Assembly: GCA_024399065.1 (NCBI GenBank) | Contig: JAKSIB010000006.1 | Location: 62,001-126,000 of the forward strand | Source of the DNA: Fibrobacter sp. | Lineage (GTDB): Bacteria; Fibrobacterota; Fibrobacteria; Fibrobacterales; Fibrobacteraceae | Direction of reading: 5' to 3' | DNA length: 64,000 nt | Shown: positions 1 to 64,000 of the stretch, in pieces | Layout of the letters: the number at the start of each line of letters is the position of its first letter | How positions within the stretch are numbered: position 1 is the first letter of the stretch | Notes under the pieces: generated by a model | Told to the model about the DNA's origin: nothing | Databases searched by the model: none | What the model saw: the letters and a program-made list of their open reading frames with translations, nothing else | Position numbers and translations under genes: made by a program

Positions 1-818
1 AAGTGGACGATCACGGGCGAGTGATCTGATGGGTAGCGCGTTCTCTCGCCGTCGTTGTACGTTGCATTTAGAATTTCATAGTGATTGATTTTGATTTGCG
101 GTGCTACTAAAATATGATCAAAAGTCCATTCACTGGGACGTTCTGGGCTAAAGTAGTTGTAGCTTCCTTTTGAAGCGGCGACTTTTTTTGCAATGTTTTT
201 CGCATCGTTCATTTTGATGCATGTTCCCAAATTTTGGTAGGATTCTGAACCAGCAACGAAGTTTAGGTCCCCGGCGAAAATGAATGGAGCGTCTCCTGCG
301 ATGGAGAGAATTTTTTTGTTCATCAACTTGGCGCTTTCGCTCTGGGCTTCCTTTCCATGGTAGTCAAAATGCACGTTGAATATGTACAGTGAATCTTGAT
401 TGAATTTCAGCTTTGCCCAAGTGCAGTAGCGGGCGTGCTTCGAATCCCAGCTTTTACTTTTCTTTTCGGGAGTCTTGGATAAATAGAATCTGCCGATGTC
501 GGCGACTTCGAATATTCCCTTGCGCACGACGATGGGGTTGTATTCCATGGAGTCAGAAAGGATGATGTCGTAATCGGGAAGAAGTTCCATCAACTGCTTT
601 AAACGGTAGGGGCTGCCTTCCTGAAGGCCCACGATATCAAAGTTATTAGCCTTGATGACATCGGCAATGGGACCTTTTCGTTTTTCCCAGGCGTCACCTT
701 TTTCAACGTCTTTAGGGTCTTCCCAGCGGATGTTCCAGGTGGCGTAACGCAGTTCCTCTCCGTAGGAAAGTGTTGCCCACGAAAGTAGAACAAGGATGGT
801 TGTCAGGATTTGTTTCAT
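1..818 (-). CDS. Secreted endonuclease/exonuclease/phosphatase-fold protein, 3' end cut by window
   Basis: Translating the minus strand from ATG 818 gives a hydrophobic N-terminus resembling a signal peptide (MKQILTTILVLLSWATLSYG), then the DNase I-like signatures: RYATWNIRW, IVGLQEG (metal-binding Glu), HFDYHGKE, FAGDLNF and, just before the edge, SDHSPVIV. All core motifs of the endonuclease/exonuclease/phosphatase fold are present and only the last few residues are missing. The start overlaps the stop of the upstream glycosyltransferase by 4 bases (ATGA), so the two are translationally coupled at the end of the glycan operon. The substrate is unknown: family members cut nucleic acids, phosphoinositides or sphingomyelin. 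Export suggests a periplasmic or extracellular substrate. Confidence 0.85.
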   Translation of the reverse strand, partial: MKQILTTILVLLSWATLSYGEELRYATWNIRWEDPKDVEKGDAWEKRKGPIADVIKANNFDIVGLQEGSPYRLKQLMELLPDYDIILSDSMEYNPIVVRKGIFEVADIGRFYLSKTPEKKSKSWDSKHARYCTWAKLKFNQDSLYIFNVHFDYHGKEAQSESAKLMNKKILSIAGDAPFIFAGDLNFVAGSESYQNLGTCIKMNDAKNIAKKVAASKGSYNYFSPERPSEWTFDHILVAPQIKINHYEILNATYNDGERTRYPSDHSPVIVH

Positions 819-1783
819 TTGTGGATGAATAATCCGCAGGCTTTGTCGATGACTCGATAAGCGAAACCGAGTCGCTTGTACATGAATGTGATGGCTCTGT
901 ACAATGCTGTTCTTTGAATTTTCACAGAAGTCAGGTCTGCGTTCACGTCTTGCACGGAACTGAAGGCCACCTTAGGGTTGGCCATGATGATGTCCAGTGC
1001 TTTGTGTGAATCGTTGAGGATTGTTTTTTGAACTTCCTTGTTGGCCAAGTCAAAGCAGGTCAGACCGAAACTTGCGTAGTAATGCATAATCTTGGCGTTG
1101 TGCAAGTACTTAAGGAAGGATGATCTACGGGTTGCCTGGCAGTTCCATGTACCATCGATTTCCTTGACGATTCCGTTTAGACGGACGTTGACTTCATTCA
1201 GCGCAGTCTGGTCATACACGACAGAATACTTTTCCAGAGTTTCTTTCCAGAGCTTATGCCATTCGTCAAAGAACTTTTGGGCATTGTCGGATTTCTTTAC
1301 CCAAATAACGCCGCTGTTGAAATGCAAGTCTTGGTATCCGGAACTCCAGCCAAGCGGCTTTGCTCGCAGGTCATAGAAGTTCTTGTAGCTATTTTCGGAA
1401 ATTCTCTGATGACGGTCAAGTACCATGCCTATGGAAATGTTGCCGTTTGCGTCGCCGCTGAAATCGGGTTTCAACTCGTCGCAAATTAATGTGTCTCCAT
1501 CGATGAAGAGAAAATCCTCATCGATGTAGTTGTACATGGTGGTTTTCAAGAAACGAGAACGGTCTCGGTTGTTGTATTCTTCTGGGACCTTGATTTCTCG
1601 GATTTCTACGCCGAGGTTTTCATGGAAAGACCTTTTGCCCGTGAACGTTGCTATGGTTCCCTGGTCAACAATGATAACAACCTTGGCGTCATTATTGTAC
1701 TTCAATAGGCTTTTAGCACTTATCATGGTTTGTTCATAATAAGTGTCTTTTTCGTTACTGACAAGAACATAGACGAAAGTCAT
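815..1783 (-). CDS. GT8-like glycosyltransferase
   Basis: The protein starts with a Rossmann-like strand (MTFVYVLVSNEKDTYYEQ) and carries FLFIDGDTLICDEL, whose DxD binds the metal and nucleotide sugar in GT-A enzymes of the GT8 type. An AKPLGW/FNSGVIWV stretch further on also fits GT8. Two starts are possible. ATG 1798 has no visible ribosome site, while ATG 1783 is preceded by AAAGAG at good spacing, so I chose 1783. It lies directly behind the GT2 gene and overlaps the next gene by 4 bases. It is likely to add one sugar to the surface glycan made by this cluster. Donor and acceptor cannot be read from the sequence. Confidence 0.8.
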   Translation of the reverse strand: MTFVYVLVSNEKDTYYEQTMISAKSLLKYNNDAKVVIIVDQGTIATFTGKRSFHENLGVEIREIKVPEEYNNRDRSRFLKTTMYNYIDEDFLFIDGDTLICDELKPDFSGDANGNISIGMVLDRHQRISENSYKNFYDLRAKPLGWSSGYQDLHFNSGVIWVKKSDNAQKFFDEWHKLWKETLEKYSVVYDQTALNEVNVRLNGIVKEIDGTWNCQATRRSSFLKYLHNAKIMHYYASFGLTCFDLANKEVQKTILNDSHKALDIIMANPKVAFSSVQDVNADLTSVKIQRTALYRAITFMYKRLGFAYRVIDKACGLFIHK

Positions 1784-1803
1784 GGGGAACTCTTTCATGA
1801 AAA

Positions 1804-2808
1804 TTATTTGCTGATTTTTAAAAGTCTCTTCAAGAACTTTACCTTGTGTCTTGTGATTCTAAGATTGCCAAGGAATATGGAGAGATCTTTTAAACTCTTG
1901 CTCTGCTTAAAGTAGAGGAATGAACTTCGCACGTGACGATATTGCTGATCGGTGAAATCTGGATAAACGCCGTAGCTGTTTGCGAAATTTTCCTGTTCCA
2001 ATAGAGATAAGATGTCTCTGCGGGACATGTTCTTTTTGAAAGTCTTGGAGGTCCAGCTGTCGTTGGATATGGACTTGCGATGGTCTGCGGCAACTAATGA
2101 GGAACAGCGAATCTTTCCATTGCAGAAACAAAGTAAAGACGTGAGTACGTCGCCATTGGTGTAATCCATGGCAAAATACTTTTGCTCAAGATCTGCAGGC
2201 ATTTTTTGAATAATGTTCCTGTACATGCGAGTGCAGGTTTGGCCGAACATAATGCCTTTCTCAAAATCTTGAAGTGTGTAGTCCCTATCTTCCATGCTGG
2301 TGTAAGTGTTGAACCACTTTCTCCATATGGGATTGTCCTGGGCCATCGGGACTCCGTTGTCGTCTACAATGCGTACGTTGTGGCCAATGGCGAAGTAGTC
2401 GTCATGACTTTCAAGGAAGTTGGCCTGCATTTGCAGCTTGTTCGGATTTGTCCAGTAGTCATCGCCTTCGCATTCGGCAATGTACTTGCCTTTGAGGGGC
2501 GCGTTAGCGGCGCGAGTGAGAGAGCCGTCGTGCTTGGACCACTGATTTTCAGTCTGGTAAACCGGCTTTACAATGAGTGGGTATTTCTTTTCGTACTCGC
2601 GGAGGATTTCTGCGGTTCTATCCTTGGAGGCGTCGTCGTGGACGATGACCTCGAAAGGAAAATCAGTTTCCTGAATGAGGAAACCATCTAAAGTCTGGGC
2701 AATGTATTTTTCCTGATTGAATGCCAGGCATTTAACCGATACCAAGGGATGTTCGGTATCTAAGCTTTTCCACTTTGCAGTGATTTCTTCTTGAGTTTTG
2801 TTTAGCAT
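1804..2808 (-). CDS. GT2 family glycosyltransferase
   Basis: The N-terminal GT-A domain shows HPLVSVKCLAFNQEKYI, then EVIVHDDASKDRTAEIL (nucleotide-binding Asp residues) and YIAECEGDDYWTNPNKL, where EGDDYW is the GT2 metal-binding DxD region. At about 334 residues it is a single-domain cytoplasmic enzyme with no membrane segments. A basic C-terminus (KFLKRLLKISK) could touch the inner membrane. It lies between an aminotransferase and the GT8-like gene in the minus-strand glycan operon, with gaps of about 20 and 5-20 bases. It probably extends an oligosaccharide on a lipid carrier; the specificity is unknown. Confidence 0.85.
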   Translation of the reverse strand: MLNKTQEEITAKWKSLDTEHPLVSVKCLAFNQEKYIAQTLDGFLIQETDFPFEVIVHDDASKDRTAEILREYEKKYPLIVKPVYQTENQWSKHDGSLTRAANAPLKGKYIAECEGDDYWTNPNKLQMQANFLESHDDYFAIGHNVRIVDDNGVPMAQDNPIWRKWFNTYTSMEDRDYTLQDFEKGIMFGQTCTRMYRNIIQKMPADLEQKYFAMDYTNGDVLTSLLCFCNGKIRCSSLVAADHRKSISNDSWTSKTFKKNMSRRDILSLLEQENFANSYGVYPDFTDQQYRHVRSSFLYFKQSKSLKDLSIFLGNLRITRHKVKFLKRLLKISK

Positions 2809-2825
2809 GGCATTCAGGAGGATTG

Positions 2826-3989
2826 TTATTTAATCAAGGTGTTGACCTTTTCCAGTCTATTCAATGCAGTGTATAAGGTTTCGTCCTTCTTTGCAAAGTG
2901 CAGACGGATCAGGTGGCGCACATCTTCCTTGAAGAAGCAGGATGCAGGTACTGCGCCCACGCCGATTTTTTCTGCCAGGTCTACGCAGAAGTCAACGTCG
3001 CTCTTGTAACCGAATTTGCTGATGTCTGCAAGAACAAAGTAAGCGCCCTGGGGGTCGGTAAACTGGATGTCCAGATCCTTGAGACCTTGGGTGAAGATGT
3101 TCTTCATGTGGGTGTAGTGCTGCTGGAGCCCGATGTAGTAATCGTCACCGAAGTTGAGGCCAACCACAGTTGCTTCCATGAGGGGAGCTGCGGCGCCTAC
3201 GGTCAGGAAGTCGTGGACTTTCTTGACGCGGTCGATGATGCGTTCGCTGGAAATCACGTAGCCCAAGCGCCAGCCTGTGATGGAGAAAGTCTTGGAGAGG
3301 GAAGAGCAAACCAGGGTGCGTTCTTCCATGCCCTTCAGGGTGGAAATGTGCTTGTGTACGTGGGGGGCGTAAATGATGTGTTCGTAGACTTCGTCGGTGA
3401 TGACGTAGATGTCGTACTTGATGGCCAGATCTGCAATAATCTGCAGTTCCTGTTCTGTGAAAACCTTGCCGCTGGGGTTGGAAGGGTTGCACACCAGCAA
3501 TGCCTTTACGCCTTCGGTGCTGATTGCCTTTTCCAGTTGGTCCACGTCGAAATTGAATTCCGGCGGATTTAGGGGAACATAGATGGGTTCCGTGCCGCAA
3601 AGGATGGTGTCGGCGATATAGTTTTCAAAGAAGGGGGAGAACAGAACCACCTTGTCTCCGGGATTCGTTACGGCCATCATGGCGGCCACCATAGCTTCGG
3701 TACTGCCGCAGGTAACCACCACGTTCTTCATGGGATCGATGTTCTGACCGGTGAAATGGCTCTGCTTTCGTGCCAAGGCTTCGCGGAAGTTGGGGGCACC
3801 CCAAGTGACTGCGTACTGGTGGGGACCTTCGTCAGCGACAGTTTTCAGGCGATCAGTGATTTCCTTGGGAGGATCGAAATCTGGAAAACCCTGGGAAAGA
3901 TTGATGGCGCCGCAGTCCAAGGAAATGCGGGTCATTTGACGAATCATGGAATCGCTAAATCGAGAGGTTCTAGTACTTAAGTCTTTCAT
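2826..3989 (-). CDS. Class I/II pyridoxal-phosphate aminotransferase
   Basis: A 387-residue fold-type I aminotransferase. Visible motifs: INLSQGFPDFDPP at the N-terminus, NPSNPSGKVF, ITDEVYEHIIY (cofactor-binding Asp and Tyr) and SSLSKTFSITGWRLGY, whose SLSK lysine forms the Schiff base. LIRLHFAKK near the end gives the carboxylate-binding Arg. The closest general group is AspC/methionine or kynurenine-type aminotransferases. It sits between LicD and GT2 genes, so it may feed an amino-acid or amino-sugar step of the glycan, but a housekeeping amino-acid role is equally possible. Confidence 0.85.
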   Translation of the reverse strand: MKDLSTRTSRFSDSMIRQMTRISLDCGAINLSQGFPDFDPPKEITDRLKTVADEGPHQYAVTWGAPNFREALARKQSHFTGQNIDPMKNVVVTCGSTEAMVAAMMAVTNPGDKVVLFSPFFENYIADTILCGTEPIYVPLNPPEFNFDVDQLEKAISTEGVKALLVCNPSNPSGKVFTEQELQIIADLAIKYDIYVITDEVYEHIIYAPHVHKHISTLKGMEERTLVCSSLSKTFSITGWRLGYVISSERIIDRVKKVHDFLTVGAAAPLMEATVVGLNFGDDYYIGLQQHYTHMKNIFTQGLKDLDIQFTDPQGAYFVLADISKFGYKSDVDFCVDLAEKIGVGAVPASCFFKEDVRHLIRLHFAKKDETLYTALNRLEKVNTLIK

Positions 3990-4029
3990 AATCTTGATGC
4001 TGTTTTCTGTTCGAAAAATTTTCCGTTAA

Positions 4030-4953
4030 TTACATTTCTAATCCGAATTTTTCCTTGTACAATTCCTTGTAGGGAATTTCCGGGTAGAATACCAAATCAT
4101 GCCAGTTGCCTCGCTTTTCTACGGGCGGGAATTCCATGTAGTTGCCGTAGTAGATTGTCATCAAGTCGTGATAACCTGCGGGAACGCGGATGGAGATGGA
4201 CTCAAAAGGAATGTCCTTGTAAGAGTCAAAAATACTCTTCGGGAAAATATTCTTGGAAGGCGCGAATATGGTGGTCACAATGGTAGACCAGTAACCGGTA
4301 TCCATATGGTTGTCGGCGGTGGCTTCCTTGTTGATTTCGTTCCATACGTCGATGGGCTTCATGTTCGGATCAAGGAAGTCCTTGATCTTCTGCAGGTCAT
4401 TCTCGCTTTTCTGCGGATAATCCTTGCGCATGTAAGCTGAATTCTTCAAAATCAAGTTCTTGATCTTGTCCATGCGGGGCGCAATGTCTTCCATGGTGGC
4501 GTTGTCCAGAGGGAAAATGTCGATGTAGATGCCCTGATTGAACTTCGCGTGAGTAAAAGGTTTTACCACAACGGATGTGTTGGAATTGCGCAAACGCATA
4601 AAGGAGTATCCGTATTCCGGGTCCGTAACGGTGGACTGCAGGAAGTAGGGATCCTTGAATTCGCTAGCCAACTGATGCAACTTCTCGTAGTCTTCACGAG
4701 GCATGCAAATATCCAGATCGTCGTCCCAGGGGATGAAACCCTTGTGACGGACGCCGCCTAGGGTGGTTCCGCCATCGGTAAAGTAACGAAGGTTGTACTT
4801 GTTAAGGACTCTGGTTACTTCGCGGTACAGGTCCATTTCGATGGCCCATACTTTTTTCATTTCGGCAGAGACCAAATACTCATCGCGGACTTCCTCGTTC
4901 CAGAAATTTTCCGGGAGCCAACCTTCCTGCTTGATTCTTTCGATTTCGGTCAT
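4030..4953 (-). CDS. LicD family phosphotransferase
   Basis: The LicD/fukutin signature is clear at about residues 53-95: LRYFTDGGTTLGGVRHKG then IPWDDDLDICMPREDY. These are the nucleotidyltransferase-type metal-binding Asp residues (WDDDLD). LicD proteins move a phospho-alcohol from a CDP-activated donor to a sugar: phosphocholine in Haemophilus and pneumococcus, ribitol phosphate in the related fukutin and FKRP. Three to four genes upstream are RpiB and an IspD/TarI-like cytidylyltransferase, which could supply a CDP-pentitol. I therefore infer phosphopolyol decoration of the surface glycan; choline or another group cannot be excluded. Confidence 0.88.
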   Translation of the reverse strand: MTEIERIKQEGWLPENFWNEEVRDEYLVSAEMKKVWAIEMDLYREVTRVLNKYNLRYFTDGGTTLGGVRHKGFIPWDDDLDICMPREDYEKLHQLASEFKDPYFLQSTVTDPEYGYSFMRLRNSNTSVVVKPFTHAKFNQGIYIDIFPLDNATMEDIAPRMDKIKNLILKNSAYMRKDYPQKSENDLQKIKDFLDPNMKPIDVWNEINKEATADNHMDTGYWSTIVTTIFAPSKNIFPKSIFDSYKDIPFESISIRVPAGYHDLMTIYYGNYMEFPPVEKRGNWHDLVFYPEIPYKELYKEKFGLEM

Positions 4954-5001
4954 TTTGAAAAACCTGCCTTGAAAATCCTGTTAATGGGTCGCGAATTACC
5001 T

Positions 5002-5814
5002 TTAGAACTTGTCTGCAACGAAGAGGCCGCCGGCCATGGGCTCGCTTTGTGTCCCATCATCGTGCATGGCTGTCGTGACGTAGAGCTTTTCGCCAACGAT
5101 GCACACGGAGGTGACGTTAAGGACGGGCATTTGCAACTCGCCGATTTTTTCGCCGTCCTGGTTGTACTTCTCTACGCGGGAACCGCCCCAGATGGCGATG
5201 TAAAGATTTCCCTGGTCGTCAATGTCCATTCCATCGGGATTGCCCTTGCCTTCGATAGATACGATGTACTTGTCAAAGGTGGCGTCGCCCTTTTCGTTGT
5301 AGATGTATCGGCCTACTTTACGGGTTGGGGTGTCGATGAAGAACATGTAGTTCTTGTAGAACCCGATACCGTTGGAAATGCTTGTGCCGTTGACAAGAAC
5401 CTTGGCAGAGTTTCCATCGTGGCTGAACAAGGCGCACTGTTTTTCCTTAAAACACTTGTAGCCGGTAGTTCCCAAAAGCAGTCTACCCTTGGGATCTTTC
5501 TTGCCGTCGTTGTAGCGAATCTGCGGATCGCTGATCAAGTGGTAGAGGAAAGTTTCTTCGCCCGTAGAAATGCACAGACGGAAAACGCCTTCGTAGGCTG
5601 CGTAGATGATGTGGTCTTTGTCTTCAAAGACGGCGAATCCTACCTGGCCTCGGGTCTTGAATGTCTTTACATATTGCTCGTCAGGGTCGATGAGAAATAT
5701 GCGTTCCTGTTCAATGGAAACGCACAAAACCGAATTCAGTTCCTTGCTAAAGGCGGGGCCTTCCAGCAAAGTAGACTGCGCATAGAAAACGAGTTTGGGG
5801 GTATTGGAACTCAC
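5002..5814 (-). CDS. SMP-30/gluconolactonase-like beta-propeller
   Basis: The 270-residue protein carries the metal-site residues of the SMP-30/lactonase family: LLEGPAF (Glu near residue 18), RYNDGKKDPKGRLLLGT (Asn-Asp), SNGIGF (Asn) and NPDGMDIDDQGNLYIAIW (Asp). The repeating blade pattern fits a six-bladed propeller. Members hydrolyse sugar lactones or related esters. The start is a GTG at 5814; no in-frame ATG occurs upstream before the RpiB gene. It lies between rpiB and licD in one operon, so a role in modifying a sugar-acid or pentose intermediate of the glycan precursor is plausible but not shown. Confidence 0.75.
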   Translation of the reverse strand: MSSNTPKLVFYAQSTLLEGPAFSKELNSVLCVSIEQERIFLIDPDEQYVKTFKTRGQVGFAVFEDKDHIIYAAYEGVFRLCISTGEETFLYHLISDPQIRYNDGKKDPKGRLLLGTTGYKCFKEKQCALFSHDGNSAKVLVNGTSISNGIGFYKNYMFFIDTPTRKVGRYIYNEKGDATFDKYIVSIEGKGNPDGMDIDDQGNLYIAIWGGSRVEKYNQDGEKIGELQMPVLNVTSVCIVGEKLYVTTAMHDDGTQSEPMAGGLFVADKF

Positions 5815-5843
5815 CGCGGCAACCTGGGCTTTTGAAGTGTAGA

Positions 5844-6278
5844 CTAGTCTTCGAACATGTCGATGCGAACCTTGTGCTTGCCGCCCATGAAGTCGGCTGC
5901 CAGGTAGGCGTCGGTAATTTGTTTGCAGAGTTCGAAGCTAATGATGCGAGCGCCCATGCAAAGTACGTTGGCGTCGTTATGGAGTCTGGTGAATTCTGCG
6001 GACTTGGTGTCGCCACAGACGGCTGCGCGGATGCCTTTCTGCTTGTTGGCCATCATGCTCATGCCGATGCCGGTGCCGCAAATAAGGATGCCTGTATCGA
6101 CGCGGCCGCTGGTCACTTCTTCACAAACCTTCTTTGCATAGATGGGGTAGTCTACAGAATCGGTGGTGTCGGTGCCCACATTGACAACTTCGTAACCCTT
6201 GGATTCCAGGTACTGGATGAGGGGCTGCTTGTATTCTACGCCTGCGTGGTCTGCGCCAATGGCAATCTTCTTGATCAT
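5844..6278 (-). CDS. rpiB: RpiB/LacAB family sugar-phosphate isomerase
   Basis: At 144 residues this is full length for RpiB. Motifs: IAIGADHAGVEYK at the start, VDYPIYAKKV, and GILICGTGIGMSMMANK, which holds the catalytic Cys and the anion-binding glycines; then GIRAAVCGD and NVLCMGARI. RpiB interconverts ribose 5-phosphate and ribulose 5-phosphate. Its place between a cytidylyltransferase and a LicD operon partner suggests supply of a pentulose phosphate for an activated pentitol. It may also be the cell's general ribose-phosphate isomerase. The related allose-, galactose- and other-specific isomerases cannot be excluded. Confidence 0.87.
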   Translation of the reverse strand: MIKKIAIGADHAGVEYKQPLIQYLESKGYEVVNVGTDTTDSVDYPIYAKKVCEEVTSGRVDTGILICGTGIGMSMMANKQKGIRAAVCGDTKSAEFTRLHNDANVLCMGARIISFELCKQITDAYLAADFMGGKHKVRIDMFED

Positions 6279-6318
6279 GGTTTGTCTCTCGAAAAAAATA
6301 GTTGCGGAACTTGCTTAA

Positions 6319-7035
6319 TTAGGAGTTGAACAATTCTTCGTCACTGAACTTCATCAAGGACTTGCAAAGAGGAATATCTTCCTTGCGGGTGATCTTGATG
6401 TTGTTTGTAAAGCCCTTGGAGAAATAGATACGTTCCCCGTAGTAGGTGCAGACCAGGTCGGCATAGATGAAGTCATGCTTGTCTTCGGCTTCGGCCTTTT
6501 CGTACACGGTGCGGATAAGCTTGTAGTTGTATGCTTGGGGCGTCTGTACTCGCATAATGGAGGATCGGTCCAGTTCTTTGATGCCGCTCTTGCCGTCTTC
6601 GGTGAAAAGCACGGTCTCGTGGCAGGGAATGGCCAGGGAGGCATTGCCCTTTTCGTGGGAGACGCGGAGCATTTCGTCGATAGCCTGCTGGGGCAGGATA
6701 GGACGTGCCGCGTCATGGATGACCACCTGGTCGCCGTCTTCCAGCTTGTCCTTCAAGAAGAAGATGCCGTTGCGGGAAGAGTCGTGGCCTGTGGCTCCGC
6801 CTTCTACAATCCACTGCACCTTGGGAATTTTGAATTCGTCCAGGATTTCCTTGAGGTGTTCAATCCAGTCCTTGATGCAGACAATAAGAATTGCGTCAAT
6901 GTTATCGTTCTGCTGGAACTTTTCCAACGTATGAACGATGACGGGCTTGTCTTTCAGGGAAAGAAACTGCTTGGGCATAGCGCCACCCATACGGGTGCCG
7001 GAACCGCCGGCCAAAATAATTGCTACGTGCTTCAT
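6319..7035 (-). CDS. IspD/TarI-like cytidylyltransferase
   Basis: The 238-residue protein opens with the nucleotide-binding signature IILAGGSGTRMGGAMPKQFL and continues with VIHDAARPIL and RVQTPQAYNY, all typical of the IspD/TarI group. Bacterial TarI makes CDP-ribitol from ribitol 5-phosphate and CTP, IspD makes CDP-methylerythritol, and human ISPD makes CDP-ribitol. With RpiB one gene downstream and LicD three genes downstream, I favour a TarI-type activity for the surface glycan over isoprenoid synthesis. The sequence alone does not settle this. Confidence 0.8.
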   Translation of the reverse strand: MKHVAIILAGGSGTRMGGAMPKQFLSLKDKPVIVHTLEKFQQNDNIDAILIVCIKDWIEHLKEILDEFKIPKVQWIVEGGATGHDSSRNGIFFLKDKLEDGDQVVIHDAARPILPQQAIDEMLRVSHEKGNASLAIPCHETVLFTEDGKSGIKELDRSSIMRVQTPQAYNYKLIRTVYEKAEAEDKHDFIYADLVCTYYGERIYFSKGFTNNIKITRKEDIPLCKSLMKFSDEELFNS

Positions 7036-7047
7036 TGAAAAATCCTA

Positions 7048-8106
7048 TTAGGCCACGTCGATAGCGACCAGTTCCTTCATGAATAGTTCCATGTACTTCT
7101 TGTCCCAGATGGTGACTCGGAGGAAACCTGCGGAGTCGCCCTTGCCACAGAAAATCAGGATGCCGCGGTTCTTCAATTCTTCGGTGATTTCTTCGGCAGT
7201 CTTGTGCTTGGGCGTAATGCAGATGAAGCAACCCTGGGTGGGGATGAAGGAGTAGTTGGTTTCCTTGAGGGCGTTGAGCAAGTAGGCCTTGCCACCTTCA
7301 AACTTTTCGGAAAGTTCCTTAACCACACGGTCGTAGTTTGCCATCATTTCTTCGGCAACGGCCAATGCTACAGCGTTTACGGTGTAATGGGGCTTGTAGT
7401 TGCGGATGTACTGGGCGTTCTGTTCCGTAGAAATAACAACACCGATACGAAGACCCGGCATAGAGAGCATCTTGGAGAAGGTGCGCAGGATAATCAGGTT
7501 GTCGTATTCCTTCAAAAGCTCAATGGAAGTTTCCTTGTGGAACAGGTAGTAGGCTTCGTCCACGATGACCATGGCGCTGTGTTCCCTAGCCTTGTCCAGA
7601 ACCTTGCGGATTTCAGTCTGGGTGTAGGCATTGCCGATGGGCATGTTGGGGTTCACGAGAGATACCAAACTGGTGTCGTCGTTAATTTCTGCCAGGAGCT
7701 TGTTAATGTCGAAGGTGTAATCTTTTTCGTAATGAACGAACTTGGTGTTCATCCCTTGCATATCGGCGTAAACTTTGTACATGCCGAATGTGGGGGTGAC
7801 GCAAAGCAGGTCCTTGCCCGGTTCGCCAAAAACTTTGATCACGTAACCCATAGCCACGACGCTACCGTCAGTGAGGGCGATATTTTCTGCCTTCAGGCCA
7901 ATTACCTTTGCATATTCCTCGGTAAGCTTGGATTCTTCGGGATAGATAGAAAGGTATTCAGGAGTCACCTTGCTCATGGCCTTGTCGAAGAGCCACTGGG
8001 GAATTCCATCAGGGTTCTCGTTCTGGTCTAGTCTTACGTACTTGCCGCGACCTTCAGGTTGGCCATAGCGGAAGAAATTCTTGATAATCGGATTAACGTA
8101 GTACAT
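7048..8106 (-). CDS. Histidinol-phosphate aminotransferase-like PLP enzyme
   Basis: A fold-type I aminotransferase of the HisC/CobD group: YVRLDQNENPDG at the N-terminus, VNPNMPIGNAY, VIVDEAYYLFHKE, and LRTFSKMLSMPGLRIG with the cofactor lysine in TFSK. I start it at ATG 8106, which has AGGAG five bases upstream, rather than at the longer reading from 8154. It heads the third glycan operon, with a TATATT box near 8150 on the minus strand as a possible -10. HisC relatives in polysaccharide loci can make aminated or decarboxylated phosphoalcohols, so it may provide an amino-alcohol for the neighbouring cytidylyltransferase; this is inference. Confidence 0.82.
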   Translation of the reverse strand: MYYVNPIIKNFFRYGQPEGRGKYVRLDQNENPDGIPQWLFDKAMSKVTPEYLSIYPEESKLTEEYAKVIGLKAENIALTDGSVVAMGYVIKVFGEPGKDLLCVTPTFGMYKVYADMQGMNTKFVHYEKDYTFDINKLLAEINDDTSLVSLVNPNMPIGNAYTQTEIRKVLDKAREHSAMVIVDEAYYLFHKETSIELLKEYDNLIILRTFSKMLSMPGLRIGVVISTEQNAQYIRNYKPHYTVNAVALAVAEEMMANYDRVVKELSEKFEGGKAYLLNALKETNYSFIPTQGCFICITPKHKTAEEITEELKNRGILIFCGKGDSAGFLRVTIWDKKYMELFMKELVAIDVA

Positions 8107-8175
8107 GGGGCTCCTGTTAAGCATCATTAGATGCGTATACAATTCACCTTCCAAATATAGTTTTTTACGGCAGGT

Positions 8176-8210
8176 GAAAAAGAAACGCCCCGGGAAAACA
8201 GGGGGCGTTT
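8176..8210 (-). terminator. Rho-independent terminator after the GT2 operon
   Basis: Read on the minus strand, AAACGCCCC pairs with GGGGCGTTT across a nine- to ten-base loop and is followed by CTTTTTC. It lies between the stop of the GT2 gene (8238) and the HisC-like gene start (8106). It divides the glycan cluster into two transcription units. Confidence 0.85.
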
Positions 8211-8237
8211 GATACCTTTAGCGCACTGGCTAAAACC

Positions 8238-9380
8238 CTATAAAAGGGTAATGATTTTTTTTGAATCAATCCCGTAATTTTGCAGGATTTCAAGAGATTT
8301 CCGAATGCTTTTTTCATCAAGGTTGGCGATGATGATTTTGTCGAATTTCGTATGGGGAATTTCGTTGATGCATTGAACCTGCAAACCCTGGGTTTGGTAG
8401 ATTTCAGCATCTCTGTCGAACCAGCCGGTGATGGGGGCAATTTTCTTGGATGCGTAGATGGAGTAAATGTTTTGGCCGACAATACCGCCTCCGAAAATGG
8501 CGACACGGTCGGTGTGGGCGGCATCGAAAATTTGGTTTCTAGGAGAAGTTTCCTTTTCGCCGTAACGAATGATTCTGAGACTATCGATGTAACGATCGAT
8601 TTGTTCCCTTAGCTTGTATTCGGCGGGAGCGTCTTTCAGGGATTCCACAAGGTAGTTGTTTAACCAAGCCACCTTTTCTTTTTCCTTTTCCAGGGAGTCC
8701 ATGCTCTTCAACATGGAAAAAGCTTTCTGATAATAGTGATAGCTGGTGTTGTCACTGATGTAAAGCGTACTGGCCTTGAGCAGCACGGAGAACACGACGG
8801 AAGTGTCTTCGCCAACGGAAATGCGTGGGTCTACCGCCATTTGGCTTTCAAAAAGCAATTCCTTTTTGAATAGTTTGTTCCAAACGTAGGAACAGATGCC
8901 AAAATAGAAATAGGGGCCTGCACAAATCATTCTCGGATAGACTTCCGCGATCATTTTCTGCTTATCGTAAAAGCCTGCGGGAATTGCGTTTGAATGCTTG
9001 TCGGAAATGTCCCCAATGTCCTTGGAAAAACCTGCGGCAACAACATCCGCGTTGTGCTTCTGCTGACAATCAACAAGGCTTTGAATGAAGTCTTCTTCAA
9101 TCCAGTCATCGCCATCTACGTAGGAGATAAAACGGCCGCTAGATTTTTCAAGACCGCTTTTGCGGGCGTTGACAAGGCCCCCGTTTTTCTTGTGGATGAC
9201 TACTACGCGGTTGTCCTTGCTTGCGAATTCGTCGCAGATGACGCCGCAGTTGTCCGGAGATCCGTCATCAACGAGGATTACTTCAATGTCCTTGTAGGTT
9301 TGCGCTAAAATGCTTGAAACGCATTTGCGCAATTCCGCTTCCACATTGTAGATGGGGACGATGATGCTTACGGTTGCCAT
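8238..9380 (-). CDS. GT2 glycosyltransferase with C-terminal Rossmann-like domain
   Basis: Residues 1-230 are a GT2 domain: VSIIVPIYNVEAELRKCV, EVILVDDGSPDNCGVI and RFISYVDGDDWIEEDFI, with the DGDD metal site. After a helical linker a second module begins near residue 290: RVAIFGGGIVGQNIYSIYA, a glycine-rich nucleotide-binding loop, then GWFDRDAEIY, INEIPHTKFDKIIIANLDE. This resembles the small Rossmann domains found in PglD and at the end of some capsule glycosyltransferases. The start lies 4 bases after the SDR gene stop. It is the last gene of its operon, ahead of a strong terminator. Joining glycosyl transfer with a sugar-nucleotide-binding or modifying module is the notable feature. Confidence 0.84.
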   Translation of the reverse strand: MATVSIIVPIYNVEAELRKCVSSILAQTYKDIEVILVDDGSPDNCGVICDEFASKDNRVVVIHKKNGGLVNARKSGLEKSSGRFISYVDGDDWIEEDFIQSLVDCQQKHNADVVAAGFSKDIGDISDKHSNAIPAGFYDKQKMIAEVYPRMICAGPYFYFGICSYVWNKLFKKELLFESQMAVDPRISVGEDTSVVFSVLLKASTLYISDNTSYHYYQKAFSMLKSMDSLEKEKEKVAWLNNYLVESLKDAPAEYKLREQIDRYIDSLRIIRYGEKETSPRNQIFDAAHTDRVAIFGGGIVGQNIYSIYASKKIAPITGWFDRDAEIYQTQGLQVQCINEIPHTKFDKIIIANLDEKSIRKSLEILQNYGIDSKKIITLL

Positions 9381-9384
9381 GAGT

Positions 9385-10152
9385 TTAGATCAGCTCTCCA
9401 CCGTTGACTTTGAATTCTGTGGCTGTAACCATGGAGGAAACATCACTGAGTAGATAAATCATGGCGGGGACAAGGTCTGTGGTTTCGGTCATTCTACCCA
9501 TGGGAATGGCCTTGGCTGCTTCTGCGTGGAGTTCTTCGACAGTCATGCCTTGAGACTTGCGCAAAGCCAGTTCGCCATCGGTAGGAGTCCAGCCCATGAC
9601 CAGGTAGTTACAACGGATATTGTCTTCGGCGTAGTGTTTCCCGATGTGGTTGGAAAGTGTGTAAAGGGCTCCTTTGGCGCAGGCGTATGCGGTACGGTCC
9701 TTGTTTCCGCGGGTATGGTGCGTGGAACCTACTAGAACAATGGATCCGCCATTTGACTTCTGCATCAGCTTGACTGCTTCCTGGCTGCAGAAGAAGGCTG
9801 CCTTGATGTCGATGTCAAAGACATCGTCGAAAAGTTCCTCAGTGCATTCTGTGAGAGATGCTGCAGGGGTGATGCCTGCGTAATTTACGAAACCATCCAG
9901 TTTTTTGTAGTTGTCGGCGACGTAGGCGAAAAGTTCACGGATAGATTGCACACTATGCAAATCTGTCTTCTTGAATTCAATGGAACCAGGCAAATTCTTT
10001 GCCGCATCAATAATGCTTGAGGCACTGTTTTCGTCACGGCCAGAAATGATCACGGTGGCACCGTCTGCGGCGCATTGCAATGCCAACTGCTTGCCTACAC
10101 CTTTTGTACCGCCCGAAATGACAATGACTTTTTTGTTCAGCGAAATTTCCAT
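9385..10152 (-). CDS. Short-chain dehydrogenase/reductase
   Basis: A 255-residue classical SDR: VIVISGGTKGVGKQLAL (TGxxxGxG-type cofactor loop), NYAGIT, a Ser at SIVLVGSTHH and the catalytic TAYACAKGAL (YxxxK). It oxidises or reduces a hydroxyl or keto group with NAD(P)H. The start is well supported by AGGAG eight bases upstream, and the gap to the ATP-grasp gene is 8 bases. Within this operon it probably modifies a nucleotide sugar or polyol intermediate. Reduction of a pentulose phosphate to a pentitol phosphate would fit the neighbouring rpiB/tarI-like genes but is not proven. Confidence 0.85.
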   Translation of the reverse strand: MEISLNKKVIVISGGTKGVGKQLALQCAADGATVIISGRDENSASSIIDAAKNLPGSIEFKKTDLHSVQSIRELFAYVADNYKKLDGFVNYAGITPAASLTECTEELFDDVFDIDIKAAFFCSQEAVKLMQKSNGGSIVLVGSTHHTRGNKDRTAYACAKGALYTLSNHIGKHYAEDNIRCNYLVMGWTPTDGELALRKSQGMTVEELHAEAAKAIPMGRMTETTDLVPAMIYLLSDVSSMVTATEFKVNGGELI

Positions 10153-10160
10153 GGCTTCTC

Positions 10161-11426
10161 CTACATGGCGCTCAACAGAGACGGCAAAATCATGCTTTCG
10201 CCTTGAACATCTGTCACGGCAAGATGGTTTTCAAAATCCTTGAGGATTGCTGCAAGTTCTGCCTTGCTATCGCAGTGCATGAAAATGCGGAGGAAAACTT
10301 GACGTTCCGTACCCTGCATGGCCTGGGTGACTTCGTCGCCCACTTCAAAACGATCAATGATAAAGTCCACAGAGGGGTGGCTCTTTACAAAATCCAGGCC
10401 CTTGATGTCTGCAATCTTTCCGTTCTTAAGGAGAAACCATACGACGGCAGCACTTTTGCCATGCATGTGTGCATCGTTCTTGGCTTCAAAATTTCCGCCA
10501 GTAGTTTCAACGCAGTTCATGGAACCTGTAAGAGCGAAGTTCACCAGCATCTTTCTCTGGTCAAATTCGTTCATGTACTTGAGAATCAGGTGGAATCCAC
10601 CGCCTTGGAGACGGAAGCCCGGGTCGTAAACATAGAAGTGTCCGTCTTCCACAAATGCGGAAACATAGAGAACACCGTTCTTCAGACCCAGTTCATTGAA
10701 CATCTTCACATATTTTGGATGTTCGTTCTTTACAAATTCATTGTAGTACTTGGAAACAAAAACGTCGCCTACGCAGATCGGGGTGGCGCTGGAGTTTGTT
10801 CGCAATGTGTAACGATCAGAAAGGCTGGACAGGTACACCTTGCCATCAACGATGGTGTAATAGATGCTCAAATCATCGCATTCCATGTAGCGTTCAATGA
10901 GGACGGTCTGGGTGCGGGATTCCTTCTTTGCGCGTTCAATGCAGTCATCCAATTCTTCACGCTTGCGGCAAAGAGTGATGCCCTTGCCGGAGTTACTGTC
11001 TGCGGGCTTTACAATTACAGGGAACTTGATTGTGTCCTTGTTGTCTGCGGAGTATTCAGGAATACCCTCGATGCCGAATCGCTTGCAGGTTTCCTTAAAG
11101 TGACGCTTGTTGGTGAACGCCTTTACGGTATCTTCGTTGCCGTAGCAGGGAACGCCTAGGCGTGCGCAAAGTTTCTGGTAGGGGGCGATCAGGGGATCGG
11201 CAACGCCAACAAGAACACCGTCCACCTTTTCCTTCACTGCCATTTCGTAGAGGGCGTCGACATTCATGGCGTCGATGTTGTAGCTGATGTCAGATACTCT
11301 CTTTGCTGGCGCCTGAGGGTCGTAATCGGTAACGATGGTGGTTACGCCCATTTCCTGGGCAATCCTCACGATGTTGGCTGTTTCGGGATTTGCACCCAGG
11401 ATAAGAAGCTTTTTTCCCTTGAACAT
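10161..11426 (-). CDS. ATP-grasp family ligase
   Basis: The N-terminal region (KKLLILGANPETANIVRIA) is a pre-ATP-grasp Rossmann domain like that of CarB and PurK. The ATP-grasp core follows at about residues 110-300, with FPVIVKPADSNSGKGITLC (ATP-binding Lys and glycine loop) and VLIERYMECDDLSIYY. The chain is about 421 residues. ATG 11426 has AAAGGG upstream and is preferred over the GTG at 11435. Members form amide or ester bonds from a carboxylate, an amine and ATP. Placed between DegT and SDR genes, it may acylate an amino sugar with an amino or hydroxy acid. Confidence 0.82.
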   Translation of the reverse strand: MFKGKKLLILGANPETANIVRIAQEMGVTTIVTDYDPQAPAKRVSDISYNIDAMNVDALYEMAVKEKVDGVLVGVADPLIAPYQKLCARLGVPCYGNEDTVKAFTNKRHFKETCKRFGIEGIPEYSADNKDTIKFPVIVKPADSNSGKGITLCRKREELDDCIERAKKESRTQTVLIERYMECDDLSIYYTIVDGKVYLSSLSDRYTLRTNSSATPICVGDVFVSKYYNEFVKNEHPKYVKMFNELGLKNGVLYVSAFVEDGHFYVYDPGFRLQGGGFHLILKYMNEFDQRKMLVNFALTGSMNCVETTGGNFEAKNDAHMHGKSAAVVWFLLKNGKIADIKGLDFVKSHPSVDFIIDRFEVGDEVTQAMQGTERQVFLRIFMHCDSKAELAAILKDFENHLAVTDVQGESMILPSLLSAM

Positions 11427-11446
11427 TTTACGCACCCTTTGTGATT

Positions 11447-12559
11447 TTACTTGGCTGCAATTACGTTGATGATCTTCTCTACTTCTTCGTTCTTAAGGTC
11501 TGCGTACATAGGCAGGCAAAGAACCTGGTCGGCCAGCTTGTGGGCAATGGGGAGGTTCTTGGGGTTTGCGGATTCCAGACCCTTGTAGGCGGAGAAGGTG
11601 CTAATCAGCGGGTAGAAGTAGCGACGGCCGAAAATGTTGTATTCCTTCAACTTTTCGTAAAGGGCATCGCGGCTCATGCTGTATTCTTCGCTAATGAAGA
11701 TGGGGAAGTAGGAATAGTTGTGCTGGACGCCTTCGATATCCTCGAGATAGCGGATTCCAGCCACGTCCTTGAGGCCTGCGCGGTAAAGGTCTGCCACGCG
11801 CTTGCGGTTGGCAATGGCGCTGTCTACCTGCTTCAGATTCAAGAGGCCGTAGGCGGAACGGATTTCATCCATCTTGCTGTTGATGCCGGGGGCAACAACG
11901 GTAGTTTCGTTGGCGAAACCGAAATTCTTCAGGTAGTCGATTCTCTTCTTGGTAACTTCGTCGTGGCAAATCAGGGCACCACCTTCCACGGTGTTGTACA
12001 CCTTGGTGGCATGGAAACTGAGGGTGCTCATGTCGCCAGCCTTCAGTACGGATTCACCGTTCACCTTGACGCCGAAGGCGTGGGCTGCATCGTAAATAAT
12101 CTTGAGGCCATAGATGTCGGCAATTTCCTGGATTCGCTTCATGTTGCAGGGGGTGCCGTAAACATGTACCGGCATAATGGCTGTGGTATGCGGAGTGATT
12201 GCAGCCTCAATCTTTTCGGGATCGATGTTGCCGGTCTTTTCATCTACGTCCACAAATACGGGCTTAAGACCGTTCCACCAGATAGAGTGAGTGGTGGCTA
12301 CAAAACTGTATGGAGTGGTAATGACTTCTCCGGTAATCTTCATTGCCTGTAACGCGGTAATGAGGGGGAGAGTTCCGTTGGTGAACAGACTGAGGTATTT
12401 TACGCCAAGGTAGTCGGCCAGAGCCTTTTCCAGTTCTTCGTGGTAGTGACCATTGTTAGTGAGCCACTTGCGATTCCAGATATCGTCCAGCATGGCCTTG
12501 AATTCGTTCAAGTCCGGAAGCAGGGGAGAAGTAACGGTAATCTTTTTGTTTTCACTCAT
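11447..12559 (-). CDS. DegT/DnrJ/EryC1/StrS-family sugar aminotransferase
   Basis: A 370-residue protein with FTNGTLPLITALQAM, IYDAAHAFGV, SFHATKVYNTVEGGALI (the cofactor Lys in HATK, the Ser before it phosphate-binding) and GINSKMDEIRSAYGLLNL, all standard for DegT-type enzymes. These move an amino group from glutamate to a keto-sugar nucleotide and give the amino sugars of O-antigens and capsules. It follows the flippase by 10 bases and precedes the ATP-grasp gene by about 20 bases. The pair suggests an amino sugar that is then N-acylated. Specificity for the C3 or C4 keto position cannot be told. Confidence 0.9.
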   Translation of the reverse strand: MSENKKITVTSPLLPDLNEFKAMLDDIWNRKWLTNNGHYHEELEKALADYLGVKYLSLFTNGTLPLITALQAMKITGEVITTPYSFVATTHSIWWNGLKPVFVDVDEKTGNIDPEKIEAAITPHTTAIMPVHVYGTPCNMKRIQEIADIYGLKIIYDAAHAFGVKVNGESVLKAGDMSTLSFHATKVYNTVEGGALICHDEVTKKRIDYLKNFGFANETTVVAPGINSKMDEIRSAYGLLNLKQVDSAIANRKRVADLYRAGLKDVAGIRYLEDIEGVQHNYSYFPIFISEEYSMSRDALYEKLKEYNIFGRRYFYPLISTFSAYKGLESANPKNLPIAHKLADQVLCLPMYADLKNEEVEKIINVIAAK

Positions 12560-12569
12560 AGCGTTTAAT

Positions 12570-14015
12570 TTACAATTTGTTTTTCTTTCTGTTCAAAAGT
12601 TCCAACAGTTCGTTTACGGTTCCCCTGTTGAATATCCAGTTGCTCAATGCGTAGTAGGCAATACCTGCGGTAATGCCTAAACCAAGTTGAACGGCGTACT
12701 GTTTTTCGGGAAGAACCTTAGTGACTCCCAGGCAGATTGCGCCCATGATCAGGGAGTTCAAAAGGGTGGGAACATACATCTTGAGCTGCGGTACAAGCCC
12801 TGCGTTCAACAGTTTTCCGGAATAGTAGGTGTTTACCACCAGGCCGAAGCAGGCGTTGAACCACTGGCCAAAACACATGGCGATAATGCCGTAGGGAAGT
12901 GTCACACAGAGAACGGTGATGCCCACAATCTTCTTGATGATTTCAAGTTTCAGGAATAGGTCGGATCGGCCCATGACCTGCAGAACGTTCAAGTTGATGG
13001 AATGCACCGGATACCACATCTGGGCAAAGCAGATAATCTGGAGAATTAGGATGGCGTCTACCCACTTTTCCGTAAGCACCAGAAGGATAAACGGCTTTGC
13101 CAGGGCGGCAAGTCCAATCATCATGGGGAAAACCACTAGCGTCGCCATGTTCAGGAATTTCAGATAACCTGTACGCAGCTTTTCGTGGTCATCCTGGATT
13201 TTGCTCAGAACGGGGAAGGTTACCCTCTGGAAAATACCTGTGATGTTGGAAGAAGGGAAGTTTGCAAAATGGGCTGCTCTGCTGAAGTTTCCCAGGGTTG
13301 CTGCCGAGAAGACCTTGCCCACAATAAGGTCGTACACGTTGTCGTAAACAGTGTTCAGTAATCCGGAGGCCAAAAGCTTGGAACCGAAGCCGAACATATT
13401 CTTGAAGGAGGTCTTGTTGAAGAAACTCCTGGGACGCCAGCGAACAAGAATCCAGAAGAGAACCACTCGGGTGGATGTGGTGACCATCTGTTGGACCACC
13501 AGGGACCACACTCCAAGGCCGTTGTAGGCGCAGATGAGACCCGCGGTACCGCCCACCAGGGCGCCCGACAGGGAAACCTTAGCCAGCGTCTTAAAATTCA
13601 GGTCGATGGTTAGGTTCAATCGCTGGATGGAACCGAAGGCCTGGATAATTAGATTGATTGCCAATACCCGAAGGATATCGGAAAGCTGTGGCATGTTGTA
13701 GAAGTCTGCCACGAATGGTGCTGCCAGGAAAATGATTCCGTAGCAGGCTGCAGCCATGAAAATATTGAAGAAGAAAACTGTCGCTTTGTCGCTTTCGTTG
13801 CGATCCGGCTTGCGTATAAGGGCGTTGCCGAAACCGCTGTCAATGAACGTCTGACTCACCGCCATAAAGATGGTGAGCATGGCAATCATGCCATAGTCAT
13901 TGGGGGTTAGAAGTCTTGCCAGGAGAATACCGAACAAGAACTGGACGCCCTGGGTAGAGAACCTTTCTACAGCGCTCCAGATAACACCCTTGAATGTTTT
14001 TTGCTTCAAAGACAT
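12570..14015 (-). CDS. Wzx-like polysaccharide flippase (MOP superfamily)
   Basis: The 481-residue protein has about 12-14 hydrophobic segments and the start typical of Wzx/RfbX/TuaB-like exporters: KGVIWSAVERFSTQGVQFLFGILLARLLTPNDYGMIAM. It turns lipid-linked glycan units from the cytoplasmic to the periplasmic face of the inner membrane. It is the first gene of the second glycan operon; the upstream TagD gene ends in a terminator, so a promoter must lie in 14016-14107. The short basic end NRKKNKL is cytoplasmic. Together with the glycosyltransferases it argues for Wzy-type or similar surface polysaccharide assembly, though no polymerase is visible here. Confidence 0.88.
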   Translation of the reverse strand: MSLKQKTFKGVIWSAVERFSTQGVQFLFGILLARLLTPNDYGMIAMLTIFMAVSQTFIDSGFGNALIRKPDRNESDKATVFFFNIFMAAACYGIIFLAAPFVADFYNMPQLSDILRVLAINLIIQAFGSIQRLNLTIDLNFKTLAKVSLSGALVGGTAGLICAYNGLGVWSLVVQQMVTTSTRVVLFWILVRWRPRSFFNKTSFKNMFGFGSKLLASGLLNTVYDNVYDLIVGKVFSAATLGNFSRAAHFANFPSSNITGIFQRVTFPVLSKIQDDHEKLRTGYLKFLNMATLVVFPMMIGLAALAKPFILLVLTEKWVDAILILQIICFAQMWYPVHSINLNVLQVMGRSDLFLKLEIIKKIVGITVLCVTLPYGIIAMCFGQWFNACFGLVVNTYYSGKLLNAGLVPQLKMYVPTLLNSLIMGAICLGVTKVLPEKQYAVQLGLGITAGIAYYALSNWIFNRGTVNELLELLNRKKNKL

Positions 14016-14107
14016 ACTTCTAGTAAATGTAGAATCTTTAGCCTCGAACCATTGCTGCGATTTGATTTCGGGCTATGTCTTTTGCCCTTTTGCAATTTGT
14101 ACGGTAA

Positions 14108-14142
14108 TAAAAAAAAGTCCCTCATAAGAGGAACTTTTTTTT
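14108..14142 (-). terminator. Terminator after the TagD-like gene
   Basis: On the minus strand AGTTCCTC pairs with GAGGGACT around a TTAT loop, with A-rich and T-rich flanks of eight bases. It ends the CotH-TagD transcript and separates it from the flippase operon. The run of T on both sides means it could also work in the plus direction. Confidence 0.8.
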
Positions 14143-14149
14143 CAAAAAC

Positions 14150-14548
14150 TTATTTCTTGGAAGTTTCCAAATCTTTCTTGATTTGAGTGGTGCTGATTTC
14201 AGGAGTGCGTTCCAAATATACCACTTCGCAATCTTCTTTAAGAAAATCAAACTTGCCCTTCCAGTCGTCGCCCATAACGAAGGTGTCAACATGGTATTCC
14301 TTGACGTCGGTCTTCTTCTGGTCCCAGGTTTCTTCCGGGATGACAAGATCCACATAGCGGACTGCTTCCAAGAGCTGCTTGCGCTTTTCGTAGCTGAAGT
14401 AGCACTTCTTTTGCTTTTGGTTCCAGTTGAATTCATCGGTAGACAGAGCTACAATCAAATAGTCTCCCAAAGCCTTGGCGCGCTTCAGCAGATTAATGTG
14501 ACCGTAATGCAATAAATCAAAGGTTCCGTATGTGATAATCTTTTTCAT
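14150..14548 (-). CDS. tagD: Glycerol-3-phosphate cytidylyltransferase-like protein (TagD family)
   Basis: ATG 14548 opens [21 protein letters not shown], with the HxGH nucleotide-binding motif, and [14 protein letters not shown] supplies the C-terminal ISTT signature of the cytidylyltransferase family. At 132 residues it matches TagD/TarD, which makes CDP-glycerol; longer in-frame readings begin in the CotH tail and are less likely. The gene lies 23 bases after the CotH lipoprotein gene and ends in a terminator. A CDP-glycerol product would be a second activated polyol beside the TarI/IspD-like product. Other members make CDP-ethanolamine or FAD-type products, so the substrate is not certain. 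Confidence 0.85.
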
Positions 14549-14571
14549 GATGTGTAAAATATAGAAAAAAG

Positions 14572-15858
14572 TTATTTGTCTACGTTTTCTTCTAGCCAAT
14601 CATAGCGCTTTTTAATCCATGTCTTCAATGAATTTGCTGCGTCCTCGTATGTTTCGTAGGCTTCGACAAAGGGCCAGTAGTCGTCTGTTCCAAGAACGGG
14701 CCAGCGTTTGAATTCGTTTTTTGCAGCCTTGCCTAGCTTGGACACCATGGTGTCGATGGAGTCGGGTAACGCGGCGAAATGTTTCTTATTTGTTTCCCAA
14801 TATTCCTGAACAGCCTTCTTGAAATTACTGTTCTTGAAAGGGAAACGGTACCAACCGTAATTTCGGACGTACCATCCTTCATGGGTTTTCATTTCTGAAC
14901 TTGTTAATCCATACCCTAAGTCAAAATCCCATACGGGACCCATCTTGATGACGTCCCCTTTTTCCCATGTAAAGTAGATACTTCTGCGGAATGCTCCGTC
15001 CAGGTTCTTTGTAAATTCCTGGATTGTGTAGTAACGGATGAAGTCTTCTACGTCAATCCACTTGGCGAGAGAGTCCATGTTATAGACCCCCTTACCCTTC
15101 AGGAAATTTTCAAAGTCGTTGAAATGGTCCTGCACTAGCTTAATGGACTGGTCGCTGGGATTTTTTGGTGAATTTATCTGAAATATGTAGCCAAGCTGGG
15201 TGATGAATATGCGCGGATTCGTACTGATATAGCCGTTGATATTGTCCGGAGCATCCTCGTCCATTTCCACGCCCGTCGTGGTTGCCGATGTTTTTTCAAC
15301 TAAAAAGCTGGAGTCATTTTCCGGAATGTTGATTCTGTTCTTGGAAACCTTCATGTGCTCTACCAACTGGTAGACTCCTATATATTCCCGATTCAGGAAA
15401 ACTTCCACAAAACAACTTCGTGGTGAGTATTCGTCGCCAAGGGCGTCTGCCAACTGATAGGTGATGTAGTTTCGAAGAAAGCTTTTGTCCCTTTGATTGG
15501 AAATCAAATCCCAGTCGCGGTTCTTGGGCATGCCGAGAATCTTTTCCTTGTTCTCGAATTCAAGTTTGATTCCATGCTTGGCGAAGACAAAGGATGAATT
15601 TCCGCGGCCTTTTACGGTAAGGTCCATGATTTCGGTTTCGGGGGATTTTTCGCCGTAAATCTGGAGTCTGGCAGGAATCTTTGTTTCGCGGTCGTAAATC
15701 TGCCTGAAGTTCTCGGTTTCGATTACGATTCGGGGGAGGCCGCTGTAGGGGTATTCGGAATCGTCTAGCGGCAGGTAGTCCATGCTTTCGCTATTTTCGT
15801 TCCACACGCAGGAACAAAGCAAATTGCAAAGGATGATAATCAAAAGGAAACGCCGCAT
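14572..15858 (-). CDS. CotH kinase-like lipoprotein
   Basis: The N-terminus [17 protein letters not shown] has a lipobox (LCSC, Cys17), so it is exported and lipidated. The body carries CotH features: [48 protein letters not shown], and [13 protein letters not shown] with the metal-binding Asp residues. Spore-coat CotH is a secretory-pathway protein kinase, and relatives occur in many non-spore-formers next to VTC/DUF4956 genes, which in this window lie 40 kb away. It is first in a two-gene unit with tagD. Target proteins are unknown. The gene is divergent from the outer-membrane protein gene at 15943. Confidence 0.87.
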
Positions 15859-15942
15859 ATTGAAAACTTAGAAAAATGTGGAATTAGTCCAATCGGCGCA
15901 CTGTGTGTATTGGCGAAAATTTTTAACTTGTGGTTTATAGTA

Positions 15943-16809
15943 ATGAACATTCGCGGATGCAAAAATCGAAAGGACTCCATTTGGAGCAGTCTTTGCGTTA
16001 GGACTACGCTTTGCCTAGTTCTTTTTTTTGCGTTATTTTCGCAAGCTCGAGAAAATGTTTGGACAATTCGTTCTCCCCAAACTTTTGCGTCTATCAGCTG
16101 GCTAGGGGAACTTTTAGACGACGTGTACAGTACGGATGTAGGTTTGTCCGTGGAATATGCTCCCTGCAATTGTTTTTCTGTTTACGCCGACGCCTCCTAT
16201 CGTTTTTTGAGCTATGAATTTGATACAATGCTCCATGACCAACGTCATGAACTTGTGGATCTTCAGGTCAACGGTTTTAATGAATCCTACTTTGGGGCGA
16301 AGGTTATGCCATTCCCCTACTTCGGTGTGGATTTGGGTTGGAGAATTCCTCCTGCTGGCGGATCCCAGACGAACCGATTTCATCGCTTGAAGATATCGCC
16401 TATGGGGCTTTATCCCTTGTCAAAAAGAATGGACTTGGGAGTGGCCCTGGAGTATTTCTCCTTCCTTGAAAAAAATGAATTCCAGCCTGGGGATGAGCTG
16501 GGCTTGAAGGGGTCGATTTCTTGGCGACTTGCTTGGGACGAAGTTTCCCGTCGAGGTTGGAAGATTGATTATGTTTTCCTGTATCGCATGCGTTTGCAGG
16601 AATCAGAAAATTACGCTTTAAGCAAACCCTACCGTAAAATGGATGATCAGTATCGCGGGCTAAGGTTGCGTTTGGACGGAGCTTATTATTTTAACTTGAT
16701 GAAGTATTCCCTGGGAACGGCCTTGTTTTACGAAATGAATCGTGGAAACCTGTTTGGCTTGGAAACGGGACATACTTTGGGTCTATACGTGAAATGGCTT
16801 TTGAATTAG
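15943..16809 (+). CDS. Predicted outer-membrane beta-barrel protein, unknown function
   Basis: A basic start followed by a hydrophobic run (TTLCLVLFFALFSQA) looks like a signal peptide. The remaining ~250 residues have alternating aromatic and polar strands with turns (SVYADASYRFLSYEF, FGVDLGWRIPP, LGVALEYFSFLE, LRLRLDGAYYFNLM) and end in HTLGLYVKWLLN, an aromatic-rich terminal strand of the kind seen in outer-membrane barrels. I recognise no family. ATG 15943 has no good ribosome site; a TTG at 15910 would lengthen it. It lies 18 bases before the SppA-like gene, so the two are probably co-transcribed. Confidence 0.6.
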   Translation: MNIRGCKNRKDSIWSSLCVRTTLCLVLFFALFSQARENVWTIRSPQTFASISWLGELLDDVYSTDVGLSVEYAPCNCFSVYADASYRFLSYEFDTMLHDQRHELVDLQVNGFNESYFGAKVMPFPYFGVDLGWRIPPAGGSQTNRFHRLKISPMGLYPLSKRMDLGVALEYFSFLEKNEFQPGDELGLKGSISWRLAWDEVSRRGWKIDYVFLYRMRLQESENYALSKPYRKMDDQYRGLRLRLDGAYYFNLMKYSLGTALFYEMNRGNLFGLETGHTLGLYVKWLLN

Positions 16810-16827
16810 GACGGGAGAGGATAGAAG

Positions 16828-19158
16828 ATGAACTTTAAAAGAAAAAAGATTCCTGGATGCACGGCTCTGGTTTGCTCGGCCGTTTCCGTTTTGGCTGTAT
16901 CTGCTTTTGCCTATCTCCCCGGTGAATCCAATTTTACTTCATTGGAAGGTGCTCACGGTATTTGGGGCAACCCGGCTGGCCTTGCGGCTTTTGATTCCAA
17001 AGGAGCCTTGGTTTCCTACGACTACAATGATGGCATTTCAGATATTAGAATCGGTGGAAATCTGGAGCATTGGGCTGCAGGTTTTGATTACAAGGTAGGT
17101 GAGGGTAATCTCGACGAATCCCGCTGGAATTTGACGTATTCCAATGACCTTTTTAGCAGACGCTTGTTCTGGGGTGCCCGTTTTGGCGCTTTAAGAAGTG
17201 CAGACTTTGACGGCACTGAATGGAATGCTTCCCTGGGTCTTATCTATCGCCCCCTGAAGTTTTTGTCCTTGGGCTATTCTTGCGATAACTTGCTTTACAT
17301 GGGGCCCAAAGCTCCGAGCCGAGTCCAAAATGCAGGCTTGACTTTTAGGCTCGGAAATGCATTTAGCCTTAGTTACGATGTTGAAAACTTTGAAGATCAC
17401 CGTTTGCTTTTGGAACTTGAAGCTTACGGATTCCGAGGTGGATTGCAGATTCCTCTCTATGGAAAGGATGAATTTAGATTCACTTTGTCTACGAATCTTG
17501 GAGCCTACGGCAATGCCGCCCTGCATGTGTATGACGATTTGCTGCCCAAGGGTGGTGTACTTAGTTTCCATACTTCCAGAGATCCTAAGACCAACAGATC
17601 TGCGCAAATTATAAGAGTGCCTTTGGATATGCAGGTTTCTGATTCGGAAGTTCCGTTCTCTCCGTTTAAGAAATCTTCTACAAGCATTTGGAAAATCCGT
17701 AATCTGTTTGAACACATGTATCGAGATCCGTCTTGTGGTCTTGTTATTCTTGATTTCTCTGGTTATAAGGGAAACGTTGGAATCTCGAATGAAATCAATC
17801 GTTCTGTATTGAAAATGCGGGCTAGAGGGAGCAAGGTTGTTGCTTACCTGGATGATGTCCGTCCCTCTGTATTGATTGCCGCAGCAAACGCAGACCGCAT
17901 TGTGGTTGAACCTTCGGCCCACTTGAATTGGCGAGGCCTAGGCGGTAATAGACTTTACTACAAGGGCTTCTTTGACAAGATTGGTGTCAAGGTGGAATTC
18001 CTTCGCCATGGGAAGTTTAAGTCTGCTGTAGAACCTTACGTTGCCGATTCCATGTCTGTGGAATCCAGAGCCAATATGGATTCCTTGTATAAGGATATGT
18101 GGGATGTCCTTGAGGTTTTGGTCGCTGATGGAAAATCTGGTCAAGGAAAGGATCAGAATGAATTGGTCGCAAACCTTCGTTCCCTAGTTTCTAAGCCTGT
18201 TGTGACGGCGAAGACTGCCCAGAAGGTTGGTCTGGTTGATACGTTATTATACATAGACCAAATTCCGGCTTATGCACTTAAGACATTCTATGGCTTGGAT
18301 GCTCCCCACGCTCGTTATAGAACCTGGCGTCCTATGGATAAGAAAATTTTTGACGAAAGTTGGGCTCCCCGAACTTCTATTGCGGTACTGAATATTGATG
18401 GTACGATTGATGGTCAAATGGAACGTTCCGTCATGAATTCTATTCGTAACTTGTCCTCGACAGGAGCCAAGGCGCTTCTGGTTCGCGTATCTTCTCCGGG
18501 TGGAAATGCAATTGCTTCCGACAAGATTTGGGCAGCCCTTCGCAATGTTAGCGAGCAGGGAACTCCCGTCGTAGCAAGTATTGGATCGATGGGCGCCTCG
18601 GGCGGCTTCTATATTGCTTGCGGTGCAGACCATATTGTTTCTGAACCGATGTCGATTGTAGGCAGCATTGGCATTTACGGCGGCAAGATTGATGTTTCTG
18701 GTCTCCTGTCTAAATTGGGTGTTCGCGCAGAACCTGTAAAGTCTCATGACTACGCTGATGCGGAAACATTTGCAAGACCTTGGACCGACGAAGAAAAGGC
18801 GGCTCTGCAGGAATATATGGATGACTTCTATGAACGCTTTACAGGTGTGGTTTCCAAGGCTACCGGTGTTCCTCAAGCTACTGTTGATTCCTCCTATGGT
18901 GGCGGCCGCGTAATGGTTGGCTATAAAGCTTTCCAGGCTGGTTTGGTACACCAGCTTGGCGGAATTGATGATGCAATTTCCTCTGCAAAACGTCTTGCTG
19001 GAATTGACGAGGGAACTGAAGTAGAATTGGTGTTCCTGAATGCAGACAAATCCTATGTGATGCCGAATTCTAGTCCGAAGGCCTTGGTGGATTTCGTGAC
19101 GGAAATGGAAAAAACTCAGCTTTGGGCTGTGGAACCCAGCCTTTGGAGTGCTGAATAA
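16828..19158 (+). CDS. sppA: SppA-type S49 protease with N-terminal barrel-like domain
   Basis: A signal peptide (about residues 1-28, ending VSAFA) is followed by GIWGNPAGLAAF and some 230 residues of strand-rich sequence like outer-membrane PorV/FadL-type barrels. From about residue 270 two SppA halves follow. The first holds HGKFKSAVEPY with the catalytic Lys; the second holds GSMGASGGFYIACGA with the nucleophile Ser and then VGSIGIYGGK. Bacterial SppA cuts up signal peptides from the inner membrane. The barrel-like extension suggests outer-membrane placement instead. The start has GGAGAGGA upstream, and the stop overlaps the next gene's ATG by one base (TAATG). Confidence 0.85.
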   Translation: MNFKRKKIPGCTALVCSAVSVLAVSAFAYLPGESNFTSLEGAHGIWGNPAGLAAFDSKGALVSYDYNDGISDIRIGGNLEHWAAGFDYKVGEGNLDESRWNLTYSNDLFSRRLFWGARFGALRSADFDGTEWNASLGLIYRPLKFLSLGYSCDNLLYMGPKAPSRVQNAGLTFRLGNAFSLSYDVENFEDHRLLLELEAYGFRGGLQIPLYGKDEFRFTLSTNLGAYGNAALHVYDDLLPKGGVLSFHTSRDPKTNRSAQIIRVPLDMQVSDSEVPFSPFKKSSTSIWKIRNLFEHMYRDPSCGLVILDFSGYKGNVGISNEINRSVLKMRARGSKVVAYLDDVRPSVLIAAANADRIVVEPSAHLNWRGLGGNRLYYKGFFDKIGVKVEFLRHGKFKSAVEPYVADSMSVESRANMDSLYKDMWDVLEVLVADGKSGQGKDQNELVANLRSLVSKPVVTAKTAQKVGLVDTLLYIDQIPAYALKTFYGLDAPHARYRTWRPMDKKIFDESWAPRTSIAVLNIDGTIDGQMERSVMNSIRNLSSTGAKALLVRVSSPGGNAIASDKIWAALRNVSEQGTPVVASIGSMGASGGFYIACGADHIVSEPMSIVGSIGIYGGKIDVSGLLSKLGVRAEPVKSHDYADAETFARPWTDEEKAALQEYMDDFYERFTGVVSKATGVPQATVDSSYGGGRVMVGYKAFQAGLVHQLGGIDDAISSAKRLAGIDEGTEVELVFLNADKSYVMPNSSPKALVDFVTEMEKTQLWAVEPSLWSAE

Positions 19159-20285
19159 TGTTTTATATCGTGCTGACTGTTCTAGGTTGTCTTTCTATTT
19201 CCGCTTTTTGCTCGGTGACGGAAGCTTCCTTCTATAGTGTGACTCCTGCGACCATCGAATCTTTGCAGAAGCAGAAAAAGTTTACGGCCAAGTACATGGC
19301 CCATGTGAAGGAAAATATTGACCGTTACATCGCTTCTGTGCTTGTGGTGAACACTATCGCGAATACGGTGGGTGCTTCTCTCGCGACAGCTCTTGCGGTA
19401 AAGAACTTGCCGCCTGCGGGACAAGTAGCACTCCCAATTATTCTTACAATCTTGATCTTGCTGTTTGGCGAAATCACCCCGAAGACGCTTGGCGTCAAGC
19501 AGGCCAAGGTTGTGGCTCCCCTCGTTTCTGTGGCGTTCTACTATATAACTAAGGTGCTTTCTTGCACAGGATTGATTTGGCTTTGCCTTACCCTCACAAA
19601 GCATTGGACTCATGAAAGTGAAGAAAAGAAGGACGTGAGTATTGATGACATCAACAGCCTTGTAAGCCTCGGCCTTCGTGAAGATGTGATTGACCGACAA
19701 CAGTCTGTGGTCATCAAGAATATTCTGGCCTTAAAATCTGTTCCTGTGCGCAAGGTGATGACCCCGCGTCAGGTGGTGTTTACTCTCGGTGCCGACAAGA
19801 CCATTGGTGAAACCCTTGACGAACGCGGAAACTGGCCTTTCTCCCGTGTCCCGCTGTACGACAAGAATAAGGACAACTGGGTGGGTATCGTTCTCCGTCG
19901 TGATGCGTACAACAAGTTGGCTGAGGGCAAGCGTGATGTGAAGCTTCGTCAGATGATGCGCCCCCTGCTGCTGATTCCGGATTCCTTGACTTTGGACAAG
20001 TTGCTTCTCCGTTTCCTTAAGCAGCGTGGCCATATTGTCGGTGTTGTTGACGAATGGGGCGCTATTGCCGGCGTCGTCAGCTTGGAAGACGTTCTTGAAG
20101 AAATCCTTGGCCGTGAAATTGTGGACGAGTACGACGAGTCTGTGGACCTTCAGGAATCCGCCCGCCGCCGCTCCAAGGCACTCGCCTCCATGCGCGAGCA
20201 GAAGCGCCTCGTGAATTCCAAGGAAAGCGCTCTCTTGAGTAAAACCTCTATTATGCCTTCCGTTTCCCGCGAAAAAGAAAAGTAA
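19158..20285 (+). CDS. CNNM/CorC-type membrane protein with CBS domains
   Basis: Residues 1-150 form a DUF21/CNNM transmembrane domain (SISAFCSVTEASFYSVTP, then ASLATALAV and LFGEITPKTLG, the conserved GEIxPK motif). Residues about 190-315 hold a CBS pair (VRKVMTPRQVVFTLG and GHIVGVVDEWGAIAGVVSLEDVL). The family exports or senses Mg2+ and other divalent ions. The usual CorC_HlyC end domain is missing; instead a basic, Ser-rich tail of about 50 residues closes the protein. It is translationally coupled to the SppA-like gene and two bases ahead of the acyltransferase gene, so one transcript probably runs from 15943 to the terminator at 21515. Confidence 0.88.
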   Translation: MFYIVLTVLGCLSISAFCSVTEASFYSVTPATIESLQKQKKFTAKYMAHVKENIDRYIASVLVVNTIANTVGASLATALAVKNLPPAGQVALPIILTILILLFGEITPKTLGVKQAKVVAPLVSVAFYYITKVLSCTGLIWLCLTLTKHWTHESEEKKDVSIDDINSLVSLGLREDVIDRQQSVVIKNILALKSVPVRKVMTPRQVVFTLGADKTIGETLDERGNWPFSRVPLYDKNKDNWVGIVLRRDAYNKLAEGKRDVKLRQMMRPLLLIPDSLTLDKLLLRFLKQRGHIVGVVDEWGAIAGVVSLEDVLEEILGREIVDEYDESVDLQESARRRSKALASMREQKRLVNSKESALLSKTSIMPSVSREKEK

Positions 20286-20287
20286 TT

Positions 20288-21478
20288 ATGACGGAAACAA
20301 AATCCAATTTTTCCTATAAAAGTACCAAGGGCTATTTCCCGGCCATCGATGGCCTTCGCTTGTTGGCTTCCTTGAATATTGTCTTTTTGCACTTGGCCTC
20401 CTCCAGCGCATTTGGCTATGCGGCGAAATACACCTGGTTAAAACCTATTGTAAGCGGTCCCGCCTTTTCTGCTGGCCTATTCTTTGTGCTGGCGGGATTT
20501 TTGTTTGCTAGCAAGTTTAGCGATCCTGACCGCCGCATTCCCGTGGTGCCCTTCATGTTCAGTAGAATTGCAAAACTTTATCGTTTGCATTTCATCTGCA
20601 CAATGCTTATGTTTGTGGCCATGGTTTTCAAGTATTCCGGATTGACTGGGGTACCTGACAACTTGAGTGATATTGGAACGGGTTTTGTCAATGGGCTTCA
20701 GAATATGGCCCATCCCATTCGCACCCTTTTCTTGCACCTGACCCTTACCTGGTCTCTTGTTCCTGAATTGGGAATGAAATTGAATGAACCTTCCTGGGCT
20801 TTGACTGGGTTCTTTATTTGCTACGCATTTACTCCGGCTGCGGCAAAGTTCTTCTATAAAGTCAAGAACGTGAAAATCTTATGGCTTCTTTTTGCCCTCA
20901 CGTTTATCCCGGGAATTATCCAGGGATTGATTTTTGGCTGCACTACGCTTTACTCTCCCGATTACGGCATCCGTTTCAGATTCTTCCACATGTTCCCTGC
21001 CATGCACGTGTGTGAATACTTCTTCGGCATGATCATTTTCCGCTTGTATCAGGAACGTCAATTTGCTTTCCTTGAAAAGAACTACGTTGCCGGAATTTGC
21101 CAGGCGGTTTTACTGGTTGCGCTCTATATTACATGTTATGCTGGACAGAACTGGGTGCATCACCAGGCAGCCTATTTTATCGTGCGCCACTCCATTCCTA
21201 TTTTGATTAGCGGGCTCTTTATTATGAGTTTGATCCCGGCGAAGGGTTTCCTGGCAAGATTTTTCTGCGTGCCTATTGTACGTACCATTGGAAGGGCTTC
21301 CTTCTATCCGTACCTTTTGCACCTGCCGCTCATTACCATTGGTTGGGGTTTCACCAACATGAATTCCCCCCAGGCGACATTGGTTCTTATACTCTTCCTG
21401 TATACAGCAAGCCCCCTTTATTTGCATTTTAAAACGAAACGCAAAAAGGCTAAGATGGCTAAAATGGCGAACGGATAG
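20288..21478 (+). CDS. Acyltransferase-3 family membrane protein (OafA-like)
   Basis: The N-terminus YFPAIDGLRLLASLNIVFLHL is the signature of the acyltransferase-3 family, with the His in the first membrane helix needed for acyl transfer. It is followed by GPAFSAGLFFVLAGFLFASKF and about ten membrane segments over 396 residues; FYPYLLHLPLI near the end is also typical. These proteins O-acetylate surface sugars or lipids using cytoplasmic acetyl-CoA. A very basic tail (KTKRKKAKMAKMANG) is cytoplasmic. It is the last gene of the sppA transcript. A role in decorating the polysaccharide made by the neighbouring cluster is possible. Confidence 0.88.
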   Translation: MTETKSNFSYKSTKGYFPAIDGLRLLASLNIVFLHLASSSAFGYAAKYTWLKPIVSGPAFSAGLFFVLAGFLFASKFSDPDRRIPVVPFMFSRIAKLYRLHFICTMLMFVAMVFKYSGLTGVPDNLSDIGTGFVNGLQNMAHPIRTLFLHLTLTWSLVPELGMKLNEPSWALTGFFICYAFTPAAAKFFYKVKNVKILWLLFALTFIPGIIQGLIFGCTTLYSPDYGIRFRFFHMFPAMHVCEYFFGMIIFRLYQERQFAFLEKNYVAGICQAVLLVALYITCYAGQNWVHHQAAYFIVRHSIPILISGLFIMSLIPAKGFLARFFCVPIVRTIGRASFYPYLLHLPLITIGWGFTNMNSPQATLVLILFLYTASPLYLHFKTKRKKAKMAKMANG

Positions 21479-21514
21479 AGAACAAAAAATAGTTTGTAAA
21501 CACAGTGAAACATA

Positions 21515-21536
21515 AGGCGCGAAAGCGCCTTTTTTT
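21515..21536 (+). terminator. Terminator after the acyltransferase gene
   Basis: AGGCGC and GCGCCT pair around a GAAA tetraloop and are followed by a run of T. It ends the 15.9-21.5 kb transcript before the GH8 gene promoter region. Confidence 0.92.
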
Positions 21537-21680
21537 ATTTGAATTCGCCACTTTTTGTGAAAAATTTACGATACAAAAAAATATGCAACGGATTTATTAC
21601 ATAGCAAAGTATAGCGGATTTTGGGGTTTGGTTTTATATTTAGGTCGGTTTGAATTTTTTTCAAAAACTAAAGGGAATAT

Positions 21681-23891
21681 ATGAAGAATATTTTTAAAGT
21701 AATGCTTAGCGCAACTTTGCTCACTGCAGTTGCTGCTACTGCCGGAAAGTCCTCCTTTCCGCACAATTACAAGAGCCCCTATGGCTACACTGTTCCGTTT
21801 GCAACTACGGATGTAATTAAGGAACATTATAATATTTGGAAGGGTACTTGGTACGATGCCAACCAGGGCTGGATTCTTTCCCCTGAAGGTACTTGCTCTA
21901 CCGTTTCTGAAGCAATCGCTTACGGTATGTTGATTACCGTGTACATGGATGATGAAACCATGTTCAAGAAGCTGTACAATACTTGGAAGACCAATAACGC
22001 TTCTGCCGATGGTCTCGGTGGTATGCATTGGCGTATCGGTTGCAGCGGTGGTACCGGTTCTGCAACTGACTCCGATATCGATGCTGCTCTCGCTTTGGTC
22101 CAGGCTTCCGCTCAGTGGAGCAACACCCAGTATCTTTCTGACGCTAAGACCATGATCAACTGGATTGAAAATAACGATTTCAACGGTACCCAGTTGAAGC
22201 CGGGTAGCGCTTGGAACGACGCTTTCAACCCCAGCTATGCAGGTCTTGCTAACTTCAAGCTGTTTGAAAAGGTTACCGGTAAGTCCTCTTGGGCAACTCA
22301 TCGTTCTGATGTTGCCAAGGATTTGCTTGCTTGCCAGAACTCCAAGACTGGTCTCGTTGCTGACTGGTGCTCTTGGGGCTCCCATCAGCCCACCAAGACT
22401 TCCGCATCTGTGGCCCAGTCCGAAGATGCAGGTTTCTTTGATGACGCTGCACGTACTCCGTGGCGCACCGCTTGGGCTTACTACTGGTACGGTGACAGCG
22501 ATGCATTGAGCTTCAACAAGAAGATTTCTAGCTGGCTCATGCCGGCTACCATGACCGCTTCTGGTATCAATTCCGGTTACTATGTAAATGGTGAAGCAGA
22601 ATTGAGCGATAAGCGTCGCTTCGTTTCCTCCACCTTCTCTGGTGGCCTTGGTCTTGCAACGTCCTCTTTGGCTGATGATCAGACTGCCAAAAACTACATG
22701 GAAACCGTTTACAAGACTCTCGCTAGCCTCACTAGCTGTAAGAGCGCTGCAAACTGCGGTACTACCGATGGTGGCGAAAAGTACTATCCCTCTACTTTGA
22801 ACCTCCTGTACCTCTTGCTCATGACCGGTAACATGCCGAACCTCTATGATATGACTGGCTTCGAAAAGTTCACTCCGGATCCGAGCCTCATGCGTTCTTC
22901 TGACAGCGGTGTTGACGGTGTTCAGCAGACTCGTGGCGATACCACCGTTGGTGTTTCCGGTTTCTGGAACTGGGGTGCATATCATGATAAGTATGTCGAA
23001 TGCAAGACTAAGATGTCTCCGGACTCTGGTTCTTCTCCGTTGTTCGCACGTGATGGCGCAATCTATGCTGACGCTGTGATGGAAATCGGTCCGGAACCGA
23101 CTTGGACTGCTGAAGCTGCTGCTGCTGGTACTTTGAAGTATCCTTCTGCAGGTATCGCAATGTCCTTCAACAAGGCTGAAACTGGTGTGGATCTTTCTGC
23201 TCTCGGCATCAAGTACCTCCGCATTACTGCCAAGACTGAAGGCCCCATCCGCTTCGCAATCTTGAACGAAGCTACTGCTGAAGCTGGTGCAGAACCGGGC
23301 ATGTTCATTCCGAACACTGCAGACTATACTGCTATCACTTATGATCTGACTCCTTGCGACTATGGCTTCCTCGGCCGTGAAACTACCTGCAAGACTTCTA
23401 GCGATAGCTTGATTACCATCCTTAGCTGGGTCGACAAGAACGCTGCTCCGGAAGGTGTTGAAATCCTGAAGAAGGTCAAGGGCCTCAAGTTCGAAGTTAA
23501 GGATGCCAAGGGCGGTTACGGTGCGCTTTCCGTGAAGGCTATTGAATTCCTTGATGGTAGCAAGCAGGTTGTTGATCCTGCAAAGATTGTTGGCTTTGCT
23601 GTGACTGGCACCGGTTCTAACGGTAACGGTAACGGCAACGGTAATGGCAGTGGTACTGATGCTATCGCAGCTGCAAGTCAGCTCAGCATGGCTAAGATTA
23701 CCGCTTCCGGCATGAACATCACTGTGAGCGGCGCCCAGGCTGGTGCTGATATCGCTGTGTTCAACATGCAGGGTAAGGCAATTGCTTCTACCAAGGCATT
23801 CTTCGGCATGGATCAGACCATCACTGTTCCGAACAAGGGCGTCTACATGGTCCGCGTCGGTAACAAGATGAGCAAGATTGCTGTGAAGTAA
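21681..23891 (+). CDS. GH8 endoglucanase with C-terminal sorting domain
   Basis: Signal peptide residues 1-22. The GH8 catalytic domain (about 25-390) shows STVSEAIAYGMLI with the general-acid Glu77, the GH8 signature ATDSD at 128-132, and FFDDAARTPWRTAWAYYW. Residues about 400-640 are a strand-rich domain like CBM11/CIA30 carbohydrate-binding folds. A GN-repeat linker follows, then a ~70-residue end domain (ISVSG-type strands, IAVFNMQGKAIAST, GVYMVRVGNKMSKIAV) of the kind used for type IX-like sorting to the cell surface. It cuts internal beta-1,4 bonds of cellulose or beta-glucan. The ribosome site AAGGGAA precedes ATG 21681. Codon use is strongly biased, indicating high expression. Confidence 0.93.
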   Translation: MKNIFKVMLSATLLTAVAATAGKSSFPHNYKSPYGYTVPFATTDVIKEHYNIWKGTWYDANQGWILSPEGTCSTVSEAIAYGMLITVYMDDETMFKKLYNTWKTNNASADGLGGMHWRIGCSGGTGSATDSDIDAALALVQASAQWSNTQYLSDAKTMINWIENNDFNGTQLKPGSAWNDAFNPSYAGLANFKLFEKVTGKSSWATHRSDVAKDLLACQNSKTGLVADWCSWGSHQPTKTSASVAQSEDAGFFDDAARTPWRTAWAYYWYGDSDALSFNKKISSWLMPATMTASGINSGYYVNGEAELSDKRRFVSSTFSGGLGLATSSLADDQTAKNYMETVYKTLASLTSCKSAANCGTTDGGEKYYPSTLNLLYLLLMTGNMPNLYDMTGFEKFTPDPSLMRSSDSGVDGVQQTRGDTTVGVSGFWNWGAYHDKYVECKTKMSPDSGSSPLFARDGAIYADAVMEIGPEPTWTAEAAAAGTLKYPSAGIAMSFNKAETGVDLSALGIKYLRITAKTEGPIRFAILNEATAEAGAEPGMFIPNTADYTAITYDLTPCDYGFLGRETTCKTSSDSLITILSWVDKNAAPEGVEILKKVKGLKFEVKDAKGGYGALSVKAIEFLDGSKQVVDPAKIVGFAVTGTGSNGNGNGNGNGSGTDAIAAASQLSMAKITASGMNITVSGAQAGADIAVFNMQGKAIASTKAFFGMDQTITVPNKGVYMVRVGNKMSKIAVK

Positions 23892-23930
23892 TGTCATTGC
23901 GAGGCCGATGGCCGAAGCAAACGAAGCAGT
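23892..23930. repeat. Dispersed REP-like intergenic element
   Basis: The stretch GTCATTGCGAGGCCGATGGC, followed by CGAAGCAAACGAAGCAGTC, lies between the GH8 stop and its terminator. It has the form of the GTCATTGCGAG-type extragenic repeats scattered in many bacterial genomes, with an internal GGCCGATGGCC near-palindrome. Copy number in this genome cannot be seen from one window. Confidence 0.5.
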
Positions 23931-23953
23931 CTTAACCAGACTCTTGAAAATTG

Positions 23954-23987
23954 AAAAATCCCTTGGCTAAATGCCGGGGGATTTTTT
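23954..23987 (+). terminator. Terminator after the GH8 gene
   Basis: AAATCCCTTGGC pairs with GCCGGGGGATTT around a short TAAAT loop, followed by TTTT. It lies between the end of the GH8 gene and the convergent deacetylase gene. Confidence 0.85.
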
Positions 23988-24015
23988 AGTGTCACGCAGA
24001 GCGTTTAGGGCTACG

Positions 24016-24927
24016 CTAGAAAATGATTTTCAATTCTTGTTCCATGAATTCGATGGTGTAGCTTCCGTCTTCGTTTTGCAGCAATTCATTGCCGCCTTGA
24101 ATGACTTTACTGTTTCCATCAACATCAATATACACTTTTACAGGGACGCTCTTGGGCATTTTTGCATGAGGGCTTTTCCAATGAATGGTAAGGCCTTCCT
24201 CGTCCTCAGAGGTGGAGGCGTGCTTTAGTGCGAATGCTGCTCTATGATAGGCGCCTACGGTACCGAATGGAGCTATCCACATGTCCAAATCCTTGGCCTG
24301 TTGGATAATTGCCTTTAAGTCATCAGGGTCAATGGAGTAGTCGTTATTTTTATCCAAGTCCACACCGTGGTTCATATAGATGATCCATTCACCGGCGTTA
24401 TTTGTGTCTTGGGCGATTTGCTGAAATTCTTCAACGGTGTTCAGAGAACGTTGCCATGCTTTGGAATCCATAGAAAGCCAATTAGGTTCCTTGCTCCAGG
24501 TGATGCGACCATATCCTCGGCAATCACGATTGATGTAATGCTCCAAGCCAATAATCTTTCGTACATCTTCGTTGTTGTCGCAATAAGGTGTGCCGAAGAC
24601 ATTGAAGGGGAGGCCCGGCAATTTATCCTGGAGGAATTTCTTGTATGTCAAAATTTCGCGGCGGCGATCGGCTTCGCTTAGCTGGGTCAGCTTCGGATGG
24701 GTTTCCGTATGGTTTCCCATTTCATGGCCAGCCTTAGCCATTGCGAGGAACTTGTCATAGTTGTTGCGGAAGTAGTAGCTGTCTCCAGTTAGAAAACAGG
24801 TGACCTTGATACCCATTTCTTCTGCTAAGGGAGCCAAGGTGGTTACGTGACTTTCGGAGGCGTCGTCGAAAGTGAAGCTAGCTGCGGCTTTGTGACCGTT
24901 CCAAGGGATAGCGGTAATAACGCTCAT
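24016..24927 (-). CDS. Polysaccharide deacetylase (NodB-homology) family protein
   Basis: The 303-residue protein has the NodB motifs: ASFTFDDASESHV (motif 1, metal-binding Asp-Asp), GNHTETHPKLTQL (motif 2, the two His ligands in HTETH) and an end motif around GEWIIYMNHG. It removes acetyl or related groups from polysaccharides, for example xylan or chitin-like chains (CE4). No signal peptide is visible (MSVITAIPWNGHKAA), so it may be cytoplasmic or exported by another route. The last ~65 residues (PVKVYIDVDGNSKVIQGG) look like a small strand-rich domain. It is a single-gene unit between the GH8 and MFS genes. Confidence 0.83.
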   Translation of the reverse strand: MSVITAIPWNGHKAAASFTFDDASESHVTTLAPLAEEMGIKVTCFLTGDSYYFRNNYDKFLAMAKAGHEMGNHTETHPKLTQLSEADRRREILTYKKFLQDKLPGLPFNVFGTPYCDNNEDVRKIIGLEHYINRDCRGYGRITWSKEPNWLSMDSKAWQRSLNTVEEFQQIAQDTNNAGEWIIYMNHGVDLDKNNDYSIDPDDLKAIIQQAKDLDMWIAPFGTVGAYHRAAFALKHASTSEDEEGLTIHWKSPHAKMPKSVPVKVYIDVDGNSKVIQGGNELLQNEDGSYTIEFMEQELKIIF

Positions 24928-25028
24928 ATAATTACTCCAGAGTTTTACCCAACATATAAATAAAATAATGGGAAAAACGGAGTTTCATAGAAATCTCTGT
25001 TTACAAATAAGAACGGGGGGATTTTTGC

Positions 25029-25062
25029 AAAAAAACGCCCGGCGGAATTGCCGAGCGCTTTT
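25029..25062 (-). terminator. Terminator after the sugar transporter gene
   Basis: On the minus strand CGCTCGGC pairs with GCCGGGCG around AATTCC, followed by TTTTTTT. It lies between the MFS gene stop and the deacetylase gene. Confidence 0.9.
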
Positions 25063-25090
25063 GTTTACTATGAAGAAAAACTGTTGAGGC

Positions 25091-26479
25091 TTACATATCT
25101 TCCAGGGCCTTGCCCTTAGTTTCCGTAGTAAACTTGGCTACGAAGAAGAAGCTTATGGCTGCGAATGCGGTGTAGATCATGTAGGTCGGGCCAACGCCGA
25201 TACCGTTTTCGCCAACGAGAACCGGGAAGGACCAGCTGACCAAGAAGTTTGCACCCCACTGTGCAAGACCGCAAACGGAGATTGCCACAGCGCGAATACG
25301 GTTGTTGAACATTTCGCCAAGCATAACCCACATAACCGGGCCCCAAGTTGCGGCGAAGAAGGTTACATAGAGGTTTGCTGCGAAGAGAGCGATGATGCCT
25401 GCACCGTGGCTCAGCTGGCCGTTTTCTGCACCGAAGATGAAGCAGAGGCCCAAAGTGCCGAGAGTTACAGCCATACCTGCAGAACCGATAAGGAGAAGGG
25501 GCTTACGGCCGATCTTATCAATAAGGAGAACTGCTGCAATAGTCATGGTCAGGTTAATGCCGCTGGAAACCAAGCTAGTAAGGAATGCGTCGCTTTCACC
25601 GAAGCCAACGCTCTGCCAAAGCATGGTGCCGTAGTAGAAGATCACGTTAATACCAACAAGCTGCTGGAGAATTGCAATGCCGAGGCCAGCCCACACAATG
25701 GGAGCAACACGCTTCTTGCCGCCAACCATTTCCAGAAGGTCGGAAAGCTTTGCAGGCTTGCTGTTCTTAAAGGTTTCGTTGATGGAATTGATTTCAGCTT
25801 CAACGCCATCTTCGTTGATCATGGCGAGAACCTTCTTGGCTTCGTCAATCTTACCCTTGCTTACGAGGTAGCGGGGAGATTCGGGGAGCTGGGATGCGGC
25901 GATACCGTAGATGAGAGCAGGAATTGCTTCGACCCAGAACATCACTTTCCAAGCTTCGAAGCCCATGATGGGACGGCTAGCGGAACCGGCGATACGGACG
26001 ATGACGTAGTTGGAAAGCAATGCGACAAAAATACCGATCACGATGGCGAACTGCTGCATGGAACCCAGGCGGCCGCGGAGGTGTGCGGGAGCGGTTTCTG
26101 CAATGTAGATCGGGGCGATAATGGAAGCGACACCGATACCGATACCGCCGATGACGCGCCACATAATAAAGTCAGTAACGGTGAAGGGGAGACCGGAACC
26201 GATTGCACTGACGAAGAAAAGAACAGATGCTGCCAGCATGCAGCGAACGCGACCGAACTTATCTGCCAGGCGGCCAGCGAAGTAAGCACCAATAGCGGCG
26301 CCAATCAAAGCCAAGGAAACTGCAAGGCCCAACTGCATGTCGTTACAGCCAAAGTAGCCCTTAAGAGCCACGTTTGCACCGTTAATAACGGAGGAGTCGA
26401 AACCGAAGAGGAAACCGCCGATTGCAGCGGAAAGGGTAATCACAATGACGTGCCCGAGATTGTACTTAGCTGTAGACAT
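25091..26479 (-). CDS. Sugar porter family MFS transporter
   Basis: Twelve predicted membrane segments and the sugar-porter signatures GFLFGFDSSVINGANVAL, GRLADKFGRVRCM, RVIGGIGIGVASIIAPIYI, PESPRYLVSKGK and DKIGRKPLLLIG place it with XylE/GalP-type proton-sugar symporters. I start it at ATG 26479, which has AAAGGAA upstream; a longer reading from 26548 would add an unlikely 23 residues. At 462 residues it is full length. The substrate is probably a hexose or pentose released by polysaccharide breakdown. It is a single-gene unit with its own terminator. Confidence 0.92.
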   Translation of the reverse strand: MSTAKYNLGHVIVITLSAAIGGFLFGFDSSVINGANVALKGYFGCNDMQLGLAVSLALIGAAIGAYFAGRLADKFGRVRCMLAASVLFFVSAIGSGLPFTVTDFIMWRVIGGIGIGVASIIAPIYIAETAPAHLRGRLGSMQQFAIVIGIFVALLSNYVIVRIAGSASRPIMGFEAWKVMFWVEAIPALIYGIAASQLPESPRYLVSKGKIDEAKKVLAMINEDGVEAEINSINETFKNSKPAKLSDLLEMVGGKKRVAPIVWAGLGIAILQQLVGINVIFYYGTMLWQSVGFGESDAFLTSLVSSGINLTMTIAAVLLIDKIGRKPLLLIGSAGMAVTLGTLGLCFIFGAENGQLSHGAGIIALFAANLYVTFFAATWGPVMWVMLGEMFNNRIRAVAISVCGLAQWGANFLVSWSFPVLVGENGIGVGPTYMIYTAFAAISFFFVAKFTTETKGKALEDM

Positions 26480-26691
26480 ATCATTCCTTTTATGTTGATG
26501 TTTTACATAGTAAGCGCCGATAATATAATATGAGGTTTTGCTTTTCAAACGAAAAAGTGTAAAACCTATATTCCAATTTAGATGGATAGTTTGTTGAAAA
26601 TACGGAATTCATGTAAAATTTTATTCCAAACTGGAATAATTTGCGGGAAAAGACCATCTGGTGTTTTCAAATAACTATAATTCGTACCACT

Positions 26692-27579
26692 ATGAGAAGA
26701 GAAAAACTTGCAATATCTGTTAATGGTGGTGGCGCTCTGGGCATTGGCCCGGTTGCGCTGATGTGTGAAATTGAAAAGAAGCTTGGGGAAGGCTGGATTT
26801 CTAAGAATGCTGCCGCTTTTGGTGGTACCTCTACTGGCGCTATCGTAGCGGCTTGCCTCGATGAGGGGATGTCTGCAGAAAAGATCCGTAAGTTCTACCG
26901 CGATAACTTGAAGGATATTTTCAAGAAATATTCCTTGTGGGAACGCATTAAGGATCTTAAAAAGCCGACTTATAATCATGCACGCTTGAAAGAACTTCTA
27001 ATGGACTGCATGAAGGGTAAGTGCAGCGATTGGGAAAAACCGATTTTCATTCCCACAACTCGACTCAATGGTAAAAAGTCTGTAGAAAAGGTTTGGGACA
27101 GAGGCGATGCCGATGTGGATAAGTGGTTCGCGGTTCTTTCGTCCACTTGTGCTCCTACCTACTTTGATGTTGAAAAGCTTGGAGATACTTGGTATGCCGA
27201 CGGTGGCATGTGGGCAAATTCTCCCATTGCGGTTTTGAATGCAGGCTTGAAGAGAGCTGGTTTCCGCGACGATTACCGTATCCTTACCTTTGATACTGAT
27301 ATGGATATGATGGTTCGCGTTGAAGACAACCAGACCTTGCTTGGCTGGGGAAGCTACGTGCTTAACGAATGGGTGGCCCGTTCTGGCAAGAGTAGCGATT
27401 ACGAAGTGATGGCTGACATCGGCCGCGAAAATGTCCATGTGCTTTCGCCGTCTGCAAATGGTAAAAAATACAAGTTGGACGATGTTGCCGATGACAAACT
27501 TGATGAACTTGAAAAAATCTGGCGTGGTTATTTCACGGAACATGAAGAACAAATCATATCCTTCTTGCAAAACACCTAG
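26692..27579 (+). CDS. Patatin-like phospholipase
   Basis: From ATG 26692 the protein reads MRREKLAISVNGGGALGIGP, with the glycine-rich oxyanion loop, then GGTSTGAIVAAC with the nucleophile Ser (GxSxG) and WYADGGMWANSPI with the catalytic Asp (DGG). This Ser-Asp dyad is that of bacterial patatins, which remove acyl chains from phospholipids. It has 295 residues, no signal peptide and no partner gene directly attached. Patatins are effectors in CBASS and other anti-phage systems, but no nucleotide-cyclase gene is nearby. The last 36 codons are repeated 1 kb downstream. Confidence 0.9.
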   Translation: MRREKLAISVNGGGALGIGPVALMCEIEKKLGEGWISKNAAAFGGTSTGAIVAACLDEGMSAEKIRKFYRDNLKDIFKKYSLWERIKDLKKPTYNHARLKELLMDCMKGKCSDWEKPIFIPTTRLNGKKSVEKVWDRGDADVDKWFAVLSSTCAPTYFDVEKLGDTWYADGGMWANSPIAVLNAGLKRAGFRDDYRILTFDTDMDMMVRVEDNQTLLGWGSYVLNEWVARSGKSSDYEVMADIGRENVHVLSPSANGKKYKLDDVADDKLDELEKIWRGYFTEHEEQIISFLQNT

Positions 27580-27605
27580 AGATGACAGCATTGTCATTAA
27601 ACACG

Positions 27606-27630
27606 GCACTCCCTTGGGGGTGCTTTGTTT
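27606..27630 (+). terminator. Terminator after the patatin gene
   Basis: GCACTCC pairs with GGGGTGC around CTTG (one G-T pair), followed by TTTGTTT. A diverged copy lies at 28610-28634 as part of the duplicated block. Confidence 0.65.
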
Positions 27631-27642
27631 ATATTTTTTGGC

Positions 27643-28248
27643 ATGAAAAAAGCTTTCTTGATTTTTTTATTCTTGAGCGTCTTAGCAGCTGCCCTAATAT
27701 CTTTGGGAAGGAACTTGTCTAGTTCTTCGTTTGAAAATGCAGATGAATTGCATCCCTCTGTATCGAATGAGCACTACGACGATGTTGCAACAGCCGCAGA
27801 TACGGCGAGAATAAAAATTTTAGGGTATGATAGGGATGGAAATGGCGTAAGGGATGACTTGGATTCTTTGATTGATGAAAAAATTTCCGATAGTCCTGAA
27901 AAAAGGGCCGCCTATCGCTATTTGGCCCAGACTATACAGAACCAGTGGATTGCTTTTTATGATAATCCGCAAATGACGTATGAGGAAATGCATCCCTATG
28001 CAGTTTTTACCTCTTTGGGAATTGAACTTATTGGAGAGCTTAATGCTGAAGTAAATCTTGATTTTAGTCTTTTTGAAGCCAGTTTACTAAATACATTGGA
28101 ACGGGTTATGTTTAGCGATGAAATTGACAGAATCTTTGTCGGAAAATATTTGCCTGTAGCGGTAAAATCAGATCGGCAATATTCCGATTTGGTATCCTTA
28201 GGAATGGGTGCGTTTAATGAAATTTTAGAACAAGAGAGGATGAAATAA
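27643..28248 (+). CDS. Hypothetical membrane-anchored or secreted protein with a calcium-loop-like motif
   Basis: ATG 27643 opens a hydrophobic leader (MKKAFLIFLFLSVLAAALIS), so the protein is probably exported or anchored. At residues 63-74 is DRDGNGVRDDLD, a DxDxNGxxDxxD pattern of the thrombospondin type-3/dockerin calcium loop. The rest is helical with charged surfaces and no family I recognise. It has 201 residues. Its stop overlaps the ATG of the following small lipoprotein reading frame by one base (TAATG), so the two were a coupled unit before the second was broken. Confidence 0.65.
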   Translation: MKKAFLIFLFLSVLAAALISLGRNLSSSSFENADELHPSVSNEHYDDVATAADTARIKILGYDRDGNGVRDDLDSLIDEKISDSPEKRAAYRYLAQTIQNQWIAFYDNPQMTYEEMHPYAVFTSLGIELIGELNAEVNLDFSLFEASLLNTLERVMFSDEIDRIFVGKYLPVAVKSDRQYSDLVSLGMGAFNEILEQERMK

Positions 28249-28480
28249 TGCGAGAAATTTTTTTGAGAAAGAGCAGAATTTTATTCGCATTTTGTTCGCT
28301 CATGTTGGTCTCGTGTGTTGATCCTTATAAGTGCGCTAATGAAATTAATACAAATTAAATTACGGTGATTAGCGTAATTTCAACAAAGCCGGTCAAGTCT
28401 GTTAAAGCATATATGGGCGACAAAGTTCTTTGCGAAGGCGTTAACGAATTACTCTATAGAAAAAATAAGGAAGAATTCCT
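28248..28480 (+). pseudogene. Truncated lipoprotein gene with in-frame stop
   Basis: ATG 28248 starts MREIFLRKSRILFAFCSLML, with the lipobox LVSC, then 11 residues and a TAA at 28356. The same frame continues open past the stop (ITVISVISTKPVKSVKAYMG and onward) with sensible protein-like sequence to about 28480. There the homology switches to a copy of the patatin 3' end in another frame. This suggests a lipoprotein gene that lost its 3' part by recombination and then gained a stop codon. A real 36-residue lipoprotein could still be made. Confidence 0.6.
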
Positions 28481-28634
28481 AAGTTGGACGATGTTGCCGA
28501 TGACAAACTTGATGAACTTGAAAAAATCTGGTGTGGTAATTACAAGAATCATGAAGAAGAAATTATCTCCTTCTTGGAAAACATCTGAAACGACAGAATT
28601 AAAAACTGCGGCATTCCCTTGGGAGTGCCCTTTT
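28481..28634 (+). pseudogene. Duplicated 3' end of the patatin gene with its terminator
   Basis: Reading from 28481 gives KLDDVADDKLDELEKIW, then about 18 more residues ending EEIISFLENI and a TGA at 28586. This matches the last 35 codons of the patatin gene (27472-27579) with the frame kept, few changes at the start and more towards the end. The following hairpin (28610-28634) matches the patatin terminator. No patatin catalytic part precedes it, so it is a recombination remnant. Confidence 0.85.
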
Positions 28635-28679
28635 GCTCAAAAAATTATAGTTTGTATAGGAACTTAATTCGGAGGTTTC

Positions 28680-28799
28680 ATGTCGTCAGAAATCAGAGTC
28701 TATAAGGGTCACTACGCCAGTGGTACGGCTGTAGCCTGCGTTGATAGGCCCAACGATTTGCCTCTCTATGTATTGGCCTTTGTGGCGACGCTGTTTTAA
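28680..28799 (+). CDS. Small ORF, 39 residues, unknown
   Basis: A strong ribosome site (GGAGG four bases upstream) precedes ATG 28680. The product begins MSSEIRVYKGHYASGTAVAC and ends with a hydrophobic run (LYVLAFVATLF). It could be a small membrane-associated peptide or the remnant N-terminus of a longer gene; I recognise no family. A terminator follows 30 bases later. Confidence 0.4.
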   Translation: MSSEIRVYKGHYASGTAVACVDRPNDLPLYVLAFVATLF

Positions 28800-28828
28800 C
28801 ATCTCTCGAAAAGAGTCCCTGTAAGATA

Positions 28829-28860
28829 AAAAAAGACCGTCTTTCAAAGGCGGCTTTTTT
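28829..28860. terminator. Bidirectional terminator between convergent small genes
   Basis: CCGTCTT and AAGGCGG pair around TCA (one G-T pair), with A-run on the left and T-run on the right. It can serve the small ORF at 28680 on the plus strand and the small membrane gene at 28887 on the minus strand. Confidence 0.8.
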
Positions 28861-28886
28861 AGCTGTGATCTGCTGGTCTGATCTTT

Positions 28887-29051
28887 TCAGTCAAAATGGT
28901 GGGTGTCGAAAAGGATATCCTCAAGAAGAAGGCCGATGAACAGTGTCCCACCAAGGATAAGAATTGACCAAAATCCAAAGTAAAGTACGAAAGTAATTCC
29001 TGCGATCCAGCCAAATAATTTTTTTAGAAGTCCGCCATCATCGAAAATCAT
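28887..29051 (-). CDS. Small membrane protein, 54 residues
   Basis: ATG 29051 has AGAGGT upstream at good spacing. The product begins MIFDDGGLLKKLFGWIAGIT and has one long or two short membrane segments (about residues 13-42) and an acidic/His end (EDILFDTHHFD). No family is recognised. It stands alone between the terminator at 28829 and the divergent toxin-antitoxin-like promoter. Confidence 0.5.
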   Translation of the reverse strand: MIFDDGGLLKKLFGWIAGITFVLYFGFWSILILGGTLFIGLLLEDILFDTHHFD

Positions 29052-29166
29052 AATGACCTCTATTTCCAGTTGTCCTACAATCAATATACGTTCAAAAATC
29101 CTAAACGGTTCTCCAGTTTATCATTTTATGGGGGGGGACAGTTGTTTGGCTGCCCAAGAAGCTCTC

Positions 29167-29205
29167 TTGACATGGCTGGTAGATGTTAATATATTTTCGC
29201 TACCA
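29167..29205 (+). promoter_or_regulatory. Strong promoter with inverted repeat for the GNAT toxin-antitoxin-like pair
   Basis: TTGACA (29167-29172), a 17-base spacer and TATATT (29190-29195) form a near-consensus sigma70-type promoter. TGGTAG (29178-29183) and CTACCA (29200-29205) are inverted repeats bracketing the -10 box, a fitting operator for autoregulation. The start codon of the first gene lies about 90 bases downstream, so a 5' leader is present. Confidence 0.7.
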
Positions 29206-29287
29206 CCTTTTGGTGCGTTGCCGGGCCATGGCCTGTTTAGCCTAGCCCTAGTTTAGTATATGAACATTATCCTGTAAGGAGAGGGCT

Positions 29288-29482
29288 ATGGCAAGACCGA
29301 TTAAGGAAACCCCAATTCTTTTTGGTGAAGACGCCCGGCGCTTTGAAGCGCTCATGAAAGCAAATAAGAAAAATCCAGCAGAGCGGGAACGCTTGCTCGG
29401 AGTTTATCGTATCGCGTTGGATATGCTTAAGCGTGGAGAAGAATCGCAGCGAAGGGAGGAACTTGCGTGCAATGCAAAGTAG
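29288..29482 (+). CDS. Putative antitoxin of a GNAT toxin-antitoxin-like pair
   Basis: A 64-residue, charged, helical protein beginning MARPIKETPILFGEDARRFE, with a good ribosome site (AAGGAGAGGG). Small proteins of this form occur directly before GNAT acetyltransferase genes in Bacteroidetes-like genomes. It overlaps the acetyltransferase gene by 16 bases. By position it would neutralise the acetyltransferase and bind the operator upstream; direct evidence of a ribbon-helix-helix fold is weak, because the basic first strand is short. Confidence 0.6.
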   Translation: MARPIKETPILFGEDARRFEALMKANKKNPAERERLLGVYRIALDMLKRGEESQRREELACNAK

Positions 29483-30027
29483 ATTTTTCGCAAATTGAAA
29501 TAAGAAAACTTAAGGGGTGTGAACTCGTTTCCGGCTTTGATTGCGGTGACGAGGATTTGAACGATTTTATTCAGAACGAGGCTTCCCTATATCGTCAAAG
29601 TCTTTTGGCGGTCAGTTATGTACTCGTTGAAAAGAATGCTCCTGAGAAGCCTTTGGCGTTCTGCAGCGTTGCGAATGATAAGGTTGCGCTTGGCGATTTT
29701 GCGAATAGTACTGAGTTTAATCGTTTTCGCAAAAAACAGGGATTCCCTCAATCAAAAAGATTGAAAAGTTACCCTGCGGTTAAGCTTTGCCGTTTGGGTG
29801 TTTCTAATGAGTTCAAGGGTGAAAATCTTGGAACCTTTATACTGGATTTTGTTAAGATGTTTTTTACGCAGGATAACAAGTCTGGATGCCGGTTTCTTAC
29901 GGTGGATGCCTACATTGCGGCGATTCCTTTTTATGAAAAGAATGGGTTTAAAAAGCTTGGGTCGAAAAACGAGGGTGATCCTAGAACACGCCTCTTGTTT
30001 TACGACCTAAATGAAATTGCGGCCTAA
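29467..30027 (+). CDS. GNAT-family N-acetyltransferase, putative toxin
   Basis: GTG 29467 with GGGAGGA upstream opens the frame. The protein has GFDCGDEDLNDFIQNEAS, the FxCGxxxLNxFL-type start shared by TacT/AtaT tRNA-acetylating toxins, and VKLCRLGVSNEFKGENLGTF, the acetyl-CoA loop (here GENLG, looser than RGxGLG). AYIAAIPFYEKNGFKKL closes the domain. Toxins of this group acetylate aminoacyl-tRNA and stop translation. The overlap with a small charged upstream gene and the strong promoter support a toxin-antitoxin reading, but a plain acetyltransferase is possible. Confidence 0.75.
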   Translation: MQCKVDFSQIEIRKLKGCELVSGFDCGDEDLNDFIQNEASLYRQSLLAVSYVLVEKNAPEKPLAFCSVANDKVALGDFANSTEFNRFRKKQGFPQSKRLKSYPAVKLCRLGVSNEFKGENLGTFILDFVKMFFTQDNKSGCRFLTVDAYIAAIPFYEKNGFKKLGSKNEGDPRTRLLFYDLNEIAA

Positions 30028-30289
30028 CTTCTCAAAAGGGTTTTTAAGGGGTGTCCCCTTAGGGGTGGGGGTAGCGTAAAATTTTGCGCCGCCTGCTTTT
30101 GGGGGTGAATTGCGCAAAAGTTGAAGCGAGGGGGCGGCTGCCCCCTTTTTATTTTCAATTTGACAAGCGACCCTTGCATTTAGTACGGCTCAATCATGTC
30201 ATTTCACGCAAGTGTGAATGTCGCGATGTTCGCCTTTTGCTAAATTTTGCCTCGTATTTAATAGGGGGCTGTATGCCCCGAGGTAAACA
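30028..30289 (+). promoter_or_regulatory. Intergenic region before ileS: terminator and possible promoter
   Basis: Holds a terminator for the acetyltransferase gene (30130-30150: GGGGGC, loop GGCT, GCCCCC, TTTTT). An earlier GC-rich palindromic stretch lies near 30045-30070 (GGGGTGTCCCCTTAGGGG). A TTGACA occurs at 30160-30165 with only a weak -10 (TAGTAC) 15 bases on, so the ileS promoter is uncertain. No T-box-like specifier or antiterminator is evident. Confidence 0.5.
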
Positions 30290-33200
30290 ATGGCAAAGTT
30301 ATTCCGCGAAGTACAAAAGGAAGAAACCTTCCCGCAGATCGAAGAGCGCGTGCTCGGATTGTGGGATAAGGATGATAGCTTTAAGAAGTCTCTGGACAGC
30401 CGTCCGGAAACTGCACCCTATACTTTCTACGATGGCCCTCCGTTTGCAACTGGCCTTCCGCACTATGGTCACTTGCTGGCTGGTACCATCAAGGATATCG
30501 TTCCCCGTTACTGGACCATGAAGGGCAAGAAGGTTCCCCGCGGTTTCGGTTGGGACTGTCACGGTCTGCCTATTGAATCTCTGGTGCAGAACGAACTGGG
30601 TCTGGCTGGCGTTGCCGAAATCCAGAACCTGGGCGTAGATAAGTTTAACGAAACCTGCCGTAGCAAGGTTCTGAAGTACACCGGTGAATGGCGCAAGACT
30701 GTTCGTCGTATGGGCCGTTGGGTGGACTTCGACAAGGGCTACAAGACCATGGACAAGAACTTCATGGAATCTGTGTGGTGGGTGTTCAAGCAGTGCTTCG
30801 ACAAGGGCCTCATCTATCAGGGCTACCGCATCCAGCCGTACAGCCCGGCTCTTGCAACTCCGCTTTCCAACTTCGAAACCAACCAGGGCTATAAGGACCG
30901 TCAGGATCCGTCCTTGACCTTGATTTTCCCGCTGGTTTCCGACGACGCAAAGTTTGCTGGTTCCAACATTCTCGTTTGGACAACTACTCCGTGGACTTTG
31001 CCGTCTAACTTCGCTATTGCAGTGAAGGCTGACGCCGAATACGTTTGTGTTGAACAGGACGGCAAGAAGTTCTGGGTCATGGGAACTCGCGCTGGCGCTT
31101 ACTTCAAGCAGCCCAACATTGTGGACAAGTGCATGGGTTCTGACCTTGCTGGTCTCAAGTACGAAGCTTTGTTCCACATTAGCGACGCTTACGCCACCGC
31201 AGAAGAACTGGCCAAGCGTTATACCATCTACGTTGCCGATTTCGTTAGCGACGAAGACGGTGCCGGTGCTGTGCATATCGCTCCTTCCTTCGGTGAAGAA
31301 GACTTCCAGCTGGGCGCATCTCTTGGCCTGGGTCTTTTCGACCCGCTGGATACCGAAGGCAAGTTCACCGACAAGGTCCCCATGTGGAAGGGCCTGGGTG
31401 CAAAGGAAGCCGACAAGAGCATTATCGCCTACCTCAAGGAACAAGGCCGCGTGTTCAAGCACGAAACCTTCGTTCATAGCTACCCCCACTGCTGGCGTAC
31501 CGGCGTGCCTCTGCTGTACCGCGCCCTCAAGACTTGGTTCTTGAAGATCGATGGCGAAGTCACCAACGCAGAAGGTGTCACCAAGACTTTGAAGGAATGG
31601 ATGGTCGAAAACAACCAGACCGTGAACTGGGTTCCCGACCACATCAAGAGCGGCCGCTTCGGTAAGTGGATTGCCAACGCCCGTGACTGGAACCTTTCCC
31701 GTAACCGTTTTTGGGGTACCCCGATTCCTGTATGGATTGCTGACGATGGCGAAATGATCGCTGTGGGCTCCATCAAGGAACTGGCTGACCTCACTGGCGA
31801 AACTCTGGAAGACCTGCACAAGCACTTTGTAGATAAGATTGTCATCAAGAAGGATGGCAAGGAATTCAAGCGTACTCCGGAAGTGTTTGACTGCTGGTTC
31901 GAATCTGGCTCCATGCCTTATGCCAGCCGCCACTATCCGTTTGAAAACAAGGAACTGGTTGAAAAGAGCTTCCCGGCTGACTTCATTGCCGAAGGCCTTG
32001 ACCAGACCCGCGGTTGGTTCTACACCTTGACCGTTCTTTCTAACGCACTGTTCCAGAAGCCCGCCTTCAAGAACGTGATCGTGAACGGTATCATCTTGGC
32101 CGAAGACGGTTCCAAGATGTCTAAGTCCAAGAAGAACTATCCGGACCCCAACGAACTTATCGAACGTACTGGCGCCGACGCCATCCGCCTGTTCCTCATT
32201 AACTCTGCTGCACTGAAGGCTGAAGACCTGCGCTTCTCCGAAGAAGGTGTGAAGGGTATCGTGAAGCAGGTGATGCTTCCGCTGTGGAACGCCGTTAGCT
32301 TCTTCGTTTCTAACCACAACGCCGACGCCGCCAAGGGCCAGCTGAACTGGAATCCGGGTGAAGTGGTGAAGTCCGAAAATGAACTGGACCGCTGGATGCT
32401 TGCAACGCTCCAGGATCTGGCCGCCAAGGTCGAAGTGGAAATGAAGGCTTACCGTTTGTACAACGTGGTGCCTGCAATCATCGCCGCTGTGGATGACCTG
32501 ACCAACTGGTACGTCCGTCGTAGCCGTCGCCGTTTCTGGAAGTCTGAAAACGATGGCGACAAGAATGCAGCTTACGCTACCATGTACAAGGTGCTGGTGG
32601 ACTTCAGCAAGATTCTTGCTCCGTTCCTGCCGCTCCTGGCCGAAGAAATCTACCAGATTCTCGTTCGCGAAGTGGATGCCAACGCTCCTGTTAGCGTACA
32701 CCTCTGCGAATTCCCCAGCGCGGACGAATCCCTGAAGGACGAAGCCCTGGTGCAGCGTATCGCAATGGTTCGCGGCATGGTGGAAATGGGCCGTGCAATC
32801 CGCGCTACGAACAACGTAAAGAACCGTATGCCGATTGCTAGCATGACTGTGGTGCCCCACGGTGTCGTAGAAAAGGACGTTGCCGAAACCATGAAGGACC
32901 TCATCCTCGAAGAACTGAACGTTCGCGAAATGAAGTTCCTGGAAGACGAAACCGTTCTGGTGAAGCTTACCGCAAAGCCCAACTTCCTGGGCATCAAGGC
33001 CAAGGGCCCTGAATACGCCAAGAACATGAAGGTCATCTCTGCTAAGCTCAACAGCCTCACCGCTGACGAAATCAAGGCTCTGCAGGGTGGTGAAACAATC
33101 AAGTTCGAATTCGGCGAAGTTGGTGCTGACTGCCTCATGATCCAGCGCATTGTGCCGGAAGGCTTGGCTGTGGATGCCGATAGTCACTTCACCGTGGCTC

Positions 33201-33484
33201 TGGACCTGAACGTCACCGACGACTTGCGCCGCGCTTGCGTCGCCCGCGAACTGGTGAACCGCATTCAGAACCGCCGTAAGGAACAGAACTACACCATCAC
33301 TGACAAGATTGAAGTGACCTTGTTCTCTGAAAGTGACATGTTCAAGCAGGCTGTCGCAGAAAACGAAGCATATATTGCTGGCGAAACTCAGGCTACCAAG
33401 ATTGCTTGGGCTGCTTCCGCAGACGGCCTCGAAGCCAACGACGCTGACGGCGAAGCATTCAGCTTCACTACCGTAAAAGCCTAG
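30290..33484 (+). CDS. ileS: Isoleucyl-tRNA synthetase (eukaryal-like type 2)
   Basis: A 1064-residue class I synthetase. The HIGH motif appears as PHYGH (residues 57-61), KMSKS at about 609-613, and the Ile/Val/Leu-specific stretch GWDCHGLPIE between them. The editing domain (about 190-390) contains WTTTPWTLPSN and GAVHIAPSFGEED. The sequence FATGLPHYGHLLAGTIKDI and ATPLSNFETNQGYKD is closer to the eukaryal/type 2 form than to the usual bacterial IleS1, and the C-terminal Cys-rich zinc finger of IleS1 is absent. It charges tRNA-Ile. A strong terminator follows at 33545. Confidence 0.96.
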   Translation: MAKLFREVQKEETFPQIEERVLGLWDKDDSFKKSLDSRPETAPYTFYDGPPFATGLPHYGHLLAGTIKDIVPRYWTMKGKKVPRGFGWDCHGLPIESLVQNELGLAGVAEIQNLGVDKFNETCRSKVLKYTGEWRKTVRRMGRWVDFDKGYKTMDKNFMESVWWVFKQCFDKGLIYQGYRIQPYSPALATPLSNFETNQGYKDRQDPSLTLIFPLVSDDAKFAGSNILVWTTTPWTLPSNFAIAVKADAEYVCVEQDGKKFWVMGTRAGAYFKQPNIVDKCMGSDLAGLKYEALFHISDAYATAEELAKRYTIYVADFVSDEDGAGAVHIAPSFGEEDFQLGASLGLGLFDPLDTEGKFTDKVPMWKGLGAKEADKSIIAYLKEQGRVFKHETFVHSYPHCWRTGVPLLYRALKTWFLKIDGEVTNAEGVTKTLKEWMVENNQTVNWVPDHIKSGRFGKWIANARDWNLSRNRFWGTPIPVWIADDGEMIAVGSIKELADLTGETLEDLHKHFVDKIVIKKDGKEFKRTPEVFDCWFESGSMPYASRHYPFENKELVEKSFPADFIAEGLDQTRGWFYTLTVLSNALFQKPAFKNVIVNGIILAEDGSKMSKSKKNYPDPNELIERTGADAIRLFLINSAALKAEDLRFSEEGVKGIVKQVMLPLWNAVSFFVSNHNADAAKGQLNWNPGEVVKSENELDRWMLATLQDLAAKVEVEMKAYRLYNVVPAIIAAVDDLTNWYVRRSRRRFWKSENDGDKNAAYATMYKVLVDFSKILAPFLPLLAEEIYQILVREVDANAPVSVHLCEFPSADESLKDEALVQRIAMVRGMVEMGRAIRATNNVKNRMPIASMTVVPHGVVEKDVAETMKDLILEELNVREMKFLEDETVLVKLTAKPNFLGIKAKGPEYAKNMKVISAKLNSLTADEIKALQGGETIKFEFGEVGADCLMIQRIVPEGLAVDADSHFTVALDLNVTDDLRRACVARELVNRIQNRRKEQNYTITDKIEVTLFSESDMFKQAVAENEAYIAGETQATKIAWAASADGLEANDADGEAFSFTTVKA

Positions 33485-33507
33485 TACGCAGAATTCATTT
33501 GCGTGTC

Positions 33508-33528
33508 ATCCCGGCCTTGAGCCGGGAT
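33508..33528. repeat. Palindromic REP-like element
   Basis: ATCCCGGC and GCCGGGAT are perfect inverted repeats around CTTGA, within GTGTCATCCCGG...GGGATCT. This is the common GTCATCCCGGCC-type extragenic palindrome found dispersed in many genomes. Only one copy lies in this window. Confidence 0.6.
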
Positions 33529-33544
33529 CTCCTTTATACTAATA

Positions 33545-33577
33545 AAAGTCCCCGAAGCTAACCCCTTCGGGGACTTT
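33545..33577 (+). terminator. Terminator after ileS
   Basis: AAAGTCCCCGAAG and CTTCGGGGACTTT are perfect 13-base arms around CTAACCC. The symmetrical A/T ends allow action in both directions. Confidence 0.92.
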
Positions 33578-33829
33578 GCGTTTAATAATTTACTCTGCGC
33601 ATTCTATGAACTTATAATTACGCTGCGCTTTCTATTACTTTTGCATCAAATATACTCTGCGCACTCTGTCATTTTTCTTTTCTGCCTCTTGACAAAGGCT
33701 CGGCTCTTTTATAGATTTATAGTGAACTTTTGAGCATTAGTTTACTTTTTGATAAATTCATGATGTCCGGCAGTTTTTCGCTTGTCCGCCGGAAAGGAGT
33801 TAAGATGAAATTGGCTTGTTCGCGCCCCC

Positions 33830-33866
33830 TTGACACCGTGTATCCAATTAGATACATTTAGGAGGG
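33830..33866 (+). promoter_or_regulatory. Promoter, overlapping operator and ribosome site of the HigB/HigA-type pair
   Basis: TTGACA (33830-33835), 17 bases, then TACATT (33853-33858). The inverted repeat GTATC (33840-33844) / GATAC (33851-33855) covers the spacer and the first bases of the -10, an ideal place for an autorepressing antitoxin. GGAGGG (33861-33866) serves GTG 33871, so the 5' leader is only a few bases long. Confidence 0.8.
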
Positions 33867-33870
33867 TGCC

Positions 33871-34176
33871 GTGTATACTTTAGAAAAGACGGAAACTTTC
33901 CTAAAATGGTACGGATATCTTAAGGATGTCCAAGCAAAACAACGGATATTCTCTAGGTTGCTTAGAATTGAATTGGGCAATCTTGGCGATGTCAAACCTG
34001 TTGGTGAAGGTGTTTTTGAAATAAGGATTGATGCTGGTCCTGGGTATAGGTTGTACTATGCTCTAAGGGGGACAACTGTGATTCTTCTTTTGTGCGGGGG
34101 AGATAAATCAACCCAGCAAAAAGACATTGATAAGGCGAAGACCATGTGGAAGGAATTGCAAAATGAAAACAAGTAA
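33871..34176 (+). CDS. RelE/HigB-type toxin
   Basis: The 101-residue protein starts at GTG 33871 after GGAGGG. It reads like the phage-derived Gp49/HigB killer proteins of the RelE fold: ETFLKWYGYLKDVQAKQRIF, GDVKPVGEGVFEIRIDAGPGYR with the basic strand, YYALRGTTVILLLCGGDKSTQ and DIDKAKTMWKE. Such toxins cut mRNA on the ribosome. The toxin comes first and the antitoxin second, the HigBA order, with a 14-base overlap. Confidence 0.88.
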   Translation: MYTLEKTETFLKWYGYLKDVQAKQRIFSRLLRIELGNLGDVKPVGEGVFEIRIDAGPGYRLYYALRGTTVILLLCGGDKSTQQKDIDKAKTMWKELQNENK

Positions 34177-34504
34177 ACTTGATTTGTCTGAACTGCTTGA
34201 TAGCGAAGATGTTATTGCAGGCGTGTTGAATGACGCTTTACAATCTGGTGATTCCGTAGCCCTGCTTAGAACCATTGGTTACGTGGCGAAAGCCCGTGGC
34301 ATTGCTCAAATTTCGCAAGCAACAGGGCTTGGCCGTGAAAGTCTCTACAAGGCGTTGAACGAAAACGCACACCCGAGATTTGAAACTATTCTCAAAGTTT
34401 TGGGTGCGTTAAATGTTCAAATCGCTGTTGTGCCCAAAAAGAAACCTGCAAAAAAGCATCTTGTTGTCGCAGAAAAGAAAACGAAATATTCTGCGACGAT
34501 TTAA
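34163..34504 (+). CDS. HigA-like antitoxin with helix-turn-helix
   Basis: ATG 34163 lies inside the toxin's 3' end. The 113-residue protein has a helix-turn-helix at about residues 55-95: ARGIAQISQATGLGRESLYK and ALNENAHPRFETILKVLGAL. This matches the 'probable addiction module antidote' group that pairs with the toxin type found here. It should bind the toxin and the GTATC/GATAC operator. The C-terminus is Lys-rich and probably flexible (KKKPAKKHLVVAEKKTK). Confidence 0.88.
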   Translation: MKTSKLDLSELLDSEDVIAGVLNDALQSGDSVALLRTIGYVAKARGIAQISQATGLGRESLYKALNENAHPRFETILKVLGALNVQIAVVPKKKPAKKHLVVAEKKTKYSATI

Positions 34505-34516
34505 ACCGCGAAAAAA

Positions 34517-34556
34517 ATGTTCCCCGAGGCTGGCAAGAGCGCCGGGGGAATATTTT
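34517..34556. terminator. Bidirectional terminator between HigA-like and DUF2075 genes
   Basis: TTCCCC-GAGGC pairs imperfectly with GCGCCGGGGGAA, with A-run on the left and TATTTTT on the right. It ends both convergent transcripts. Confidence 0.8.
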
Positions 34557-34561
34557 TATCG

Positions 34562-36445
34562 TTAATCAACTATTTCTATGCCAAATTGCTTGTTGATGTA
34601 ATGCAACAAAGCTTTATCTTCGCAATACACGTAACATCCTTTTTGTCCTCGAGAAAGCAGTGTCTTATAAGTGTTGCGAATTAACTTTGCCGCCAAATCA
34701 CAATCTTTGCAAGATCGAATTCCTGAAGATTTATCACTAATAGCTTCTTTAGTTTGATCCGTGAACACACCTTGAGAGATGTCGTATCGTAAATCTTTTC
34801 CGATTATTATGCCGCAATAGTCAAATTCAAGACCTTGTGTTGTGTGGATACAACCTACTTGATCAAATGATTTGGGGTCAATGGCGAATAGTGAATTGGC
34901 GAAATTCCATTTTGCTTTAAATCCATCCTCTAGAATGATGTCGTAAATTTCACCATTTGGGTCTTTTTCTGAATTCCACTCGTAGCAATAGCCTGCAATC
35001 ATCCGTGATTTGTTGGCGATGGCATTCTTTGCTCGTAGAGCCTCTCGCATTTTTGTTGGACTGTTGAACAATTTCAAATCATAGTCAAAATCAAAATTGA
35101 TATTAGCGGTTTCCCTTATGCCAAGTAAATTATCAAGAAAGTTTAGATATCCGTTACTTCCGCTGCATCGGAATTGCGAAACTAGATTCAAGTCATCACC
35201 TTCGTATAACTTTGCTTTATGAAAATTCGCCCATTTTTTTATTTCATCTACTGATCCGATATCTTTGGTTGTGATTTTTTGATCTTCATCTATAAAGAAT
35301 ACCGATACTCTTGCCGAGTTTATCAACTCCTTAATTTGGTTTTCCCCGTGGAATATTGCAGACTTTTTTCTCAATCGGTGAGATTCGTCAACAATAACGC
35401 AATCCAACATGTTTGTAGGCGAATTCCAAAATGCATCCGATGCTCTGAATAGATTTTTAATGTATGAAAGTTTGTATTTTTCTTGTTTTAATTTTTCAAA
35501 ATAGACGTTTCGGGGGGCTGCATTTTTTGTGACATAGTTTGCACTAAATCCTTTTTGAATTAGATCACAAAGCAACTGGATTGCAACAACGGATTTTCCT
35601 GTTCCGGGACCACCCGTTACGATGACAACAGCTTTTTCACCACTTTTGACGGGATTGGTTGCGTTTTTAACTGCATTTTCAACAAGTTTTTTTACTGTTT
35701 CATAGGCAACTTTCTGTTCATCAATTAGATAGAATTCTTTGTTGCCTTTGATCATTGATGCTAACGAATCTTGAAGCGCTTTAGCTGGCTTCAACTTTCC
35801 ATGATCGATTTTCATCAAAAGATCAATGTTAGATTTCTTTTTTACATATGTTTTCACGAAAGAACGCAACTTGCCAACGTCTTCGGATAGGAAAATCGGG
35901 GCTAAGGAAATTGCGTTTTGATAATGTGAATTGTCAATATGGTCCCTGTTTTTTTCTCGATAGTTGTGAAGATAGGCGCAAGGATTTAGCCTTATGTCTT
36001 CTTTATAAATATCCTCGTTGAAGTTCTCAATAATTTTAGCATAACTATATGCTTGATAACACGGATGACATACGGTTTTGTTTGATCCGCCTGTAAATGC
36101 AGTGACTACATCTGGACGAGATGTTGTTCCACTATCTTCCCATTGTTTTAATTCAACAACAACAATGTTCTTTGTTCCGTTTTCATTTTCTCCTGCAATA
36201 AGAAAATCAACGCGTTTAGAAGTTAACGGAATCTGGTATTCAACAGCGAGTTTTATGTCGTCGGAAATATCATCATCATCCAAAACATTTCTCATATACA
36301 TAAGCGAATTTGCCCATGCACGAAATTCGGCGGCATTATTATGATGAATGTTTTTTAATTCAAACGCTTGTTGAACTTTTGAGGCTATGCATCCAGAACG
36401 AATGTCTTGAACAAAACCTCCCTTTGTATTTTCGTAAATAATCAT
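34562..36445 (-). CDS. Nuclease-like plus DUF2075 helicase-like protein
   Basis: 627 residues. Residues 65-105 (YQIPLTSKRVDFLI then IVVVELKQWED) match a PD-(D/E)XK nuclease core, with Asp80, Glu98 and Lys100. Residues 270-600 are a DUF2075 (superfamily 1-like) ATPase: GGPGTGKS (278-285, Walker A), CVIVDESH (349-356, Walker B), QFRCSGS (424-430), CIHTTQGLEFDY (532-543) and LLSRGQKG near 600. It probably acts on DNA or RNA with ATP-driven movement. It is the third gene of the minus-strand operon, 12 bases after the pyrophosphohydrolase gene. DUF2075 proteins are found in defence and mobile regions; the specific role here is inferred. Confidence 0.83.
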   Translation of the reverse strand: MIIYENTKGGFVQDIRSGCIASKVQQAFELKNIHHNNAAEFRAWANSLMYMRNVLDDDDISDDIKLAVEYQIPLTSKRVDFLIAGENENGTKNIVVVELKQWEDSGTTSRPDVVTAFTGGSNKTVCHPCYQAYSYAKIIENFNEDIYKEDIRLNPCAYLHNYREKNRDHIDNSHYQNAISLAPIFLSEDVGKLRSFVKTYVKKKSNIDLLMKIDHGKLKPAKALQDSLASMIKGNKEFYLIDEQKVAYETVKKLVENAVKNATNPVKSGEKAVVIVTGGPGTGKSVVAIQLLCDLIQKGFSANYVTKNAAPRNVYFEKLKQEKYKLSYIKNLFRASDAFWNSPTNMLDCVIVDESHRLRKKSAIFHGENQIKELINSARVSVFFIDEDQKITTKDIGSVDEIKKWANFHKAKLYEGDDLNLVSQFRCSGSNGYLNFLDNLLGIRETANINFDFDYDLKLFNSPTKMREALRAKNAIANKSRMIAGYCYEWNSEKDPNGEIYDIILEDGFKAKWNFANSLFAIDPKSFDQVGCIHTTQGLEFDYCGIIIGKDLRYDISQGVFTDQTKEAISDKSSGIRSCKDCDLAAKLIRNTYKTLLSRGQKGCYVYCEDKALLHYINKQFGIEIVD

Positions 36446-36457
36446 GCAGAAGCGTCC

Positions 36458-36787
36458 TTATAATTCCGTATACTTTTTAGCAGTTCCCTTAGCTTTCTCT
36501 ACAGGATACTTTTCTGCATTCTTTTCCAACTTTTTTAGTACGATTTCGCGAATGTCAAGATTGTACTTATCGGCAATCAAGATTGCGTAGTTGAAAATAT
36601 CGGCTAGTTCCTCGCGAACTTTTTCAATTTTGACATCTTCTGGATTTTTCCATAAAAATGCTTCTTGTAATTCGCTAGCTTCAATAGACAATGCTATTGC
36701 CAAATCCTTGCCATTGTGGAATTGATCCCAGTCTCGATCAACGGAGAATTGCTTGATTTTACTTTTCAGTTCTTCAAAATCAGACAT
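36458..36787 (-). CDS. MazG-like nucleotide pyrophosphohydrolase (dCTPase/RS21-C6 type)
   Basis: A 109-residue all-alpha NTP pyrophosphohydrolase. FSVDRDWDQFHNGKDLAIAL is the start typical of the RS21-C6/dCTPP1 branch. The metal-binding pairs are Glu36/Glu39 (IEASELQEAF) and Glu60/Asp63 (EELADIFNYA). Such enzymes cut dNTPs (dCTP preferred in the animal form) to dNMP and pyrophosphate. It lies 7 bases after the TPR gene and 12 before the DUF2075 gene, so all three share one transcript. In a defence setting it could drain the nucleotide pool of an infecting phage; a house-cleaning role is also possible. Confidence 0.85.
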   Translation of the reverse strand: MSDFEELKSKIKQFSVDRDWDQFHNGKDLAIALSIEASELQEAFLWKNPEDVKIEKVREELADIFNYAILIADKYNLDIREIVLKKLEKNAEKYPVEKAKGTAKKYTEL

Positions 36788-36794
36788 GGCATTC

Positions 36795-38588
36795 TCACTT
36801 GTTTAACATTTTCTTTGCCATCTTATAAGCGTCATCAAAAGGAAGTCCCAATTGACTCAACATTTCAGGCGCAACTTGAGCCCAGCTTGTATAGTAATAG
36901 GCTAAAAGTTCGTAGCCACCAAAGTCCTTATCGGGAATGGATTTGAGGGTGTATCCAGATTTTTGGTTAGGACTTATTCCGTTTTGTCCGAGCATTGCTA
37001 TTTCGAATGCGATTTTCTTCACATCTTCAGGCAGAAGTGTTTCAAAGTATTTCATGGCTCCAACCATATAGCAAGACATCATCATGGTGATGGCAGGATC
37101 AACGTTTTCTGGATTATGTGTACTGTCAAAAACTTCTTGCTTACGGTCTACATCATTTTTGATGTTTTCTGTTAAGGTTGCATCTTTGCCTACAGCAAAA
37201 TTTGTAATTGCGAAGTATTTGATGAGCCCAAGTTTTGTGGCAAATCTTTCAAACAATTCATACTCGTCGCCATCATGGTAACCAAGTAATGAATTTTCGA
37301 AATCTTTAAACATTTCGTGTGCATTGTTGAGCATGTTGGACGATGAGCCAAAATTGGCGATAAAGTCCATGCCATACAAACGCTTTAACATTAAAGACTG
37401 TCCAAGAATGAGCAACTTATTTGTATCCTTGATAAACTGCGGAAACTCCTGGACATTTGCAGTTTGTTTTACAGAGCCAAGATTGGACTGTTCCATGTTG
37501 AATAAAGACATTAACTGCAATGGTCTAAATTCTGTTTTTGCAAAAATTCGTTCTTCAACGAACATATCCAAAGGGCTGTTCATCAGTTGTAGCGACAAGC
37601 CTTGGAAAAGACTTTTTGCAAGATTTTGTATATCGGCTTGGGAATATGTTTTTTTGAGTCCATCAAAGTGGCGCTTGTATTCTTGCATGAATAAGTCAAA
37701 ATTATTCTGTGAAGAACCTATGACCTTCAATGTGCCAGCCTGCTTTGCTCGCAGCATCATGTCAAGATGAGTTAGTTCATGGAGAATGTAGTGCTGGTAG
37801 AGTTTGTCTTTTTTGTAAAGAACGAGATGATAATCCCTTTTGTAGAAATCAGCAAATTGCAGCCTTGCCAATGTGTCAAGATCATCTTTTTGTTGGAATT
37901 TGATTGTAATGTTGAAATCATTTTCCAATTTGCGCGCGATATCAAAGACCATAGATTCATAATCTGTTGATTCGCATATATCTCTAGCGATGGTAAAAAA
38001 AAGTTTGAGAAGTTCGTTTCTAACAGCCGGATCTTCAGCTCTGTTCTTGCCTTTTTTGACTCCTGCTGCTGCATATTTAAAGGCTTCTTGCAAATTATTG
38101 TTTTTGTAATGAGCCAGAGCTAAACCATAGTAGCTGTTGATGTAGGTGTCGTCTATCTCAAGAGCCTTTTCTAGATATAAAATACCTTTGCTGTATTCAC
38201 TTTTTGCCAGGAATGTTCCTGCAACGTTGTTCAATGCTATGGCGTTATCGGGATAATACTCTAAAACCTTGTTGTAGTATGTCTCAGCAACGTTTGACTT
38301 ATCTTTATCTTTCGCGAAGATGTTCCCCATTAGGATTAGAGCCCACATATTCTTTGGGTCTAAACGTAATGCTTCGAGAACGGTATTCTCAGCCTTTTCG
38401 GTATCTCCGTTTTGAAAGTAAATTTGCCCTAGCAGTCTATGCGATTCGGAATGGGTAGGACATGCTTTGATTCCTTTCAAAAGCAAATCTTTTGCAGCGT
38501 CAAAACGCCCCTGACTGCAGCACTCCGCAGCCTTTTGAAAATTTCGTGTTGCCTTTTCTAAATCAAACTGTTTTTCGTTTTCGGCCAT
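36795..38588 (-). CDS. TPR protein with HExxH metallopeptidase-like motif
   Basis: 597 residues. Residues 10-180 hold about four to five tetratricopeptide repeats (ESHRLLGQIYFQNGDTEKAE, MWALILMGNIFAKDKDK, AIALNNVAGTFLAKSEYSKG, NSYYGLALAHYKNNNLQEAF). Residues 262-280 read YQHYILHELTHLDMMLR, giving HExxH (270-274), the zinc-binding motif of metallopeptidases; acidic candidates for a third ligand follow (VEERIFAK). The C-terminal 300 residues are helical and unfamiliar. It opens the operon with the pyrophosphohydrolase and DUF2075 genes; the ribosome site GAAGGA precedes ATG 38588. It may be a sensor (TPR) with a protease effector. No signal peptide, so cytoplasmic. Confidence 0.7.
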   Translation of the reverse strand: MAENEKQFDLEKATRNFQKAAECCSQGRFDAAKDLLLKGIKACPTHSESHRLLGQIYFQNGDTEKAENTVLEALRLDPKNMWALILMGNIFAKDKDKSNVAETYYNKVLEYYPDNAIALNNVAGTFLAKSEYSKGILYLEKALEIDDTYINSYYGLALAHYKNNNLQEAFKYAAAGVKKGKNRAEDPAVRNELLKLFFTIARDICESTDYESMVFDIARKLENDFNITIKFQQKDDLDTLARLQFADFYKRDYHLVLYKKDKLYQHYILHELTHLDMMLRAKQAGTLKVIGSSQNNFDLFMQEYKRHFDGLKKTYSQADIQNLAKSLFQGLSLQLMNSPLDMFVEERIFAKTEFRPLQLMSLFNMEQSNLGSVKQTANVQEFPQFIKDTNKLLILGQSLMLKRLYGMDFIANFGSSSNMLNNAHEMFKDFENSLLGYHDGDEYELFERFATKLGLIKYFAITNFAVGKDATLTENIKNDVDRKQEVFDSTHNPENVDPAITMMMSCYMVGAMKYFETLLPEDVKKIAFEIAMLGQNGISPNQKSGYTLKSIPDKDFGGYELLAYYYTSWAQVAPEMLSQLGLPFDDAYKMAKKMLNK

Positions 38589-38635
38589 AGGGATCCTTCC
38601 GCCCTAGGCTTACAATAGTGGATTCCTGCCGATAC

Positions 38636-38735
38636 AAAAAAGGCGTGGAGTCGCTAAACCGTATACTGCACTTCGGGGCTCGGCAAAGCCTTGTATATCA
38701 ATACACGCAAACGACCCACGCCCCTAATTGGGACG
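38636..38735 (-). promoter_or_regulatory. Attenuator-like structured leader of the TPR-MazG-DUF2075 operon
   Basis: On the minus strand GGCGTGGGTCG (38722-38712) pairs with CGACTCCACGCC (38653-38642, one bulged base) and is followed at once by TTTTTT (38641-38636): a terminator-like stem closed over 58 bases. Inside, CGTGTATTG pairs with CAGTATACG, and GGCT with AGCC. Just upstream ACGTCCC-AATTA-GGGGCGT forms a rival hairpin that shares bases with the first arm. The operon's start codon is about 50 bases downstream of the T-run. Confidence 0.5.
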
Positions 38736-38935
38736 TGAGCAGTTTACCCTATTCTCATATACGTGAAATTTTGCCGATTTCGAAGTGGAGACTAGAGCAA
38801 ATAACTCAATAAAAATGGTCGTTCAGACTCGCTTTCGCAAAACTGAACTATGTCGCTACAAATATATAAAAGCTAATTAGAAAAGGGGCTTGCGGCTTGG
38901 ACAATCACCGTCTATATGGGACTGTTTTGCGTATA

Positions 38936-38968
38936 TTGAAATTTTACTTAAAATTTTACTTAAAAATT
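38936..38968 (+). promoter_or_regulatory. AT-rich tandem repeats before the YefM/ParE pair
   Basis: ATTTTACTTAAA occurs twice in direct succession (about 38940-38963), then AAATTTG. The repeats lie 30-55 bases before the antitoxin start and probably contain the promoter and binding sites for the YefM/ParE complex. No clear -35 box can be fixed. Confidence 0.45.
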
Positions 38969-38994
38969 TGTATGTTGAGGAATGGAGGTTTTGT

Positions 38995-39240
38995 ATGCCG
39001 TGTATTCTGCCTGTATCTGATTTGCGAAACTATAACGAGGTTCTTCAGAATGTTTCCGAGGGGTCTCCTGTATTCTTGACTAAGAATGGCCGAGGCTGTT
39101 TTGTGGTCATCGATATCAAGGAGTATGAACGCTTGACTGCAGAACATAAATTACAGAAGTCCTTGGAGGAAGGCGAACAATCTGCAAAGGAATCTGGCTG
39201 GCTGGCTGCAGCTGACGTACGTGCAAAGTACGAGGTCTAG
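38995..39240 (+). CDS. Phd/YefM-family antitoxin
   Basis: ATG 38995 is preceded by GGAGG. The 81-residue protein begins MPCILPVSDLRNYNEVL and has GSPVFLTKNGRGCFVVIDIKEYE, the conserved Phd/YefM fold that binds DNA as a dimer. The acidic C-terminal part (EEGEQSAKESGWLAAADVRAK) is the toxin-binding tail. Its stop codon abuts the toxin ATG with no gap. Confidence 0.9.
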   Translation: MPCILPVSDLRNYNEVLQNVSEGSPVFLTKNGRGCFVVIDIKEYERLTAEHKLQKSLEEGEQSAKESGWLAAADVRAKYEV

Positions 39241-39516
39241 ATGGCCGTTGTATATGTGTCTCCTAAAGCCGTTGAGGATTTGGACGACGTCAAGGAATAT
39301 ATTGAAAATAAATTGAAAAGTCCGCAGGCTGCAAAGAACGTTGTCAGGAAAATTATTGATGCGTATGAAGATTTTGCTGAATTTCCTGAGCTCGGTTCCG
39401 ATCTAGAGACGACGAATGTTGCTCTAAAGTCTTATAGACATATTGTCGTGGATAACTATATCGTCTTCTATAGAGTCCATCTTGGAGACGTTTATGTTGT
39501 TCGAATTCTGCATTAG
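39241..39516 (+). CDS. ParE/RelE-family toxin
   Basis: The 91-residue protein starts right after the antitoxin stop (TAGATG). VYVSPKAVEDLDDVKEYI, then FPELGSDLETT, LKSYRHIVVDNYIVFYRV and VYVVRILH at the end, match the ParE/RelE fold with the typical Arg/His near the C-terminus. Members poison gyrase (ParE) or cut mRNA (RelE); the 'RxxxxxNYxVxY' strand pattern favours the ParE/RelE plasmid-stabilisation group without deciding between them. Confidence 0.9.
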   Translation: MAVVYVSPKAVEDLDDVKEYIENKLKSPQAAKNVVRKIIDAYEDFAEFPELGSDLETTNVALKSYRHIVVDNYIVFYRVHLGDVYVVRILH

Positions 39517-39545
39517 CTAATGGACTATTTGAAGTTCTTGATTCC

Positions 39546-40430
39546 CTAGAATAAATCCAGCGTACTGTCCAGATAGATTTCTTCTCTCACGTTCAATTGG
39601 TATTCCGGCTTGGTCATATAGTAAAGCAGAAATTCCAGGATGAGGGCGCTGCCTAGACCGCGTCCTTCAATTTTGAACTGAGAGAAGCCTGCGGGTGCGT
39701 AGACGTTTTGGATATCGTCAATTCCAATGAAACCAGGATTCTTCATGGTGTCTGAAAAGCGGTAGCCTCTTTTGGAAGTGGGGGAGACGCAAATGTGATC
39801 CTTGCAGTCTTCGCCGAGGTTTTTGCGGCTCACGTTCTCGTAACATCTCTTGCGGTCGGTGCAGCCGAACCAGCAACATTCATTGCAGAGAAATTCCACT
39901 TTCTGTTTTTGCGCAGTGGTGAGTGCGATGAGCCTATCCATTTCCTTGTTGAGTCTGAAGTCGGGAACCACATAGCGGAACTCATCGCGATTCAATTCTG
40001 CCACAAGTTGCGCAAACTCAGTCAGAACTTTTGTGGTGGAAGAAACGAAATAGAAGTCGGGATATTTTTTCTTCAAGTAATTCAGCAACAAATCGGAGTG
40101 AACGATGATTCCGTTTTGCGGCGCTTCAAACATTCTGCAAAGTTCATTGCATCGCGGGTTTGCCAAATGCTCTTCACGTATCAACGAATTGCTGAAGGTT
40201 AGTCTTGCGGAAATTCCGAATTCCTTCATCAGTTCAGCAACATTCTCCGCAGGTTCTTCACCAAAGCCTACGCGGCCGCCACCCCAGATGCAGTCTGCGG
40301 GCGCACCATAAATGGAACCGATTTCGCACCAGTCGTAGAACCATTCCCGATGTTCACGGAACAGGGGCAAAAACGCCTTGTACAGATCGTAAAATTCAAA
40401 AAGTCCGGGAAGATGGTAGAATATATGCAT
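39546..40430 (-). CDS. Cysteine-rich protein, possibly related to peptidase U32
   Basis: About 294 residues from ATG 40430, which has AGAGGA upstream; a longer frame reaches 40484. It has a cluster of Cys at 182, 185, 186, 190, 196, 209 and 214 (LCNECCWFGCTDRKRC), enough for an iron-sulfur or zinc site. FSQFKIEGRGLG follows near residue 250. The KIEGR ending and a barrel-like strand order recall the U32 collagenase-like/UbiU-type Fe-S proteins, but the match is not firm. Single gene, no signal peptide. Substrate unknown. Confidence 0.55.
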   Translation of the reverse strand: MHIFYHLPGLFEFYDLYKAFLPLFREHREWFYDWCEIGSIYGAPADCIWGGGRVGFGEEPAENVAELMKEFGISARLTFSNSLIREEHLANPRCNELCRMFEAPQNGIIVHSDLLLNYLKKKYPDFYFVSSTTKVLTEFAQLVAELNRDEFRYVVPDFRLNKEMDRLIALTTAQKQKVEFLCNECCWFGCTDRKRCYENVSRKNLGEDCKDHICVSPTSKRGYRFSDTMKNPGFIGIDDIQNVYAPAGFSQFKIEGRGLGSALILEFLLYYMTKPEYQLNVREEIYLDSTLDLF

Positions 40431-40554
40431 GGTTGAATAAATCCTCTGCCCTAAATTAGAATAAATGCTTGTATACAACCTCATTTTTTGATGACTTGAA
40501 AAGCGGAAAGGTCGCTTTTATTATCTTTTAGCTTGTTAGAGTTGGTTTGGAAGA

Positions 40555-42306
40555 GTGAAACAAGTTCAGTTTACATACGATAGTCAAAAACAGTTAGACG
40601 ACGAATTGCAGAATATTGGCGAACTGTGCGAAGGAAAACCTGCCAAGCTGTTGTTTCATGTGTATTCTGAGCAGTCTGGCTACAAGCTGCTGAAACTTGT
40701 TTGCAATACCATTATTCAATATTTCCCCAGTGCACTTTGCATAGGTTGTTCTTGCAATGGTAGCATCGTCGACGGATCTTTCTCGGGAAACTCCATTTCA
40801 ATTTCTTGTACTGTTTTTGAAAGCGAAACCACCCGCATTGGTGTTTTGCAGTATGACCTGAATGAAGAAAGTGCTGCCGTGGTTGCAGCGGGTTTGGCGG
40901 AGGCTGTGGAAAAACGTCCTTGGGTGACTGCGGTTGGCTTACTGTTAGCTGCTCCGGAAATGTCCCTCTCCGGTTTTTGTGATGGTCTTAGTGCTATTCG
41001 CCAAGATGTGCAGGTTTTTGGTGGTGTTGCAGGGCAGATTAACGAAGCTACTCCTGCTTACATTTTCTCCAATATCGGAGGCTTCTCCAATGGTTCTGTC
41101 GTCTGTGTTTTGTACGGCGGGGAAGGCCTCCATGTGGAAACATCAAAGATTTCCGGATGGAAACCTCTAGGAAAAACATTTACAGTCACCAGGGCTGATG
41201 GCAACGTTCTTTGGGAATTGGATGGAAGACCTGCTTTCGAGGCGTACTCCAAGTACCTGAACATTGAAAACGACTATTACTTCTATAGCAATACTTTGGA
41301 ATTCCCGTTGTTCTACCATAGCGATGGGGAGTATGTTCAACGTACACCGTTGGCTTGTTCTGAAGAAGGGGCTCTGCTATTGGCCACTGATATGAGGGTG
41401 GGCGAATCTACTAGAATTTCCTATGGTGATCCTCAGTTTATTATGGACGGTGTGAAGGCCTGCACTACGAGGCTTTCAAAGTTCTGTCCGGAAGCTGTAT
41501 TTATGTATTCCTGTGTTGCTCGCCGATCCTTCTGGGGTGAAGATGAGGTGGACAAGGAAACAAAGCCTTTTAATACCTTGGCTCCCACTGCTGGTTTTTA
41601 TACGTCGGGTGAAATTTTACGAACAAACAAAGCCGTTAAACTTCACAATGCGACTATTGTTGTGGTTGCCATGCGTGAAGGCTATGCGGACCATTCCAGA
41701 ATGAAGACCGTCGTTGTGAATGATGGTACCCGCGCTGGCAGGGTTTCTGTCATTAGTCGCTTGGCAAACTTTACCAACGTCTCCTCTGCAGAACTCATGG
41801 AAATGTACAACAAGATGACCAAGAACTCCATTACGGATGCCTTGACCGGATTGTACAACCGTGGTGAAATCCAGAGGCGTATTGCTGAACGATTTGCAGA
41901 AAGTCCCTACGATCAGATGTCCCTGGTGATGATTGATATCGACAACTTCAAGTCGGTGAACGATACCTATGGTCACAAGATTGGTGACTGCGTTATTGAG
42001 GGTCTTTCAAAACAGATTCAGACAGCTTCTTTCGAAAACGCTCCTGATGCGGATGCAGGTCGTTGGGGCGGTGAAGAATTTATGATTATGCTTCCGGATA
42101 TGGGAATCAGGGAAGCGGTTGAATTTGCTGAAGCGGTCCGTACAGGCTTTGCTCAGGTTTCGTTCCCCCAGGTTGGAAGAAAGACGATCAGTCTTGGTGC
42201 CACCGAAATGAAAAGGGGCGACTCTGTGGATTCCATCTGCGTTCGTGTGGATGAAGCCCTCTATCAGGCTAAACGAACTGGCAAAAATAAGGTCGTAGTC
42301 CTTTAA
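40555..42306 (+). CDS. FIST sensor-diguanylate cyclase (GGDEF)
   Basis: A GTG start. Residues 1-390 are FIST N- and C-terminal domains (ALCIGCSCNGSIVDG, VQVFGGVAGQI, EAVFMYSCVARR, AGFYTSGEI), a family thought to bind small ligands such as amino acids. Residues about 420-583 are a GGDEF domain: ITDALTGLYNRGEIQ, VMIDIDNFKSVNDTYGHKIGD and WGGEEFMIMLPD (GGEEF at 505-509). The active site is intact, so it should make cyclic di-GMP from GTP. No RxxD inhibitory site precedes GGEEF. It is soluble and cytoplasmic. Two HD-GYP phosphodiesterases lie 3.5-6 kb downstream. Confidence 0.92.
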   Translation: MKQVQFTYDSQKQLDDELQNIGELCEGKPAKLLFHVYSEQSGYKLLKLVCNTIIQYFPSALCIGCSCNGSIVDGSFSGNSISISCTVFESETTRIGVLQYDLNEESAAVVAAGLAEAVEKRPWVTAVGLLLAAPEMSLSGFCDGLSAIRQDVQVFGGVAGQINEATPAYIFSNIGGFSNGSVVCVLYGGEGLHVETSKISGWKPLGKTFTVTRADGNVLWELDGRPAFEAYSKYLNIENDYYFYSNTLEFPLFYHSDGEYVQRTPLACSEEGALLLATDMRVGESTRISYGDPQFIMDGVKACTTRLSKFCPEAVFMYSCVARRSFWGEDEVDKETKPFNTLAPTAGFYTSGEILRTNKAVKLHNATIVVVAMREGYADHSRMKTVVVNDGTRAGRVSVISRLANFTNVSSAELMEMYNKMTKNSITDALTGLYNRGEIQRRIAERFAESPYDQMSLVMIDIDNFKSVNDTYGHKIGDCVIEGLSKQIQTASFENAPDADAGRWGGEEFMIMLPDMGIREAVEFAEAVRTGFAQVSFPQVGRKTISLGATEMKRGDSVDSICVRVDEALYQAKRTGKNKVVVL

Positions 42307-42445
42307 AATTGCTTTTTCTGAGTGATTTTCCTCAAAAAGTGCTTTGTAAAAAACGCAAAACAAAAAATCCGGGTCTTAGTGCGAATAACCTAAAAAAAAT
42401 TATTTATAGGTTGGATGCTTAGTTTATATTTATAGAGACCCTAAT

Positions 42446-43297
42446 ATGCTGAATATTGAAGAAATTAGCGATTATCGAGACCTTTTAAAGGAATACTATG
42501 TCCAGCGCAAGTTGGACTTTCCTCTGTATTCCTATAAAATGCTGGGCTCAAAATTAGGGCTGGAAACCAGTCAGGTATACCGCGTTCTGAACAAGGAATA
42601 CCATTTGCCTACTCGTAGCGTTCCCCTGGCAAAGGACCTTCTGAAATTGAAGGGCCGTAGTGGTGAACTGTTTGAAATTTTGGTGGCTGCTTCCAAGACA
42701 AAGTCCCAGGCGAAGAAGGACAAGCTTTACAAGATGGCCCTTTCGCTGAAAGACGTGAAAATGCGTAACCTTGATTCCAACGAACTGATGTTCCTCAGCA
42801 AGTGGTGGATTCCTGTGGTTCGCGTGACTATTGAAATGAATGGCGGTGAGGCGGAACCTTCCAAGTTGCTGAAGATGATCCGCCCGGCTATTTCCAAGGA
42901 GCAGCTGGACGAGGCCATCCGAGTTCTCCGTGAATTGAACTTGATTACCCCGCTGGCCTCTGGCCGCTATGCCATTACCCAGGCAAACTTTACTTCTGCC
43001 GGTGCAGCCAAGGTTACTGCAATTCGTAGCTACCAGAACCAGCTTTTGGCGCTGGCCCAGGATTCCATTGTAACGGTGGATCCCAAGCAGCGCAACATCT
43101 CCTCGCTTTTGGTGGGCGTGGACGATGAGTGCTATGAAGATTTGAACAACATGACCCAGGAATTCCGCCGCCAGATTCAAAAGCGTGTGGAAGAAGTTCC
43201 TGAACCTAAGAAGGCAATGCAGTTTGTATTTGCCTTGTATCCGGTGTCTGATGTTTCTCAGGGCGGTTCTACGGAATCGGGGAGGAAACGTAAATGA
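42446..43297 (+). CDS. TIGR02147-family protein (Fibrobacter-type regulator, DUF4423)
   Basis: The 283-residue protein begins MLNIEEISDYRDLLKEYYVQRK and has a helix-turn-helix-like region (YKMLGSKLGLETSQVYRVLN) and WWIPVVRVTIEMNG, the layout of the TIGR02147 group that is greatly expanded in Fibrobacter. These are thought to be transcription regulators. It overlaps the following lipoprotein gene by 4 bases (ATGA), so regulator and lipoprotein are made together. A basic, Gly/Ser-rich tail (GGSTESGRKRK) ends it. Function of the pair is unknown. Confidence 0.87.
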   Translation: MLNIEEISDYRDLLKEYYVQRKLDFPLYSYKMLGSKLGLETSQVYRVLNKEYHLPTRSVPLAKDLLKLKGRSGELFEILVAASKTKSQAKKDKLYKMALSLKDVKMRNLDSNELMFLSKWWIPVVRVTIEMNGGEAEPSKLLKMIRPAISKEQLDEAIRVLRELNLITPLASGRYAITQANFTSAGAAKVTAIRSYQNQLLALAQDSIVTVDPKQRNISSLLVGVDDECYEDLNNMTQEFRRQIQKRVEEVPEPKKAMQFVFALYPVSDVSQGGSTESGRKRK

Positions 43298-44868
43298 AGA
43301 TGTTTGTGAAAAATTGCGGACTTGCTTTGATGGGTGGCGCTATGCTTGCGCTGCTCGGTTGTTCTGCCGACGACAAGTTGGCAGGTGTCAGCACCGTGGA
43401 AACGGAAAACGCCTTGGTCATCCAGGTGACTGACGGTAGTGCGCCTGCGAAGGGTGCTCTGGCCCGTGTGCGATCAGCTCGCTATTTGCAAGATGTTGAT
43501 AACGCAGAACATGATGGTGTTGCCGCAGAATACACTGCCGATTCCAAGGGCTTTATTTCTATTGCGAAGAAAGATGTTTCCAGCATGAAAAATATTGCGG
43601 TTGAGGTGGTTGATGAAAAGCAGGGTGCCTTCGGTATATTCTCTGTAGCAACCTCCGAGGATGCAGTTCCCGATTCCACTACTTTATCTCTTGAAAAATT
43701 TGGTTCTTTGAAGGGTCGTGTAACTTTTGCTGAAGGTGATTCTACAGCAGAAGTCCGCATTTATGGAACGGATCGTATTGTCACTACAGACGCTGAAGGA
43801 AACTTTGAAATCAATGACCTTCCGCCTTACGCTCATTACACCTTGTATGTGGGCTCTAGCAGCAATACTATCGTAGAAATGGAAGCAGGTGTGTCTGCGG
43901 AAAAGACGAAGGATGTGGGTGAAATTATCCTTAAGAAGTATGTCCGTTATGACGACGTCTTGATGATTTCTGATTGGATGAAAGTTGCCAAGTCTGCTCG
44001 CCAGAATGGTGAACCTGTGGTGGGTTTCATTCGCTTGAATTCTGCGAACTTTGACTTTAAGGACGTCATGACTCAGGGCAAAGATGTCCAGATTGAAACT
44101 GAGGACGGAGAACCGATTACCTTTGCGATCAACTACTGGAACGATACTTTGGAACAGGCTGAAATTCAGGTGCTGATGGATGCGGAAACTGAAAATGTCA
44201 AGTTGACTTGGGGTATGGGCGCTGTGGACGAAAAGACTGCCAAGAAAGTGTCCTCTTCAAAGTTGTGGGAACCTGTTTCTGCAGATGTGGCTCGCGAGCA
44301 GAACTCCGTGAACCTTGTGGATTTCGAAAATGGATTCAAGACTAATGTGACGGCACCTGCTAAGGTGTTTGATTGGTACTTTGAATACCAGGGTGACTCT
44401 GTGGAAACCACTCCGGGTTTGGACGATGCTATTGAGGGTGTTGAATCTGCGGGTGCTGGCCGCGATGGCAAGGCTTTCCATTGGAAGTCTAAATCTCCTA
44501 ATGGTAGCTGGTCCTGTATTGGCCTCTGGCTCAGTTCTGCGGAAAAGCCTAGCAATTTCCAGGCAATCGATTCTGTTGAATTCCTTGTTCGTGGAAATGG
44601 CCGTATTGCCTTTGCCTTCGAGTCCGAAGACACTACAGGATATGTTAGCAAGGCCTTTAACTTTGATACCCTCAAGACGGAATCCAGCGAATGGGTTCGC
44701 AAGGTTATCAAGCAAAGCGATTTCGTGGAAGGCACTGGCGCCTATGCCAATATTGGTTGGGACGTTATCCAGACTCGGGTTACTAACTTCAATATTGCGG
44801 CCTATGGTGAAGCTGAATTCTGGCTGGACGACATCAAGTTCTATGGTGTAAATCTGGACGACCTATAA
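43294..44868 (+). CDS. Lipoprotein with C-terminal carbohydrate-binding-like domain
   Basis: The N-terminus ends in a lipobox (LALLGC, Cys near residue 23). Middle domains (about 40-230) are strand-rich, with a carboxypeptidase-regulatory-like segment (RIVTTDAEGNFEINDLPPYA). From about residue 345 to the end (VDFENGFKTN, DGKAFHWKSKSPNGSWSC, IDSVEFLVRGNGRIAFAFE, AEFWLDDIKF) the fold resembles the CBM11/CIA30 jelly roll. It is probably a surface or periplasmic carbohydrate-binding or adhesion lipoprotein. It is translationally coupled to the TIGR02147 regulator. Confidence 0.8.
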   Translation: MKMFVKNCGLALMGGAMLALLGCSADDKLAGVSTVETENALVIQVTDGSAPAKGALARVRSARYLQDVDNAEHDGVAAEYTADSKGFISIAKKDVSSMKNIAVEVVDEKQGAFGIFSVATSEDAVPDSTTLSLEKFGSLKGRVTFAEGDSTAEVRIYGTDRIVTTDAEGNFEINDLPPYAHYTLYVGSSSNTIVEMEAGVSAEKTKDVGEIILKKYVRYDDVLMISDWMKVAKSARQNGEPVVGFIRLNSANFDFKDVMTQGKDVQIETEDGEPITFAINYWNDTLEQAEIQVLMDAETENVKLTWGMGAVDEKTAKKVSSSKLWEPVSADVAREQNSVNLVDFENGFKTNVTAPAKVFDWYFEYQGDSVETTPGLDDAIEGVESAGAGRDGKAFHWKSKSPNGSWSCIGLWLSSAEKPSNFQAIDSVEFLVRGNGRIAFAFESEDTTGYVSKAFNFDTLKTESSEWVRKVIKQSDFVEGTGAYANIGWDVIQTRVTNFNIAAYGEAEFWLDDIKFYGVNLDDL

Positions 44869-44903
44869 TTTTGTATATTGCGCCACGTACAAAGGAATAA
44901 GCT

Positions 44904-45710
44904 ATGGCTGAAATTCAATCTGTTTGCGTCGGCGAAGTGGAAATGGAATACGCCCGCTTTGGTAGCGGTGCAAAGATTTTCGTGATTATTCCGGGTCTTA
45001 GTCTCCGTAGTGTAATGGTTTCTGCATCTTCTGTAGAAACCGCCTACAAGATTTTTAAGGAAGACTATACCGTTTACCTTTTTGACCGCCGCAAGAATAT
45101 GCCTGCGGTGTATTCAGTCGCGGAAATGGCCAAGGATACTGCCGCTGCCATGAAGGCCTTGGGCCTTGAACATGCGGATATTTTGGGAACGTCTCAAGGT
45201 GGCATGATTGCCCAGCATATTGCCATCGAACATCCGGAACTGGTAAACCGCTTGGTGCTGGCCTCCAGTTCTTCAAAGGCGGAACCCCTTCAGCTTGAAG
45301 TCATCGGGAATTGGGCGGTTCTCGCTCGTGCCGGCCGCGCAGACGACTTGGTGGGCGATTTCATCGATAACGCTTTTACGCCTGCATTTGTGCAACGCTA
45401 TCGCCGCGCACTCTTGATGATGTACAAGAACTTGACGGAAGAGGAACTTCTCCGTTTCGCAATCACCGCAGAGGCTTGTGCCGGCATTGACACTTACGAC
45501 AATCTCCACAAGATCCAGAGCCCCACCTTTGTGGTCGGCGCTGCTCTTGACCATGTGGTGACCTATGAGGCTTCCGTCAAAATTGCAGAAAAGTTGAAGT
45601 CTGCCAATGTCCCTTGCGAATTCTACACCTACGAAGAAAATGGTCACGCCGTATTCGACGAGGCCAAGGATTACAAGGAAAGAATCCTTCAGTTTTTCAA
45701 AAACTGCTAG
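44904..45710 (+). CDS. Alpha/beta hydrolase
   Basis: 268 residues with the hydrolase-fold triad: DILGTSQGGMIAQHIAIEHP (nucleophile Ser in GTSQG), VVGAALDHVVTYEAS (Asp) and EENGHAVFDEA (His). The closest general group is the esterase/haloperoxidase type. No signal peptide. An AAGGAATAAGCT site precedes ATG 44904. A single gene; the substrate cannot be told from sequence. Confidence 0.87.
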   Translation: MAEIQSVCVGEVEMEYARFGSGAKIFVIIPGLSLRSVMVSASSVETAYKIFKEDYTVYLFDRRKNMPAVYSVAEMAKDTAAAMKALGLEHADILGTSQGGMIAQHIAIEHPELVNRLVLASSSSKAEPLQLEVIGNWAVLARAGRADDLVGDFIDNAFTPAFVQRYRRALLMMYKNLTEEELLRFAITAEACAGIDTYDNLHKIQSPTFVVGAALDHVVTYEASVKIAEKLKSANVPCEFYTYEENGHAVFDEAKDYKERILQFFKNC

Positions 45711-45853
45711 TTCTTATCAAAATTTGGCTTAGCAAGAACTCCTTTTTTGATCCAAAGGGCGACATTTAGGACAAATTGGTGCCCCTTCTTGTTAACGCAA
45801 CTTTACATAAAGTTCGCAAAATTCTATTTTTGCACCGTTGGTTATGGTGTAAT

Positions 45854-47179
45854 ATGGTTTATTGTGTACTACAGATTTGCTGTCTGTTGTTGTTCGTGTA
45901 TGTGTACATCAATTCACGAATCCAGACAAAGAATATGAAATTGCAGGGCTCGTCCCAGTTCTTCATTGCAATTGTCATTTGTGCGGTTGTTGAATTTATT
46001 TTTGATGGATTGTCTGCGTACACCGTCAACAACCTGGATTCCGTTCCCAAGTGGCTGAACCAGTGGGCCCATTTCCTTTTCCTCACAAGCATTGACGCCG
46101 TTGTATTCCTGGTGTTCTGTTATCTGCTCCAGATGGTGGATTGTTTCCCGAAATCGATGAAGGGGAAGGTTGTTTTGTATTCTCCATTGGTTGTCAACTT
46201 CTTCTTGTTGTTGACGAATATGGAGTACTTGCGCTATGTTCCTGGCGAACTATCGTACCATTGTGAGGGAACCTCTGCAAATGCTTGTTACGCTATGGCT
46301 ACCCTTTATGCCATCTTCTCGCTGGTTGTGTTCCTTAGAAAGTTGAAGTTCATTGAAAAACAGAAACAGGCTAGTATCGCCCTCTATGGCATTTCTCTTT
46401 TGATTATTGTTGTGGTCAAGTTTATCTATCCTGATTTCTTGATTACGGCTTCCGGTGTTACGGTCTTGGTTTGCGGTATTTTCTTGACCAATGAAAATCC
46501 AGTGATTCAGGATCTATACCATTATCAAGATGAAATGGTGATGGGCTTTGCAACTCTTGTTGAAAATCGTGATAACAATACGGGCGGTCATATTAAGAGA
46601 ACTTCTCTTTATGCGGAACGTATTGCAGTGGAAATGCAGCGCCGTAATGTTTATGGGGAAGTGATGACAAAGGACTTTGTCAATAATCTTCGTATGGCTG
46701 CGCCTATGCATGATATTGGTAAAATCGCAATCCCTGACGCAATCCTTCAAAAGCCCGGAAGGCTGACCCAGGAAGAAATCGATATTATGAAGACCCACGC
46801 TGCAAAGGGTGGAGAAATTATCCGCAGAACTTTTGCCAACGTCAGTAGCCCTGAATACACAAAAGTCTGTTATGAAGTCGCCATGCATCATCACGAAAAG
46901 TGGAATGGCCAGGGATATCCTCTAGGTTTGCATGGTGAAAACATTCCCCTTTCTGCAAGAATTATGGCAGTAGCGGATGTCTTTGATGCCTTGTCTGAAA
47001 AGCGTTGCTATAAGGAACCTTTGCCTTTGGACGCCTGCTTTGACATCATAAAAAATAAATCCGGGGAAGATTTTGATCCCCAGATTGTTGAGTTGTTCTT
47101 GTCCATCAAGGATGATATCATGGACATTCACGCTAACTGCATGAAGTCCATTGAAGATAAAATCAAAAAGATATCTTAG
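45854..47179 (+). CDS. Membrane HD-GYP phosphodiesterase
   Basis: N-terminal half: about seven membrane segments, 7TM-like. C-terminal half (about 245-440): the HD-GYP domain with ENRDNNTGGHIKRT, AAPMHDIGKIAIPD (HD), HHHEKWNGQGYP (GYP) and IMAVADVFDALSEKRCYK. It breaks down cyclic di-GMP. ATG 45854 begins the first membrane helix; a TTG at 45776 would add 26 residues. The 3' end overlaps the tail of the opposing HD-GYP gene by 4 bases (47176-47179), with no terminator between them. Confidence 0.88.
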   Translation: MVYCVLQICCLLLFVYVYINSRIQTKNMKLQGSSQFFIAIVICAVVEFIFDGLSAYTVNNLDSVPKWLNQWAHFLFLTSIDAVVFLVFCYLLQMVDCFPKSMKGKVVLYSPLVVNFFLLLTNMEYLRYVPGELSYHCEGTSANACYAMATLYAIFSLVVFLRKLKFIEKQKQASIALYGISLLIIVVVKFIYPDFLITASGVTVLVCGIFLTNENPVIQDLYHYQDEMVMGFATLVENRDNNTGGHIKRTSLYAERIAVEMQRRNVYGEVMTKDFVNNLRMAAPMHDIGKIAIPDAILQKPGRLTQEEIDIMKTHAAKGGEIIRRTFANVSSPEYTKVCYEVAMHHHEKWNGQGYPLGLHGENIPLSARIMAVADVFDALSEKRCYKEPLPLDACFDIIKNKSGEDFDPQIVELFLSIKDDIMDIHANCMKSIEDKIKKIS

Positions 47180-48402
47180 ACTTCATCCTTGATTTCGTTC
47201 ATGGCCTGAGTGATTTGATCCTTCATGCTGAGGAACACGTCAACAAGGACCGGCTCGAAATCAGTGCCTTTACCTTTTTCAATAATCTGGAAACATTCTT
47301 CCAGAGGAATGGCGTCGCGGTAGCAGCGCTTCTGGGAGATTGCGTCGAATACGTCGGCCACGGCCATGATGCGAGCTGCCAGAGGAATCTCGGTTTTGGA
47401 ACGGCCTTCGGGGTAGCCTCTGCCGTTCCATTTTTCATGGTGGTAACGGGCCACTTCGTAAACCATTTGACGGTAATTGTCGTCGCCGATGTGGGAAAAG
47501 GTCTGCTTAATAATCTTGCCGCCTTGTTCCGCATGGCTCTTCATGATGGTAAATTCTTCGTCGGTCAGTTTGCCTGGTTTCTGCAAAATGTGATCCGGGA
47601 TGGACATCTTTCCGATGTCGTGCATAGGAGCGGCGCTGGTCAAGTTGCCGATGAATTCAATGTTGATGATTTCCGGATAAACCTTGCGTTTGAACAATTC
47701 CTTGGAGAGGAGCTCTACGTAACGGCTGGTGCGCTTAACGTGGCCTCCAGTGCTTTCGTCGCGGTTTTCAACCAAGTTTGCAAAACCGAGAACAATGTCC
47801 TGGTTCAGTTCCTTGATTTTCTGGGTTCCGTTGATTTGTCTGTCCAGTAGCTTCGTTGTTCTGCTGGAAAGAAAGTAGAGCAGATAGCCGAAACTGCACA
47901 AGGTAAGTGCGCGAGGCAATACGCTGAAAAGAACAAGACGCTTCATCACCAGGAAGTTCTGGTCCGGAACGAAGTTTCCGAAGAAACCGGAGAACTGGCC
48001 CAAGGTAGACATGATCATGGTGGTGATCAATGCGAATAGGGTGGTCTTCTTGGAGAAATAGAGACTTGCAATGGCAATGGGGAAGGCGTAAACAATGGTG
48101 GCGTGGAAAGTGAGTGTGGTCTGGATGTCAAACAGGAACAGGTTGGTCAGCAGAACGTATATGTACTTGAGCTTCGGGTTATGCGGGCCAAGAATCTTGT
48201 TTAATGCCCACGGGCTCAAAAGAAGTACGGCGCCAACTACATAAGCGGTTGTCATCACCTTCTGGTCGATGATGAAAATATGAAGTAGGTTCAGTATGTA
48301 GATAAGGGTAAATATGCCGAGGGTAATCGATAATGCCTTGGCAACAGTTTTATTTGCGTCAGCTTCATTTTGACGCACCAAAAAATGATCACGTGTAACC
48401 AT
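47176..48402 (-). CDS. Membrane HD-GYP phosphodiesterase
   Basis: 408 residues: about six membrane segments in the first 190, then HD-GYP with ENRDESTGGHVKRTSRY, AAPMHDIGKMSIPD, YHHEKWNGRGYPEG and IMAVADVFDAISQKRCYRD. The HD-GYP part is clearly related to the convergent neighbour while the membrane parts differ, so the two probably sense different signals and share one output. The pair may come from an old inverted duplication. Ends overlap by 4 bases. Confidence 0.9.
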   Translation of the reverse strand: MVTRDHFLVRQNEADANKTVAKALSITLGIFTLIYILNLLHIFIIDQKVMTTAYVVGAVLLLSPWALNKILGPHNPKLKYIYVLLTNLFLFDIQTTLTFHATIVYAFPIAIASLYFSKKTTLFALITTMIMSTLGQFSGFFGNFVPDQNFLVMKRLVLFSVLPRALTLCSFGYLLYFLSSRTTKLLDRQINGTQKIKELNQDIVLGFANLVENRDESTGGHVKRTSRYVELLSKELFKRKVYPEIINIEFIGNLTSAAPMHDIGKMSIPDHILQKPGKLTDEEFTIMKSHAEQGGKIIKQTFSHIGDDNYRQMVYEVARYHHEKWNGRGYPEGRSKTEIPLAARIMAVADVFDAISQKRCYRDAIPLEECFQIIEKGKGTDFEPVLVDVFLSMKDQITQAMNEIKDEV

Positions 48403-48493
48403 TCAAAACCTCACAATCCATACCAATAATAGTTAATAATGTAAGGTTTTTATAACATTTTTGCAAAAAACGCTTTTTTTGTGTGTAAAAAAC

Positions 48494-48520
48494 GAAAAAG
48501 TGGATGAAGCATCCACCTTT
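48494..48520 (-). terminator. Terminator after the SGNH hydrolase gene
   Basis: On the minus strand GTGGATG and CATCCAC form a perfect 7-base stem around CTT, followed by TTTTTCGTTTTTT. It lies between the SGNH gene stop and the HD-GYP gene. Confidence 0.88.
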
Positions 48521-48544
48521 TCATGAAATCGAAACTTTGAATTT

Positions 48545-49672
48545 TTATTTCAGAAGTTCCGCAGGCACGCATTCTGCCATGGCTTCGTAGGCCTTGGCGC
48601 TGGGGTGCAGGTGGTCTCCGGAGTCAAAGCCGTCGGCAAATTTTTTCGGATCAGCAGAATCCTGGACTGCCTTGTCGAAATCTACACAACCATTGAACTT
48701 GTCGGATTCACGAAGCCACTTGTTGAATTCGTTACGGATGACGTCCCGGTTTTCGTTGTAGGTTCTCCAACCGAAAATGGGGAGAAGGGTCCCGCTCCAA
48801 ACTTTGAGACCCAATGAGCGTGCGTGCTCAATATACAGCTTTTCTACACCGTCGATCAAGTCCTGGGGGGTGGGCATGTCGCTCCAAGGACGGAACTGGT
48901 TTACGTCGGCGCCCACCGGGTGGATGATGTCGTTGATGCCGTGCTGGATGATGACGGACTTTGCTCCGGCCACATTCATTTCAATGGGGAAACGGGTGGC
49001 TCCTTTCAAACCATAGGCAGCGTAGGTAATGCAATCGTACTGACGCAAGATTCGAGTTCCGCTGACAGCCCTGCGGATGATGGAGACATTGTTGAATCCT
49101 TCTCGTGCCGCGCGAAGGCTCAGGTAGTCCGGCCAATCTTGGGCAGTAATGGAATCGCCGTAGCAGACCAATGCGAAATTCTTTTCTTCGGTCAGAATAT
49201 CGATGGTGTTCAGGAAATAGAACCAGTTGGTATTTCGAGTAAGATCTGCGGGCAATTCGTCTGCATTTGCAAAATTACCGTAGCTATACTTGCCGCTGGA
49301 AAGAGGACCCGTAATCAAGGTGCCGGCGTTCATCTGGGTGAAGTCGGCAAAGTAAAGGCTTACATCAAGAGTTTCACCTGCGGTAACGTTGAAAGGAATT
49401 TCGTCGCTTTCAAGTTCCTTGCCGGGTGCGATAACGCCCTGCTTGTTTCCTTCAAATGTGATGGGGGTGTGGGCAACGAATGCTTCGCTAATGGTTATCG
49501 CTTCTGTTCCCGTCAAATTGGAAAAACGGAACCTCAGCTTGCTTCCAGAAAAGCACATGCGAATGGGGTAGCGAAGGGTGATGTCCTTGGCATAAACGGC
49601 TTCCTTACGGTCGGTAATGGAGGTTGCATTGCCCCAGCAGGCTACCCACTTTGTGTACTTGTTTTCAGACAT
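48545..49672 (-). CDS. SGNH/GDSL-family esterase with N-terminal beta domain
   Basis: Residues about 1-150 are a strand-rich jelly-roll-like domain; the catalytic part follows with FALVCYGDSITAQDWPDYL (Ser in GDSI), IIQHGINDIIHP (Asn block) and GDHLHPSAKAYEAMAE (Asp-His). The order beta domain then SGNH recalls carbohydrate esterases such as CE2/CE3-type deacetylases. No signal peptide is visible, so it may act in the cytoplasm on imported acetylated sugars. It precedes the metallo-beta-lactamase-fold lipoprotein gene in reverse order: the lipoprotein (50577) is transcribed first, 26 bases before it. Confidence 0.85.
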   Translation of the reverse strand: MSENKYTKWVACWGNATSITDRKEAVYAKDITLRYPIRMCFSGSKLRFRFSNLTGTEAITISEAFVAHTPITFEGNKQGVIAPGKELESDEIPFNVTAGETLDVSLYFADFTQMNAGTLITGPLSSGKYSYGNFANADELPADLTRNTNWFYFLNTIDILTEEKNFALVCYGDSITAQDWPDYLSLRAAREGFNNVSIIRRAVSGTRILRQYDCITYAAYGLKGATRFPIEMNVAGAKSVIIQHGINDIIHPVGADVNQFRPWSDMPTPQDLIDGVEKLYIEHARSLGLKVWSGTLLPIFGWRTYNENRDVIRNEFNKWLRESDKFNGCVDFDKAVQDSADPKKFADGFDSGDHLHPSAKAYEAMAECVPAELLK

Positions 49673-49698
49673 TGGTTACTCCACGAAGTCGGCTTGAT

Positions 49699-50577
49699 TT
49701 ATTCTGCGAAACCAGGGGTGGGCAGGTGCATACCGGCCATAGTCAACTTGTTTGCCTTGGCGTATTCAAGAATTTTCTTGCGGCTTTCGACGGATTTTGT
49801 CTTGTCCATGTCGTAGTTGGAATTGATTTCCGGATGGTTGATTTGCAATGCGTAACCATGCATCAAGTCACCAATAACCAGAAGTTCCTTGTGGCGAAAA
49901 ACGGTGTGGCCCGGAGTATGACCGATGGCGTCGATAGCTTCCACTTCGTGGGGGAGGATGTCGCCGAAAGCGAACAGTTTCAGTTTGTCGCTATAGACTC
50001 CGAGAATTGCTTTCTGCAAATCGTTCTTTTCGATGTCGTTGAACCAGGCGTCCTTTTCAACTTGGCCAACGTAAACGGTGGCGTTCTTGAAAACTTTTTC
50101 AAAACCAGTTTCAGTCTTTTTGACTAGGCCGGAAATGTGGTCCACGTGAAGGTGGGTGAGGTAAATCAGCTTGATGTCATCGGAATTTACGTTCAGTTCC
50201 TTCAAATGGTTAGCCATTTGACCGCCGAAGTCACCGAGGCCTGCATCGAACAATACGTATTCGCCATCAGCCTTCATCAGGAAAGTGCTGACAGATGCCG
50301 GAATGCCATCGGCGAGATTCAAACTATTGTAGAGGGAATCGCTTGCGTCGCTGAACAAGTCGCGAGGATTCAGCTTGTCGCCAGCGTTGTCCTTAATCCA
50401 GGTGACTGAGGCACCGTCGCTTAAAGTGATGGTCTTGTAATCTGAGGAAACCTGTGCAGATTCTGTAGCGGTTTCGTTTGTGGCTGATTCAACCTGCTTT
50501 GTATCTTTGGTTGTGTTTCCGCATCCGAAAATGCACATTACGGATGTTGCCAAAGCTGCTTTAGAAATAAAGTTCAT
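49699..50577 (-). CDS. Metallo-beta-lactamase-fold hydrolase lipoprotein
   Basis: MNFISKAALATSVMCIFGCG carries a lipobox (IFGC). The body has FDAGLGDFGG, LIYLTHLHVDHISGL (HxHxDH zinc motif), AIDAIGHTPGHTVF (His ligand) and VIGDLMHG (Asp). The group includes lactonases and quorum-quenching enzymes (AiiA-like). Lipidation places it in the periplasm or on the outer membrane. AAGAGGG precedes ATG 50577. Together with the SGNH esterase gene it forms a two-gene minus-strand unit ended by the terminator at 48494. Confidence 0.88.
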   Translation of the reverse strand: MNFISKAALATSVMCIFGCGNTTKDTKQVESATNETATESAQVSSDYKTITLSDGASVTWIKDNAGDKLNPRDLFSDASDSLYNSLNLADGIPASVSTFLMKADGEYVLFDAGLGDFGGQMANHLKELNVNSDDIKLIYLTHLHVDHISGLVKKTETGFEKVFKNATVYVGQVEKDAWFNDIEKNDLQKAILGVYSDKLKLFAFGDILPHEVEAIDAIGHTPGHTVFRHKELLVIGDLMHGYALQINHPEINSNYDMDKTKSVESRKKILEYAKANKLTMAGMHLPTPGFAE

Positions 50578-50777
50578 ATATCCCTCTTTTTGTTTTTCAA
50601 ATCATAAGTTAGAAACCCTAGGTGGTTTTGCGAGCCTCTTTGGGGTGATAGACCATGATATTCGTGGTTTACCTTTGTTGCGTGTGGTCTTTTTTTAGGA
50701 TTTTTCGTAAATTTTGCCTTGTCTAGAAATTGTATATTCTTTTGTGATTTTATTGAATTAGCGTTTTTGGAGTATTC

Positions 50778-51881
50778 ATGGATATTGGATCGTTGCATTT
50801 TCAGAACCCGGAAGCCTTTTGGCTTTTGCTTTTGGTTCCCGTTCTGATTGCCTCTTACATATACAGGAATCGTCGCCGCAAGAGCACCATCAAGTTCCCT
50901 GCGTTGTCCATTGCTAAAAAAGCGGTCCCCAGTAAAAGGGTTCGCTTCCGCCATATCGTGCCGGCCCTTCGTTTGACAGCCCTCTGCTGCTTCGTCGTTG
51001 CCTTGGCTCGTCCTCAGAATGCCATGGAAGTGGAATACACTTCTACCGATGGTGTTGATATTATGCTTGCCCTGGATATTTCTGGTTCTATGGGCACTTT
51101 GGATATGCTTACCCGCGCAGAACAGGCTAAGCTCGGGGTGATGAATGCAGAACGCATGCTCAAGTCTGGGAACTACTGGAAGTACAGCCGCCTGGGTTAT
51201 GCCCAGGAAGTGATTGCCGAATTTATCCAGAAACGTCATAGTGACCGCATTGGTCTTTCTGCCTTCGGTTCCAAATCCATGACTCAGTGCCCGCTGACCT
51301 TAGATTATGGTTCCCTGCTTGAAATTTTGAAGGCTTCTGGCGACCTTGCCCAGGATTCCGTTTACGCTTCCCGCACCGCTATTGGTGATGGCTTGATGAA
51401 CGCCCTTGCCCGTTTGCAGAAGTCCGAAGCAAAGTCCAAGGTTGTTGTCTTGCTGACGGATGGCCGTGATAACGCAAGCCTTGTGCCGCCTATGCGCGCC
51501 GCCGAAGTTGCCCAGTCCCTTGGTGTGAAGGTTTACACCATCGGTGTGGGTAAAAAGAACGGCAAGATTCTTTCTTTCCAGCAGAATCCCTGGACTGGTG
51601 AAATTAGCTGGGGTGAACGCGACATTACTCCCGAAGAAGGTATCGACGAAAACGTGCTTACGGCTGTAGCCTTGAAGACTGGTGGCCGTTTCTATCGTGC
51701 TGAAAACAAGGAAGAACTGGAACGAATTTATTCCGAAATCGACGAACTTGAAAAGACTGAAATCGAGACCATCGCCTACGCCCGTTATGCAGAGAAGTTC
51801 TATCCGTGGCTTTTGGCGGGCGCTCTCCTGATTTTGCTGGAACTGCTTTTGGCTAACACCCGCTTTGTGAGGATCCCGTAA
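50778..51881 (+). CDS. batA: VWA-domain membrane protein BatA
   Basis: 367 residues: an N-terminal membrane segment (AFWLLLLVPVLIASYIY), a second at about 62-78, then a von Willebrand A domain with the metal site DISGS (100-104) and LLTDGRDN, and a C-terminal membrane helix (YPWLLAGALLILLELLLA). It is a Bat (Batl) protein, whose relatives in Bacteroides and spirochaetes help aerotolerance and envelope stress. Next to BatB it fits the usual order batA-batB, here without visible moxR, DUF58 or batC/D genes. Stop and next start overlap (TAATG). Confidence 0.9.
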   Translation: MDIGSLHFQNPEAFWLLLLVPVLIASYIYRNRRRKSTIKFPALSIAKKAVPSKRVRFRHIVPALRLTALCCFVVALARPQNAMEVEYTSTDGVDIMLALDISGSMGTLDMLTRAEQAKLGVMNAERMLKSGNYWKYSRLGYAQEVIAEFIQKRHSDRIGLSAFGSKSMTQCPLTLDYGSLLEILKASGDLAQDSVYASRTAIGDGLMNALARLQKSEAKSKVVVLLTDGRDNASLVPPMRAAEVAQSLGVKVYTIGVGKKNGKILSFQQNPWTGEISWGERDITPEEGIDENVLTAVALKTGGRFYRAENKEELERIYSEIDELEKTEIETIAYARYAEKFYPWLLAGALLILLELLLANTRFVRIP

Positions 51882-52909
51882 TGCGTTTTGCTGAACCGAG
51901 TTTCTTGTGGGGCCTTCTATCCCTCCCGCTTTTTGCGCTACTGTTTGTCTATGCCTACCGCCGTCGCAAGAAGTTGGCAGCACGATTTGTATCCCTGTCC
52001 ATGTTGCCGAAACTTTCCACGTCCGTCTCTCCGTGGCGTCGTCTGGCTAAGGTTTTGATTCTTCTTTTGGCTATTGCCTTTCTGTTTGTTGCCCTGGCTC
52101 GCCCCCAGTGGGGTCGCAAGATGGAGCATATTGAACGTAAGGGCTTGGACCTGGTTCTTCTGCAGGACATTTCCCTTTCCATGCTGGCCGAAGATATTAA
52201 GCCCAATCGTTTGACCCGTAGCCGCCATGAAATTTCTGCGTTCCTGGAATCCTTGTCCGGCGATCGTGTGGGCTTGGTTGCTTTCTCCGGTGAAGCCCAG
52301 GTGATGGTTCCCTTGACCTTGGACTATGGTACGGTGCAGATGATGCTTCGAGAACTTACCCCGGGTTGGCTCATGCCGGGTACGAACCTTGAGAATGCAA
52401 TTCGCAAGGGTATGGCCTTGTACCAGAATTCTGGTAGTGCCGGCCAGTATTCCGTGATGATCCTCATGAGTGATGGTGAAGAACTGGAGGCAGCTGCAGT
52501 TAATGCCGCCAAGGAAGCTGCCGCCCTCGGTATCCGCATTTACACCATCGGTATTGGTTCCCGCGAAGGCGTTCCTATTCCGGTTCCCGGCCGCAATGGG
52601 GAAGTCGCCTACAAGAAGGATGCCCAAGGTAACATTGTCACCACTCGCCTCGAGGACGGCACCTTGCAGGAGATTGCAAGTGTCACTGGCGGTTTGTACT
52701 TCTATGCAAGCCCTGGTGAATTCCAGCTCCAGAAGGTCCTGACTGAAATCGCCACCCTCGAAAAGAAGGAGCAGGCTAGCGACCGTATGGAGAACTACCA
52801 GGACCGCTATCAGATTTTCCTCGGCTTTGCCGCCTTCCTATTCTTGCTCGAAGCCCTTATCTCCGAAAGGGGCCGTCGCCGCAAACAGGTGGCAGGACGC
52901 TTCAATTAA
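51881..52909 (+). CDS. batB: VWA-domain membrane protein BatB
   Basis: 342 residues, same layout as BatA: two N-terminal membrane segments (LWGLLSLPLFALLFVYAYRR and VLILLLAIAFLFVALARP), the VWA metal site DISLS (96-100), LMSDGEELE, and a C-terminal membrane helix (YQIFLGFAAFLFLLEALIS) with an RGRRRK tail. BatA and BatB are thought to work as a membrane complex with their VWA domains in the periplasm. Translationally coupled to batA. The next gene begins 281 bases on, so a promoter should lie between. Confidence 0.9.
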   Translation: MRFAEPSFLWGLLSLPLFALLFVYAYRRRKKLAARFVSLSMLPKLSTSVSPWRRLAKVLILLLAIAFLFVALARPQWGRKMEHIERKGLDLVLLQDISLSMLAEDIKPNRLTRSRHEISAFLESLSGDRVGLVAFSGEAQVMVPLTLDYGTVQMMLRELTPGWLMPGTNLENAIRKGMALYQNSGSAGQYSVMILMSDGEELEAAAVNAAKEAAALGIRIYTIGIGSREGVPIPVPGRNGEVAYKKDAQGNIVTTRLEDGTLQEIASVTGGLYFYASPGEFQLQKVLTEIATLEKKEQASDRMENYQDRYQIFLGFAAFLFLLEALISERGRRRKQVAGRFN

Positions 52910-53190
52910 TTGACGAAATCTGCGAAATTTCAAAAATTTGACAGATTTTAAGGAGCCTGCTTGTAAAAGTGGGCTTCTTCACGTTTTCAATTATTTACGA
53001 GCAATTTAGACGCGTTTTTTCTAAATATCCTATTGGTGTTTAGAAATAGGGCAGTTTTGTTCCAAAACGGCAATATTTGTGGGATGAGAGAGGTTCTTGT
53101 TCACCCTTTTTTACACAAAAATGGCGAAAAAACGTCAAATTTTAAAGTAAATTATGGGTGGAAGTGTTTTTTTTCTAAAACGGAGACCTT

Positions 53191-53874
53191 ATGCTCGATC
53201 TTTTAGCGGTACAATCTGGTACTGCCAATGCATCTCTCATCACCTTGGCCTACACTCTCATCTTGGCCTTCATCCTTTCCTCCACTATCGCCTGGACTTA
53301 CGAAAAGACGTTCCTTGGTCTTTCTTACTCCAGAAATTTTGTCCAGGGCATCGTTCTTAGTTCTGTGGTGGCCGCAATGGTTATGGCTGCTATCGGCGAT
53401 AACGTCGGCCGCGGTCTCGGTATGATGGGCGCTCTTTCTGTGGTCCGTTTCCGTACAAGCTTTAAGGATCCTCGCGACATCATGTTTATCTTCGCCTCTC
53501 TCGGCGCAGGTATCGGTTGTGGCGTTTACGCTTGGGGGCCGGCTCTCGGTGGTACCGTTGCATTCTGCATCGTCGCCTTCCTCATTTCCCGTACCGGTCT
53601 CGGTACCAAGCACTTCTTCGACGGCATGCTCCGTTTCGCTTTGCCTAACGAATCCGCTCCCCGTCAGCAGATTGAAGATGTTCTTCGAAAAAGTCTAAAG
53701 ACCTACATCCTAATCACCATGCGTGAGGTTGATGGCGGTGCTCGCGTGGATTGCGCTTACCAGGTTCGCCTCCGTGCCACCAAGCCCGCTGCAGAAATCC
53801 TGAAAGAACTTTCTGAAATTGAAGGCATCTCCGATGTTCAGTTCATGATGCAAGACGCAACCACCGAGATGTAA
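53191..53874 (+). CDS. DUF4956 membrane protein
   Basis: 227 residues with three to four membrane helices in the first 140 (LITLAYTLILAFILSSTIAW, VLSSVVAAMVMAAIG, GTVAFCIVAFLI) and the family signature MMGALSVVRFRTSFKDPRD between them. A ~90-residue soluble domain ends it. DUF4956 proteins are usually encoded with VTC-type polyphosphate polymerases and CotH; here the VTC gene lies 2.5 kb downstream in the same run. CGGAGA precedes ATG 53191. It begins the five-gene unit; the 281 bases ahead of it (52910-53190) hold AT-rich sequence with no gene. Confidence 0.88.
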   Translation: MLDLLAVQSGTANASLITLAYTLILAFILSSTIAWTYEKTFLGLSYSRNFVQGIVLSSVVAAMVMAAIGDNVGRGLGMMGALSVVRFRTSFKDPRDIMFIFASLGAGIGCGVYAWGPALGGTVAFCIVAFLISRTGLGTKHFFDGMLRFALPNESAPRQQIEDVLRKSLKTYILITMREVDGGARVDCAYQVRLRATKPAAEILKELSEIEGISDVQFMMQDATTEM

Positions 53875-53885
53875 GGGAGTAGATG

Positions 53886-54950
53886 ATGAACAAGTTTGAA
53901 GACGCTCTCGATACTTTTTGGAATAAGCACAAGACTAATCCCGGTGTAGCTCATGCCTATAAGCACAAGTTGATCTACGCCTGGTGCCTTAGCATCCTTA
54001 TCGTTATTGTCCTTGGTATTATGTTCGCTGGCAAGGCTTCCATGTTCCAGGGAATTGCCGAAGCTACCGAAACTACTATCAGCCTGCCGAGCCCTACTGA
54101 AGTTGTCAAGGTTCACGTGATGCCTGGTCAGTCCATTCACGCTGGTGATACCATCGTTGAATTGAACCGCCCGGATTTGACTCTCCGTATTACCGAGCTT
54201 ACTCGTGAACTTGATGCTATCGAAGGTCGTAGCAGCCTGGGTACTGCAGAAATCGACCAGAAGGTTGCCGAAGTCAAGGCTGACCTTGCTTCCCGTAGCC
54301 TTGCTCTCAAGTCTGAAATCCGTAACTTGGAAACTGAATATCAGAAGAACAAGGAAATTGCAGCAAAGCTCAAGAGCCTCAAGAATTCTGACTCCAAGAG
54401 CGATGGTAACGACGCCATGGCAATGCGTATCAAGAGCTTGAAGAATGAACTTGCTGTGATCAACGCAAACGCAAATGAACAGATCAAGCTCCTCAAGAGC
54501 AGTGGTCGTTTGCAGAAGAGCGCTGGCAAGACTGAAGTTGAAAACCTCAAGAAGGAATTGGCAGAACTCCAGAAGCAACAGGAAGAGTTGGTGCAGATTG
54601 CCAAGGAAGACTGGGTTGTTGGTTCCGTCAATGCTCGCGATGGTGAAAAGCTTTCCAGCTTTGCACCGGTTGTTACCTTGACCCACAAGTCTCCGACCCT
54701 CGTCCGCGGTTACATTCATGAACGTATGTACCAGCGTATGGACGTTGGCGAAACCGTGAAGGTTCGCACCTTGGGCGGCACCGGCAAGGCAATCAAGGGC
54801 AAGGTGGTTGGTCTTTCTAGCCGTATTGTTGAATTCCCCATGCGTATGTGGAAGATGCCGGAAATGCCTATCCATGGCCGCGAAGTCATCATTCAGATCC
54901 CTGATGAAAATCCGTTCCTGTTGGGCGAAATGGTGACTATCTCCGAATAA
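53886..54950 (+). CDS. HlyD-like periplasmic adaptor
   Basis: A membrane helix (about residues 28-47, IYAWCLSILIVIVLGIMFAG) is followed by a lipoyl-like half (VVKVHVMPGQSIHAGDTIVEL), a long coiled coil (about 95-240, rich in K, E and L) and the second lipoyl/beta-barrel part (SFAPVVTLTHKSPTLVRGYI). This is the layout of membrane-fusion proteins that link an inner-membrane pump to TolC. The neighbour downstream is a TolC-like protein and upstream is DUF4956; no ABC or RND pump is present. ATG 53886 or 53883 can start it (ATGATG). Confidence 0.85.
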   Translation: MNKFEDALDTFWNKHKTNPGVAHAYKHKLIYAWCLSILIVIVLGIMFAGKASMFQGIAEATETTISLPSPTEVVKVHVMPGQSIHAGDTIVELNRPDLTLRITELTRELDAIEGRSSLGTAEIDQKVAEVKADLASRSLALKSEIRNLETEYQKNKEIAAKLKSLKNSDSKSDGNDAMAMRIKSLKNELAVINANANEQIKLLKSSGRLQKSAGKTEVENLKKELAELQKQQEELVQIAKEDWVVGSVNARDGEKLSSFAPVVTLTHKSPTLVRGYIHERMYQRMDVGETVKVRTLGGTGKAIKGKVVGLSSRIVEFPMRMWKMPEMPIHGREVIIQIPDENPFLLGEMVTISE

Positions 54951-55005
54951 TTTTCGGACATGTTTTCGAGAAGTAAATTCGAATAAAAAGTTTTAGGAAG
55001 TGTTT

Positions 55006-56382
55006 ATGAAAAAGTTTGGATTGGTAACCTTAGCATTGTCCGCCGCTGCATTTGCTGGCCCCCTTACTTGGGAACAGTTGATTCAGTCCGTGGATAACGA
55101 CCCTCGTTACCAGGCTGCACAGAAGCGTGCAGAGATGACCTCCACCGGACAGAATACCAAACTTTGGGATAAGTTGGAACTGCGCTACAAGTTGGATGGT
55201 TTCAGCTTTGCCAGCCACGACTTCGAACTTCGTATTACGCCGAAGGGCTTTGGCGAAGGTGCTGCTGACAAGGCTCACTGGAATGCTCAGGTTGCTTACC
55301 AGAAGGCTCACCTTGTTGCAGACCGCGCAGAACTTCTGTACGACCGTTATGATCGTGCAATCCATTACATCAATCGCCAGCGTATTGCCAAGTTGAACAA
55401 GGAACTTTACCAGGTCAACTCTGACCGTATCGAAGTGCTTCACATGAAGGCCGGCTCTGCAACTTTCAATCCCCAGGACTTGATGAGTTCTTTGGAAAAG
55501 GAAGCATCCCTCCGCGCTGAAATCATGACCGACAGTACTTCCTTGTTGAATGCAGAAGCTAAGCTCCGTTTGTGGGTGCCTGACTTTGATGGTGTTGAAT
55601 TGGATACCACCTGGATTCCTTCCATGGACGAGGTTGCTGCGCAATTGGAAGGTGGTCTCGAAATTAACGAAACCTTCCCAGCTATTGCAATGGCTGCTGG
55701 TAAGATGAGGTCTGAAAAGTCTAAGATCCAGCAGGACGCTTCCAAGAGCCGCGACTATATTTCCCATATCGGCATTGGCTATTCCTTGAAGATTGAATCC
55801 TTGATGGAAAAGTACAAGGAATTGGAAGCTTATGATGTGTATGGAACAGGTTCTTACACTGATTTCAGAGATGAATTTGAAAAGGCAACAGGTTGTACTG
55901 GTGCCTCATGTACTGGAACTGCAAAATTGCTTGTCCCGGATTGGGATAATCGCAAGACTTCCGACAAGTTTTTTGCAAACCTTGCTTTCCGTCTCCCGTT
56001 CTTTGACAGCAATAAAGACGCTGACTTGAAGACCCAGGTTGCGGAACTTGACGCCGAAGGCGACTACATGAAGGACTTCCGAGATGTCTCTCAGAAGGTT
56101 ACAAAGCTTGTTGATGAAATCAACGCCTTGATCGCCCAGTGGAAGGTTCAGAAGGAATTTGTGGAAAAGGTGAATGCCGGCTCTATCTTTGAACAGTTCG
56201 CGAAGAACGCTGGTTCCGATCCTCTGCTTTTGCTCCGAGCTCGTGAAAGCGCCCTTGAAAGTGACTTGAGAGCCATCAAGCTTGAAAACGATATTTTTAC
56301 CCGCTACCTTGCTCTGCTTGAATACGCTGGTGTTCTCGGTGCCGAAGGTGTGCAGAATCATCTGCAGAAGGGTCTGAAGTAA
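55006..56382 (+). CDS. TolC-like outer-membrane efflux protein
   Basis: ATG 55006 with AGGAAG upstream. A signal peptide (MKKFGLVTLALSAAAFA) precedes a mostly helical 440-residue body with TolC-type features: LTWEQLIQSVDNDPRYQAAQ at the start and two long helical halves (about 95-175 and 340-430). Strand-rich pieces at about 45-65 and 305-320 (FELRITPKGFG, FFANLAFRLPFF) fit the barrel. It is shorter and more diverged than classic TolC. It pairs with the HlyD-like adaptor 55 bases upstream, so the two should form a channel across the periplasm and outer membrane. Confidence 0.75.
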   Translation: MKKFGLVTLALSAAAFAGPLTWEQLIQSVDNDPRYQAAQKRAEMTSTGQNTKLWDKLELRYKLDGFSFASHDFELRITPKGFGEGAADKAHWNAQVAYQKAHLVADRAELLYDRYDRAIHYINRQRIAKLNKELYQVNSDRIEVLHMKAGSATFNPQDLMSSLEKEASLRAEIMTDSTSLLNAEAKLRLWVPDFDGVELDTTWIPSMDEVAAQLEGGLEINETFPAIAMAAGKMRSEKSKIQQDASKSRDYISHIGIGYSLKIESLMEKYKELEAYDVYGTGSYTDFRDEFEKATGCTGASCTGTAKLLVPDWDNRKTSDKFFANLAFRLPFFDSNKDADLKTQVAELDAEGDYMKDFRDVSQKVTKLVDEINALIAQWKVQKEFVEKVNAGSIFEQFAKNAGSDPLLLLRARESALESDLRAIKLENDIFTRYLALLEYAGVLGAEGVQNHLQKGLK

Positions 56383-56383
56383 T

Positions 56384-57214
56384 ATGGCCGAAGCCCGTGG
56401 ATTTAGTCTTCTCGAACGTTTCGAGCTGAAGTACCACATTCCTGTGGAATGGGCCGACAAGATCGGCGCCTTCATCGCTCCTTATTGCGAAGAAGACTAT
56501 TATTCCAAGATTACTCCGGGTGGATTTTACTGGATTACGAACCTTTATCTGGATACCCCGTCCTGGACATTCCTTGGCTGGAAAAAGCGCCAGCTGCTGG
56601 ACCGTTTCAATATGCGTATCCGCACCTATGGTGAACACCCCGCTCAGGATGGAACTTTCCATTTTGAAGTGAAGCGCAAGATCAAGAATATTTGCTACAA
56701 GAGCCGAGCCACCATCAAGGGTGTCAATCCTGGTGAAGTCTGGGATATGAAGCCGGAAGAATGGCCTTGCAAGGGTGAAAAGGACCGCAAGTACCTTAAG
56801 GATTTCTTGTACAAAACTGAATTGCATGGTGCCCATCCTCGTCTTTTGACTCAGTACAAACGTCGTGCGTGGTTTGGTCTCCGCGAAGAATATTCCCGCG
56901 TGACCATCGATACCGGCATGCGTTTCCGTGAAGAAAATGGTTTTGATTACACAGTCGATCCCCACTACATGCATTCCACCGGCATTCCCCGATTCTTCTT
57001 GCCGGGTTGCGATGCTGTTTTGGAACTGAAGTGTCCCTGTTCCCAGGTGCCTTACTGGATGATCGACCTGATCCGATTCCTGAACCTAAAACAGGGTGGT
57101 TTTTCCAAATTTGGCAATGCCGCCGCCGAATGGCAGCGTGTTTATGAAAATCCCCGCCGTTTCAAGACCCCTTACTGGACAAAACTTGGAACGACGCTGG
57201 AAGAAAATTTGTAA
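56384..57214 (+). CDS. VTC-domain (polyphosphate polymerase-like) protein
   Basis: 276 residues. The CYTH-type tunnel residues are all visible: LERFELKYHI, ITNLYLDTP, RIRTYG, FEVKRK, TQYKRRAWFG, RVTIDTGMRF and AVLELKCP. In yeast Vtc4 this fold makes polyphosphate from ATP; bacterial members usually sit next to DUF4956. One base separates it from the TolC-like stop, so coupling is tight. It is soluble and would act in the cytoplasm at the DUF4956 membrane protein. Confidence 0.9.
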   Translation: MAEARGFSLLERFELKYHIPVEWADKIGAFIAPYCEEDYYSKITPGGFYWITNLYLDTPSWTFLGWKKRQLLDRFNMRIRTYGEHPAQDGTFHFEVKRKIKNICYKSRATIKGVNPGEVWDMKPEEWPCKGEKDRKYLKDFLYKTELHGAHPRLLTQYKRRAWFGLREEYSRVTIDTGMRFREENGFDYTVDPHYMHSTGIPRFFLPGCDAVLELKCPCSQVPYWMIDLIRFLNLKQGGFSKFGNAAAEWQRVYENPRRFKTPYWTKLGTTLEENL

Positions 57215-57247
57215 TATAGAGAAAATACTCTAAAAAGGATGTCTCTT

Positions 57248-58885
57248 ATGGATATCAAAAAAGTTTTGACAGTTGGTGCAAGTGTAGCCCTCGTTTCCAT
57301 GATGGCTGCCTGCTCTGAAAAGGAATCCCCTAATCCTGCTGGACCGAATGATCCTACAATGTCTTCCGGCATTGCTGTTGGTGGCAATTCCTCCAGCTCT
57401 AGGGGCAACAGCGTTCTCGTGTCCAGTTCTTCCATGAAGAATACTGACGAACCGCAGATGGCTTGCTCCGAAATTATGTACAACACTGCGAAGGGTGATA
57501 CTCTGGAATGGGTTGAAATCTATATCGCCGGTGGTATGGATATGGACAACATGAAGGATTTCGTCTTGCATTTGAGCGGAGATGTGGACTACGAGTTCCC
57601 TGCAGAACCTTTGACTAAGGGTGAGTATGTTGTTGTCACCAACAATTTGGCTGGCTTCAAGGCTGCTTATCCGACATTTAATGGTCGTCTCTTTGGACCG
57701 ATGACTGGTAAGATGGTTAATGAAGGTGGCGTGGTGAATGTCAAGGTTCGTGGCGAAGGTGACGTTACTTGTGCATTCAGCAGTGAACCTCCTTGGCCGA
57801 GCCTTGCTGACGGTAAGGGCCATTCCCTGGTTTATACCGGTGGCATTGCTGCTCAATCTGTCTCCTGGTGTGCTAGCGCACTCCCTGGTGGAAATCCGGG
57901 CGTGGGTGGCGACGCTTGCATTGATGTCGTAAATACGGTGCGTATTAATGAAGTCAAACCTTCTTATTCTGCTGCTGGTACTTACGAAGAATCCTGGATT
58001 GAACTTTACAATTCTGGCGATGTCCCGGTGGATGTCTCTGGTTGGACTCTGAATGTGAAACTCCGTAAGGACTCCTTGAAAATCAAGGAAGGTTCCATTG
58101 TTCCTGCTGGTGGTTATCTTGTCCTGGACGGTGGTGAATCCGGAAGCTTTGATAAGGAAGTTGTCATTTCGGAACACGGTGGCGAAATCTACCTTTACGG
58201 TTTGGCTGAAGGTCAGGAATCCAGCATTTGGTTGCCTGCAGGTAAGGGTGTTAGCGGTATTGTTGATGTTGCTGACGGTTCTGTGGCTCAGGGCCCCTTG
58301 GCAGAAGCTACTCCGGGTGCTGCAAATTCTGCCCTTAAGCTTGGTTCCGTTTACATTGACGAAATTCATTATCATCCTGGAGAAAGAGGTGTTATCTTTG
58401 AATTCATGGAAATTGTGAATGCGACGGCGTCTGATATCATGCTTTACAACTCCTCCTTGAATAAAGGCTGGAAGGTCGAGGGCGTCAATATTGAATTTAC
58501 GTCTGCTGATGTTTTGCCGGCTGGTGGCAGGGCTGTCTTGATTCCGGCTGTGTTGGAAGAAGGTTCTATCCCTAATTGGGGTGCTGACTACGTTCGTTCC
58601 ACCTACAGCATTCCCGCAACTGTTAAGATCTTCTCTTATAAGGGAAAGCTCTCCAATCGCGGTGAAACCATTGCAATAAAGGAACCTATTGTTCAAACTA
58701 AAGACGAAACCACTGGAGAAATCAAGGTTTATTATAGCTGGCATGATGCGACTCTCTATTCTGATGCTTGGGCGGGTCTTACAGAAGCTGACGGTGCAGG
58801 ATTCAGTTTGCAGCGTAAAGATGTAAAAACCATGGGTTTTGGCCCCGCTGTATGGAAGGCTGCTGCTCCGACTTTGGGTAACTAG
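57248..58885 (+). CDS. Lamin-tail-domain lipoprotein
   Basis: ATG 57248 with AAAAGGA upstream opens MDIKKVLTVGASVALVSMMAAC, a lipoprotein signal. A Ser-rich linker follows (about 25-70), then three lamin-tail-like repeats: from about 75 (CSEIMYNTAKGDTLEWVEIYI), 235 (RINEVKPSYSAAGTYEESWI) and 375 (YIDEIHYHPGERGVIFEFME). Bacterial lamin-tail domains are exported and often sit with nucleases, CotH or surface proteins; they may bind DNA or polyanions. It is the last gene of the DUF4956-VTC unit, before a strong terminator. A polyanion (polyphosphate) ligand is an attractive but untested idea. Confidence 0.83.
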   Translation: MDIKKVLTVGASVALVSMMAACSEKESPNPAGPNDPTMSSGIAVGGNSSSSRGNSVLVSSSSMKNTDEPQMACSEIMYNTAKGDTLEWVEIYIAGGMDMDNMKDFVLHLSGDVDYEFPAEPLTKGEYVVVTNNLAGFKAAYPTFNGRLFGPMTGKMVNEGGVVNVKVRGEGDVTCAFSSEPPWPSLADGKGHSLVYTGGIAAQSVSWCASALPGGNPGVGGDACIDVVNTVRINEVKPSYSAAGTYEESWIELYNSGDVPVDVSGWTLNVKLRKDSLKIKEGSIVPAGGYLVLDGGESGSFDKEVVISEHGGEIYLYGLAEGQESSIWLPAGKGVSGIVDVADGSVAQGPLAEATPGAANSALKLGSVYIDEIHYHPGERGVIFEFMEIVNATASDIMLYNSSLNKGWKVEGVNIEFTSADVLPAGGRAVLIPAVLEEGSIPNWGADYVRSTYSIPATVKIFSYKGKLSNRGETIAIKEPIVQTKDETTGEIKVYYSWHDATLYSDAWAGLTEADGAGFSLQRKDVKTMGFGPAVWKAAAPTLGN

Positions 58886-58914
58886 TTTCTCTCAAAAAAA
58901 ACAGTTGTTTTAAA

Positions 58915-58943
58915 GAAAGTCCTCTCCTTTGGGGAGGACTTTC
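58915..58943 (+). terminator. Terminator after the lamin-tail lipoprotein gene
   Basis: GAAAGTCCTCTCC pairs with GGGGAGGACTTTC (one mismatch or G-T pair) around TTT, a very stable stem of about 13 base pairs. Confidence 0.9.
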
Positions 58944-58995
58944 TCATATTTTGGTGCGTTTTTTTTAGTTTGTCCTAAAAATCGATGTTTTTATG

Positions 58996-59024
58996 AAGGT
59001 CCTCTCTTGAAGAAGACCTTTTTT
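58996..59024 (+). terminator. Second terminator-like hairpin
   Basis: AAGGTC pairs with GACCTT, and inside TCTT with AAGA, followed by TTTT. It lies 50 bases after the first terminator and repeats its GTCCTCTC core, so it may be a backup terminator or the end of a short RNA. Confidence 0.6.
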
Positions 59025-59095
59025 GGTGAATTTTACCGTCTATTTTTACTTTGTTCTTGATAGGTATGCAAAAAAAGGAGGGTGATTTTGTTAAA

Positions 59096-59146
59096 GTAAG
59101 TTTTTTGTAAGTTTATTTATAAAAAAAGTAAGTTTTTATTTCTTAC
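59096..59146 (+). promoter_or_regulatory. Helically phased GTAAG repeats before the TolC-HlyD-ABC operon
   Basis: GTAAGTTT(T/A) occurs at 59096, 59107 and 59128 (steps of 11 and 21 bases, one and two DNA turns), and the inverse CTTAC at 59142 makes GTAAG-TTTTTATTT-CTTAC a palindrome. This has the look of a regulator's binding array. The start codon is at 59190. Confidence 0.5.
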
Positions 59147-59189
59147 AAATCTTCCCTCCGAAAGAGCGTTTTTTTATTTTTACAGTACT

Positions 59190-61028
59190 ATGAAAAAGTA
59201 TTGTGTATCTCCGATTTCTGTTTTATTGGTGGCAACACCTTTGTTTGCTAATCCCATCACTTTGCAAGACGCTTTGGACATGGCCAAGGCCAGCAATCCC
59301 CAGATCAAGTCCGAAAGGGCCAAGGTTGAGATTGCGGAGGCTAGTCAAGATGAAGCTTTTGCCCGTTTTTTGCCTTCCTTGAGCTTGTCTGCTAGTGTTA
59401 CGAAGATTGATGACCCCATTTATATTGATTTAGGTGATATTCAAGGCGCCATGAGTGGTCTTGCCGGCGGACTTGCTTCTGCGGGTGCGGCGGGTGCCTA
59501 TTCCAAGGCTTATATCGATGCCTACAATCAGGCTAGTGCTGGCTATAAGCAAGCCTACGACGGCGCCATGGCTATGGGCCTTTCGGAAGCGCAAGCCGCG
59601 GCTTTTGCCAAGGATAAACTTGGCGGGATGACTGCCCAGGAAATCGCTCAGTCCAAGGCTGACGAATATGCCCTTAAGGCCCAGCAAAGTGGCGAAGATG
59701 CCCAGAAGAAGATTGACGATGCAAATTTCAAGATGAAGGTCCAGGATGACCTGTTCTTCAATGCACGCCTTACTGCTGTTTGGCCCCTGTTTACCGGTTT
59801 CAAACGTACCGCCGCCTATGATGCTGCCAAGGGCAATGTGACTGCGAAAAAAGCTGCATTTGAAATGGCGCAGAATACCGTTTTGATGGATGTAGCCACG
59901 AAGTATTTCACCTTGCGCCTTTCCGAAGAATTGACAGCTTTGCGTGAAACGACCAAGAAGAATCTTGAAGAACATTTGGAACGTTCCAAGAAGCTTGAAG
60001 CAGGTGGCCAGATCAGCAAGGCAGAACGCCTTCGTGCAGAAGTTGCTTTGGCCGAAGCAGAAAATGCCCTGGAAGATTCTTATCGTGACCAGTCTTTGGC
60101 TCGTATGGCTTTGGCAAGCTTGCTTCATACAGATACAAACTTGACTGCAGTGACTCCGGTGATGGCTCCGGAACAGACTCCGTCCATTGAAGAGTTCAAG
60201 ACCTTGGCTATCGAACGCCACCCGGGTTTGCAGCAGTTGCGTACCGAACGTAAGCGTAGCCAGAATGCCGTGAAGGCCGCCCAGGGTGATTACTACCCGA
60301 TGGTGGCTCTGTTCGCTTATAAGGAACTTTATACTCGTGACTTGACCCTTCTGGAACCGGAATGGGCTGTGGGCGCAAAGCTTCAGTGGGATTTGTTCAA
60401 GGGTGGAGAAACCCGTTCCAAGGTTGCAAACGCAAAAGCTTTGGACCGTTCTCTTTTGAATATGGAAGAAAGCACCTTGGATAACATCAAGCTGCTTGTG
60501 GAAAAGCGCTGGCGTGAAAAAGAACACGCCATGAGTCGTTTGACCAGTTTGAACAAGACTCGTGAGCTTGCGGAAGAAGCTCTCCGCAGCCAGACTTTGG
60601 CTTACGAAGCAGGTCTTGCTACTGGCTTGGAAGTTGTTGATGCTGAGTTGTCTTTGGCTCGTTTGCAGGTGGGCGATTTGAAGGCTCATTATGACGCCGT
60701 TATTGCATGGCTTGGCTTGCTGGAAGCTAGTGGCGAAGTTGTCAATGCAGGTGCAATGCTTACAGCAGTTCAACCGGTTGATGAAACTACAAACAAATCC
60801 GCAGTGACAGCTCCTGCAACCACTCCCGTACTTTTGCCTGCAACAGAAAATGCTGTTGCACCTATAGCAGAAACTTCCGTGGAAACGGCTCCTGCTGAAC
60901 AACCTGTGGCCAATCCCGCAGTGAATGATTCTACAGAAAATGTTCCTGCTGTTGAACCGGCATCCGTCTCTGCAGAGTCCGCTCCCGCGACAAACCTTGA
61001 ATCTACTATCCCCGCATCCGAAAATTAA
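59190..61028 (+). CDS. TolC-family outer-membrane protein with insert and Pro/Ala-rich tail
   Basis: Signal peptide (MKKYCVSPISVLLVATPLFA), then ITLQDALDMAKASNPQIKSE, the TolC start. A Gly/Ala-rich helical insert of about 100 residues (about 85-180, LAGGLASAGAAGAYSKAYID) interrupts the first repeat. The channel continues with LTAVWPLFTGFKRTAAYDAA and AVGAKLQWDLFKGGETRSK, both classic TolC barrel strands. The last ~85 residues are T/P/A/V/E-rich and disordered. It is the outer-membrane part of an exporter with the HlyD and ABC-2 genes that follow. Confidence 0.9.
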   Translation: MKKYCVSPISVLLVATPLFANPITLQDALDMAKASNPQIKSERAKVEIAEASQDEAFARFLPSLSLSASVTKIDDPIYIDLGDIQGAMSGLAGGLASAGAAGAYSKAYIDAYNQASAGYKQAYDGAMAMGLSEAQAAAFAKDKLGGMTAQEIAQSKADEYALKAQQSGEDAQKKIDDANFKMKVQDDLFFNARLTAVWPLFTGFKRTAAYDAAKGNVTAKKAAFEMAQNTVLMDVATKYFTLRLSEELTALRETTKKNLEEHLERSKKLEAGGQISKAERLRAEVALAEAENALEDSYRDQSLARMALASLLHTDTNLTAVTPVMAPEQTPSIEEFKTLAIERHPGLQQLRTERKRSQNAVKAAQGDYYPMVALFAYKELYTRDLTLLEPEWAVGAKLQWDLFKGGETRSKVANAKALDRSLLNMEESTLDNIKLLVEKRWREKEHAMSRLTSLNKTRELAEEALRSQTLAYEAGLATGLEVVDAELSLARLQVGDLKAHYDAVIAWLGLLEASGEVVNAGAMLTAVQPVDETTNKSAVTAPATTPVLLPATENAVAPIAETSVETAPAEQPVANPAVNDSTENVPAVEPASVSAESAPATNLESTIPASEN

Positions 61029-61039
61029 TAGGAGTCATT

Positions 61040-62041
61040 ATGCTTAAAGTTGTAAAAGTTATTGGCAAGATTTTAGTCATTCTTTCTTTGATAGCCTTGA
61101 TCGTTCTTGGCATTACCACATTGCAGAAGTTCGCTACCGAACCTCGAGACGCTTATTTGCAGGGCCAGATGGAAGCCCGCCGCGTTCTTGTCGCTGGTAA
61201 GGTGCCAGGTCGTGTGGAAAGTTTGTTCTTCCATGAAGGTGACATGGTGACAAAGGGCGCAATCGTAGCCGTCATCAGCAGCCCTGAAATCGAAGCAAAG
61301 AAGATGCAGGCTCAGGGTGCTCTTGGTGCTGCTCGCGCACAGGCTAACAAGGCTAAGAATGGTGCTCGCTCCGAAGACGTTACCGCATTGAAGGCTATGG
61401 CCGACCGTGCCCAGGAAGCCGCAAACCTTGCAAAGAATACCTACGACCGTGTACAGAAACTTTATAACGAAGGCGTGCTCCCGTTGCAGAAGCGCGACGA
61501 AGCAGAAACTCAGATGAGAGCTTCCCAGTCCGCTGCAGACGCTGCCCGCGCTCAGTACGATCAGTCTCTCGCAGGTGCTCGTTCCGAAGACAAGGCTGCT
61601 GCCGCAGCTCTCGTGATGCAGGCCCGCGGTGCTAATGCCGAAGTGGATGCTTACCTCGAAGAAACCAAGATTCGTGCTCCTATTGCAGGCGAAGTCTCCG
61701 TCAAGCTTGTTGAAGAAGGCGAAGTGGTTGGCTCCGGCATGCCCGTTGTCGCAATTACCGACCTTGATGATTCCTGGGCAGTCTTCCACCTCCGTGAAGA
61801 TTTGCTGAAGAATGTTTCCAAGGGCAAGGCCTTCAACATGTTCATTCCGGCCTTGGACAAGCATGTGGATATGGAAGTGACCTACATTGCTTCCGTGGGT
61901 GATTATGCAACCTGGCGTAGCTCCAAGGAAAGTGGCGGTTTCGATCTCAAGTCTTTTGAAGTTCGCCTCCGTCCGAAGGAAAAAGTTGAAAACCTCCGCC
62001 CTGGTATGAGCGTTCTCTTCCCGGTTGATCAGATTAAGTAA
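61040..62041 (+). CDS. HlyD-family periplasmic adaptor
   Basis: 333 residues: one N-terminal membrane helix (ILVILSLIALIVLGITTL), lipoyl half VPGRVESLFFHEGDMVTKGAIVAVI, a coiled coil of about 110 residues, then KIRAPIAGEVSVKLVEEGEVVGSGMPVVAI and a beta-barrel part. This is the YbhG/EmrA-type adaptor. It follows the TolC gene by 11 bases with AGGAG before ATG 61040. It links the ABC-2 permeases to TolC. Substrates of such pumps include drugs, lipids and siderophore-like molecules. Confidence 0.92.
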   Translation: MLKVVKVIGKILVILSLIALIVLGITTLQKFATEPRDAYLQGQMEARRVLVAGKVPGRVESLFFHEGDMVTKGAIVAVISSPEIEAKKMQAQGALGAARAQANKAKNGARSEDVTALKAMADRAQEAANLAKNTYDRVQKLYNEGVLPLQKRDEAETQMRASQSAADAARAQYDQSLAGARSEDKAAAAALVMQARGANAEVDAYLEETKIRAPIAGEVSVKLVEEGEVVGSGMPVVAITDLDDSWAVFHLREDLLKNVSKGKAFNMFIPALDKHVDMEVTYIASVGDYATWRSSKESGGFDLKSFEVRLRPKEKVENLRPGMSVLFPVDQIK

Positions 62042-62066
62042 TCCTTAAAAGTATTTTGGTGAGCTT

Positions 62067-63254
62067 GTGCTAAAGAATTTTCTTAAAACTGTTCGCCTGC
62101 TTTATCTCAACCACAATCTCGTATTGTGGCTGGTGTTGCTTGTTCTGCCCGTTGGTGTTTCTGTATTCATGCTGGATGTTTTCTCTGCTGAAATTGTTCA
62201 GCATGTTCCTGTAGGAATTGTTAAGCAGGATCGCTCCCAACTGGCTGATGAATTCGAACAAGGTTTGAGGGCCAGCCCCGTTATTGACGTGGCTATGGTT
62301 TGCGCAGACCTTGGCGAATGTGAACATGCAATCATTCGTGGTGATTTGCAGGCTTTTATTGTGTTGCCTTATGATATGGAGCAAAAGGCTCTCCGTTTGG
62401 AAACGCCTGTTGTTCCCATTTATTCTAGCGGCCAGAACTATCTGACAAATACTTTCGCTACAAAGGAAATCCGTTCGGTCTTTTCGACCATTGGAGCTAA
62501 TTTGTTCACAAAGTCCATGGATGATCCTGTAAGTGTACAGATTAAATCTGTGGGTAATGCAGAAAGCAATTACCAGGGTTTCCTAGGGATGGGTCTCGTA
62601 ACGTCCGTATTCCATTTAGCTGCAATTCTTGGTGCTGCATATCTCATGAGCTACCCGCTTCGTGAACGTCGCCTGAGAAAGTTTCTGGCTGCAGCGAAGG
62701 GATCCCGCACGGTACTTTGCCTCGCAACCATTCTTCCCATGATTGTGATTCTGTGGCTTTCCATGGTGGGAACCTACGCCTACACTCATCGATTCCTTGC
62801 CCCTATGACTCTTGATGAATTCATTGTGGTGTCTGCTTCCCAGCTCATTATGATTATTGCTTGTGTTGGCGCAGGAACGGCTTTTGTTGGTGTTACCGGA
62901 AGTATGCGTATTTCGACTAGCGTGTCTGGCGTTATCGCCGGCCCTGCCTTCGCTTTTGCCGGTCAGACCTTCCCGTTGATGGCCATGCCTTTGGCTGTCC
63001 GTTGTTTTGCATTCATCCTTCCGTTGACACATCTTCTCAAGGTTCAGGCATCTATGCTTCTTGGCCCCATTGGCAAGGCCCACGCCTGGGAATCCATCGT
63101 GATTCTTTTGGGAATGGCTTTGTTCTGGCAGTTGCTGGGAAACTTCTCCATGTTTGCCCGCTGGAAGTATGCCGTCAAGAGAGAAAAACGCTTGTCTCGC
63201 GAGGCTGCCGCAGAAAAAAGCAAATCCGCAGTAGAGGAGGTCGAAAATGTTTGA
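62067..63254 (+). CDS. ABC-2 type transporter permease
   Basis: A GTG start. One membrane helix at about 17-38, a periplasmic domain (about 40-180, VPVGIVKQDRSQLADEFEQG), then five to six helices (FLGMGLVTSVFHLAAILGAA, LATILPMIVILWLSMVG and on). This is the YhhJ/YbhR-like ABC-2 layout. It pairs with a second permease that starts 8 bases inside its 3' end. No ATP-binding protein is encoded in the visible part of the operon. Confidence 0.88.
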   Translation: MLKNFLKTVRLLYLNHNLVLWLVLLVLPVGVSVFMLDVFSAEIVQHVPVGIVKQDRSQLADEFEQGLRASPVIDVAMVCADLGECEHAIIRGDLQAFIVLPYDMEQKALRLETPVVPIYSSGQNYLTNTFATKEIRSVFSTIGANLFTKSMDDPVSVQIKSVGNAESNYQGFLGMGLVTSVFHLAAILGAAYLMSYPLRERRLRKFLAAAKGSRTVLCLATILPMIVILWLSMVGTYAYTHRFLAPMTLDEFIVVSASQLIMIIACVGAGTAFVGVTGSMRISTSVSGVIAGPAFAFAGQTFPLMAMPLAVRCFAFILPLTHLLKVQASMLLGPIGKAHAWESIVILLGMALFWQLLGNFSMFARWKYAVKREKRLSREAAAEKSKSAVEEVENV

Positions 63255-64000
63255 TCTTTTCAAGCGCTTGCTGAAAGTTGCCTTCACGGAATGGAAACTG
63301 TTCTATACGGATCCTGCAGCAGTTTTGCTGCTGGTGGTTGCCGGCGTTATTTACGCCTTCTACTATCCTACGCCGTACATGAACCAGACGGTTTCGGAAG
63401 TGCCTGTCGCAGTGGTGGACCTTGACCATACGGTAATGTCTCGTGAACTGACGCAGATGTCGGAATCCGCCCAGCAGATTCGTGTCCGTTACGTATTCTC
63501 CGATGTTCGTGAAGCGGAAGAAGCCTTGGCCCGTGAAGAAATTTACGGCTTTATGGTGATTCCTGCGGATATGGAAAAAGATTTGCGTAATGGCAACAGC
63601 GTGAATGTGAACGTATTTACCCATGGCGCCTACGTAATGCTTCATGGTAATATCGGCACGGCTTTCACTACCTGCGCATTGACGGTGGGAGCCACAACTA
63701 AGGTGAAACGAATTGCCTTGGGTAAGAAGGTTCCCGCAGCAAAGGCGATGGCTATGCGCGATCCGGTGCCAATCAGTATCCAGACCATGTACAACAGCAC
63801 AGGAAGTTATTCCAACTATGTTGTGCCTAGTGTTTTGGTGTTGATTCTCCAGCAGACCTTGGTTATTGGCATTTGCGTTTTGGGTGGTCCCCGCGGCCAC
63901 CGCCGTTTCCGCGGCAAGTTCCAGAATAGTCCTGTAGAAAACGAACGTATGCATTACCGCTACTTCGGTCGCTCTCTCGCATATTTCGCTCATTACTGCA
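63247..64000 (+). CDS. ABC-2 type transporter permease, cut by window end
   Basis: ATG 63247 with GGAGG upstream overlaps the previous gene. MFDLFKRLLKVAFTEWKLFY leads to a membrane helix (AVLLLVVAGVIYAFYYPTPY), then a periplasmic domain (VPVAVVDLDHTVMSRELTQM) and a second helix (VVPSVLVLILQQTLVIGICVLGG). It is a paralogue of the preceding permease and should form a heterodimer with it. About 250 residues are visible; the C-terminal helices lie beyond the window. Confidence 0.85.
   Translation, partial: MFDLFKRLLKVAFTEWKLFYTDPAAVLLLVVAGVIYAFYYPTPYMNQTVSEVPVAVVDLDHTVMSRELTQMSESAQQIRVRYVFSDVREAEEALAREEIYGFMVIPADMEKDLRNGNSVNVNVFTHGAYVMLHGNIGTAFTTCALTVGATTKVKRIALGKKVPAAKAMAMRDPVPISIQTMYNSTGSYSNYVVPSVLVLILQQTLVIGICVLGGPRGHRRFRGKFQNSPVENERMHYRYFGRSLAYFAHYC

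Follow-up and report, generated by a model that had tools for sequence, protein, structure and literature searches.

A conserved VTC, DUF4956, HlyD and TolC-fold gene cassette from Fibrobacter as a candidate polyphosphate exporter

Results

A five-gene run closed by a terminator

The DNA analyzed (the window) is a 64,000-nt stretch of Fibrobacter sp. (assembly GCA_024399065.1, contig JAKSIB010000006.1, positions 62,001–126,000 of the forward strand), and all coordinates are positions in this window. The segment 53191–58885 is a single compact gene run of five plus-strand ORFs in the order DUF4956, HlyD-like adaptor, TolC-like channel, VTC and a lipoprotein with three lamin-tail (LTD) domains. 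The intergenic gaps are 8, 49, 1 and 24 bp, and the run is closed by a strong terminator, an intrinsic-terminator-like hairpin (58914–58944, plus strand) with 14 pairs, 7 of them G-C, and a loop of 3. The five-gene module described here in an earlier note is borne out by the ORFs, the domain matches, the TolC fold and the recurrence of the gene order.

The first gene (53191–53874, plus strand) encodes a 227-residue DUF4956 membrane protein (PF16316, E = 2e-12) in which five membrane helices are predicted ahead of an ACT-like domain at the C terminus. Its AlphaFold2 model (pLDDT 74) places the helices at residues 16–135, a membrane part of moderate confidence only, and the ACT-like domain at 140–226. 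The basic residues Lys39, Arg86, Arg88, Lys92 and Arg95 are Lys or Arg in all 54 of 54 relatives. A sequence search of the PDB found no significant relative. Fold comparison gave no Vtc1-like or other channel-like match and is informative for the ACT-like part only, with the membrane part barely covered. The ACT-domain relatives are regulators, and there is a weak NCBIfam match to MgtC/SapB. DUF4956 is the proposed inner-membrane passage.

The second gene (53883–54950, plus strand) encodes a 355-residue HlyD/EmrA-like periplasmic adaptor (PF13437, E = 4e-9, above the cut-off) whose profile matches EmrA structures (E = 6e-7). Many adaptors among its relatives carry a fused propeller, phytase-like or SdiA-regulated-like, for which a sequence search of the PDB returned no significant relative. 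The third gene (55000–56382, plus strand) encodes a 460-residue protein with an OEP match (PF02321, E = 0.008) that falls under the curated cut-off, and its sequence finds no significant relative in the PDB. The AlphaFold2 model (pLDDT 87) matches TOprJ1 in Foldseek (E = 6e-12) and aligns with Klebsiella TolC across 384 residues (VIA Z 24.2). The protein thus has a clear predicted TolC fold, with the two strand pairs and long helices of a TolC protomer, despite the weak sequence match, and the predicted structure settles its assignment as an outer-membrane channel.

The fifth gene (57239–58885, plus strand) encodes the 548-residue lipoprotein (PF00932, E = 1e-25, in three stretches), which has a lipobox-like N terminus with Cys25. 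It is present in nearly all Fibrobacterota cassettes and is less common in other phyla. It is a frequent member of the proposed line to the surface, though not a universal one across cassettes.

VTC retains the Vtc4 active site

The fourth gene (56384–57214, plus strand) encodes a VTC-domain enzyme of 276 residues resembling polyphosphate polymerases (PF09359, E = 1e-29; 104 bits against a Pfam cut-off of 23), and its profile matches the yeast Vtc4 structures (E = 1e-6). The Pfam search of the 276 residues found the VTC domain alone and no SPX domain. Arg78, Arg80 and Glu214 are the equivalents of Vtc4 Arg264, Arg266 and Glu426, the triple mutated to inactivate Vtc4 (PMC9911596), and are invariant in 46 of 46 sequences, as are twelve additional Vtc4-equivalent tunnel positions. 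The position of Vtc4 Lys455 is not conserved and is the sole exception among the catalytic residues checked. The Fibrobacter sp. genome has no match to PPK1 or PPK2, which makes VTC its only recognized polyphosphate-polymerase candidate. The active site appears intact, and the enzyme is predicted from its sequence to synthesize polyphosphate from ATP.

Tunnel-fold enzymes have diverse chemistry, and VTC could be a different triphosphate-tunnel enzyme with a short-chain or nucleotide product that leaves through the same adaptor and channel for use by CotH kinase-like proteins or the envelope. The missing conservation at Lys455 and the adaptor-fused propellers are consistent with such a product, but all the remaining Vtc4 catalytic positions that were checked are invariant, and this alternative is considered rather unlikely.

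The core is conserved in at least eight phyla without a pump

The five-gene order recurs throughout the Fibrobacterota, and its DUF4956-HlyD-TolC-VTC core is contiguous in 30 loci beyond this phylum, in Desulfobacterota, Campylobacterota, Gammaproteobacteria, Bdellovibrionota, Nitrospirota, Calditrichota and Delongbacteria. The whole core lies on one strand in 111 loci, some of which share a genome. Across at least eight phyla the four genes are contiguous and overlap or nearly touch, and the recurrence of the order is far above chance. Six Desulfobacterota loci have a rotated gene order with the complete core set, and one cassette has a PHO4 phosphate transporter gene inserted between TolC and VTC. 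The earlier note asked whether the order is kept in other Fibrobacterota and whether HlyD and TolC are an insertion confined to this strain; the order is kept there, the core reaches other phyla, and the linkage of HlyD and TolC to VTC holds in eight or more phyla in all.

Among the loci with the full core, no energized ABC, MFS or RND transporter belongs to the conserved set. The absence of an ABC or RND pump, as the earlier note had it, is true of the cassette, and a separate TolC-HlyD-ABC2 exporter lies beyond the terminator at 59190–63254. Its immediate proximity could mean that the adaptor and TolC-like channel of the cassette form an efflux pump of their own with the downstream ABC2 permeases, with the VTC linkage incidental. 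This arrangement is disfavored and very improbable: the ABC2 exporter has an adaptor and channel of its own, begins past the terminator and adjoins the cassette only in close relatives, whereas HlyD and TolC accompany VTC in all the phyla above. The downstream exporter was ruled out as the missing pump on its lack of conservation with the cassette, and the possibility that the adaptor and channel have an ABC partner elsewhere finds no backing in it.

CotH kinase-like genes are linked to the cassette in many lineages

CotH kinase-like genes lie inside or adjoining the cassette in many lineages, and LTD domains are fused to CotH in some proteins. The Fibrobacter sp. genome has 11 CotH copies that are unlinked to the cassette; the one in the window (14572–15858, minus strand; PF08757, E = 2e-39) is a lipoprotein with a signal/lipobox-like N terminus and is a candidate functional partner. 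In a sample of Desulfobacterota, CotH occurs only in genomes with VTC and within about 6 kb of it. A strict rule that CotH needs VTC is ruled out by an even sample of Gammaproteobacteria, in which 10 of 14 CotH-bearing genomes are without VTC. CotH, absent from the earlier note, is the strongest partner and the main functional clue; the linkage is seen directly, and a shared role may go with it.

In a second cassette type, VTC, DUF4956 and CotH occur with a porin-like gene (weak Porin_O_P match) that replaces HlyD and TolC; a sequence search of the PDB with this porin found no significant relative. Gram-positive pel loci have CotH-VTC-DUF4956 without an outer-membrane part (PMC7112168). The outer-membrane part therefore follows the envelope type.

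The cassette could also be an exopolysaccharide accessory module in which surface phosphate chemistry modulates adhesion or the export of the polymer, as in Gram-positive pel loci. In streptococci, clostridia and bifidobacteria, the CotH-VTC-DUF4956 genes lie next to pel (PMC7112168), and the module affects the amount of Pel (PMC12345266). Glycosyltransferase or pel-type genes were not seen among the typed cassette-flanking genes, a subset of the flanking ORFs, and this explanation is quite improbable for the cassette.

Discussion

The four-gene core is proposed to be a dedicated synthase-driven exporter whose cargo is a polymer of phosphate, inorganic polyphosphate being the likeliest, and we give this proposal about an even chance of being correct. 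From its family and intact active site, VTC would use ATP at the cytoplasmic face to build the phosphate chain. DUF4956, with its conserved basic residues predicted to lie near the cytoplasmic entrance, would pass the growing chain across the inner membrane, and the EmrA-like adaptor and TolC-fold channel, parts known from prediction and conservation, would take it past the periplasm and outer membrane. Polymerization itself would supply the drive, which would explain why an ABC, MFS or RND pump is not encoded. Outside the cell, the polymer may serve a process involving the linked extracytoplasmic CotH kinase-like and LTD proteins. The envelope-spanning line of the earlier note, from cytoplasmic VTC through DUF4956 in the inner membrane to the adaptor and outer-membrane channel, is supported by the four-gene conservation, the TolC fold and the intact VTC site. 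Further arguments for an exporter are the invariant Vtc4 residues, the absence of PPK, the rotated but complete sets in Desulfobacterota, the CotH linkage, the LTD-CotH fusions, the PHO4 insertion and the envelope-matched outer part. Against it stand the unconserved Lys455 position, a DUF4956 with a moderate membrane model and regulatory ACT relatives, and the deletion results from S. intermedius described below, and both the product and its transport are deduced.

Polymerization has been proposed as the driving force in the yeast VTC complex. The cassette shares with the eukaryotic complex (Vtc1/Vtc3/Vtc4) a tunnel-fold polymerase whose catalytic residues agree, Lys455 excepted, and that is encoded with a membrane protein bearing basic residues near the proposed entrance. 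It differs in having no SPX domain and no Vtc1-type subunit that could be found, with DUF4956 in that place, and in adding an adaptor and outer-membrane channel. EmrAB-TolC and other tripartite exporters also have an EmrA-like adaptor and TolC-fold channel, but the cassette has the five-helix DUF4956 and a polymerase instead of an MFS, ABC or RND transporter. In synthase-dependent polysaccharide export (cellulose Bcs, alginate), polymerization is coupled to a dedicated envelope conduit; the cassette would share this principle, but its polymer, its enzymes and its outer-membrane proteins have no relation to those systems.

The Gram-positive pel accessory module CotH-VTC-DUF4956(-DUF4832), SIR_1591-1594, likewise brings together VTC, an ACT-domain DUF4956 and a secreted CotH (PMC7112168, PMC12345266). 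Unlike this module, the cassette occurs in diderms, adds HlyD and TolC and has no pel locus seen around it; CotH adjoins VTC/DUF4956 in many cassette relatives and is unlinked in Fibrobacter itself. Deletions of DUF4956 and CotH in S. intermedius alter Pel or aggregation, while the mutants reported to have such an effect do not include one lacking the VTC gene SIR_1593 (PMC12345266), so VTC, DUF4956 and CotH need not act as one line in that organism. The changes in Pel amounts in these mutants (PMC12345266), the ACT-like domain of DUF4956, whose fold often occurs in sensors, and the weak MgtC/SapB match would also fit a signaling or regulatory module. VTC and the ACT/MgtC-like DUF4956 would then act as sensors of nucleotide or phosphate status and regulate the adaptor and channel, whose cargo would be a small molecule, peptide or protein from a source other than VTC. 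Such a module is unlikely: the conserved set includes no other energized transporter, and apart from Lys455 the polymerase site is kept across relatives, beyond the needs of a sensor.

If the core does export polyphosphate, secreted CotH kinases could draw on the polymer as their phosphoryl donor outside the cytoplasm, with VTC-DUF4956 and the HlyD/TolC or porin-like route delivering it, an extension that we hold only tentatively. The targets that CotH lipoproteins would then phosphorylate are proteins secreted or exposed at the surface, Ser-rich and LTD proteins among them. ATP is scarce outside the cell. Bacillus subtilis has CotH and lacks VTC, and its CotH acts within the mother cell, where ATP is available. 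This case fits the donor role, since CotH there works where ATP is at hand.

Literature searches on VTC with HlyD and polyphosphate in bacteria found nothing, and those on extracellular polyphosphate export and on Fibrobacter polyphosphate found nothing relevant. The CotH-VTC-DUF4956 grouping extends beyond pel loci, in contrast to the 2025 paper (PMC12345266). The widely conserved set of a predicted polyphosphate-making enzyme and a predicted two-membrane channel suggests a so far undescribed route to the cell surface, and secreted kinase-like CotH proteins may use the surface polyphosphate. The cassette is a concrete, testable candidate for how bacteria could place polyphosphate on their surface and a lead on the phosphate source of secreted CotH kinases where ATP is scarce. 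If true, it would add a tripartite exporter powered by a polymerase, not a pump.

A conserved envelope gene cluster built around a VTC-domain protein

The cassette is a tight run of five plus-strand open reading frames (53191-58885). DUF4956 (53191-53874) comes first, followed by an HlyD-like adaptor (53883-54950) and a TolC-like protein (55000-56382); the last two genes encode a VTC-domain (polyphosphate-polymerase-like) protein (56384-57214) and a lipoprotein carrying three lamin-tail domains (LTDs; 57239-58885). The intergenic distances are 8, 49, 1, and 24 bp from 5' to 3', batB lies 281 bp upstream of DUF4956, and a hairpin of 14 pairs that resembles an intrinsic terminator (58914-58944) is located directly 3' of the run. 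The next genes encode an ordinary, separate TolC-HlyD-ABC2 exporter (59190-63254, plus strand). This layout bears out the five-gene run with adaptor, outer-membrane channel, and three-LTD lipoprotein described in an earlier note.

VTC is present in 136/168 Fibrobacterota genomes, and the order DUF4956-HlyD-TolC-VTC-LTD, whose conservation the earlier note had left to be checked, is kept in the retrieved loci across the greater part of Fibrobacteraceae and also in families belonging to other classes. Neither batA/batB nor the ABC exporter is kept with the cassette across the Fibrobacterota loci retrieved, and the exporter adjoins it only within the genus and in some relatives. Searching 84,980 species genomes with a DUF4956 alignment returned 303 relatives. 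Among the best 80 of these, whose loci were examined, 30 loci outside Fibrobacterota hold the four core genes (DUF4956, HlyD, TolC-like, and VTC) together on one strand, so HlyD and TolC are not an insertion in a single strain. The hosts are Desulfobacterota, Campylobacterales, Gammaproteobacteria (Crenothrix, Methylococcales), Bdellovibrio-like bacteria, Nitrospirales, Calditrichaeota, and Delongbacteria. A binning artefact is disfavoured as the source of the core by the complete chromosomes of Desulfonema magnum and Desulfoluna limicola and by the isolate Desulfamplus magnetovallimortis. The full core was collected from 111 loci, some sharing a genome, and its genes have median gaps of 12, -1, and -1 bp. 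Six Desulfobacterota loci have the rotated order HlyD-TolC-VTC-DUF4956, showing that the gene set is kept while the order changes.

The VTC protein has an intact polymerase site

The VTC-protein profile matches yeast Vtc4 (3g3q) with E = 1e-6. The alignment pairs R78, R80, and E214 with Vtc4 R264, R266, and E426 (chain 5iiq numbering runs 3 higher), exactly the three residues altered to impair Vtc4 (PMC9911596). These residues are invariant in 46/46 sequences, as are K16, E95, K97, K106, R108, Y158, R160, R172, D176, K216, S241, and K242; the Vtc4 K455 position is not conserved among the 46. Domain and active site place the protein in the VTC family. The cassette differs from the eukaryotic VTC complex in that a domain search finds no SPX domain in its VTC protein and no Vtc1-type subunit is recognised. 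PPK1 and PPK2 have no match in this Fibrobacter sp. genome and VTC is present in one copy, so VTC is its sole recognised candidate for polyphosphate synthesis. PPK1 matches occur in 30/126 genomes of class Fibrobacteria, 3 of them in genus Fibrobacter (genomes G000, G060-G138). The D. magnetovallimortis VTC gene (L099:13290-14110) consists of two adjacent open reading frames and is therefore split or frameshifted.

Envelope components

The TolC-like protein has a sub-threshold Pfam match (E = 0.008) and no relative in a profile search of PDB sequences. Its AlphaFold2 model (alignment of 52 sequences, pLDDT 87.4) aligns to TOprJ1, TolC, OprM, and VceC across almost the full length (Foldseek E = 6e-12) and to Klebsiella TolC over 384 residues (VIA Z 24.2, rmsd 5.2). 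On the strength of these matches, the 55000-56382 product is a TolC-fold protein. The closest solved structure to the adaptor by profile is EmrA. Fold and profile place the two proteins in the TolC and HlyD/EmrA families, but the cassette differs from a standard tripartite pump because its conserved set contains no ABC, MFS, or RND transporter, in line with the earlier note's observation that no ABC or RND pump is present.

The DUF4956 model (AlphaFold2, pLDDT 74) has five helices of membrane-crossing length and a C-terminal ACT-like domain. K39, R86, R88, K92, and R95 are basic in 54/54 sequences and R48 is basic in nearly all. Five helices with a cytoplasmic C-terminal domain would put these residues at or near the cytoplasmic side. 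In the yeast VTC complex a positively charged belt connects the exit of the polymerase with the membrane channel (PMC9911596); DUF4956 may plausibly share this principle.

In L072, L099, L103, L111, L133, and other loci the adaptor ends in a C-terminally fused propeller of phytase-like or SdiA-regulated-like type; in two further loci the propeller has a neighbouring gene of its own (L081:5712-6668, L124:3248-4066). Fused or adjacent, it accompanies most cassettes outside Fibrobacteraceae, and none was found in cassettes of that family, to which the window belongs.

Linkage to CotH and lamin-tail proteins

In several Fibrobacterota from a different family, a CotH gene (kinase-like family PF08757) immediately precedes DUF4956. 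CotH lies within or adjoins the cassette in many Desulfobacterota and in Calditrichota and Delongbacteria, and is convergent with it in an Arcobacteraceae locus; 21/31 cassette genomes outside Fibrobacterota have CotH. An even sample of 326 genomes from the phylum of Desulfamplus contains VTC in 12 and CotH in 7. All 7 CotH genomes have VTC, and in 7/7 the two genes share a contig and are no more than about 6 kb apart (Fisher p = 1e-11, counting genomes as independent and ignoring kinship). Among 203 Gammaproteobacteria, VTC occurs in 6, CotH in 14, and both in 4 (p = 2e-4, kinship ignored), so CotH also occurs without VTC. Class Fibrobacteria (n = 126, kinship ignored) has 111 genomes with both, 9 with neither, 1 with VTC only, and 5 with CotH only. 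Proteins that combine LTD and CotH domains in one chain are encoded in L111, L114, L120, L127, L143, and L037, which ties the cassette's LTD lipoprotein to CotH.

The Fibrobacter sp. genome has 11 CotH genes unlinked to the cassette. One, encoding a CotH kinase-like lipoprotein (14572-15858, minus strand), lies in the window 38 kb from the cassette and is followed by a cytidylyltransferase-like frame. All nine of the 11 with a readable N-terminus begin with a signal-peptide- or lipobox-like segment, as judged from visual inspection together with simple hydrophobicity scanning. CotH is expanded across genus Fibrobacter (2-15 copies per genome). An arylsulfotransferase-like protein with LTD and secretion-tail domains (L127:4993-7002) is encoded beside a Calditrichota cassette, and a protein with three Cthe_2159 (carbohydrate-binding) stretches (L131:6853-8985) directly before DUF4956 in a Campylobacteraceae cassette that has no CotH match.

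CotH is described as a kinase of Ser-rich repeats (PMC7821199). The VTC-CotH linkage speaks for the bolder idea that polyphosphate is the phosphate donor for secreted CotH kinases, as does the Bacillus subtilis control genome, where CotH is present and VTC was not found. B. subtilis CotH acts in the mother cell. Against this idea count the Gammaproteobacteria with CotH and no VTC and the Bacteroides ihuae control genome, where VTC is present and CotH was not found. The deletion pattern in S. intermedius also counts against it: changes in Pel and aggregation are reported for DUF4956 and CotH deletions only, not for the VTC deletion (PMC12345266). We consider the donor role unlikely.

Relation to other loci and a proposed model for export

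VTC-DUF4956-CotH synteny was stated as not found outside pel loci (PMC12345266). Contrary to that statement, some loci combine all three genes and show no pel gene among the genes typed. No earlier description of the cassette, and no paper combining VTC, polyphosphate, and HlyD, was found in the open-access literature (subscription papers and preprints lay outside the search), where mentions of DUF4956 are few.

A second type of Fibrobacterota locus (L043, L045-L048, L051, L086-L088) has VTC-DUF4956 without HlyD/TolC. VTC and a short DUF4956 are followed by an outer-membrane-type, porin-like gene at the place taken by HlyD and TolC in the first type, and mostly by one to four CotH genes, up to four in tandem. 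The porin-like protein has a weak Porin_O_P (phosphate-selective porin) match in 8/9 members. Cthe_2159 carbohydrate-binding genes adjoin these loci. Gram-positive pel loci contain a CotH-VTC-DUF4956 module with no outer-membrane part (PMC7112168, PMC12345266). The outer-membrane part (HlyD/TolC, porin-like, or none) tracks envelope type, which argues for export. Phosphate-linked neighbours lend further, weak support. One is the propeller; the other is a phosphate transporter of the PHO4 family, whose gene (L170:4456-6021) separates the TolC-like gene from VTC in a cassette from a gammaproteobacterium.

We put at about even chances that the core exports polyphosphate or a similar phosphate polymer. 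The VTC product would be polyphosphate, DUF4956 would form the passage, and polymerisation itself would provide the drive; the polymer would be exported to the surface, where CotH might use it.
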